Shown here one piece after another: positions 1 to 34,349 of a stretch of DNA of 34,349 nucleotides. Under the pieces are notes generated by a model. That model was given only the letters and a program-made list of their open reading frames with translations. It ran no database searches and had not been told where the DNA came from. Numbering within the stretch: the first letter of the stretch is position 1; every line of letters starts with the position of its first letter. Position numbers and translations under genes: made by a program. The stretch lies in NCBI GenBank assembly GCA_031289425.1, contig JAITPM010000111.1, positions 1 to 34,349 of the forward strand. The letters run 5' to 3'. The stretch is from Fusobacteriaceae bacterium. Lineage in GTDB: Bacteria; Fusobacteriota; Fusobacteriia; Fusobacteriales; Fusobacteriaceae.

Positions 1-50
1 TGTATTTAGTTGAATTCATAAAAAACAGTCAGAGGGGGATTGCCAGATAA
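1..50 (+). CDS. lpxA: LpxA C-terminus (partial, 5' end outside window)
   Basis: Frame 3 reads YLVEFIKNSQRGIAR and then TAA at 48-50. A C-terminus of the form F...S.RG(I/L)xR is what UDP-N-acetylglucosamine acyltransferase (LpxA, first step of lipid A synthesis) normally ends with, and the next gene is lpxI. The stop overlaps the lpxI ATG by one base (TAATG), so the genes are probably translationally coupled. Only 15 residues are visible, so the name rests on this short tail plus the lipid A context. Confidence 0.7.
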   Translation, partial: YLVEFIKNSQRGIAR

Positions 51-847
51 TGAGAAAGATAGGAGTAATAGTTGGTACTGGGAAATTACCTCTATACTTT
101 CTACAGGAAAGAGAAAAGAACGATTTAGATGTGTTTCCGATAGGATTATTTGATACAATAGATGAGGAAATAAAAAATATTGATAATTTTAAAATGTTTA
201 ATATTGGTCAAGTAGGAGATGTGGTAAAATATTTACTAAAAAACAATGTCAAAGAAATAATAATGTTGGGAAAAGTAGAAAAACAGATTATTTTCAGAGA
301 TTTACAATTAGATAAGTATGGGGAGGAGCTTCTAAAAAAATTGCCGGATAGAAAGGATGAAACTCTTCTTTTTGGAATTATAAGTTTTTTGCGATTAAAT
401 GGAATAAAAGTATTGCCTCAAAATAAATTTATAAAAGAATGTATGTTTAAAAATAAATGTTATACCAAAGTACTGCCAAATGATATGGATAACAAGACAA
501 TAAGAATAGGAATAGAGGCAGCAAAGGCATTGAGCAAAGTAGATGCAGGGCAATGTGTAGTTTGTAAGGATATGAGTGTCGTAGCATTGGAAGGGATAGA
601 AGGTACAAATAAATGCATAAAACGTGGAGGACAATTAGCAGGAGCTAATACAATAATCGTAAAAATGTCTCGTCCTCAACAGAATATGAAAGTCGATATA
701 CCAGTAATAGGAATAGACACAATAAAGGAAGCGATAAATATAAATGCCAGAGGAGTAGTAGGCGAGGCCGGGAAAATGATATTTTTAAATGAAAGCAATT
801 GTATTGAACTGGCAGAGAAAAACAATATGTTTATAATAGGAATATAA
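50..847 (+). CDS. lpxI: UDP-2,3-diacylglucosamine pyrophosphatase LpxI
   Basis: A 265-residue protein of the LpxI (DUF1009) family, which hydrolyses UDP-2,3-diacylglucosamine to lipid X and UMP in the lipid A pathway. LpxI replaces LpxH in many bacteria. Visible signs are the N-terminal strand-glycine segment IGVIVGTGKLPLYF (residues 4-17), the middle VDAGQCVVCKDMSVVALEG region, and the C-terminal block PVIGIDTIKEA...GVVGEAGKMIFLN typical of the family. The length is normal. It starts on an ATG overlapping the preceding lpxA stop, and lpxB begins 26 bases downstream, so the order lpxA-lpxI-lpxB gives successive steps from UDP-acyl-GlcNAc to the lipid A disaccharide. No unusual residues were noticed. 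Confidence 0.92.
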   Translation: MRKIGVIVGTGKLPLYFLQEREKNDLDVFPIGLFDTIDEEIKNIDNFKMFNIGQVGDVVKYLLKNNVKEIIMLGKVEKQIIFRDLQLDKYGEELLKKLPDRKDETLLFGIISFLRLNGIKVLPQNKFIKECMFKNKCYTKVLPNDMDNKTIRIGIEAAKALSKVDAGQCVVCKDMSVVALEGIEGTNKCIKRGGQLAGANTIIVKMSRPQQNMKVDIPVIGIDTIKEAININARGVVGEAGKMIFLNESNCIELAEKNNMFIIGI

Positions 848-873
848 ATATAGATAAATATAAAGGTGTATAA

Positions 874-2001
874 ATGGAAATTTCGAAAGTATGTACAGAA
901 AAAATTTGTAGAGAAAAAAATAAAAAATATTTTGTATCAACAGGAGAAGTGTCTGGAGATTTGCACTTGTCATATTTGATAGAAGAAGTAAAAAAAATAG
1001 ATGAGAATGCTATGTTTTATGGGGTTATTGGAAAATATTCCAAACGTGCCGGGGCAGAGATGGTACAGGACATAAAAGATTTGGCGATAATGGGTTTCAC
1101 AGAAATATTAACAAAATATAGAATGTTGAAAAAAAAAGCTTTTGAATATATAGATTTTATAAAAAAAAATGAAATAAAAAATGTAATATTGGTAGATTAC
1201 GGAGGTTTTAATCTTAAATTTCTGGAATTATTAAAAAAAGAAATCCCTGATATAATAATATATTATTATATACCACCAAAATTGTGGGTCTGGGGCAAGA
1301 ATAGAATAAAAAAATTGAAAATGGCTAATCATATAATGGTAATATTTCCTTGGGAAGTAACTTTTTATGATGAAAATAAAATACAGGTCACATATTTTGG
1401 AAATCCATTCATAGAAAAATATAAAGTAATAGAAAGATCTAACGATAAAATATTACTTCTTCCGGGAAGTAGGAAACAAGAAATAACTAAACTTTTTCCT
1501 GAGCTTTTGAAACTTATAGATAAAAGATCTGAAGAAAAATTTCTACTTAAATTGTCATCTAAAGATCACTTTGAATGGTTAAACATTAATAATAAGAAAT
1601 ATGAAAATTTGGAAATAACATTTGATAAAACTTTAAATGAATGTATAAGGGAAAGTAAAATTGCTATTTGTGCTTCGGGAACAGTGACTTTAGAGCTAGC
1701 TCTTATGGGATTACCAGCCATTGTTATTTATAAAACTGGACTAATAAATGCTTTTATAGCAAGAACGTTTTTAAATATTGGGTTTGTTTCTTTACCGAAT
1801 ATCACTGTAAATAGAGAGGTCTATCCGGAATTACTTCAAGAACAATGTGATGCAAGAAATATTGAAAGGGAACTTGACGACATCTTAAATAACCCGCTTA
1901 GAAAAAAGATAATAGAAGATGGAATGGTCGAAGTCAGAAAAAAACTTCAAAACGATAACGATAATATAATAGAAAATTATGGAAAATATATACTGGGATA
2001 A
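874..2001 (+). CDS. lpxB: Lipid-A-disaccharide synthase LpxB
   Basis: A 375-residue GT19 glycosyltransferase that joins lipid X to UDP-2,3-diacylglucosamine to make the tetraacyl disaccharide of lipid A at the inner membrane. Recognisable blocks are STGEVSGD (residues 22-29), GFTEIL (74-79), YYIPPKLWVWGK (131-142), the nucleotide-binding LLPGSR (195-200) and the late ASGTVTLELAL segment. The first ~18 residues are an extension before the conserved core. The ATG is supported by an AGGTG ribosome site. The TAA stop overlaps the earliest possible msbA start. Together with lpxI it provides two consecutive steps. Confidence 0.93.
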   Translation: MEISKVCTEKICREKNKKYFVSTGEVSGDLHLSYLIEEVKKIDENAMFYGVIGKYSKRAGAEMVQDIKDLAIMGFTEILTKYRMLKKKAFEYIDFIKKNEIKNVILVDYGGFNLKFLELLKKEIPDIIIYYYIPPKLWVWGKNRIKKLKMANHIMVIFPWEVTFYDENKIQVTYFGNPFIEKYKVIERSNDKILLLPGSRKQEITKLFPELLKLIDKRSEEKFLLKLSSKDHFEWLNINNKKYENLEITFDKTLNECIRESKIAICASGTVTLELALMGLPAIVIYKTGLINAFIARTFLNIGFVSLPNITVNREVYPELLQEQCDARNIERELDDILNNPLRKKIIEDGMVEVRKKLQNDNDNIIENYGKYILG

Positions 2002-2033
2002 TGATCAATATTTTCATAAATTGGAGCGAATAT

Positions 2034-3797
2034 ATGAGCGATATGAAACAAAAATTTATTATGTATAATAATAAATCTTTAAAAACATTTTTTAAATATA
2101 GTTTGAGATACAAATGGACGATGGTAGGAGTCGTGTTTATGTCGACATTATCATCAGCAATGGCCGCAGTACCGGCATGGTTAATCAAATATTTTGTAAA
2201 TGATGTTTTGGTAAAACAAAATGTAGATGTAATGGTTTATATTCTTGTAGCTATACTTGTAACTACTGTAATAAAAGTAAGCAGCGGATATTTGGCAAGT
2301 ATTTTTTCAAGTTACGTAACAGAAACAATCAAAAGAGATATTAAAATGGATATTTTTTCACACCTGCAAAAACTGTCGATATATTATTATAAAAAGAATA
2401 AACTAGGGGATTTGATGGCAAGACTATCCGGAGATTCCAATATCTTGGGTCAGGTAGGATTTCATATATTCGATATGTTTAAAGAATTTTTGGCTGTATT
2501 GGCTCTGACAGTCAGGTTGTTTCAAGTGGATATAATGTTATCATTGACTTCGTTGATTATTATGCCTATTTTAATAAGTACAGTGAGAAAATATACAAAA
2601 AAAATCAGAAAATCCGGAAGAGTGAGGCAAGATATTACAGGAGCTGTAACTGCGTTTATCCAAGAGACACTATCTGGTATATATGTCATCAAATCTTTTA
2701 ATAGTGAAGAAAAAATAATAGATAAATACAAAATAATCAGTAAAGAAGAATTCGAAAAATCTTACAAAAGTAGGAAAATAAAAGCAATAGTAAATCCTAT
2801 AAATGAGATAATAACAACTGTAATGATTTTATTGGTTACGGCCTATGGTGGGTATCAGGTTATGATTGCAAAAACTACTACCTATGGAGAGTTGGTATCT
2901 TTTGTGACTGCTCTCGGGCTTATGCACCAGCCTCTAAAGAGATTGATCAGTAAAAATAACGATTTGCAGGAGGCGTTACCGTCGGCGGACAGAATTATTG
3001 AAATTTTTGATGAAAAAATAGAAGAAGACCATATTGGTCAATTGATTTCTGCCAGTGATAAAGTAAATAACATAGAATTTAAAAATGTTTATTTTAAATA
3101 TGAAGATTCTACAATACCTACATTAAATAATATCAATGTCAATATAAAATCCGGTGAAGTTGTAGCGTTAGTCGGTAAAAGTGGAAGTGGGAAAACGACT
3201 CTTGTAAATTTGATACCAAGATTTTATGCTGCTACGAATGGGGAAATACTTGTAAACAATGTCAATATACAAAATTATTCATTGAGAGAATATAGAAATT
3301 ATATAGGGGTAGTTCCACAGGAAAGTTTTCTTTTTAGTGGTACAATTGCCGAAAATATATCTTTTGGAAAAAAGGGAACAGATATTTCTGATATTGAAAT
3401 GGCTGCGAAAATGGCCAATGCTTATGATTTTATAATGGAATTACCCAATAAATTCGATACTGAAGTAGGAGAAAGAGGTACTTTTCTATCTGGAGGCCAA
3501 AAACAAAGAATAGCAATAGCGAGAGCTTTGATTAGTGACCCTCAGATTATGATACTAGACGAAGCAACATCTTCTTTGGATACAGAATCAGAAAAATTGG
3601 TGCAAGATGCATTGGATAAACTTATGAAAAATAGGACAACATTTGTCATTGCACATAGATTGTCTACCATTATAAATGCAGATGTGATACTTGTAATGAA
3701 GGATGGAGAAATAAAAGAAATAGGAAAACATAAGGATCTTATAAATAAAAATGGATTATACAAATACTATTATGATATACAATTTAATAATTTATAA
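2034..3797 (+). CDS. msbA: MsbA-like ABC transporter, lipid A/LPS flippase (half transporter)
   Basis: A fused membrane-plus-ATPase exporter that would flip core lipid A across the inner membrane. With this start it is 587 residues: a six-helix ABC membrane domain, then an ATPase with Walker A GKSGSGKT (381-388), signature LSGGQ (485-489), Walker B IMILDE (505-510) and the H-loop histidine (541). The Q-loop lies in VVPQESFLF. All catalytic parts are intact. An ATG at 2001 overlaps the lpxB stop and would add 11 residues, but the ATG at 2034 has GGAG seven bases upstream and is preferred. The position directly after lpxB supports the lipid A substrate; the sequence alone would only say exporter. 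Confidence 0.85.
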   Translation: MSDMKQKFIMYNNKSLKTFFKYSLRYKWTMVGVVFMSTLSSAMAAVPAWLIKYFVNDVLVKQNVDVMVYILVAILVTTVIKVSSGYLASIFSSYVTETIKRDIKMDIFSHLQKLSIYYYKKNKLGDLMARLSGDSNILGQVGFHIFDMFKEFLAVLALTVRLFQVDIMLSLTSLIIMPILISTVRKYTKKIRKSGRVRQDITGAVTAFIQETLSGIYVIKSFNSEEKIIDKYKIISKEEFEKSYKSRKIKAIVNPINEIITTVMILLVTAYGGYQVMIAKTTTYGELVSFVTALGLMHQPLKRLISKNNDLQEALPSADRIIEIFDEKIEEDHIGQLISASDKVNNIEFKNVYFKYEDSTIPTLNNINVNIKSGEVVALVGKSGSGKTTLVNLIPRFYAATNGEILVNNVNIQNYSLREYRNYIGVVPQESFLFSGTIAENISFGKKGTDISDIEMAAKMANAYDFIMELPNKFDTEVGERGTFLSGGQKQRIAIARALISDPQIMILDEATSSLDTESEKLVQDALDKLMKNRTTFVIAHRLSTIINADVILVMKDGEIKEIGKHKDLINKNGLYKYYYDIQFNNL

Positions 3798-3825
3798 AAT
3801 ATGAAAACAAGGGAGTTATAATAAA

Positions 3826-4551
3826 ATGGTAAGGGAAGATGGAAGAAAAAACGAACAAGTAAGAGAAATAAAAATACACGAAAATTTTAACATACATGCC
3901 GAAGGGTCGGTTCTAATAGAATGTGGCAATACAAAAGTGATATGTACTGCTACAATAACAGACAAAGTTCCAATGTTTTTAAAAAATACCGGGAAAGGAT
4001 GGGTAACTGCAGAATATTCAATGTTACCTAGAGCTACAGAAGATAGAAGTCCAAGAGAGGCTGCAAAAGGAAAATTGTCGGGAAGAACAATGGAAATACA
4101 GAGGCTTATAGGGAGGTCTTTGAGATCTGCTGTAGACCTGTACAAATTGGGAGAATATCTGATAACAATAGATTGTGATGTGATACAAGCTGATGGTGGA
4201 ACAAGGACTACCTCAATAACTGGTGGGTATATAGCATTGGCTTTTGCAATAAAAAAAATGTTAAAAGAAAAAATGATAAATAAAAATCCACTTATTTCGA
4301 ATGTGGCCTCAATTAGTGTAGGATTAATAAAGGGTGTTCCTATGGTTGATTTGAAATATTCTGAAGATTCTTCTGCTGACGTAGATATGAATGTCGTTAT
4401 GAATGGAAATGAGGAATATATAGAAATACAAGGAACCGGAGAAGAAGCCACGTATACTAGAGATGAACTAAATAAACTTTTAGATTTGGCAGGAAATGCT
4501 ATAAAAGAAATTATAAATTTGCAAAATAATGTAATTGGAGATATCAGGTGA
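3826..4551 (+). CDS. rph: Ribonuclease PH
   Basis: A 241-residue phosphorolytic 3'-5' exoribonuclease that trims tRNA 3' ends. It starts with the family hallmark R(E)DGR, then [19 protein letters not shown] (26-44), [14 protein letters not shown] (58-71) with the phosphate-binding arginine region, and [16 protein letters not shown] (113-128). The length is normal for a bacterial RNase PH. The stop TGA overlaps the GTG start of the next gene, the usual rph-rdgB pairing. A GGAG lies about ten bases before the ATG. Confidence 0.95.
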
Positions 4552-5150
4552 AAATATTTTTAGCTACGGGGAATATAAACAAAATAGAAGAAATAAGTAA
4601 AATATTAGAAAATATGGATATAAAAAATATAGAGATATTGTCTGTAAAAGATAATATTTCTATTCCGCATATCTTGGAAGATGGAAAGACATTCGAAGAA
4701 AATTCAATAAAAAAAGCAGTAGAAATTGCAAATTTTTTAAATATTCCCACTATTGCTGATGATTCTGGTCTCTCTGTAGAGGCTTTAAATGGAGCTCCCG
4801 GAGTATATTCTGCCAGATACGCCGGTGAATATGCAAATGATTCTGATAACAATAAAAAACTTGTAAAAGAATTATCCGGAATACTAAATAGGAATGCAAA
4901 ATTTATCTGTGTAATAACTCTGGGAAATCCTGATGGGAGTTATCATAGCTTTCGGGGGGAAGTGAGCGGTGAAATTATTGATGATCCTCGTGGAATAAAT
5001 GGATTTGGATATGATCCATATTTTTACCTAAAAGAATTTGGGAAAACAATGGCCGAGATAGCTCCAGATGAAAAAAACGCTATAAGTCATCGCAGTAAAG
5101 CATTGGAACAATTAAAGAGAAATATATATAAAATTTTTGAAAAAAATTAG
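4548..5150 (+). CDS. rdgB: XTP/dITP (non-canonical purine NTP) pyrophosphatase, RdgB/HAM1 family
   Basis: A 200-residue house-cleaning enzyme that hydrolyses dITP, XTP and dXTP to monophosphates and keeps deaminated purines out of nucleic acids. Motifs are LATGNINK (5-12, substrate loop), ADDSGL (70-75, metal/catalytic Asp), [11 protein letters not shown] (83-93), GFGYDPYF and SHRSKAL near the end. The start is GTG at 4548, overlapping the rph stop by three bases and preceded by GGAG. Arrangement and length match typical rph-rdgB operons. Confidence 0.95.
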
Positions 5151-5161
5151 GGGTGCGTAAA

Positions 5162-6493
5162 ATGAATAAAAAGATAGAATTAACACCTAAAAATATAGTG
5201 AATGAACTGAATAGATATATTATCTCTCAAGAGGAAGCAAAAAAAAGTGTGGCTATATCTTTAAAAAACCGAGATAGAAGAAAAAACGTAAATGATATAA
5301 ATATGAGAAATGAAATTACGCCTAAAAATGTAATTTTAATAGGGCCCACAGGAGTGGGTAAAACTGAAATAGCAAGAAGAATCGCCAAAATAGTGAATGC
5401 TCCTTTCATAAAAGTAGAAGCAACAAAATATACTGAAGTAGGATATGTTGGAAAAGATGTAGAGAGTATTATAAGAGATTTGGTAGAAATAACATTCAGA
5501 AAAATGAAGGAAGAAATGTATAATGAATTGAGAACAAAATCTCAAAAAATTGCCTATAAGAAGATTGCAAAAATATTGAAACCTTATGATACACTAAATG
5601 ATAAAGAAAAATTGGAAGTAATTGATGATATTAAAAATGGAAAATACAATAATTATGAAATAGAAATAGAAAAAAAGATAAAACCTATACCCCTTCCGAT
5701 TATCGAAATAGTCGGTGGGAACATAGATGAAAATAGTAATATTGGAAATGTCTTTGAGCAGATGATTAGTAATTTGGATATAGGTGCCTCTAAAGAAAAA
5801 ATGAAAATGACAGTGAAAGACGGTATAAAAAGATATATGGAAGAAGATATAGAAAAACATGTGAATATTGATTTATTAAAAGAAAAAGTGATAGAAAATG
5901 TAGAAAATAATGGAATTGTATTTATAGATGAAATCGATAAAATATCAGAAAGAGGGGGGATTGATAGGGGAGATGTGTCTAGGCAAGGAGTCCAAAGAGA
6001 CATTTTACCAATCATAGAAGGAAGTACTATTATGACGCAATATGGCCCTGTCAAGACAGATCATATTTTATTTATTGCGGCAGGAGCTTTTACACAGAGC
6101 TCGCCTTCTGATATGATGCCGGAATTGCAAGGAAGATTTCCTATTAAAGTAAAATTAAAAAATTTAGAGAAAATAGATTTTATAAAAATTTTAACGGAAG
6201 TGGAATATAATCTTTTGGATCAATATAAAGCAATGCTTCTGACTGATAATGTCGTACTTAATTTTTCTAAAAGTGCAATAGAATCAATCTCAGAAATAGC
6301 AGTAAAACTAAATGAAAGCATAGAAAATATAGGTGCTAGAAGATTGGCTACGGTAGTAGAAAAGGTACTTAAAGATATTTTATTTGATGCTCCATATGAA
6401 ACTGACCAAAAGATAAATATAGATGGGAAATTTGTGAAAAAAATATTTAGAAATGAAGACGCCGGAGAAAATTTAGATAAATTTATTCTCTAA
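5162..6493 (+). CDS. hslU: HslU (ClpY), ATPase subunit of the HslUV protease
   Basis: A 443-residue AAA+ unfoldase that feeds substrates to the HslV peptidase. Walker A GPTGVGKT is at 61-68, the pore loop region GYVGKDVE at 94-101, an I-domain between about 105 and 235, Walker B IVFIDEIDK with D256-E257, and the sensor/arginine-finger block PELQGRFP at 320-327. The C-terminus LDKFIL matches the conserved tail that inserts into HslV, so a partner is expected. An in-frame GTG at 5153 exists, but AGGGGTG just before the ATG at 5162 makes the ATG the better start. hslV normally lies directly upstream; here rdgB occupies that place. Confidence 0.93.
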   Translation: MNKKIELTPKNIVNELNRYIISQEEAKKSVAISLKNRDRRKNVNDINMRNEITPKNVILIGPTGVGKTEIARRIAKIVNAPFIKVEATKYTEVGYVGKDVESIIRDLVEITFRKMKEEMYNELRTKSQKIAYKKIAKILKPYDTLNDKEKLEVIDDIKNGKYNNYEIEIEKKIKPIPLPIIEIVGGNIDENSNIGNVFEQMISNLDIGASKEKMKMTVKDGIKRYMEEDIEKHVNIDLLKEKVIENVENNGIVFIDEIDKISERGGIDRGDVSRQGVQRDILPIIEGSTIMTQYGPVKTDHILFIAAGAFTQSSPSDMMPELQGRFPIKVKLKNLEKIDFIKILTEVEYNLLDQYKAMLLTDNVVLNFSKSAIESISEIAVKLNESIENIGARRLATVVEKVLKDILFDAPYETDQKINIDGKFVKKIFRNEDAGENLDKFIL

Positions 6494-6506
6494 TTACTTT
6501 AAAACT

Positions 6507-6535
6507 TTGCCAACATATGATATACTTAGGATAAT
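6507..6535 (+). promoter_or_regulatory. Predicted sigma-70 promoter for the MORN-repeat gene
   Basis: TTGCCA (6507-6512), a 17-base spacer and GATAAT (6530-6535) lie between hslU and the next gene. One mismatch in each box and ideal spacing make it plausible. Confidence 0.5.
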
Positions 6536-6622
6536 AAATAAAATGAGAAATTTAAATACATAATATGGTATTTTATCGCTTATAAATACCAAATTAAGTT
6601 TATTTTAGTAGGAGGGTAACTA

Positions 6623-7567
6623 ATGGAATCGCTAATTAATATTTTTGATAGTATTAGTAATAGTAATAGAAATATTATTATTGCTTCTGTAATTGGGATA
6701 GTTGTTTTGTTGTTGATTTTTGTTGTTATAAAAAACGCTAAAAAATCTGCTGACAAATATGAGAGCAATGTAGAAGAAAAATCTAATAAAACTGTAATAT
6801 TTGATGAAAATTTGTCTGATAATAAAATATACCAAAACAATATAGATATTACCAATATAAATCCGGACGAACCACAAGTAAAGACAGTTAATTATGATAA
6901 TGGAGATCGAGAAGAATTTTCTGTTGTGAATGGAGAAAAAAATGGGAAGGCAATATATTATTGGGTAAATGGAGATAAAGCTGAATTTTCCTACAAAAAT
7001 GGAAAAAGGAATGGAAGTGGTGTTCGATTCAGATTAAATGGAGATAGAGTTGATTTTACATTTGTAAATGGTAAGAAACATGGAAAAGCCACATATTATT
7101 GGGTAAATGGGGATATAGAAGAGTTTTTTTATGAAGATGGAATAAAAAGTGGAAAATCATTGTGTACATATATAAATGGTGACAGGGAAGAATTTTCATA
7201 TGCAAATGGAAAAAGAAATGGAAAAGCCGAATATTACTACAGCAATGGAGACTTATTAAAATATTTTTATATAATCGGCGAAAAGTATGGAGAAGCTACT
7301 TTTTACTGTGAAAACGGAGATAGAGAAGAATTTACTTTTGAAAATAATAAAAAAAATGGAAGAGGAACTTTTTATTATAAGAATGGATGTGCAGAAGAAT
7401 ATTCATATATTAACGGAATAAAAGAAGGAAAGGCCTATTATTTCGACAATGATGGAAATAAGATAAAATATATATACATAAGAGGAGAAAAAATGAGTAA
7501 TGCTACTTTATTTAAAGTTGACGGAACTAAAGAAGAAATCTCATATGTAAACGGAAAGAAAACCTAG
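6623..7567 (+). CDS. Membrane-anchored MORN-like repeat protein
   Basis: A 314-residue protein with one hydrophobic segment near the N-terminus (about residues 18-37), a charged stretch, then from about residue 90 nine full copies and a partial tenth of an exact 23-residue unit. The consensus is NGDrEEFsYxNGKkxGkAxyYyv, and the period never slips. This resembles the MORN/YwqK repeat families, which form beta-hairpin ladders. The function is not known from sequence; binding or scaffolding at the membrane is inference. AGGAGGG precedes the ATG by seven bases. It has its own promoter and terminator, so it appears monocistronic. Confidence 0.8.
   Translation: MESLINIFDSISNSNRNIIIASVIGIVVLLLIFVVIKNAKKSADKYESNVEEKSNKTVIFDENLSDNKIYQNNIDITNINPDEPQVKTVNYDNGDREEFSVVNGEKNGKAIYYWVNGDKAEFSYKNGKRNGSGVRFRLNGDRVDFTFVNGKKHGKATYYWVNGDIEEFFYEDGIKSGKSLCTYINGDREEFSYANGKRNGKAEYYYSNGDLLKYFYIIGEKYGEATFYCENGDREEFTFENNKKNGRGTFYYKNGCAEEYSYINGIKEGKAYYFDNDGNKIKYIYIRGEKMSNATLFKVDGTKEEISYVNGKKT
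6893..7566 (+). repeat. Tandem 69-bp (23-residue) coding repeat
   Basis: About 9.7 in-frame units each starting near an aat-gga-gat (Asn-Gly-Asp) triplet group. The DNA copies are diverged while the protein period is strictly conserved, which points to old duplication kept by selection rather than recent slippage. Confidence 0.75.
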
Positions 7568-7594
7568 ATAAAATCTTAGGGATAAAAAATAACA

Positions 7595-7635
7595 GATAAT
7601 GTTGGTTTTATGCTGACATTATTTTATTTTATAAG
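7595..7635 (+). terminator. Rho-independent terminator after the MORN-repeat gene
   Basis: ATAATGT (7596-7602) pairs with ACATTAT (7616-7622), extended by TGG/CTG with G-U pairs, and is followed by TTTATTTTAT. Confidence 0.6.
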
Positions 7636-7646
7636 AAATTAAATTC

Positions 7647-7675
7647 TTGACAAAAAAAATAAGAAATGGTAAAAT
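7647..7675 (+). promoter_or_regulatory. Strong sigma-70 promoter for nifS-nifU
   Basis: Perfect TTGACA (7647-7652), 17-base spacer, TAAAAT (7670-7675) with an extended -10 TGG just before it. The predicted transcript has a leader of about 100 bases before nifS. I see no clear regulator site in it. Confidence 0.8.
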
Positions 7676-7781
7676 AGATAAATAGAGCTAGTACAATAAG
7701 TAATAATAATAAGGATAATAAAAAATATCAAACGATAAGAATAAATAAAAAATTAAATTTAATATTTAGGGAGTGAATATT

Positions 7782-8966
7782 ATGAAAGTGTATTTGGATA
7801 ACAATGCTACTACTAGGTTAGATGATGAAGTCTTCAAAGATATGGTACCATACTTAACAGAATACTATGGGAACGCATCTAGTTTGCATATATTTTCAAA
7901 AGAAACTACATTAGCAATGAATAATTCTAGGGAAACTATAGCAAATATTTTAGAAATCAGCCCTGATGAGTTTATATTTACCGGTTCAGGAAGTGAAGCA
8001 GACAATCTGGCGATTAGAGGGATAGCAAAAGCCTATAAAAATAGAGGTAAGCATATCATAGCGAGCCCTATAGAACATCCTGCAATAAAAAATACTTTAC
8101 AAGATTTGATAGATGATGGATATGATGTCACTATCCTTCCTGTCGATAAAAATGCGGTTGTAGATATAAAGGCATTAAAGGACGCAATCAGAGATGATAC
8201 GATTTTAATCACTGTAATGCACGCCAATAATGAAGTAGGAACATTTCAACCCATAGAAGAAATAGCAAAAATAGCAAAAGAAAATAAAATAATTTTTCAT
8301 GTGGATGCAGTGCAAACCATGGGAAAGGTTCCTATCAAGCCAAAAGAAATTGGGATTGATCTATTATCATTCTCAGGTCATAAATTTTATGGCCCTAAGG
8401 GAATAGGCGGACTATATTGGAGAAATGGAGTGCGGTTTGGAAGTATTTTGACAGGTGGAAATCAAGAAAATCACAGAAGGCCGGGAACATCAGATGTAGC
8501 CTCTATGGTTGGGATTGCATCTGCGCTTAAAAAAGCGGTTTCTAATTTGAAAGAGGAATTTCAAAAAGAAGAACAACTGAGAGATTATTTTGAAGATGAA
8601 ATTTCTAAAAAAATATCAGAAATAATTGTAAATAGTAAAGATGTAAAAAGGCTTCCCGGAACATCAAGTATTACATTCAAATACTTGGAAGGCGAATCAA
8701 TTTTATTATCTCTAAGTGTGAAGGGAATAGCTGTGAGCTCGGGTTCTGCTTGTTCCTCTGATGAATTACAAGCATCCCATGTATTACTAGCTATGGGAAT
8801 AGAACCAAAATTTGCCCATGGAACAATAAGGTTTTCATTAGGAAAATATAATACAAAGGAAGAAATAGACTATACTATAAATACTCTAGTAGAAATAATA
8901 GAGAGACTTAGAAATATTTCACCTCTTTGGAATGAATTTAAAAACGAAAATAAGGAACGAATTTAA
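7782..8966 (+). CDS. nifS: Cysteine desulfurase, NifS/IscS family
   Basis: A 394-residue PLP enzyme that takes sulfur from cysteine and passes it as a persulfide to a scaffold for Fe-S cluster assembly. It shows YLDNNATT (4-11), the EHP histidine (H99), D175 in HVDAVQ, the PLP lysine K201 in SGHK, and catalytic cysteine C324 in SSGSACSS. The compact loop around C324 is that of group I (NifS/IscS) enzymes. The ATG at 7782 has AGGGAGTG six bases upstream; an in-frame GTG at 7773 lies inside that ribosome site and is not used. The scaffold gene nifU follows after 64 bases. Confidence 0.94.
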   Translation: MKVYLDNNATTRLDDEVFKDMVPYLTEYYGNASSLHIFSKETTLAMNNSRETIANILEISPDEFIFTGSGSEADNLAIRGIAKAYKNRGKHIIASPIEHPAIKNTLQDLIDDGYDVTILPVDKNAVVDIKALKDAIRDDTILITVMHANNEVGTFQPIEEIAKIAKENKIIFHVDAVQTMGKVPIKPKEIGIDLLSFSGHKFYGPKGIGGLYWRNGVRFGSILTGGNQENHRRPGTSDVASMVGIASALKKAVSNLKEEFQKEEQLRDYFEDEISKKISEIIVNSKDVKRLPGTSSITFKYLEGESILLSLSVKGIAVSSGSACSSDELQASHVLLAMGIEPKFAHGTIRFSLGKYNTKEEIDYTINTLVEIIERLRNISPLWNEFKNENKERI

Positions 8967-9030
8967 AAATTGGAATAAATAAGTTTGAAGTTTTAATAAG
9001 AAGAAGTTTTGATAAAATAAGGAGAGTATT

Positions 9031-9405
9031 ATGCAGTATACAGAAAAAGTAATGGAGCACTTTACCAATCCTAGGAATGTAGGAGTAATAGAAAATCCGG
9101 ATGGATACGGGAAAGTTGGGAATCCATCTTGTGGAGATATAATGGAAATGTTTTTAAAAGTGGACAATGATATTATCGCAGATGCGAAGTTCAGAACATT
9201 CGGGTGTGCGTCAGCAATAGCAAGTTCATCCATATCTACAGAGCTCATAAAGGGCAAATCTATAAAAGAAGCACTACAAATCACAAATAAAGCCGTAGTA
9301 GAAGCTTTGGGTGGATTACCACCAGTAAAAATGCATTGTTCGGTACTTGCAGAAGAAGCTATAAAATTGGCTATTGAAAATTATTTGAGCAAAAAAAATA
9401 AATAG
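9031..9405 (+). CDS. nifU: Fe-S cluster scaffold, NifU N-terminal / IscU type
   Basis: A 124-residue scaffold on which NifS-derived sulfur and iron are assembled. The three cluster cysteines are present: C34 in NPSCGD, C59 in FGCASAIASSS and C103 in MHCSVLAEEA, with D36 beside the first. It matches the minimal one-domain IscU/NifU-N length and has no C-terminal Nfu domain. GGAGAG precedes the ATG. Pairing with nifS, one promoter before and one terminator after, suggests a two-gene housekeeping Fe-S unit. Confidence 0.94.
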   Translation: MQYTEKVMEHFTNPRNVGVIENPDGYGKVGNPSCGDIMEMFLKVDNDIIADAKFRTFGCASAIASSSISTELIKGKSIKEALQITNKAVVEALGGLPPVKMHCSVLAEEAIKLAIENYLSKKNK

Positions 9406-9429
9406 AAAATATGGAACTTTTCGGAAAAT

Positions 9430-9471
9430 GTACGTATATATTTGTTTCTTAGAAATATATGTACTTTTTTT
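9430..9471 (+). terminator. Terminator after nifU
   Basis: GTAC-(GT bulge)-ATATATTT (9430-9443) pairs with AAATATATGTAC (9453-9464), followed by a run of seven T. Confidence 0.7.
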
Positions 9472-9509
9472 GAATTTTTTTAATAAAATAAATAAAATAA
9501 ATAAAAATA

Positions 9510-9537
9510 TTGAATATTTTTTATATTATGGTATAAT
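9510..9537 (+). promoter_or_regulatory. Promoter of the D,D-carboxypeptidase gene
   Basis: TTGAAT (9510-9515), 16-base spacer, extended -10 TGGTATAAT (9529-9537). Confidence 0.7.
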
Positions 9538-9595
9538 TTTTATTGGCCTATTATTTATATATTTATTGGAGAATGACTAGTTTGGAGAATGATTA

Positions 9596-10879
9596 ATGAA
9601 AAAATTTATTGCTTTGATTTTAATTTTGTTTAATTTCATGATATTAGAAATTAACGGTGCTCAGCCAAAACCAGCTGTTGTTGCCAAAAAAACTGTAAAA
9701 AAAATTGCTAAAAATACTAAAAGAATTAGCACTTCTGATAAAAATAAAAAAGAAGTACCTGTAAAAATTCCGATTGTTCCTATTCCGGATGAGGACAAAA
9801 TGAGCGATGATACCGAAAGTGGAGAGACGGGTGTAGAGGAAACTCTAGAAAAAGCTGATAAATTATATTTTGCAGTTTTATTGGGAGATGAAAATGGAAA
9901 TATTTATTATTCAGAGAATATTAATACAAAATGGCCGCTTGCTTCTATCACCAAAATGATGACGCTTTTAGTTATGTATGATGAATTAAAAAAAGGAAAT
10001 ATAAAGCTTAACGATGAGGTAACAATACCTAAAGCAGCAATGAACGTCGAAGGAAGTAAAATACCTTTGAAAGAAGGAGAAATATTTATATTAGAGGATT
10101 TGATAAAAGCAGCCGGAATTTATTCGGCAAATAATGCCACTTATGCCATAGCACATTATGTGGGTGGAAATATAGAAAATTTTGTGAAAATGATGAATAA
10201 TAAAGCCCTGGAGTTGGGACTTTCAGGTGAACTCGAATTTCATACTCCGGCGGGGCTTCCAACTCATATGACGAAAAAACCTATGGATATGGGGACTGCT
10301 AATGGAATTTATAAACTATCAATGGAATTTAGCAAGATAGACAAACTAATGGAAATAGCATCTATTGAAAAAATAAATATTCATAATAATAAAATTGCAT
10401 TAAGAAATAGAAATAAATTAATTGGCCGATACGGTATCTATGGAATAAAAACCGGTTATCATTCAAAGGCCGGGTATAATATATCTCTAGTTTCTGATAA
10501 AGATGGCTTAAAGATAATAACTGTTGTCTTTGGTGGTAAGAGTTATAGGGGAAGAGACGAGATTGCAATGACTTATCTGGATTCTTTCTATAGTAATTTT
10601 AATTTTAAAGAAATTATAAATGAAAACTTGGCATTAGTCAAAGTACCAGTATTACATGGTGCGAAGGAATATATAGAATTATACCCTGATAAAAATTACA
10701 AAAAAATGATAAATATAAAAGATGGTGTTAATATAAAAATAAAAAGAAATACGAGAGTTATAGCCCCTGTAAAAAAAGGTGAAGTTTTAGGAAGCTATGA
10801 GATATATGTAAAGGATCAAAAAGTATTGGAGGGAGAATTAAAATCTACTGAAAATATAAAGTTAAAATTAGGTTTCTAA
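9596..10879 (+). CDS. dacA: Serine D-alanyl-D-alanine carboxypeptidase (peptidase S11, PBP5 type)
   Basis: A 427-residue exported low-molecular-weight penicillin-binding protein that removes the terminal D-Ala from peptidoglycan stem peptides. It has an N-terminal signal sequence (about 1-21), a Lys-rich linker to ~residue 85, then the three active-site motifs: S117-I-T-K120, S177-A-N179 and K285-T-G287. The C-terminal ~100 residues fit a PBP5-like beta domain. The Lys/Ala linker before the catalytic domain is longer than in typical PBP5 proteins. The sequence TTGGAGAATGA occurs twice, 16 bases apart, just before the start; the second copy gives the usable ribosome site. Confidence 0.9.
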   Translation: MKKFIALILILFNFMILEINGAQPKPAVVAKKTVKKIAKNTKRISTSDKNKKEVPVKIPIVPIPDEDKMSDDTESGETGVEETLEKADKLYFAVLLGDENGNIYYSENINTKWPLASITKMMTLLVMYDELKKGNIKLNDEVTIPKAAMNVEGSKIPLKEGEIFILEDLIKAAGIYSANNATYAIAHYVGGNIENFVKMMNNKALELGLSGELEFHTPAGLPTHMTKKPMDMGTANGIYKLSMEFSKIDKLMEIASIEKINIHNNKIALRNRNKLIGRYGIYGIKTGYHSKAGYNISLVSDKDGLKIITVVFGGKSYRGRDEIAMTYLDSFYSNFNFKEIINENLALVKVPVLHGAKEYIELYPDKNYKKMINIKDGVNIKIKRNTRVIAPVKKGEVLGSYEIYVKDQKVLEGELKSTENIKLKLGF

Positions 10880-10899
10880 AAATTATTTGGCGAAATAAA

Positions 10900-10948
10900 A
10901 AAACAAGGGCTCATAATACACATATATACCCTTGTTTTAATTTTTTTA
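10900..10948. terminator. Bidirectional terminator between convergent genes
   Basis: AAAACAAGGG (10900-10909) pairs with CCCTTGTTTT (10929-10938), with A-rich sequence on the left and AATTTTTTT on the right, so it can stop transcripts from both sides. Confidence 0.8.
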
Positions 10949-10952
10949 TAGA

Positions 10953-12119
10953 TTATTTTTGTAATTTTTTACTACCAATGTAGTTCGCTACGCTGAATAA
11001 TACAGTAATCAATAAAATACTCATTATTGTCGGAATAAAAATATTATATTTAGAGAATAATAAATTACCAATCATACCGGCAAATGCTATAATGATAAGT
11101 TTCCAGTTTATAGTTTTTTCAAACCGAGTTTTATTTGATAAAAATTCCAAAAAAATGACGGTAAATATTGGTACAAAGATCATGTCTATTGATGTAAGGA
11201 ATTTTTCAAGAACTAATGAAAAGCGTTCTACAGGAAAAAATACAGCAAAAATAAGGGTAATCATGCCTACTTTTATAATCTTTTTTTGGATACTATCATA
11301 TTTTGTAAGTTGTGTAGAAGAAATTGCAGCAGAATATAAAGCTACAAAATTTGTCGTTATAGTAGATAATAGCACGACTCCGCAAGCGATATATTTGAAT
11401 TTACTTGATCCAATGAAATCAAATATATCTTTTCCGCTAGTTATGGTTATCAAAAGACCAAGTATATACATCAGAGTGCTTCCTACAAAATACCCCAAAA
11501 AAGGCATTCCGGTTGCACATATTTTATTGTCTACTTTATGAGAATGATCGCCTACCAAGGGTAACCATGATACCGGCATAGCAATAGATAATTCTATACC
11601 TAATATTATATTTACATTTTCCGTTAAAACTACCGGAGCTTGATTGTAACCATATATTTCTGCAAAAAACGATAAGCAAAGAGCTGATAGCAATATGACT
11701 GCGACATCATTCATTCTACTACCAGGACTACCAAAAATTATAGCCCATACTATCTGTAGAACAGATAAGCAAAGAGTTATAGACCAAAACGGTATATTAG
11801 GCAAGATTACTGAAATAACTTTTCCCGACTGGACTACTAGGATAATTATCCAACCTATCAGTTGAATAAGATTTATAACAGCGACTATTTTACCGCCAGT
11901 TTTCCCTAAGGAAAAACCAACACTGTCCATTGCATTCATTTTTCTAGAATATGAGACATAGGCTCCAAAAGCCAGAAGGCCAGTACCTATAAGATGCCCA
12001 ACAACTATAATGGCAATCCCTTTTGCAATGCCGAGTGGAGCTAAAAGTCCTCCGGTGAATATTTCTGAGACAGAAATAGCTGCTCCTAACCAGAGTAAAA
12101 ACATTGTTTTGTTCTTCAT
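10953..12119 (-). CDS. cytX: NCS1-family permease, CytX-like (cytosine/hydroxymethylpyrimidine type)
   Basis: A 388-residue inner-membrane protein with about 11-12 hydrophobic segments. The N-terminus FLLWLGAAISVSEIFTGG and the mid-protein MPVSWLPLVGDHSHK followed by a GY.VGS..MY.LGL helix resemble CytX, a putative transporter of the thiamine precursor hydroxymethylpyrimidine within the NCS1 purine/cytosine permeases. The substrate is inferred from resemblance only. The minus-strand ATG has GGAGG five bases upstream. I looked for a TPP riboswitch in its leader and see none. There are no thiamine genes beside it. A purine or cytosine permease is the main alternative. Confidence 0.7.
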   Translation of the reverse strand: MKNKTMFLLWLGAAISVSEIFTGGLLAPLGIAKGIAIIVVGHLIGTGLLAFGAYVSYSRKMNAMDSVGFSLGKTGGKIVAVINLIQLIGWIIILVVQSGKVISVILPNIPFWSITLCLSVLQIVWAIIFGSPGSRMNDVAVILLSALCLSFFAEIYGYNQAPVVLTENVNIILGIELSIAMPVSWLPLVGDHSHKVDNKICATGMPFLGYFVGSTLMYILGLLITITSGKDIFDFIGSSKFKYIACGVVLLSTITTNFVALYSAAISSTQLTKYDSIQKKIIKVGMITLIFAVFFPVERFSLVLEKFLTSIDMIFVPIFTVIFLEFLSNKTRFEKTINWKLIIIAFAGMIGNLLFSKYNIFIPTIMSILLITVLFSVANYIGSKKLQK

Positions 12120-12577
12120 GAAATCCTCCGTTTATATTTTAAAAATTTTTCTGATAATTATTTTATTTTTATTATTTTATCATAATTATAACAAAATTTA
12201 TAGTAATATTTTTTGATTTTAAATCTATTAAATAATTGAATAGATTATAATGTATATTTATTCATTAATATATGATAAAATATAAATATACTTTTGATAA
12301 TGCAACTATGATTTTTTTTAAAGTATAAAATTAAAACTTTTTAAAATCATTTGATTATATAAAAATATATGTATTCTATGGTTGTTTTAAAATGTTGATA
12401 AATTTTTTGTATATAAATGTTTAAACGGTAAAAATAATTGCCTAAGCTATAGACAATTTGATGATTTTTGTAGTATAATGTTAAAAAACTAAATAAAAAT
12501 TTTATAAAAAAATAGATTTAAAAATAAATTTCAATCTGAATAGATTAATTACTCAGTTAACAATATAAGGGGAAAAA
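12120..12577. other. AT-rich divergent intergenic region
   Basis: A gene-free stretch of about 450 bases between the minus-strand permease and the HsdR-like gene. It holds the ribosome site of the permease and a recognisable plus-strand promoter at 12450-12479. TGAATAGATTA occurs twice (12238-12248 and 12537-12547). No RNA gene or further coding sequence is seen. Confidence 0.6.
12450..12479 (+). promoter_or_regulatory. Promoter of the HsdR-like gene
   Basis: TAGACA (12450-12455), 18-base spacer, perfect TATAAT (12474-12479). The predicted leader is about 90 bases long and ends with an AAGGGG ribosome site five bases before the ATG. The box layout is the same as at 21214-21243. Confidence 0.7.
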
Positions 12578-15500
12578 ATGCCTACAAATTTTGAGTATTT
12601 AAAGGATAAAAAAGAATACATGCTATTTTCTGATGCGTGTATAGAGACAGAGAAAGTTTTGTCGACATCTTTGATGTTAAGTATACTTGGTTGTTACGAA
12701 GCCTTGACTTTTGCTGTAAAATGGGTTTACGCAGTAGAAAATATATCTACCAGAGAAAAATATAAATCATTGGATCAATTCATATATGATCCCTTGTTTA
12801 AATCCATAGTTGATGAGCAGATATATTTAAAATTGCCATATGTAGTAAAACTTTGGAAGTTTACATTAAATTCTGAAGATGAAATTACAAAAGATGATGC
12901 AGTTTTGGTGCTTTCAATTCTATTTGAATTTGTTCTATGGGTAAGTTATATCTATGGTCTGACTTATGATGAGAAAGAGTTCAAAGAAGAGGACATACCA
13001 GTCGGGATGATAATGATTTTAAATAAGGAGATGGCATATGAGAAAAAAAGCCTTATTTTTAGAGATGAGAAAGAGAGCAGAAAATTAGAGGATCAAATTT
13101 TGAACTTAAGAAATTATTTTATTTCTAAAAAAGAGGCGAATAGAAAAAATAGAAAATTTACACCTGTTGATTTTTATAAAATGAGGGTGAGAGAATTTTA
13201 TATAGATTTGGACTTAAAATTTTCGGGATGGGATCCGGAAAGAGATGTCAAAAAAAATGTAGAATATACAATCCGAAATGGAATAGAAGGTAAAGAAAAA
13301 ATTGCATTAGATTATTTACTTGTAGGAAAAGATGGTTTGCCTTTGGCGATTATAGAAGGAAAATACAGCTTGGAAGATATAGAATATGGAAGAAAATTGG
13401 CAATAAAATATGCCAGCCATATAGGGGGAGAAACTAGACGTATCCCGGCAATTTTTTTGGTGAATGGTGGTAGTTTTTACTATATGGAGAATATAAATTC
13501 TGTTCCAAGGGAAATTGGAGGAATCTTTGATATAGAAGATCTTCATAGGATAAAAAATCAAATAAAAAGTAAAAAAAATTTAATTACAGTACCTATTGAT
13601 ACCAGAATAGCTAATATGAAATATCAAGTGGATGCAATAAAAGCTATAACTTCTGATTTTATAGAAAATAAAACAAAGAGTCTTATATTTATGGCAAACG
13701 GAAGTGTACCAAGTAGAGTCCTGTGTGGATTAATCGACCTGATGTCTAGAGCCAATTATGTCACTAGTATATTATATCTTATAGGTAGAGATGTACAATT
13801 AAAATATACCAAAAAACTATTAAAACAATTAATCTTAAGCATGTCAATTGGTGAGTATACAAAGTATTCAGATGAAACTGGAAGACTCATTATATCTACG
13901 CCGGAGGATATAATAAAAGAATTGGGAAATATAACAGGAAGCGGGGAAAAATATTTTTCTCCCGGAAAATTTGATTTGATAGTGGTTGAAAACCTATGTA
14001 GAAATACGATAGCTGCATATGGAAAAATATTCGAATATTTTGATTCGTCTGTTGTCGGAATCTCATCTTTACCAAAGGCTGATTTGGACTTAGATGTTTT
14101 TGATTTTTTTGAAACAACTAGGGAAGACAATAGATACATCTATTATGCTGAAGAAGCACTAGAAAAAGATAAGATAATAGTTCCATATAGTGTAGTCAAT
14201 ATAGAGAATAAAATGCTAGAAAATGGTATGTTGTATGATCATTTGGCTGCTGAGAATAAGAACCTTTGTGAAGAGACCTATACAGATGACCCAAGCAAAA
14301 TGTTGAATTGGGTGCCAAATCCTATGGTAGACGATTATTTAATGAATACATTTACTATAGATACTGTCTTGATGAATATTATGAAAGTAGGTATAAAGGA
14401 AGCTAAAAGTGAGACTGTAGGGAAAACAATTATCTTTGCACAAAATAAAAAACATGGAGAATTAATACTACAAAGATTTAGGATAAAATTTCCGGATTTC
14501 GGAAATGAATTTGTAAAATTGGCTTTGTTTAATGAAAGAGACTCTGTCGATGATTTTATAAATCCGAATAAAAATATGAATATATTGATAGATGTTGGTT
14601 TTGCTACAATGGGAATGAATATTCCGGAAATTTTAAATATCGTATTATTCAAAAAAGTTTACTCAAAATTTGAATTTCAACAGATGATAAGTATAGGGAA
14701 TAGAATCTGCAACAATATCACATGTATAGAGCCCAAAGAAGGGATTTATATAGGAAAAAAGAGATATTATATCTTTGATTATTTGGAAAATTTTACTTTC
14801 TTTAATGAGGATAAAAAATCAATAAAAGGAATAGAAGTCAAAAATATATCTGAGGAAATTTTTATAAAGCATGTAAGACTTATTTATTCTATTCAAAATG
14901 ATAAAATCACGGATAAAGACTATCAGGCGTTTTCCGGGAAATTAATAGACTCTATAGTTGCTAACATAGAAAATGTAAGCAAAGAGCTTACAAATGTTCA
15001 TTTACAATTGAGAAGCATAGATAGATATTGTATCAAATCCACATATACGGATGGCATAACAAAAGAAGATAAAACTGTACTGGAAACACAAATAGCTCCT
15101 CTAGTGAGAATGAAGGGTGAAGAATACAGTTTACAGTTTGATAACTTCATGTATGGATTAATGTTGGCTCAAGTGGAGGCTACACCATTTTTTATACGGG
15201 CTAAAGAGCAGTTGGGAAATATTTGTAATATGCTTTTGAAAAATGAAAACGAACCTGAAGTAAAAAATGAAATAGATCATATCCGATATTATGGCAGTAG
15301 TAAATTTTTGGATAACAGCACAATTATGGAACTGGATCAAGTGAGAATACGATTAAGAAAAATTATACAATATTTATTTTCATCTGGCTCAAATAAAGAG
15401 GAAGATGAAAAAAAGAAGAAAATAGAAAACTCAAAAGAAAAAAATGATAAAATAGAAAATGTATCAGGAGAAAATGTAGATTTTTCTGATAGTCGTGAAG

Positions 15501-15988
15501 ATGATGAGTCAGAAAATGATAATAAAATAATAAAAGAATATAAAGAGAAAATAATTGATTATATCATGACTAGTTTCCATCAGGTGGCGGTCTACAAGCT
15601 AAGGAATAATATGCCTATAATGCCCCTTGATTATCAATCATTGGATAAAATGTTTGTAAAAAGATTAGGAACAAAAAATAATTACAAGGATGCCTTTGGG
15701 GATATACCATATGGACTTTTAGTAAGAAAAATAGCCAAACTAGAAAAAGAAAGTGTAAAAGTGGCTTTTTTTGACGTCACAGAGGATAAAACATTGAATG
15801 ATGAGCAAAAGCAATTTTTAAAAGGTTTGATGAATGATGTTATAGAAAATGGATATCTAGACGAATATGATTTGACCGGTAATGAAAATGAAAAATTTTA
15901 TCAATTTAGAGAAATATTTGATGAAGGAAGACAGAAGAAAATAATAAGAATATTGAATACCATTAAAGCAAATGCAATGTACAAATAA
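12578..15988 (+). CDS. HsdR-like protein (EcoEI-type architecture) with eroded helicase/translocase motifs
   Basis: A 1136-residue open frame with the domain order of EcoEI-type restriction subunit R. Residues ~1-130 look like a DUF4145 domain. A PD-(D/E)xK nuclease has D245, E260 and K262. Two RecA-like lobes span ~345-740, an EcoEI_R_C-like region ~845-935, and an acidic linker ~945-990 leads to a terminal helical domain. The nuclease triad is kept. The motor is not: Walker A reads MANGSVPSRV (372-381) where MATGTGKT is usual, DEAH/DECH reads VENLCRN (470-476), the TATP motif reads GISSLP (494-499), and motif VI reads QMISIGNR (702-709). Motifs IV (GKTIIFA, 615-621) and V (GMNIPE) persist. 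No hsdM or hsdS is adjacent. It could be a domesticated or regulatory relative, or a decaying gene, but no frame break is seen. Confidence 0.8.
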   Translation: MPTNFEYLKDKKEYMLFSDACIETEKVLSTSLMLSILGCYEALTFAVKWVYAVENISTREKYKSLDQFIYDPLFKSIVDEQIYLKLPYVVKLWKFTLNSEDEITKDDAVLVLSILFEFVLWVSYIYGLTYDEKEFKEEDIPVGMIMILNKEMAYEKKSLIFRDEKESRKLEDQILNLRNYFISKKEANRKNRKFTPVDFYKMRVREFYIDLDLKFSGWDPERDVKKNVEYTIRNGIEGKEKIALDYLLVGKDGLPLAIIEGKYSLEDIEYGRKLAIKYASHIGGETRRIPAIFLVNGGSFYYMENINSVPREIGGIFDIEDLHRIKNQIKSKKNLITVPIDTRIANMKYQVDAIKAITSDFIENKTKSLIFMANGSVPSRVLCGLIDLMSRANYVTSILYLIGRDVQLKYTKKLLKQLILSMSIGEYTKYSDETGRLIISTPEDIIKELGNITGSGEKYFSPGKFDLIVVENLCRNTIAAYGKIFEYFDSSVVGISSLPKADLDLDVFDFFETTREDNRYIYYAEEALEKDKIIVPYSVVNIENKMLENGMLYDHLAAENKNLCEETYTDDPSKMLNWVPNPMVDDYLMNTFTIDTVLMNIMKVGIKEAKSETVGKTIIFAQNKKHGELILQRFRIKFPDFGNEFVKLALFNERDSVDDFINPNKNMNILIDVGFATMGMNIPEILNIVLFKKVYSKFEFQQMISIGNRICNNITCIEPKEGIYIGKKRYYIFDYLENFTFFNEDKKSIKGIEVKNISEEIFIKHVRLIYSIQNDKITDKDYQAFSGKLIDSIVANIENVSKELTNVHLQLRSIDRYCIKSTYTDGITKEDKTVLETQIAPLVRMKGEEYSLQFDNFMYGLMLAQVEATPFFIRAKEQLGNICNMLLKNENEPEVKNEIDHIRYYGSSKFLDNSTIMELDQVRIRLRKIIQYLFSSGSNKEEDEKKKKIENSKEKNDKIENVSGENVDFSDSREDDESENDNKIIKEYKEKIIDYIMTSFHQVAVYKLRNNMPIMPLDYQSLDKMFVKRLGTKNNYKDAFGDIPYGLLVRKIAKLEKESVKVAFFDVTEDKTLNDEQKQFLKGLMNDVIENGYLDEYDLTGNENEKFYQFREIFDEGRQKKIIRILNTIKANAMYK

Positions 15989-16062
15989 GTGAGTTTGACG
16001 GATATCCAGACGATACACCAGTTTTACGAGAGATTAAAAAAATAAAAAAGGAGCGATACGGT

Positions 16063-16923
16063 ATGTGTAAAAATTTTAAATTGTTTTGCATAAAATATGG
16101 ACAAAAAATACGAGATGGAATTTCATTTCGTTCTAACTGCGGTACTAAAGAAGGGTTAATTCCTGAAAACGAAAATAATACTCGACTTTTGGAAACTATG
16201 AATCAAGCTACATGCCGTCGGTCAAAAGTTCCTTTGCTCGGTGCTTTGTTCGTTTGTCTATTATTCATTGCCTCTCCTTCGTATTCAACTACCAATACGG
16301 ATACGAATTCCGGTACAAAGATATCCGATACGAATTTTATGGAATTCTGCCTAAAAGGCATGACAAATGAGGTCAAAGCTGCTATTGAGAGCGGTGTAAA
16401 TGTTAATATAAAAGATGGTGACCTATGGACACCTTTGATGTATGCTACTATATCCAAAAATCCTTCACCTGAAATAGTGGCAGCTTTAATTGAAGCTGGA
16501 GCGGACGTGAATGCTGATGTTAAGGGTATAACAGTTTTGATGAGAGCAGTTGGTAATTATAAACAAGAAATTGTTTTGCTTTTAATAAACGCAGGAGCTA
16601 ATGTAAACGCTAAGGAAGATACTTATGGGGCAACAGCTATGATGTATGCTGCTCTTTCTAACCCAAATAATAGTGCAGAAGTAATTTCGCTTCTGATTAC
16701 TGCGGGAGCAGATGTCAATGCGAAAGATAATAGGGGACATACAGCTTTGATGTATACTTCTCAGCTTCATGCAGATCCGGATGCTATATTGCTCCTACTT
16801 AAGGCAGGAGCGGATGCAAAAACAATAAATAACAGTGGAAAGCGTGCGATTGATTTAATAGAAAGTCCTTCGGACTTCCAAAACACAGAGGTCTATCGCC
16901 AGCTCGAGGCGGCTAGTAAATAA
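16063..16923 (+). CDS. Zinc-ribbon (degenerate) / transmembrane / ankyrin-repeat protein, probably acquired
   Basis: A 286-residue protein with an N-terminal zinc-ribbon-like segment (residues 8-28), one membrane helix (56-74), a Thr/Asn-rich spacer and then about five to six ankyrin repeats (89-285) with the usual TPLMYA..., AL(I/L)xAGADVNA pattern. The ribbon should carry two CxxC pairs; here they read C9-I-K-Y12 and R23-S-N-C26, so it probably cannot hold zinc. The repeats would face the periplasm if the helix acts as anchor or signal. GC content (about 38-45% in sampled stretches) and codon use differ from the AT-rich neighbours. Similar ribbon-helix-ankyrin proteins are common in spirochaetes such as Treponema, a possible source. 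GGAG lies nine bases before the ATG. Confidence 0.8.
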   Translation: MCKNFKLFCIKYGQKIRDGISFRSNCGTKEGLIPENENNTRLLETMNQATCRRSKVPLLGALFVCLLFIASPSYSTTNTDTNSGTKISDTNFMEFCLKGMTNEVKAAIESGVNVNIKDGDLWTPLMYATISKNPSPEIVAALIEAGADVNADVKGITVLMRAVGNYKQEIVLLLINAGANVNAKEDTYGATAMMYAALSNPNNSAEVISLLITAGADVNAKDNRGHTALMYTSQLHADPDAILLLLKAGADAKTINNSGKRAIDLIESPSDFQNTEVYRQLEAASK

Positions 16924-16954
16924 ATCGGCCGATAGAATTCATTATGGAGGTGAA

Positions 16955-17296
16955 ATGTCTATGTTTTTCTGCTTTCTAGAATATATATATGGGATTTGTT
17001 ATTTTTTATTAAAAAGATTGCCTGATGATAGGACAGGAGGATATTTATTATTCTTAAAAGATAAAGTTTTCACTGATCAAATCATGTTCTTTACTGGAAT
17101 AATAGCAGCTTTTGGAGTCATATTATCATTTTTAAAACTTATTTTTGCTAAAAAAAGAAAGCCCAAAATACTGACACTAATCTTGCATTGTGGTTATTTG
17201 TATTTATATATAAAATATTTTTTAGAAATGCCTGTAACCCAAATATTTGTATTTATAGGGGATATAATTGTTTATATAAAAATGTTGTTTAAATAG
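16955..17296 (+). CDS. Small hydrophobic membrane protein, unknown function
   Basis: A 113-residue protein not recognised as any family. It has about three to four hydrophobic segments (roughly 3-18, 43-63, 72-89 and 95-112) with a Lys/Arg-rich loop (64-71, AKKRKPK), and is likely an inner-membrane protein. GGAGG lies four bases before the ATG at 16955; an in-frame ATG at 16961 gives a ten-base spacing and is an equally good start. It ends eight bases before plsY and so is probably co-transcribed with plsY and gpsA. Confidence 0.6.
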   Translation: MSMFFCFLEYIYGICYFLLKRLPDDRTGGYLLFLKDKVFTDQIMFFTGIIAAFGVILSFLKLIFAKKRKPKILTLILHCGYLYLYIKYFLEMPVTQIFVFIGDIIVYIKMLFK

Positions 17297-17304
17297 GAGA
17301 AAAT

Positions 17305-17904
17305 ATGAAAACATTATTATTTGCTATTATTGCATATTTTTCTGGAGCCATACCAAGTGGTGTATGGATAGGTAAGTTTTTTAAAAAAATAGATATAAGA
17401 GAACATGGAAGCAACAATACCGGAACTACCAATGCATATAGGGTTTTAGGAGCCAAATATGGTATTATAGTATTGTTGATGGATGTTTTGAAGGGATTTT
17501 TTCCTCTTTTTTTAGCTAATTATTTTGGAGTACAAGGAACCCATCTCATTGTCATTGGAATGATAGCAATAATTGGGCACACATTTTCTTGTTTTATAAA
17601 TTTTAATGGGGGAAAGGGTGTTGCTACAAGTATGGGTGTATTCTTATTTTTAATTCCCGGAATAACAATAATTTTAGTAGGAGTATTTATTGTTATAGTT
17701 TATTTTAGTAAATACATTTCTGTTGGATCAATTGTTTGTGCATTATTACTGCCAATACTCACTTGTTTTTTTAGAATAAGAGCAGGAATACCAAGAATAC
17801 CTCTTATAATAATTGCAACAATCATAGGAATATTCGTTGTATATAAGCATAGAGCTAATATATTAAGATTAAGAGACGGAACTGAAAACAAATTTAAATT
17901 ATAA
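17305..17904 (+). CDS. plsY: Glycerol-3-phosphate acyltransferase PlsY
   Basis: A 199-residue multi-pass membrane enzyme that transfers an acyl group from acyl-phosphate to glycerol-3-phosphate, the first step of phospholipid synthesis. Conserved loops are SGAIPSGVWIGK (13-24), HGSNNTGTTNAYRVLG (34-49) and NFNGGKGVATSMGV. The length is standard. AGGAG precedes the ATG. It sits directly before gpsA, which makes its substrate, so the pair forms a short lipid-precursor unit. Confidence 0.94.
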   Translation: MKTLLFAIIAYFSGAIPSGVWIGKFFKKIDIREHGSNNTGTTNAYRVLGAKYGIIVLLMDVLKGFFPLFLANYFGVQGTHLIVIGMIAIIGHTFSCFINFNGGKGVATSMGVFLFLIPGITIILVGVFIVIVYFSKYISVGSIVCALLLPILTCFFRIRAGIPRIPLIIIATIIGIFVVYKHRANILRLRDGTENKFKL

Positions 17905-17913
17905 GGAGGGTAC

Positions 17914-18915
17914 GTGGAAAATGTAGTTATTTTGGGTGCCGGAAGTTGGGGAAGTGCATTGGGAATTCTGTTGGGATGGAATGGACATAAGGTCAAGATA
18001 TGGGATTATAAAAAAGATAGAGCAGAGCAAATAGAGAAAGAAAGAGAGAATAAAAGGTATTTGCCGAATATAAAACTTCCGGATAATTTACATTTTACGG
18101 GAGAAACGGAAGGGCTTTTAAAAAATGTTAAATATATTATATTTTCTGTCCCTTCTCAAAAACTTAGGGAAGTAGTAAAAAAATTCTCCAATCAAATATC
18201 TGATAATGCTATCATGGTAAACACGGCCAAGGGAATAGAAATATCCACCGGAATGCGGTTGTCGGAAGTAATTAAAGATGAAATTTTTGGAAAATATCAT
18301 AAAAATATAGTGGTTCTCTCAGGTCCCACTCATGCGGAGGAGGTAGCACTGGGTCTCCCCAGTACGATTGTCGCTTCCGGAGAGATAAGTAGAGCCAAAA
18401 AGATACAAAAATTATTAAATTCAGATAGCTTTAGAGTGTATTTAAATGATGATATGATGGGTGTGGAACTGGGGGGTGCAGTAAAAAATTGTCTGGCAAT
18501 AGGAGCAGGGATATCTGATGGATTGGGGTATGGAGATAACACAAAGGCTGCTATTATTACGAGAGGAATAGCTGAAATGGGAAGGTATGGTAAAGAATTG
18601 GGAGCTAAAGATATCACATTCTCAGGACTTAGCGGAATAGGAGACTTGGTAGTAACTTGTACGAGTAAACACAGTAGAAATAGGCATGTGGGAGAATTAC
18701 TCGGAAAAGGTGAAAAAATAGATAAAATTTTATCTGATATGGTGATGGTTGCGGAGGGTGTACCGACAATAAAAGCAATACATGAAAGTGCTAAAAAATT
18801 AGGTGTTTCTATGCCTTTGATAGAGGGAATATACTCTGTAATATATAAGAATGCTGATGTTAAGAGTATTGTGACGGGTCTTATGAGACGAGCTACTAAA
18901 GAAGAATTTTATTAA
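17914..18915 (+). CDS. gpsA: Glycerol-3-phosphate dehydrogenase [NAD(P)+]
   Basis: A 333-residue soluble enzyme that reduces dihydroxyacetone phosphate to sn-glycerol-3-phosphate. It has the dinucleotide-binding loop GAGSWGSA (8-15), a VPSQ-containing second strand region, LSGPTHAEEV, the catalytic lysine in GGAVKNCLAIGAG, and GDNTKAAIITRG and GLSGIGDLVVTC in the C-terminal domain. The start is GTG, supported by a strong AAGGAGGG. It supplies glycerol-3-phosphate to PlsY, encoded nine bases upstream. Confidence 0.95.
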   Translation: MENVVILGAGSWGSALGILLGWNGHKVKIWDYKKDRAEQIEKERENKRYLPNIKLPDNLHFTGETEGLLKNVKYIIFSVPSQKLREVVKKFSNQISDNAIMVNTAKGIEISTGMRLSEVIKDEIFGKYHKNIVVLSGPTHAEEVALGLPSTIVASGEISRAKKIQKLLNSDSFRVYLNDDMMGVELGGAVKNCLAIGAGISDGLGYGDNTKAAIITRGIAEMGRYGKELGAKDITFSGLSGIGDLVVTCTSKHSRNRHVGELLGKGEKIDKILSDMVMVAEGVPTIKAIHESAKKLGVSMPLIEGIYSVIYKNADVKSIVTGLMRRATKEEFY

Positions 18916-18933
18916 TGAGAAAAGAGGTATCTT

Positions 18934-19755
18934 ATGGAAGAACGGGATCTTATTTCTCTTTATCTGGAAGATATAAGAAAATACAAAGTCTTGGATAAAG
19001 AGGAAGAATTTGAATTATTAATAAAAATAGAAAGTGGAGATGTTGAAGCTAAAAATCAACTTATTTTATCTAATTTAAGATTGGTTGTAAATATTGCCAA
19101 AGGATATACAAAAAAAGGAATGAGTTTTATAGATCTCATAAGTGAGGGAAATTTTGGACTTATACATGCTATCGAAAAATTTGATAGCAGTAAAGGATTC
19201 AGGTTTTCTACTTATGCTGTGTGGTGGATAAAACAAGCAATTAGTAAAGCTGTTATTAATAAGGGGCGGGATATAAGGATTCCGTCCTATAGATATGATT
19301 TGCTAAATAGGGTAAATAGGTATATAATGTCTAAGGTGAAAGAAGATGGTTTCTATCCTTCAATAGAAAACATATCCAATGAATTGGATATAAATCAAGA
19401 TAAGGTCGAAAAAATATTACTGGATTTTCAAGACACCATGTCATTGAATATGTCTATTGGGGATGATATATTTTTGGAAGACACACTTATAAATGATGAT
19501 ACCGGTTCTTTGGAGGACAAGGTTATAGAAGAAATCGGAAGAAGACAGATAATCGATATGGTCAATGGACTGAATGATAGAGAAAAAGAAATTTTAAAAT
19601 TGCGATTTGGACTTGACGGATATGAAATACACACGTTAGAAGAGATAGGACTTGAATTCAATATAACCAGAGAACGTGTAAGACAAATAGAAAAAAGAAC
19701 GTTACAAAAACTTAGAACAAAATATTCCAAGGAATTAGAGGACAGAATTTTATAA
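18934..19755 (+). CDS. Sigma-70 family RNA polymerase sigma factor, short (group 2-like)
   Basis: A 273-residue sigma factor with region 1.2 (about 4-36, SLYLEDIRKYKVLDKEEE), regions 2.1-2.4 (44-110, including FSTYAVWWIKQAISKAV), region 3 (~112-165) and region 4 with a helix-turn-helix (TLEEIGLEFNITRERVRQIE, 234-253). It lacks region 1.1 and the long non-conserved insert of a primary RpoD, so it looks like an RpoS/RpoH-style alternative or a very compact primary factor. Which of these cannot be decided here. The ATG has AGAGG upstream. It lies 18 bases after gpsA and 70 bases before dnaN. Confidence 0.88.
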   Translation: MEERDLISLYLEDIRKYKVLDKEEEFELLIKIESGDVEAKNQLILSNLRLVVNIAKGYTKKGMSFIDLISEGNFGLIHAIEKFDSSKGFRFSTYAVWWIKQAISKAVINKGRDIRIPSYRYDLLNRVNRYIMSKVKEDGFYPSIENISNELDINQDKVEKILLDFQDTMSLNMSIGDDIFLEDTLINDDTGSLEDKVIEEIGRRQIIDMVNGLNDREKEILKLRFGLDGYEIHTLEEIGLEFNITRERVRQIEKRTLQKLRTKYSKELEDRIL

Positions 19756-19825
19756 CAAACAATTTAATTATTAATGTTTTCTCAAAACATAAGAAAACTA
19801 AAAATAGATCCTAGGAGGAAGAAAA

Positions 19826-21070
19826 GTGATATTAAAAATTAATAGGGAAAATTTTTTAAATGGTATAAAGACAGTAGAGAAGGCAATAGTTGAAAATAAA
19901 GTGAAACCTATTATTTCGTGTGTATACATGGACGCAGGGAAAAATGAATTATTGTTCTGTGGAACTAATTTAGAGACTACTATTATTACAATGATTCCTT
20001 GTGATGATATTATAGAAGGGGGAAGAATAGTTTTTCAGCATCATATGGTGGCAGAATATCTAAATGAGCTAAATGATGTGGATATAACTTTGAGTATAAA
20101 TGAAGATAATAATCTTTTGATTGAAAATGAGGATTCTTCATCAGAATTTGCATTGATGAACGCTGATGACTATCCAGCATTACCGGTAGACATAAATTTT
20201 GATGAAAAAGTTGAAAATTTTAGCACTTCTGCTAGGACATTGGCAGATGTATTGGAAAAAGTAAAATTTTCAGCATCTGTTTCTCCTGAAAATGTATCCA
20301 TCAATTGTGTAAGGATGGAAAGTGAAGGAAACACTATAAAATTCATATCTACAGACACGTTTAGATTGACGTATTTAGAAAGCGAAATGGATAAAATAAA
20401 TGAGCCAATAAACTTGAGCATTCCATTTTCTACTGTGGATTCTTTAGTAAAATTATTTAGAAATAACGAAGATTTAGAAGTGAAATTTTATTGGATGGAT
20501 GGAAAAATATTCTTTAAATTGGGATATACATTGACAATAAGTAGAGTCGTAGATATGACTTTCCCAAATTATAGAGCTATTTTAGAAAGTGGAAAATACG
20601 ATAAAAAATTAACAATAAAAAATAGTGAATTTTCTAAAATATTAAAAAGGGTGTCAATATTTGTGAGAAATAGTCAAGAGGCCAAATATGGGGCAACTAT
20701 TACATTTTCCGGCTCATCAATGGTAATAGAAGGAGCAAACGATATAGCGAAAATTAGTGAATCTGCCGAAGTCAATTTTATTGGAGATCCTATAAAAATT
20801 GCACTTAATGCTAAATTTATATTAGATTTTGTACAAAATTTGGATAAGGAAGATAATATTTCTATGGAATTAGTAAGTTCTGCGAATTCTGTCAAAATCA
20901 CAAGTGGATTTGAATCTCATAAAAACCGCCAAATTATTGGTAGTTCGGAAAATGATAAAGAAATTGAAAATAATGAAGAAAAAGAAACAGAGAAAAAAGA
21001 AGTTACACCTTATTTTACGGAGAAAAAATATATTTATATAGTAATGCCATTATCATTAAAAAATAAATAG
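19826..21070 (+). CDS. dnaN: DNA polymerase III sliding clamp (beta subunit)
   Basis: A 414-residue protein of the DnaN family, the ring that tethers the replicative polymerase to DNA. Three clamp domains can be followed: ~1-120, 125-245 (with STDTFRLTY and an ADDYPALP-type strand before it) and 250-414 (FPNYRAILES, NAKFILDFVQ). It ends with YIYIVMPLSL, the family's terminal strand. An acidic/Lys-rich insertion of about 25 residues (ENDKEIENNEEKETEKKE) sits just before this strand. The start is GTG with AGGAGG upstream. It is not beside dnaA, its usual neighbour; a second clamp paralogue elsewhere is possible. Confidence 0.88.
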   Translation: MILKINRENFLNGIKTVEKAIVENKVKPIISCVYMDAGKNELLFCGTNLETTIITMIPCDDIIEGGRIVFQHHMVAEYLNELNDVDITLSINEDNNLLIENEDSSSEFALMNADDYPALPVDINFDEKVENFSTSARTLADVLEKVKFSASVSPENVSINCVRMESEGNTIKFISTDTFRLTYLESEMDKINEPINLSIPFSTVDSLVKLFRNNEDLEVKFYWMDGKIFFKLGYTLTISRVVDMTFPNYRAILESGKYDKKLTIKNSEFSKILKRVSIFVRNSQEAKYGATITFSGSSMVIEGANDIAKISESAEVNFIGDPIKIALNAKFILDFVQNLDKEDNISMELVSSANSVKITSGFESHKNRQIIGSSENDKEIENNEEKETEKKEVTPYFTEKKYIYIVMPLSLKNK

Positions 21071-21113
21071 AGAAATTATCAAAAATCAAAGTATATGTCA
21101 AAATAAGTGATAG

Positions 21114-21140
21114 AAATGCGGAATATTTTTCCGCATTTTA
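21114..21140 (+). terminator. Terminator after dnaN
   Basis: AAATGCGGA (21114-21122) pairs perfectly with TCCGCATTT (21130-21138) around a seven-base loop. The T tract after it is short, so efficiency is uncertain. Confidence 0.65.
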
Positions 21141-21213
21141 TAATGATAAAAATTATTTTGAAAATGAGATATTCTTCTTTATATTTACTCATAGGAAAAT
21201 AACATAAAAAGTA

Positions 21214-21243
21214 TAGACAAATGGGCAAAAATAGTGCTATAAT
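21214..21243 (+). promoter_or_regulatory. Promoter of the DUF116-TPR-TonB block
   Basis: TAGACA (21214-21219), 18-base spacer, extended -10 TGCTATAAT (21235-21243). It is closely similar to the HsdR-like promoter (shared TATAGACAA at the -35). Confidence 0.75.
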
Positions 21244-21273
21244 TTATATAAATCAAAATAAGAGGGGAAAAAT

Positions 21274-21816
21274 GTGGAGAAGATTTTTACAAGATTGAAA
21301 TATGGCTTTTATTACGCTTTATATGTAATCAGTGAAATAGGTAAAGAAAATAACCATAAAGATATGAATAAAATTGCATCACATTTTATAAAATATAATA
21401 ATAATAAAATAATAAAGAAATATACTGATAAAAAAATAGATGGTAGTAAAATTCTAATATTATTACCGCATTGTTTACAAAATAGCCTATGTTTGTTTAG
21501 AATTACAGTAAATATTGATAACTGTAAAACATGTGGAAAATGTGTAATAGGAACTTTAAAAAAATTATCTGAAAAATATGGCGTCAAAATAAAAGTGGCC
21601 ACCGGCGGCACTTTAGCCAGAAAATATATAAAAGAAATAAAGGCAAAATTGGTAATAGCCGTAGCTTGTAAGAGAGACCTGATGTCTGGTGTATGCGATG
21701 CTATACCAATGGATGTATATGGAGTGTTCAATGAAATAATTAACGAACCATGTACTGATACAAGTGTTTCAACTGAGAAAATAGAAGAGTTTTTAGAAAT
21801 GGTATGCAAGAGATAA
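21274..21816 (+). CDS. DUF116 family cysteine-rich protein
   Basis: A 180-residue protein with the DUF116 pattern: LLPHCLQ (63-69), a CxxCxxC cluster C84/C87/C90 in DNCKTCGKC, VATGGTLARK (108-117), VACKRDLMSG (130-139) and EPCTDTSV (159-166). Eight cysteines suggest a metal or Fe-S site, but the biochemical role of the family is not known to me. The N-terminal ~50 residues are basic and not conserved. The start is GTG at 21274; an overlapping ATG at 21272 is in another frame and stops after eight codons. It is first in the block that runs into the TPR and TonB genes, with its own promoter. Confidence 0.85.
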   Translation: MEKIFTRLKYGFYYALYVISEIGKENNHKDMNKIASHFIKYNNNKIIKKYTDKKIDGSKILILLPHCLQNSLCLFRITVNIDNCKTCGKCVIGTLKKLSEKYGVKIKVATGGTLARKYIKEIKAKLVIAVACKRDLMSGVCDAIPMDVYGVFNEIINEPCTDTSVSTEKIEEFLEMVCKR

Positions 21817-21857
21817 AAACATACAATTATAATTTACAATAACGTATTGGAGGATAT

Positions 21858-24695
21858 ATGAAAAAAATAATTTTAATTCTAATGATATTTTTTGGAATAA
21901 GTACTTATTTGTTTGCTAATGAAAGAGATGACCTGGCATACCTAGATGAATTATACAGTCAAAAGAAATTCTCTCTTGCGATAGAAGAATCGAATAGATT
22001 CGTATCAACGTATCCAGAGTCTAGAAATATAGCAAAAATATTGGAAAGACTTGCTAAGACTTATTTTTTAAATGATGACTATAAAAATACTATCAGAGTT
22101 TTCAAAATGTATTTAGAAAATGGAAAAATTACTAATGTGAATGAGGTTAATTATTACTTAATGCGGTCATATGCTTCTATCGGAGACAAAAAAGAAAGTG
22201 ATTATTATTTATTATTAATAGATAGAAATAATGATTATTATGCAAGAGGGTTGTATGAAGTCGGAATGGAATATGTAGAACGTGAAGACTATGTCAATGC
22301 TCAGAAAAAACTAAACGAAGTGGTTATGATGGGAGCTAGGTATAAAACTGACGCTTTATTGGGTCTGGCACTCATGTCCTATAACAACAAACAATATAGT
22401 AATGCCTTGGTATATTTGGATCAACTTGGGACTATTAGATCAAGTGACAAAAATTATATAATAGTAAATTATTTATATGGAAGTATTTATAGTAGGAGTA
22501 ATAATCTAGCAGATGCAATTACTAGATTTAAAAATGTAGTATCTAGAGATTCGACTAGTAGTTATGGAAAGAGATCTCTCACTTCTTTGATAGATGCATA
22601 TATAAAGACAGGAAATGACAAAGAAGTAGAGGAACTTTTGGGAAATGTTAAAAATACAAAGGATAAAGATGAGATATCAATAGTACTAGGGGATAGTTAT
22701 GCGGATAAAGGTAATTATTCGAAAGCCGTAGAATATTATGGAAAAGTAATCGACACTAAAAACTTGCAGGCTATATATGGAATGGGCTATTCTTATTATA
22801 AATTGGGAAGAAACCAAGATGCACAAAGATATTTTGAAAGACTAAATAATACTTCCTATTATTCTAAAGCGCTTTTTTATATTTTTTCTACAGATTATAA
22901 ATTAAAAAATTATAAAAAAATTCTAAATAATAGAAATATTCCGAATAAAGTAAAAATATCAAAATCAGACAGTGATAATATCAAAGAAATTATAGCAAAT
23001 GCGGCCTATGAATTAGGTGATTTTAATTTAGCCATTAATTATTATAAAGATATTTATACAAAGACGCAATCTAAAGAAAATTTATATAAGATAATTGTTG
23101 CAACAGCTAAGAACAATGATGTAGCAGGCTTGGAAAAAGCATTTAATGAATTTAACAAGGCATATCCTGATGATACAGTATACAAGCAAAGAAATTACAA
23201 TGCTATGGGATCTACATACTATAATAAAAACAGAATAGATGATGCTATTAACGTATATAAAAAATATTTGAATGGTAATAAAGACAAAAAAATGTTAAGT
23301 AATCTAATAGCTATGTTATTAAATGGTAAAAAATACAATGAACTATTAGTTTATTTGGATATGGATGATGATACTTTAGATAACAGATATTTGAAAGGTA
23401 TCGCTAATATCGGAATTGCTGATTATCAAAAAGCAGATAAAATTTTTGGAGATCTCTTAAAAAATTCCGGAATAGCAGCAGAATTAGCGATAAAAGTAAA
23501 ATTTAACCAAGTAAGAAATTATTTCTTATGGGGAAAATATCAGGAGGCAATAAATATTGGTGAAGAGTATTTAACAATTGAAAATGCGCCTGACAAAGAA
23601 GAAATAATTGACAAAATAGGTGTAAGTTATTTCAGATTGGATAATTTCGCAAAGAGTAGAGAAATTTATGAAAAATTATTATCTTATGAAAAATCAGCTG
23701 AATACGCTATGTTTCAGATAGCAGAAGGCTATTATGGAGAAAAAAAATTACAAGAAGCCAGAGAAGCGTATAAGGCTGTATATGATAAATACCCAGATGG
23801 TGGTTATTCAGAACAGGCATATTATTGGTATCTAAATACTTTGGCTAATATGGGAGATATGGGAGCCTTCAATAATGAAAGTGGGCTATTCTTAGAAAAA
23901 TATCCAAAAAGCCAATTGAAAGATAATGTTTTGATGTTATCAGGGGCAGTCTATGAATATTTGAAAAATAATGATAAAGCTATAGAGTATTATGAAAATC
24001 TATATAATACATCAAAGACTGCAAATATAAAAAACAATGCGGCTGAAAGAATACTTGAAATATTATTGATAAATGAACAATTAGATAGGGCTAAAAAATT
24101 TGTTGAGAAACTTCCAAATGATGAAATGAAGACATATTATGTTTCAATGATATATGCAAGAGAAAATAATAGTGAAGCAGCTTTTAAAGAACATGAAAAA
24201 TTAAAAAACAGCAAAAAATATGGAGATTATGGATATTTAAATATAGGAACATATTATTTTGTGAAAAAAAATTATGAAAATGCGAGACAAAATTATCAAA
24301 AGGCTCTAGATTTTGAAAATAGTAAATATAAAGATTTGGCAATGTATCAAATGGCTGCATGTGATGAATTTGAAAATAAATTTGAAGATGCATTCAGAGG
24401 GTATTCAAAATGTTATATGCTGTATATTGGTAATTACAGCCAAGTTGCAAAAATAAAGGCAGGTCAAATGGCTGAAAAAATTGGTAAGGAAGCAGAAGCT
24501 AGAAATATTTATAAAGAATTGTATCAATTGGGAGAGGAAATAAATAAAAAAGAATACAAAGAATTTGTATTAGAAAGAATGGTATATTATTCGGCTAAAT
24601 CTAATTTGAAAGATGATGCAAAAAAATATATAGGTGAACTCGAAAAAATAAATAAAGAATTGGCATTAAAATGTTCTGAATATTTAAAAAACTAA
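21858..24695 (+). CDS. Large exported tetratricopeptide-repeat protein
   Basis: A 945-residue protein with a signal sequence (about 1-20, ending LFA before NERDD) and then TPR-like helical pairs along its whole length. Recognisable units include AVEYYGKVIDTKNLQAIYGMGYSYYKLGR and AREAYKAVYDKYPDGG. The N-terminal part resembles the BamD/YbgF style of periplasmic TPR proteins. No catalytic domain is seen. It lies just upstream of a small exported protein and exbB-exbD-tonB, with gaps of 26-86 bases, so a periplasmic scaffold for that envelope machine is the best inference. GGAGG precedes the ATG. Confidence 0.82.
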   Translation: MKKIILILMIFFGISTYLFANERDDLAYLDELYSQKKFSLAIEESNRFVSTYPESRNIAKILERLAKTYFLNDDYKNTIRVFKMYLENGKITNVNEVNYYLMRSYASIGDKKESDYYLLLIDRNNDYYARGLYEVGMEYVEREDYVNAQKKLNEVVMMGARYKTDALLGLALMSYNNKQYSNALVYLDQLGTIRSSDKNYIIVNYLYGSIYSRSNNLADAITRFKNVVSRDSTSSYGKRSLTSLIDAYIKTGNDKEVEELLGNVKNTKDKDEISIVLGDSYADKGNYSKAVEYYGKVIDTKNLQAIYGMGYSYYKLGRNQDAQRYFERLNNTSYYSKALFYIFSTDYKLKNYKKILNNRNIPNKVKISKSDSDNIKEIIANAAYELGDFNLAINYYKDIYTKTQSKENLYKIIVATAKNNDVAGLEKAFNEFNKAYPDDTVYKQRNYNAMGSTYYNKNRIDDAINVYKKYLNGNKDKKMLSNLIAMLLNGKKYNELLVYLDMDDDTLDNRYLKGIANIGIADYQKADKIFGDLLKNSGIAAELAIKVKFNQVRNYFLWGKYQEAINIGEEYLTIENAPDKEEIIDKIGVSYFRLDNFAKSREIYEKLLSYEKSAEYAMFQIAEGYYGEKKLQEAREAYKAVYDKYPDGGYSEQAYYWYLNTLANMGDMGAFNNESGLFLEKYPKSQLKDNVLMLSGAVYEYLKNNDKAIEYYENLYNTSKTANIKNNAAERILEILLINEQLDRAKKFVEKLPNDEMKTYYVSMIYARENNSEAAFKEHEKLKNSKKYGDYGYLNIGTYYFVKKNYENARQNYQKALDFENSKYKDLAMYQMAACDEFENKFEDAFRGYSKCYMLYIGNYSQVAKIKAGQMAEKIGKEAEARNIYKELYQLGEEINKKEYKEFVLERMVYYSAKSNLKDDAKKYIGELEKINKELALKCSEYLKN

Positions 24696-24721
24696 AAAAC
24701 ATTGTCTAGGAGGTATGAAAA

Positions 24722-25084
24722 ATGAAAAAATTTATATTGAGTTTGTTCTTAGTTGGCTATATAGCATCTTACGCTGCAGGAGGGGTGGTAATACCATCTA
24801 TAGATAAGGAAATAGTCGGAGTAAATAAAGAACAATTGGAAGAAAAGAGTCTTTCTACTGAGGATGTCGATATAGATAATAGCCGTATGGATACCAATTC
24901 TTCTGAAAGATTTATTACTGGCAAAGAAGCATCTTCTGAAAAAATACAAGTAATACAAAGAGACAAAAGTAGATTGTCGAATGAGGTATCAATAACTGCC
25001 CCTAAAGAAAAAAAGAAAAGCGGGGGAGCTTTAAAGTGGATAATAGGTGCTATTGGGGTTGCGGCTTTGGTCATAGCATTATAG
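24722..25084 (+). CDS. Small exported protein with C-terminal membrane helix, unknown
   Basis: A 120-residue protein not recognised. It has a signal-like N-terminus (1-19, FILSLFLVGYIASYAAG), a polar, Ser/Glu/Lys-rich middle and a C-terminal hydrophobic helix (about 103-119) preceded by a basic KEKKKS patch. If the signal is cleaved, it would be anchored by its tail. AGGAGG lies before the ATG. Its place between the TPR protein and exbB suggests an accessory part of the same envelope complex, which is inference from position. Confidence 0.6.
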   Translation: MKKFILSLFLVGYIASYAAGGVVIPSIDKEIVGVNKEQLEEKSLSTEDVDIDNSRMDTNSSERFITGKEASSEKIQVIQRDKSRLSNEVSITAPKEKKKSGGALKWIIGAIGVAALVIAL

Positions 25085-25132
25085 ATGTAATAAAAGATAT
25101 TTTTTTAAATATCATAAAGAAGGAGAAGAATT

Positions 25133-25741
25133 ATGTATTGGGTAAAAAGTGGCGGAATATTAATGTATTTTATAATAGCGATGTCAATAATAGGTATTAC
25201 GGTAATTATTGAACGCCTTGTATATTTTAAAGTAAAAGAAAGAGATAATACAGGGGAGATAACTCCTGCTATAAAAAAATATATAGAAAAAGGATCAATA
25301 AAAGAAGCGGTACTTGCTTTGGATAAAGAAAAAAGTTCTAGTTCCAGGGTATTGTGTGATGTCCTTATTTATTACTATAAAACTAAAAATTCTAATGCTA
25401 TCGCATTGGATGAGAAAGCAAAAGAATGTGCAATGGCACATTTGCCGGGAATAGAAAGGAATATGTGGATGCTTTCGTTGGTTGCTAATGCGACTCCACT
25501 TTTGGGATTGCTGGGAACTGTATTCGGCATGATAAAGTGTTTTCACGCAGTATCAATTCATGGGACAGGGGATGCGTCTATATTGGCAATAGGGATATCT
25601 GAGGCTCTTATAACTACGGCGGCCGGATTAATAGCTGCTATACCGGCGTTATTTTTCTATAATTATTTTAATAAGAAAATTGATGAAATAGTTAGTTATA
25701 TAGAGAAGAATTCTGCCGAACTTGTTAATATTTTTAGATAG
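25133..25741 (+). CDS. exbB: ExbB/TolQ/MotA-family proton channel subunit
   Basis: A 202-residue inner-membrane protein that, with ExbD, uses the proton gradient to energise TonB. Three membrane segments occur at about 8-28, 113-137 and 154-176. The family signatures TPLLGLLGTVFGMI (121-134) and GISEALITTAAGLIAAIPA (154-172, with the conserved TT) are intact. The length is that of compact ExbB proteins. AAGGAG precedes the ATG. The exbD gene follows after a 98-base gap that contains a REP-like palindrome. ExbB and TolQ cannot be told apart fully by sequence; a downstream tonB favours ExbB. Confidence 0.9.
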   Translation: MYWVKSGGILMYFIIAMSIIGITVIIERLVYFKVKERDNTGEITPAIKKYIEKGSIKEAVLALDKEKSSSSRVLCDVLIYYYKTKNSNAIALDEKAKECAMAHLPGIERNMWMLSLVANATPLLGLLGTVFGMIKCFHAVSIHGTGDASILAIGISEALITTAAGLIAAIPALFFYNYFNKKIDEIVSYIEKNSAELVNIFR

Positions 25742-25777
25742 TGTGGTTTAATGATATTGTTTAAATGAAATTTACGA

Positions 25778-25797
25778 GGGCGCAATCATACGCCCCT
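25778..25797. repeat. REP-like palindrome, copy 1 (variant)
   Basis: GGGCGCAATCATACGCCC followed by CTA. The reverse strand reads TAGGGGCGTATGATTGCGCCC, sharing the TAGGGG(C/T)GT start with the copies at 27232 and 30640. It lies between exbB and exbD, is far richer in GC than its surroundings, and has five-base-pair outer arms. Confidence 0.5.
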
Positions 25798-25839
25798 ATG
25801 AAAGAATAGATAAAACATATTTATCATATGGAGAAAAAG

Positions 25840-26277
25840 ATGAAACTAGAAAGAAAAATAAGAAAAACTAATAGGGAATTAATAATGAATATAACGCCCC
25901 TTATAGACGTTGTATTTTTGCTTTTGATATTTTTCTTAGTTGCAACAACTTTTGAAGATTTCACTAGTGGAATCAAAATTGATTTGCCTAAATCCAGTAT
26001 TAAGGAAATAAAAGAAATTAGTGGTATCCAAGTAATGGTTTTGGCAAATAAAGATATAGTTTTGAATTATAATGAAAAAGGCAAAGTTGTTCAATTAAAA
26101 GTAAAAAAAGGTACATTAAAAAAAGAAGTAACAGATAAATTAGCTGTAAGCAATAAAAAAAATGTCTTGATAAGTGCTGATAAAAAAATTGATTATGGAT
26201 TTCTAGTAGATATAATGACTGTGGTAAGGGAAGCCGGAGCTACATCGTTGGATATGGATACATCAGAATTAAAATAG
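25840..26277 (+). CDS. exbD: ExbD/TolR-family energy transducer subunit
   Basis: A 145-residue protein with a short basic cytoplasmic N-terminus, one membrane helix (about 19-37) carrying the essential aspartate D23 in ITPLIDVVFLLLIFF, and a periplasmic domain that ends in the VVREAGATSLDM-type terminal helix/strand. It partners ExbB. An ATG at 25828 would add four residues but has no ribosome site; the ATG at 25840 has GGAG six bases before it and is preferred. Confidence 0.9.
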   Translation: MKLERKIRKTNRELIMNITPLIDVVFLLLIFFLVATTFEDFTSGIKIDLPKSSIKEIKEISGIQVMVLANKDIVLNYNEKGKVVQLKVKKGTLKKEVTDKLAVSNKKNVLISADKKIDYGFLVDIMTVVREAGATSLDMDTSELK

Positions 26278-26309
26278 AAATGGTTTTCTCTATAAAGGAG
26301 GTGGGGTAA

Positions 26310-27224
26310 ATGAAAAAAATAGATTATTTTAGTCTTACTATCTCATTGATTATAAATTCTGTGTTACTTCTGCTTATTCCGCCAATCACATCTGAAACAG
26401 TTGTAGATACCAAAATAAAAGTAGGTCTTGTTGCTTTCGAGGATACGAAAAAAGCTAAACTGAATACCAAGGGAGAGGGGAATAAAAATACGGCTGAAAA
26501 AAGTATTTCTAAAGAAATAAAAAATGAAGTAAAAAATGATAAAGAGGAGAAAGCGCCTGAGATAAAACCTGCAGAAGAATCTAAAATAGCAAAAGAATCT
26601 ATAGAAACTATATCTAAAAGTATATCTGCTCCAGATATAAATGTCTTGACTAGCGATTTTGGAACGAGAGAAAGTAATTATGTGGGAACTATAGGTAATA
26701 GTGAAGAAAAAAAATTGACCGAAGGAATAATAACCAAAGACAATGAGTTCAAAATAGACCAAGAAAAGATAGAAATGGTGAATATAGATAATATAAAAGA
26801 AACAGATGAGAAATTTATTGCTGATTTACCGGATAAAATTGCTTTTAATTCAGATGAAGGAAAAGACAAGGAATTCGATAGAATTTTTACAGAAGAAGCA
26901 GTAGTTGGACTTCCCAGCGGATATAAAATGGGGGTGGAAGATGGGAGTATAGTCGCAACATGGGATATCTCTAATAAAGAACCGGTGTATCCGGAAAGTG
27001 CTCAATTGCGTGGAATGCATGGAATCGTAAAAATTAGAATGACAATAAATGAAGATGGAAACGTCGATAAATTTCAGTTGGAAAAAGGAAGTGGCGTACC
27101 TGAAATTAATCAGGCAATAGAAGAGGTAGGCAGAACTTGGAAGATACACCTTAGCAGACGAGGACAGAATGTACAAGGAGAAGTAGTTTTGGAGTATAGT
27201 TTTACTTTAAGGGGATATGATTAG
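26310..27224 (+). CDS. tonB: TonB-like energy transducer
   Basis: A 304-residue protein with an N-terminal membrane anchor (about 7-27), a long charged periplasmic spacer (~40-215) and a C-terminal TonB domain (223-301): EPVYPESAQLRGMHG, KIRMTINEDGNV, SGVPEINQAIEEV and GEVVLEYSFTLR. It would carry energy from ExbB-ExbD to outer-membrane receptors. The spacer is Lys/Glu-rich rather than the Pro-rich type of E. coli TonB. AAAGGAGGTGGGG precedes the ATG. No TonB-dependent receptor is encoded in this window, so its client must lie elsewhere. Confidence 0.88.
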   Translation: MKKIDYFSLTISLIINSVLLLLIPPITSETVVDTKIKVGLVAFEDTKKAKLNTKGEGNKNTAEKSISKEIKNEVKNDKEEKAPEIKPAEESKIAKESIETISKSISAPDINVLTSDFGTRESNYVGTIGNSEEKKLTEGIITKDNEFKIDQEKIEMVNIDNIKETDEKFIADLPDKIAFNSDEGKDKEFDRIFTEEAVVGLPSGYKMGVEDGSIVATWDISNKEPVYPESAQLRGMHGIVKIRMTINEDGNVDKFQLEKGSGVPEINQAIEEVGRTWKIHLSRRGQNVQGEVVLEYSFTLRGYD

Positions 27225-27231
27225 GTTAATA

Positions 27232-27254
27232 GTAGGGGTGTTGCATGCAACGCC
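27232..27254. repeat. REP-like palindrome, copy 2
   Basis: GTAGG followed by GGTGTTGCATGCAACGCC (27237-27254): an 18-base palindrome with nine-base arms and a single G-U pair. It lies eight bases after the tonB stop and is a GC-rich island in AT-rich DNA. Confidence 0.75.
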
Positions 27255-27297
27255 AATACAAAATAAATATATAAATTTGTAAAATGGAGGAAATAGC

Positions 27298-28689
27298 TTG
27301 ACTCTTTTAGGTTTTAGAATATACGATGCACTAAAAAATCAATTGGAAAATAATTGTGAAAATGAATTAATTTTTACAGAAACTATTAGTGAGTTTACAA
27401 AACATACAAAATCAAAAAGATATGAGGCAATAATATTGGAAGAAACCAGTTTTCTGAGAGAGGATTTGCTTGAGCTTATAAGGAATACCAGAGATTTACA
27501 AAAAAATGCTGTGATAATCGTATTCGGTGAAACTTCAAATTTAGATTTGGTGGCCGGTTGTATTAAGGCAGGAGCGTATGATTATATACTTATTCCGGAA
27601 GATACAGAAAAAATAATAAAAATAATTGAAAAATCTGTAAAAGACCATAAATTATTAGCGGAAAAGGTTTCAAGAAATAAAATTACGGGCGATAAATTAA
27701 TTGGTCAAAGTAAAGAAATAGTAGAAATGTATAAAATGATAGGGAAAGTGGCAAGCATAGTAATGCCTGTGTTGGTAATCGGAGAAAAAGGAACAGGTAA
27801 AACAAGCGTTGCCAAGGCGATACATCAATTTAGTGATCCATCTAACAAATCCTTTATCAGTATAAATTGCCTTTCTTTTCCGGCAGAATTATTGGAGAGA
27901 AGAATATTTGGATATGAGAAAGGTGCTTTTAAAGATGCAGTATTATCCCAGGCTGGAGATTTAGAAAAAGCCAATGGAGGGACTCTCCATTTTGGGAATA
28001 TAGAGGCATTGACTTTTGATATGCAATCAAAATTGTTATATTTTTTGGAAGAGGGCAAATTTTATAGAATGGGTGGAATAGAAGACATATCTGTAAATGT
28101 CAGGATTATTGCTACAACCAGTGAAAATTTAGAGGAAATGATAAATAAGGGAGAATTTATAGAAGAGTTGTATAGTAAATTAAAAGTTTTGGAGATAACT
28201 ATACCTCCTCTCAGAGAAAGAATTATGGATATTCCTTTTATTATTGACCATTATTTGATAGAGTGTAATGAACAATTAAATAAAAATGTGAAAGGTGTAA
28301 GTAAACCGGCTCTCAATAAGTTGCTCAGGTACGATTGGCCCGGAAATGTAAATGAATTGAAAACTGCTATAAAATCTGCAGTTGCATTGTGCAGGGGTAA
28401 TTCTATTTTACATGAAGATTTACCGAGTGCCGTACTTGGTACAAAAATTTTAAAGAAAAAAGAAGATAGTCAAGTTTCTGTTCTTAAAGATTGGGTAAAA
28501 GGTGAGATTTTTTTGTATAAGGGATTAAATAAAAATAATTATTATTCTAATATAATGTCAAAATTGGAAAAGGAATTGATAAAACAAACTTTGGAAATTA
28601 CAAATGGGAAGAAGATTGAGACTGCGGAATTGCTTGGAATTACACGGAATACGCTTCGGAGTAAGATGAATAATTATGGATTGGATTAG
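27298..28689 (+). CDS. NtrC-family regulator with degenerate receiver and AAA+ motifs
   Basis: A 463-residue protein ordered like NtrC: receiver-like domain (~1-118), AAA+ domain (~133-375) and Fis-type HTH (~421-463, AELLGITRNTLRSKM). Several catalytic features are changed. The receiver has E48 where the phosphorylated Asp belongs, and I99 where the conserved Lys of the KP motif is. Walker A GEKGTGKT (162-169) is intact. The GAFTGA loop reads GAFKDA (209-214). The Walker B LFLDEI reads LHFGNI (230-235), so Asp and Glu are gone. The arginine-finger stretch reads FIEELYSKLKV (287-297) where FREDLYYRLNV is usual. The start is TTG with GGAGG seven bases upstream. It likely binds DNA but may not drive sigma-54 open-complex formation. 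Its target could be the tonB block just upstream. Confidence 0.88.
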   Translation: MTLLGFRIYDALKNQLENNCENELIFTETISEFTKHTKSKRYEAIILEETSFLREDLLELIRNTRDLQKNAVIIVFGETSNLDLVAGCIKAGAYDYILIPEDTEKIIKIIEKSVKDHKLLAEKVSRNKITGDKLIGQSKEIVEMYKMIGKVASIVMPVLVIGEKGTGKTSVAKAIHQFSDPSNKSFISINCLSFPAELLERRIFGYEKGAFKDAVLSQAGDLEKANGGTLHFGNIEALTFDMQSKLLYFLEEGKFYRMGGIEDISVNVRIIATTSENLEEMINKGEFIEELYSKLKVLEITIPPLRERIMDIPFIIDHYLIECNEQLNKNVKGVSKPALNKLLRYDWPGNVNELKTAIKSAVALCRGNSILHEDLPSAVLGTKILKKKEDSQVSVLKDWVKGEIFLYKGLNKNNYYSNIMSKLEKELIKQTLEITNGKKIETAELLGITRNTLRSKMNNYGLD

Positions 28690-28694
28690 GGAAA

Positions 28695-28724
28695 AAAGAC
28701 CTCTAGAAAACTAGAGGTCTTTCT
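28695..28724. terminator. Strong bidirectional terminator
   Basis: A perfect 12-bp stem AAAGACCTCTAG / CTAGAGGTCTTT with an AAAA loop, flanked by A-rich and T-rich sequence. It serves the NtrC-like gene on the plus strand. The integrase stop codon (minus strand) lies inside its right arm. Confidence 0.9.
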
Positions 28725-29925
28725 TTATGCTCATTGTCCACTTTTTGTCCACGATTTTTGGAATTGGTGGGCAGGATAATTTTTCTAAAATTTCTATGGC
28801 CTCTTTTTCCATTGTATTGGTAACGTGGGCGTATATGTCCAATGTTGTCTTCACACTGGCGTGACCCAGTCGTTCTTGGATGTATTTGATATTTGCACCG
28901 GATGCTACTAAGTCTGAGGCTGCTGTATGCCTCAGGTCATGGAAAGTGAATTTAAAATTTATCATTTTGGAAATAGTAGGTAAAATTTTTTTTGAAAATG
29001 TGATCATATTCATCATTCCGTTTTCTCGGACTATAACCAAATTAAGGTTTTTATTGCCTCCCAATGTGAGTGTGCCGTGGGCATTATTATAATAACTATA
29101 GGAATTTTTATATATTTTTTTATTTTCTTCTTGAAATAATTTAAAAGAATATAGTTCTCTTGATAAATATTTATTTATGGCGATAGTTCTATTGGAAGTC
29201 TGTGTTTTTGGAATTCCAAGATGATATTTTTTACCTTCCAAAACCGATAAGGTTTTTTCTATTGTAATCGTGTTTCTTATCAAATCTACATTATTCCATG
29301 TCAGACCAAAAACCTCTCCCAGTCTCATACCGCAATAATAACCTAGCAAAACAGCTATTTTTACATAAGGCCTTTTGGCAAGTAAAATAATTTTTGAAAA
29401 AATTTCTAAATCTATGTATCTATTTCTTTCTTTTTTTTGTTCTTTTGGGATTTTTAAAAAACATGCAGGGTTATTTTGTAATAATCCTAGTGGATATATA
29501 GCATATTCCAATGTCGAAGAAAGTAGAGTTTTGATATTGGTTTTGTATCCGTAACTTCCGCTAAGACTGTATATGAACTCTTGCAATAATTTTGGAGTTA
29601 GGGATTTGATTCGTTGGTTTCCAAGGAATGGTTTTAAAAATTTTCTAATGATATGATGATAGAATTCTTGCGTTGTGACCTTACAATTTATCTTTGCATA
29701 TTCTGATAACCAACGATCCAATAAGTCGCTATAAGATATTTCAGGAGGCGTAAAAATGAGACCGTTATTGTTGTATTCGGATAGAGCTTTTATGCCTGCG
29801 GCATAGGCTTCTTTTTTGGAGATAAAACCACTTTTTGAAAATTGCTTTCTTTTACCGCTGATTTTTGCTATTTCAAATCTAAATTCCCATTTATTGCCTC
29901 TTTTTCTTATCACAATTTTGGACAT
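28711..29925 (-). CDS. Tyrosine recombinase (phage/ICE-type integrase)
   Basis: A 404-residue integrase with an N-terminal arm-type DNA-binding domain (about 1-55, KWEFRFE...GKRKQFSKSGF), a SAM-like core-binding domain (~62-155) and the catalytic domain with R201 (GMRLGE), K240, H329-xx-R332 (HDLRHTAA), H355 (LGHASVKTT) and nucleophile Y365. All active-site residues are present. The last residues run into a terminator. No excisionase, relaxase or phage gene is seen in the window, so it is a lone integrase, a deletion remnant, or the edge of an element that continues to the right. GGAGAG lies upstream on the minus strand. Confidence 0.92.
   Translation of the reverse strand: MSKIVIRKRGNKWEFRFEIAKISGKRKQFSKSGFISKKEAYAAGIKALSEYNNNGLIFTPPEISYSDLLDRWLSEYAKINCKVTTQEFYHHIIRKFLKPFLGNQRIKSLTPKLLQEFIYSLSGSYGYKTNIKTLLSSTLEYAIYPLGLLQNNPACFLKIPKEQKKERNRYIDLEIFSKIILLAKRPYVKIAVLLGYYCGMRLGEVFGLTWNNVDLIRNTITIEKTLSVLEGKKYHLGIPKTQTSNRTIAINKYLSRELYSFKLFQEENKKIYKNSYSYYNNAHGTLTLGGNKNLNLVIVRENGMMNMITFSKKILPTISKMINFKFTFHDLRHTAASDLVASGANIKYIQERLGHASVKTTLDIYAHVTNTMEKEAIEILEKLSCPPIPKIVDKKWTMSIKKDL
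28735..28752. repeat. 18-bp direct repeat, copy A (candidate att or arm site)
   Basis: TGTCCACTTTTTGTCCAC, inside the 3' end of the integrase gene (codons for V392-T397). It repeats at 30227 with one mismatch. Each copy is itself two TGTCC half-sites around CTTTTT or GCTTTTT. Confidence 0.6.
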
Positions 29926-29975
29926 AAGTATCTCTCTCCTTTTAAATACTATTATTTGAACCTCAATACTGCCAA

Positions 29976-30009
29976 TTAAACTTTATCAATAATATTTAAA
30001 CTTAATCAA
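29976..30009. promoter_or_regulatory. Paired 14-bp direct repeats upstream of the integrase
   Basis: TTAAACTTTATCAA (29976-29989) and TTAAACTTAATCAA (29996-30009) match at 13 of 14 bases and are spaced 20 bases start to start, about two helical turns. They are suitable as an operator or integrase arm sites. Confidence 0.45.
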
Positions 30010-30226
30010 CTCATAAATACAGTTTTTTGGCTTTTATATTGTAATTATTACTTTATATTTAGTAATTATTTGGATATAAAATATTTATAGTTATAATATA
30101 GGTTGACAATGAAATAAAAGATGATATTTTTCTTCCTGAATGATATTATACATGAAAATTTGAATATTTTCATCAAATATTTAGTCTGAAATAGTAAATG
30201 TTAATTTAAATAAATAAATTGAAATA

Positions 30227-30244
30227 TGTCCGCTTTTTGTCCAC
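30227..30244. repeat. 18-bp direct repeat, copy B (candidate att or arm site)
   Basis: TGTCCGCTTTTTGTCCAC, 17 of 18 bases identical to copy A at 28735. The pair brackets the complete integrase gene plus about 300 bases. Confidence 0.6.
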
Positions 30245-30570
30245 ATAATCAATAAAAAATAGAGAAAAAAATTAAAAAAATTTTGAAATAAATTTTAAAA
30301 AAAGCTGATTTTATAGGGTTTTGGTAAAAAATAAGATTGGAATTATGTAAGAGAGAAAATAGGGATATATTTAGTTATAATAGAGAACTTTTTTAATATG
30401 TAATATAATAATATAGTATGTATCAAAGCAACGTTTTTGTATAAAAAAGCGCTATTTAAATATGAAACAACAAAATGTTTGTATAAATTAATCTATAGGG
30501 CAAAAATCTAAACTTATTTTAATAAAATTATTAAATGCTATTATTTTTATAAGAATAAAATGTGAAATAT

Positions 30571-30620
30571 AAAAAATAACAATATTTTGGATTTCATTCC
30601 AAAAACATTGTTATTTTTTT
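30571..30620 (+). terminator. Orphan strong hairpin terminator
   Basis: The left arm 30571-30591 and right arm 30598-30620 form about 20 pairs with one small internal bulge (A84 against A605/C606) and a six-base loop, ending in a run of seven T. No gene precedes it within 600 bases on the plus strand. Confidence 0.7.
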
Positions 30621-30639
30621 GGTTTTCGATATTTATACA

Positions 30640-30662
30640 GGCGTTGCGTGCAACGCCTCTAC
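30640..30662. repeat. REP-like palindrome, copy 3
   Basis: GGCGTTGCGTGCAACGCC (30640-30657) followed by TCTAC; nine-base arms with one G-U pair. The reverse strand reads GTAGA + GGCGTTGCACGCAACGCC, matching copy 2 in opposite orientation. Confidence 0.75.
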
Positions 30663-31048
30663 AGTTTTAAATTTTAATTTTACCTTTAAAAATAATCAAT
30701 GTTTTGATAATATTTTATTTTAACATGATAATAATTGTATGTATTTATTCACAAAGAAAAGCAAAATAAATATATGTTAAAAAAATGGCAAAATTTCTAA
30801 ATTAAAAATAGACATATCACAAATTTTATGATAATATTGTTTTATAAGTTCTCTATTATAACTATATAGAGATAAAAATAAATATAGTGAAAATTGATGT
30901 TATAAGAGCAATGTTTAATTATTTTATAATATGAATATAGACAAAATATGAAATTATTTATTTTTGTAATAAAAAAATATTTAGCAGTATTTATAGCAAA
31001 TAAAAATTAGAAATAAAAACAGAAAATATATAGGAGAAGGTGTGTAAA

Positions 31049-34000
31049 ATGGGAAATAATGTAAAAAAATTGACAGAAAAATCTTTAAAAGCATTCTTGA
31101 AAAAGAAGAAGGTAGGGTTTACTGTTGCGTTGATTACTGCATTTATGATAACGGGAGGACTGACTCTGGGGTCTACGGCAGAACTGCAAACACAAGTTGA
31201 GATTACTCACCAAGAATTACTTGATAAGATAGTTTCTCAAAAGATGGAAATTGAGCAGATGATTAAGGATAATGAAGATAAATTGTGGAAATTGAAAAGT
31301 GAACAAATGAGTAGGGTAAGGGAGGGGGATTGGTATAGTAAACCTTGGTATCCTAGTTATTTTGGTTCGCTCATCGGGTGGTATGAGTCTTCAGATAATG
31401 TTGGGAAGGATTGGAAGGGAAGTATTAGGGGAGATACTAGGATGGATAAAACCAGATTAGTATTTGATGAAGCTTTGTATAAGGTTGCTGGGGGATATTT
31501 ATCTAGTGGATGGATTAATAATACGAAAGCGTATGATGAGAATACTAATGTGTATGATTATGAGGATAAGATTATTATATTGCCTGTGGTAAGGGTACCT
31601 GAGTTGACGAAACCTGTTGTACCGACAGTTGCGATTACTATGCCGGCTACACCGGCAAAGGTGAATACACCGATTGCGTCTGTGCCTACAATATCTCCTA
31701 TTGATGTGACAATTGTTACGCCATCAGTTGTGCCACCATCGGCACCGGGTACGATTAATGTAGTAGCACCGACTTTGACACCTATAGTTGTAAATGACCC
31801 TGGGATTAATCCTGTGGCACCGAATATTGTTGTTAATCCTGCTGAGCCGGTGTTTAGTATAACACCTAATACGCCTGGTTTTAGTATGGCAGTTAAGGAA
31901 GTGGGTGAGATACCTACTATTACGGTTGTACCGCCTAGTGTGGATCCGGATTTGCCTGTACCTAATGCTTCACCATTTACTGATTTTCAATTTCAGCCAT
32001 CTAGTAACGCTGACACATCTACTACTAGTCAGACTAATACAGGACGAATACTATATTCGGGATATAACCCAACAAATTCTCCCATTGGTACTGTTCTTTC
32101 TAATACCATTGGAGATGTATCAATAAAATATGGAATAAATGGCAGAATGCCGGCAGTTACATATCTAGCGAATAATTCAGCCGGAAGTTTAACAGGAGGA
32201 ACTTATTATATTGCAGGAGGAAATGCAGGAACATATAATGCCAAAACTGGTCAAATTGGAATACATATTGTGTGGAATGCTACAATAAAAAATGTTACTG
32301 GGCACCTTTATGGAAAAGCTGCATTTATATCTGTTGAAACTTGGCATGGGGGAAAAATAACATTAGATAATGTTACGATTTCAACAATAAAAAATCAGGA
32401 TAATACAATATTTTATATATACCCTGCAGGTTACCAGGCAATAAATACTAATCACAATGCACATAATCAAAGAGGTGAATTTTCTGGAACAATCAATGCA
32501 ACAATTCAATCAAATAGAAATTCAATTTATGTACAATCTGGTATTTCAGGAAGCTATAAGATAGAAAGTAAAGGTACTTATATATTAGAAGGATTTGGAA
32601 ATACTGTATATTCTGGATTAGGATATTCTCCGGATTATAGTAAGTTAAGTGGAGTATCTCCTGATGGAATAACATATGGTCAAATAAACGGAAGTGTTGA
32701 TATGAAACCTTCTTTGCAATTCATAACGGCTCCAGAGTCGTATGGTGATGAGAATGTAATTATATTTTTTAATACTAAGATGAATACTGCTAGTTTGCCA
32801 GCTATTTACAATGGTACAGGAACTATCGCTACGGATATTAAGCCTTTTATTGGATTTTATCAAGGTCAGATTTTTGCATCTGCTAAAATAGGTGAGAAAT
32901 TATCTACTATAACTAGTTCCACTAAACAAGATTATGGAAATATATCAGGAAATAGCGATGTATATGTTGACTCGAATGTTGGTATTTATTCAAAATCTGG
33001 ACAAAGAGAAGAAATAGCCACTAATGCGGATTTAGGTGCTCCTGACCGTAACCCTAGCACTATGGCAGATTATAAATTGGATTCTATACATAATTTAGAG
33101 ATTGGTCAGATTGACATTAAATTTGGTAAATTTTCAAAAAATGGAGTTATGATTGCATCAGAGAATGGAACTGTTATTGACATTGCAAAAGAAGCAATGG
33201 GTATTACTTCAAAAGCGGGTATAGATCAGTTACCAGTTGTAGGAACTACTACTCTAAAATACTCAAGTTGGTTTTCTGATGGTACTGATAAGATTGCTAC
33301 CACAGAAGCAAATGCTTCCATAAACACAATAATAGCCTATGCTTCGGGTGCTTTTAGTAATACTATACACGGACTTGGAACAGTTATAGGAACTACTCTA
33401 GATGGCAAGGGAAGTGAAATTAACATACATATACCTTTGGGAATGGTATCACATGGTGGAGATACTAGTTCAGAATATGCTATAGCATATTTTGCTAAAG
33501 AGGGTGGAATAATAAATCAAAAATCTACGACTCTATTTAATGATGGAACGACTTTAGAGACAGCAACTACTGTGGCAAGGGGATATAAATCAATAATAGC
33601 ATATGCTGATGGAACTGGTTCAATAGTTGATGTTGATGGAAGTATTAAGGCAGTAGATGGCAATGTATCGTTAGCATCAAACAAATATCAAAATATTGGG
33701 GCTTTTGCATCAAGCGGAGGAGAAATTGTTGTTACTGGCAAGGCAGAAATAAATGGAATAGGGGCTCTTGCAGACGGAAATAATTCAAAAGTTGAAATGG
33801 AAAATACATTAAATATTGTAAATAGTGGTTTAAAAGGTGCAGTAGTTGCTATGAATAATGGCCTAATAGAATTTGTTGGTACCATAAATCATGGAGTGCC
33901 TGGAGCACCTGGTGACTATAGCGAGATTGTTCCATTCTATGCAGATTCAACAGGAAAGATTGATTTTACTGGAACAACAACGATTAATATGTATAAGGGT

Positions 34001-34349
34001 ATTCTCCTTGAAGGGACAATGGTTGATTATTCAAATGCTTCAAGTACATCGGCTGAAATTACAGCCGCTAGATATAATGATATGCAAAATGTAAGTGTTG
34101 TTTTGCAAGCTAGTGGAGTAAATCTAGGTGTATTCGATAATTTCGCTGCAACATATGATACTGAAGTATCTTATTTAACTAGTTTAGCTTTATTTGCTAA
34201 ATTAGGAAGTTTGACAAATGCTGGTACATATACATATGACAGCTTTCTAATAGATGGGACTTTAAATGTAACAACAAATGGAACTATAAGTTTAGATTCT
34301 AATCCTTTCAAAAATATAACAATGCAAAATGAAGTAGTTACTTTTAGTT
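31049..34349 (+). CDS. Giant autotransporter adhesin, N-terminal 1100 residues (3' end outside window)
   Basis: The frame is open from ATG 31049 to the window end with no stop. The N-terminus has a basic region and hydrophobic signal (MGNNVKK..., about 1-44) of the fusobacterial autotransporter type, a predicted coiled coil (about 46-85, LQTQVEITHQELLDKIV...), a Trp/Tyr-rich block (WYSKPWYPSYFGSLIGW, ~90-107) and a Pro/Val/Thr-rich linker (~178-313). It then runs into a Gly/Asn/Thr-rich passenger of beta-helix character with recurring IIAYASG or IGAFASSGGEI rungs. The C-terminal barrel that would secrete it lies beyond the window. A role in adhesion or surface structure is inferred from the family. 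AGGAGAAGGTG precedes the start. Confidence 0.85.
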   Translation, partial: MGNNVKKLTEKSLKAFLKKKKVGFTVALITAFMITGGLTLGSTAELQTQVEITHQELLDKIVSQKMEIEQMIKDNEDKLWKLKSEQMSRVREGDWYSKPWYPSYFGSLIGWYESSDNVGKDWKGSIRGDTRMDKTRLVFDEALYKVAGGYLSSGWINNTKAYDENTNVYDYEDKIIILPVVRVPELTKPVVPTVAITMPATPAKVNTPIASVPTISPIDVTIVTPSVVPPSAPGTINVVAPTLTPIVVNDPGINPVAPNIVVNPAEPVFSITPNTPGFSMAVKEVGEIPTITVVPPSVDPDLPVPNASPFTDFQFQPSSNADTSTTSQTNTGRILYSGYNPTNSPIGTVLSNTIGDVSIKYGINGRMPAVTYLANNSAGSLTGGTYYIAGGNAGTYNAKTGQIGIHIVWNATIKNVTGHLYGKAAFISVETWHGGKITLDNVTISTIKNQDNTIFYIYPAGYQAINTNHNAHNQRGEFSGTINATIQSNRNSIYVQSGISGSYKIESKGTYILEGFGNTVYSGLGYSPDYSKLSGVSPDGITYGQINGSVDMKPSLQFITAPESYGDENVIIFFNTKMNTASLPAIYNGTGTIATDIKPFIGFYQGQIFASAKIGEKLSTITSSTKQDYGNISGNSDVYVDSNVGIYSKSGQREEIATNADLGAPDRNPSTMADYKLDSIHNLEIGQIDIKFGKFSKNGVMIASENGTVIDIAKEAMGITSKAGIDQLPVVGTTTLKYSSWFSDGTDKIATTEANASINTIIAYASGAFSNTIHGLGTVIGTTLDGKGSEINIHIPLGMVSHGGDTSSEYAIAYFAKEGGIINQKSTTLFNDGTTLETATTVARGYKSIIAYADGTGSIVDVDGSIKAVDGNVSLASNKYQNIGAFASSGGEIVVTGKAEINGIGALADGNNSKVEMENTLNIVNSGLKGAVVAMNNGLIEFVGTINHGVPGAPGDYSEIVPFYADSTGKIDFTGTTTINMYKGILLEGTMVDYSNASSTSAEITAARYNDMQNVSVVLQASGVNLGVFDNFAATYDTEVSYLTSLALFAKLGSLTNAGTYTYDSFLIDGTLNVTTNGTISLDSNPFKNITMQNEVVTFS

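Follow-up and report, generated by a model that had tools for sequence, protein, structure and literature searches.

Type I HsdR is a partner-dependent ATP motor. The described proteins closest to the gene considered here are the EcoEI/EcoAI-like HsdRs (type IB, DUF4145-containing), which are collinear with it over the full length, share the EcoEI_R_C domain and show 25-31% identity; the canonical members compared were those of G033, G051, G010, G049, G063 and G078 and that of the viral contig L053. From these the present protein, referred to below as pseudo-HsdR (gene hsdR-psi), differs by the absence of the ATPase motifs, an altered nuclease site and a genome without hsdM/hsdS, and also by a fixed core locus and a conserved dedicated promoter with a dyad. 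In a structure search, pseudo-HsdR had the nuclease and RecA-like fold in common with EcoR124I HsdR (PDB 2w00, 4be7, 6h2j) and the Vibrio HsdR fragment 3h1t. EcoR124I HsdR binds ATP and cleaves DNA, whereas the corresponding ATP-site residues are missing in pseudo-HsdR. AddB and RecC are inactivated helicase-nuclease folds that serve in Chi recognition and scaffolding. RecC contains helicase-like domains and recognises Chi (PMC7644769). The likeness of pseudo-HsdR to these two is one of logic only, i.e., a nuclease/helicase fold minus its motor that is kept as a non-catalytic subunit, and no homology is claimed: RecC/AddB are SF1 proteins, pseudo-HsdR belongs to SF2/HsdR, and no RecB/RecD-like active partner was identified for it.

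Gene, domain layout and predicted fold

The window (the whole stretch of 34,349 nucleotides that was analysed) is part of a 2.45 Mb draft genome (98% complete) of a Fusobacteriaceae bacterium, whose genus is sampled by three species (G000, G001 and G002). The gene hsdR-psi (12578..15988, +) starts with ATG and is an intact frame of 1136 codons without an internal stop, as an earlier reading of the sequence alone (the sequence-only reading) had it; the strings MANGSVPSRV, VENLCRN, GISSLP and QMISIGNR and the residues D245/E260/K262 quoted there are each present exactly. The product is a full-length EcoEI-type HsdR homologue and the single match of its own sequence within the window genome. Pfam detected EcoEI_R_C (E=2e-9), ResIII (E=1e-6) and, weakly, Helicase_C, and the PADLOC model REase_I matched residues 201-937 (E=7e-67); the NCBIfam model of EcoAI-type HsdR yielded 84.6 bits, far under its cut-off of 550 bits.

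The domain order of a functional HsdR is present, with all domains on the forward strand (+): an N-terminal helical, DUF4145-like domain (residues 1-140, 12578..12997), a PD-(D/E)xK-like domain (residues 196-335, 13163..13582), two RecA-like domains (13583..14137 and 14138..14812), a helical domain (residues 746-935, 14813..15382) and, after a low-complexity linker, EcoEI_R_C (residues 986-1136, 15533..15985), which Pfam also matched in both orthologues described below. The DUF4145 part named in the sequence-only reading holds by alignment but not by direct detection: Pfam did not find it in the window protein, but found it in the aligned N-terminus of the canonical protein L006 (residues 30-122, 5e-5).

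Structure prediction, which that reading had proposed as a check, gave a full-length AlphaFold model with a poor global arrangement (pTM 0.39) and a better core model of residues 190-760, comprising the nuclease and RecA-like parts (pTM 0.81, pLDDT 80). The best PDB match of the core model was the HsdR fragment 3h1t (E=1.5e-15), followed closely by EcoR124I HsdR and SF2 enzymes. Since the alignment behind the model comprised nine sequences, seven of them canonical, the prediction leans towards the canonical fold. As modelled, the HsdR fold appears to be retained overall, with the ATP-site residues gone.

Loss of the motor motifs and of the partner subunits

The two sister species G001 and G002 carry syntenic full-length orthologues of 1138 and 1144 aa, which are 67% and 65% identical to the window protein. 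All three species have motifs I, II, III, V and VI destroyed. In the alignment of the window, G001 and G002 proteins, Walker A (13691-13717 in the window) reads GSVPSR/GSAQGR/GSAQDQ instead of GSGKTR, the DExH motif (13982-14005) ENLCRN/DNVCRN/DNVCWN instead of DESHRS, and TATPK, in the same first RecA-like domain, has become SSLPK/SPLPK/SSLPR. In the second RecA-like domain, motif V is TMGMNIP/SMGMIIP/SMGMVIP instead of DTGIDVP, and motif VI (14678-14713) QMISIGNR/QMMSVGNV/QMMSLGNA instead of QMIGRGTR. The set that marks a functional HsdR (Walker A GKT, DEAx/DExH, TATP and the motif VI arginines) is therefore found in none of the three orthologues. Every motif is retained in all six canonical fusobacterial relatives, which are 25-29% identical to pseudo-HsdR, and those with sufficiently read neighbourhoods adjoin HsdM and/or HsdS. 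Regarding the 268 columns invariant in the six canonical HsdRs, 121 are kept and 147 lost in the pseudo-clade; in 298 columns the pseudo-clade is invariant for a residue absent from the canonical set. Within the helicase core the losses concentrate in the ATP motifs, where 12 of 46 canonical-invariant positions are kept versus 58 of 123 in the rest (Fisher p=0.014).

A living but divergent motor, binding ATP through non-canonical residues as some divergent P-loop enzymes do, would agree with the SF2 fold that appears in the model and with the well-kept motif IV-like and Ib-like segments. However, Lys and Thr of Walker A, Glu and His of the DExH motif, TATP and the arginines of motif VI have been lost, and the former P-loop varies among the orthologues with no fixed replacement motif, so that this explanation is very unlikely.

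The partner subunits are missing as well. The sequence-only reading had asked whether hsdM/hsdS lie elsewhere in the genome; in the three genus genomes (drafts, 92-99% complete) no HsdS (PF01420) and no HsdM was found, the PF02384 matches being of the TaqI_C type or weak, nor was there a further full-length HsdR. The possibility that these PF02384 matches (508-515 aa, one per genome) represent a degenerate HsdM was rejected, as they are NPPY methylases with Eco57I and TaqI_C domains that adjoin murJ. This solitary adenine methylase (L025:3396-4922, -; L026:9076-10623, +; G001:C100:2009-2707) is 78% identical between G000 and G002 and is a candidate conserved orphan (regulatory) methylase. As a separate observation, another family of the order carries canonical type I loci in which hsdR is accompanied by several hsdS genes and by fragments of hsdS (L015:3530-4695, L016:5429-7167 and 8262-8870, L008/L019:8498-9568), which suggests shuffling of specificity genes; the hsdR of G046 is a fragment only, broken by a stop.

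Selection and descent

The G001/G002 comparison is the sole unsaturated pair, the pairs with the window being saturated at synonymous sites; it gave a Nei-Gojobori dN/dS of 0.093 for pseudo-HsdR (dN 0.175, dS 1.89). The values of the neighbouring genes in the same pair were 0.046 (sigma factor), 0.108 (small membrane protein), 0.117 (gpsA) and 0.172 (dacA), and the constraint on pseudo-HsdR falls within the range of these neighbours. For the window pairs, third-position differences are about fourfold those at second positions. GC3 is 0.25, 0.63 and 0.72 across the three orthologues and tracks host composition, at a protein identity of 65-73%, and the frame is open throughout although the GC content of the locus is 30% in the window, 49% in L014 and 52% in L013. 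When neutral drift of an orthologue was simulated 300 times, even 0.1 substitutions per site left no frame intact; the open frame is thus not due to chance. It may be mentioned separately that sister species of one genus here lie about 20 GC points apart at this locus, and that GC3 shifts accordingly.

The sequence-only reading had named two marks of a recently dying restriction subunit, a dN/dS near 1 and same-locus orthologues with normal motifs plus hsdM/hsdS. Instead, dN/dS is 0.09 and the orthologues share the broken motifs and have no hsdM/hsdS, so that its view of a repurposed protein rather than simple decay has held up. A pseudogene or sequencing error would account for the loss of all ATPase motifs and of both partners, but it is hardly compatible with intact frames in three species, the low dN/dS and a conserved promoter and ribosome binding site; a dying gene was therefore rejected and is extremely improbable.

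Among the domains of pseudo-HsdR, dN/dS is lowest in the nuclease-like one (0.045 for G001/G002, compared with 0.069 for the N-terminal domain), which is therefore probably still in use for something. All canonical relatives aligned share D245 and E260 with the three pseudo-HsdRs. The statement that the nuclease triad is kept proved true of the window protein only, because K262 is Arg in both orthologues. In addition, all three pseudo-HsdRs have Gly at A261 and Lys/Lys/Arg at E201, a residue that never varies in the canonical HsdRs, and Q274 of QxxxY is Leu in the window protein and Gln in both orthologues. The catalytic D...E-x-K with QxxxY of a functional HsdR is accordingly not conserved across the clade (K/R/R for the lysine, L/Q/Q for the glutamine). 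In EcoR124I, K167A, equivalent to a mutant of the catalytic Lys, abolishes cleavage (PMC2602864), and Q179A/Y183A delays cleavage of the second strand (PMC4454674). The window protein, with K262 kept and Q274 lost, and its orthologues, with the reverse, form a natural separation-of-function series for the non-motor surfaces of HsdR. These data bear on the proposal, also made in the sequence-only reading, of an ATP-independent nuclease, in which the motor is dead and the PD-(D/E)xK site cuts DNA or RNA, perhaps under control of the N-terminal domain or a membrane partner. The proposal keeps some ground because of the invariant D245/E260, the lowest domain dN/dS and, in the window protein, K262, but it is weakened by the changes at K262 in the orthologues, at E201 and A261 in all three and at Q274 in the window, two of which correspond to the sites of the EcoR124I mutants; it is regarded as unlikely.

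In a maximum-likelihood tree the pseudo-clade (support 100/100) was nested inside the canonical HsdRs, with the viral contig L053 as sister (98/94); in L053, hsdM, hsdS and hsdR are all present and the motifs are intact. The stem of the pseudo-clade measures 2.29 changes per site and its tips 0.14-0.18, versus a stem of 0.17 and tips of 0.12-0.20 for gpsA of the same genomes. A long stem followed by strong constraint agrees with neofunctionalisation; part of the stem may reflect time since horizontal transfer instead of a burst, because the donor lineage is unsampled.

The pseudo-type was detected in three of 98 Fusobacteriota genomes, all of one genus, and was absent from the other 95; the single match in wider searches of genome contigs was the G001 genome itself. 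Viral contigs searched with the pseudo-type query yielded no relatives. Relatives from phages and plasmids do not exceed about 33% identity to pseudo-HsdR, and those full-length relatives on viral contigs that were checked for motifs are canonical. A prophage or other mobile origin of the locus was rejected on these grounds.

Core locus, promoter and proposed role

The gene order in the genus is dacA - hsdR-psi - small membrane protein - plsY - gpsA - sigma - dnaN. Shared neighbours, which had been suggested as a check, were found in all three species, dacA and the gene of the small membrane protein among them. The downstream core cluster plsY-gpsA-sigma factor-dnaN (17305..21070, +) is a conserved feature of the family. 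In other genera the position upstream of plsY is mostly taken by a different gene, of about 450 aa, and hsdR is absent from it. Between gpsA and dnaN, the sigma factor gene of the window (18934-19755) encodes an RpoD/RpoS-like protein of 273 aa that is conserved family-wide.

The small membrane protein (16955..17296, +; 113 aa in the window, 110-113 aa across the genus) is hydrophobic, shows 47-72% identity among the three species and is a candidate partner encoded in the same operon, with a gap to hsdR-psi of 11-22 bp in G001 and G002. It was convincingly matched in three of 98 Fusobacteriota genomes; elsewhere there were two very weak matches, one of them with stops. For the operon and partner argument the three related genomes count as one evolutionary event. 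In the window species only, an ankyrin-repeat gene (16063-16923) separates hsdR-psi from the gene of the small membrane protein; its product combines a hydrophobic segment with an N-terminus that resembles a degenerate zinc ribbon. A transporter gene lies upstream in the window.

The location bears on a possible role as a defence component, be it a sensor, an effector or a decoy for anti-restriction proteins (Ocr, ArdA) that bind type I enzymes. Pseudo-HsdR descends from a defence protein, whose overall domain layout it has retained, and its nearest structures include EcoR124I-Ocr, which reflects the shared fold only. However, the gene is inherited vertically in a core lipid/replication locus at core-gene-like rates, no mobile or defence genes adjoin it, phage-pressured decoys would be expected to turn over fast, and the genus genomes hold no type I system to protect. 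Instead of a defence island or mobile element with a patchy distribution, the gene occupies one and the same core locus throughout the three species. The effector and decoy ideas of the sequence-only reading thus gained no positive evidence, and a defence role is distinctly unlikely.

The promoter assigned to the gene in that reading was also recovered. It is of the sigma-70 type, TAGACA-18-TATAAT (12450..12479, +), matches the consensus at 11 of 12 positions and is the best of the region; its -35 and -10 boxes align and are conserved in the three species, whose loci have 30-52% GC. An operator-like dyad, TTGcCTA-N5-TAGACAA (also written TTGtCTA-N5-TAGACAA; 12438..12456, +), overlaps the -35 box TAGACA, and a strong ribosome binding site, AAGGGG (12567..12572, +), is identical at the three loci. 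The upstream regions of the three species share AAAAATAATTG(T/C)CTAANCTATAGACAA, of which the dyad is the first part, followed by the TATAAT box and AAGGGG. In each of the three genomes the pattern TTGNCTANNNNNTAGACAA matched without mismatch at the hsdR-psi locus only; regarding a dyad regulon, no other exact sites were found in these genomes, and single-mismatch sites occurred at the level of a reversed-pattern control. Because promoter and dyad are conserved in three species, the sequence points to an expression of hsdR-psi that is maintained and probably regulated.

Pseudo-HsdR probably has a new job, because its ATP engine is destroyed in three species and its conservation is nevertheless about that of the neighbouring core genes. 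The preferred reading, with a rough probability of 0.55, is that of an exapted HsdR which acts as a non-motor scaffold or regulator and has been fixed by purifying selection in a core operon. An EcoEI-like (DUF4145-containing) HsdR, or a copy of it, would have lost HsdM/HsdS and its ATP motor, and with the motor ATP hydrolysis and translocation, in the lineage ancestral to a single Fusobacteriaceae genus; after a burst of change it would have become fixed under strong purifying selection in the core chromosomal operon. By analogy with RecC, the nuclease/SF2 fold, together with the helical domains at both ends of the chain, may form a scaffold or regulator for nucleic-acid or protein binding, and the small membrane protein possibly anchors it to the membrane. 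A more specific version is offered tentatively, namely a two-gene system derived from HsdR in which a motor-dead scaffold and a dedicated membrane protein, under an operator-controlled promoter, would act on nucleic acid or the envelope. If so, a domesticated restriction subunit would have turned into a housekeeping or regulatory protein, in place of restriction. Among the open-licence papers searched, none describes a domesticated motor-dead type I restriction subunit, and only two mention orphan or inactive HsdRs of known systems. The finding of general interest is that the whole 1136-residue body of an HsdR is under core-gene-level selection after the loss of its ATPase motifs and both partner subunits.

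Apart from this locus, the window contains a phage-type integrase gene (28711-29925, -) followed by a frame of 1103 residues (31040-34348, +) that has no Pfam match and runs off the contig; the two possibly belong to an integrated element.
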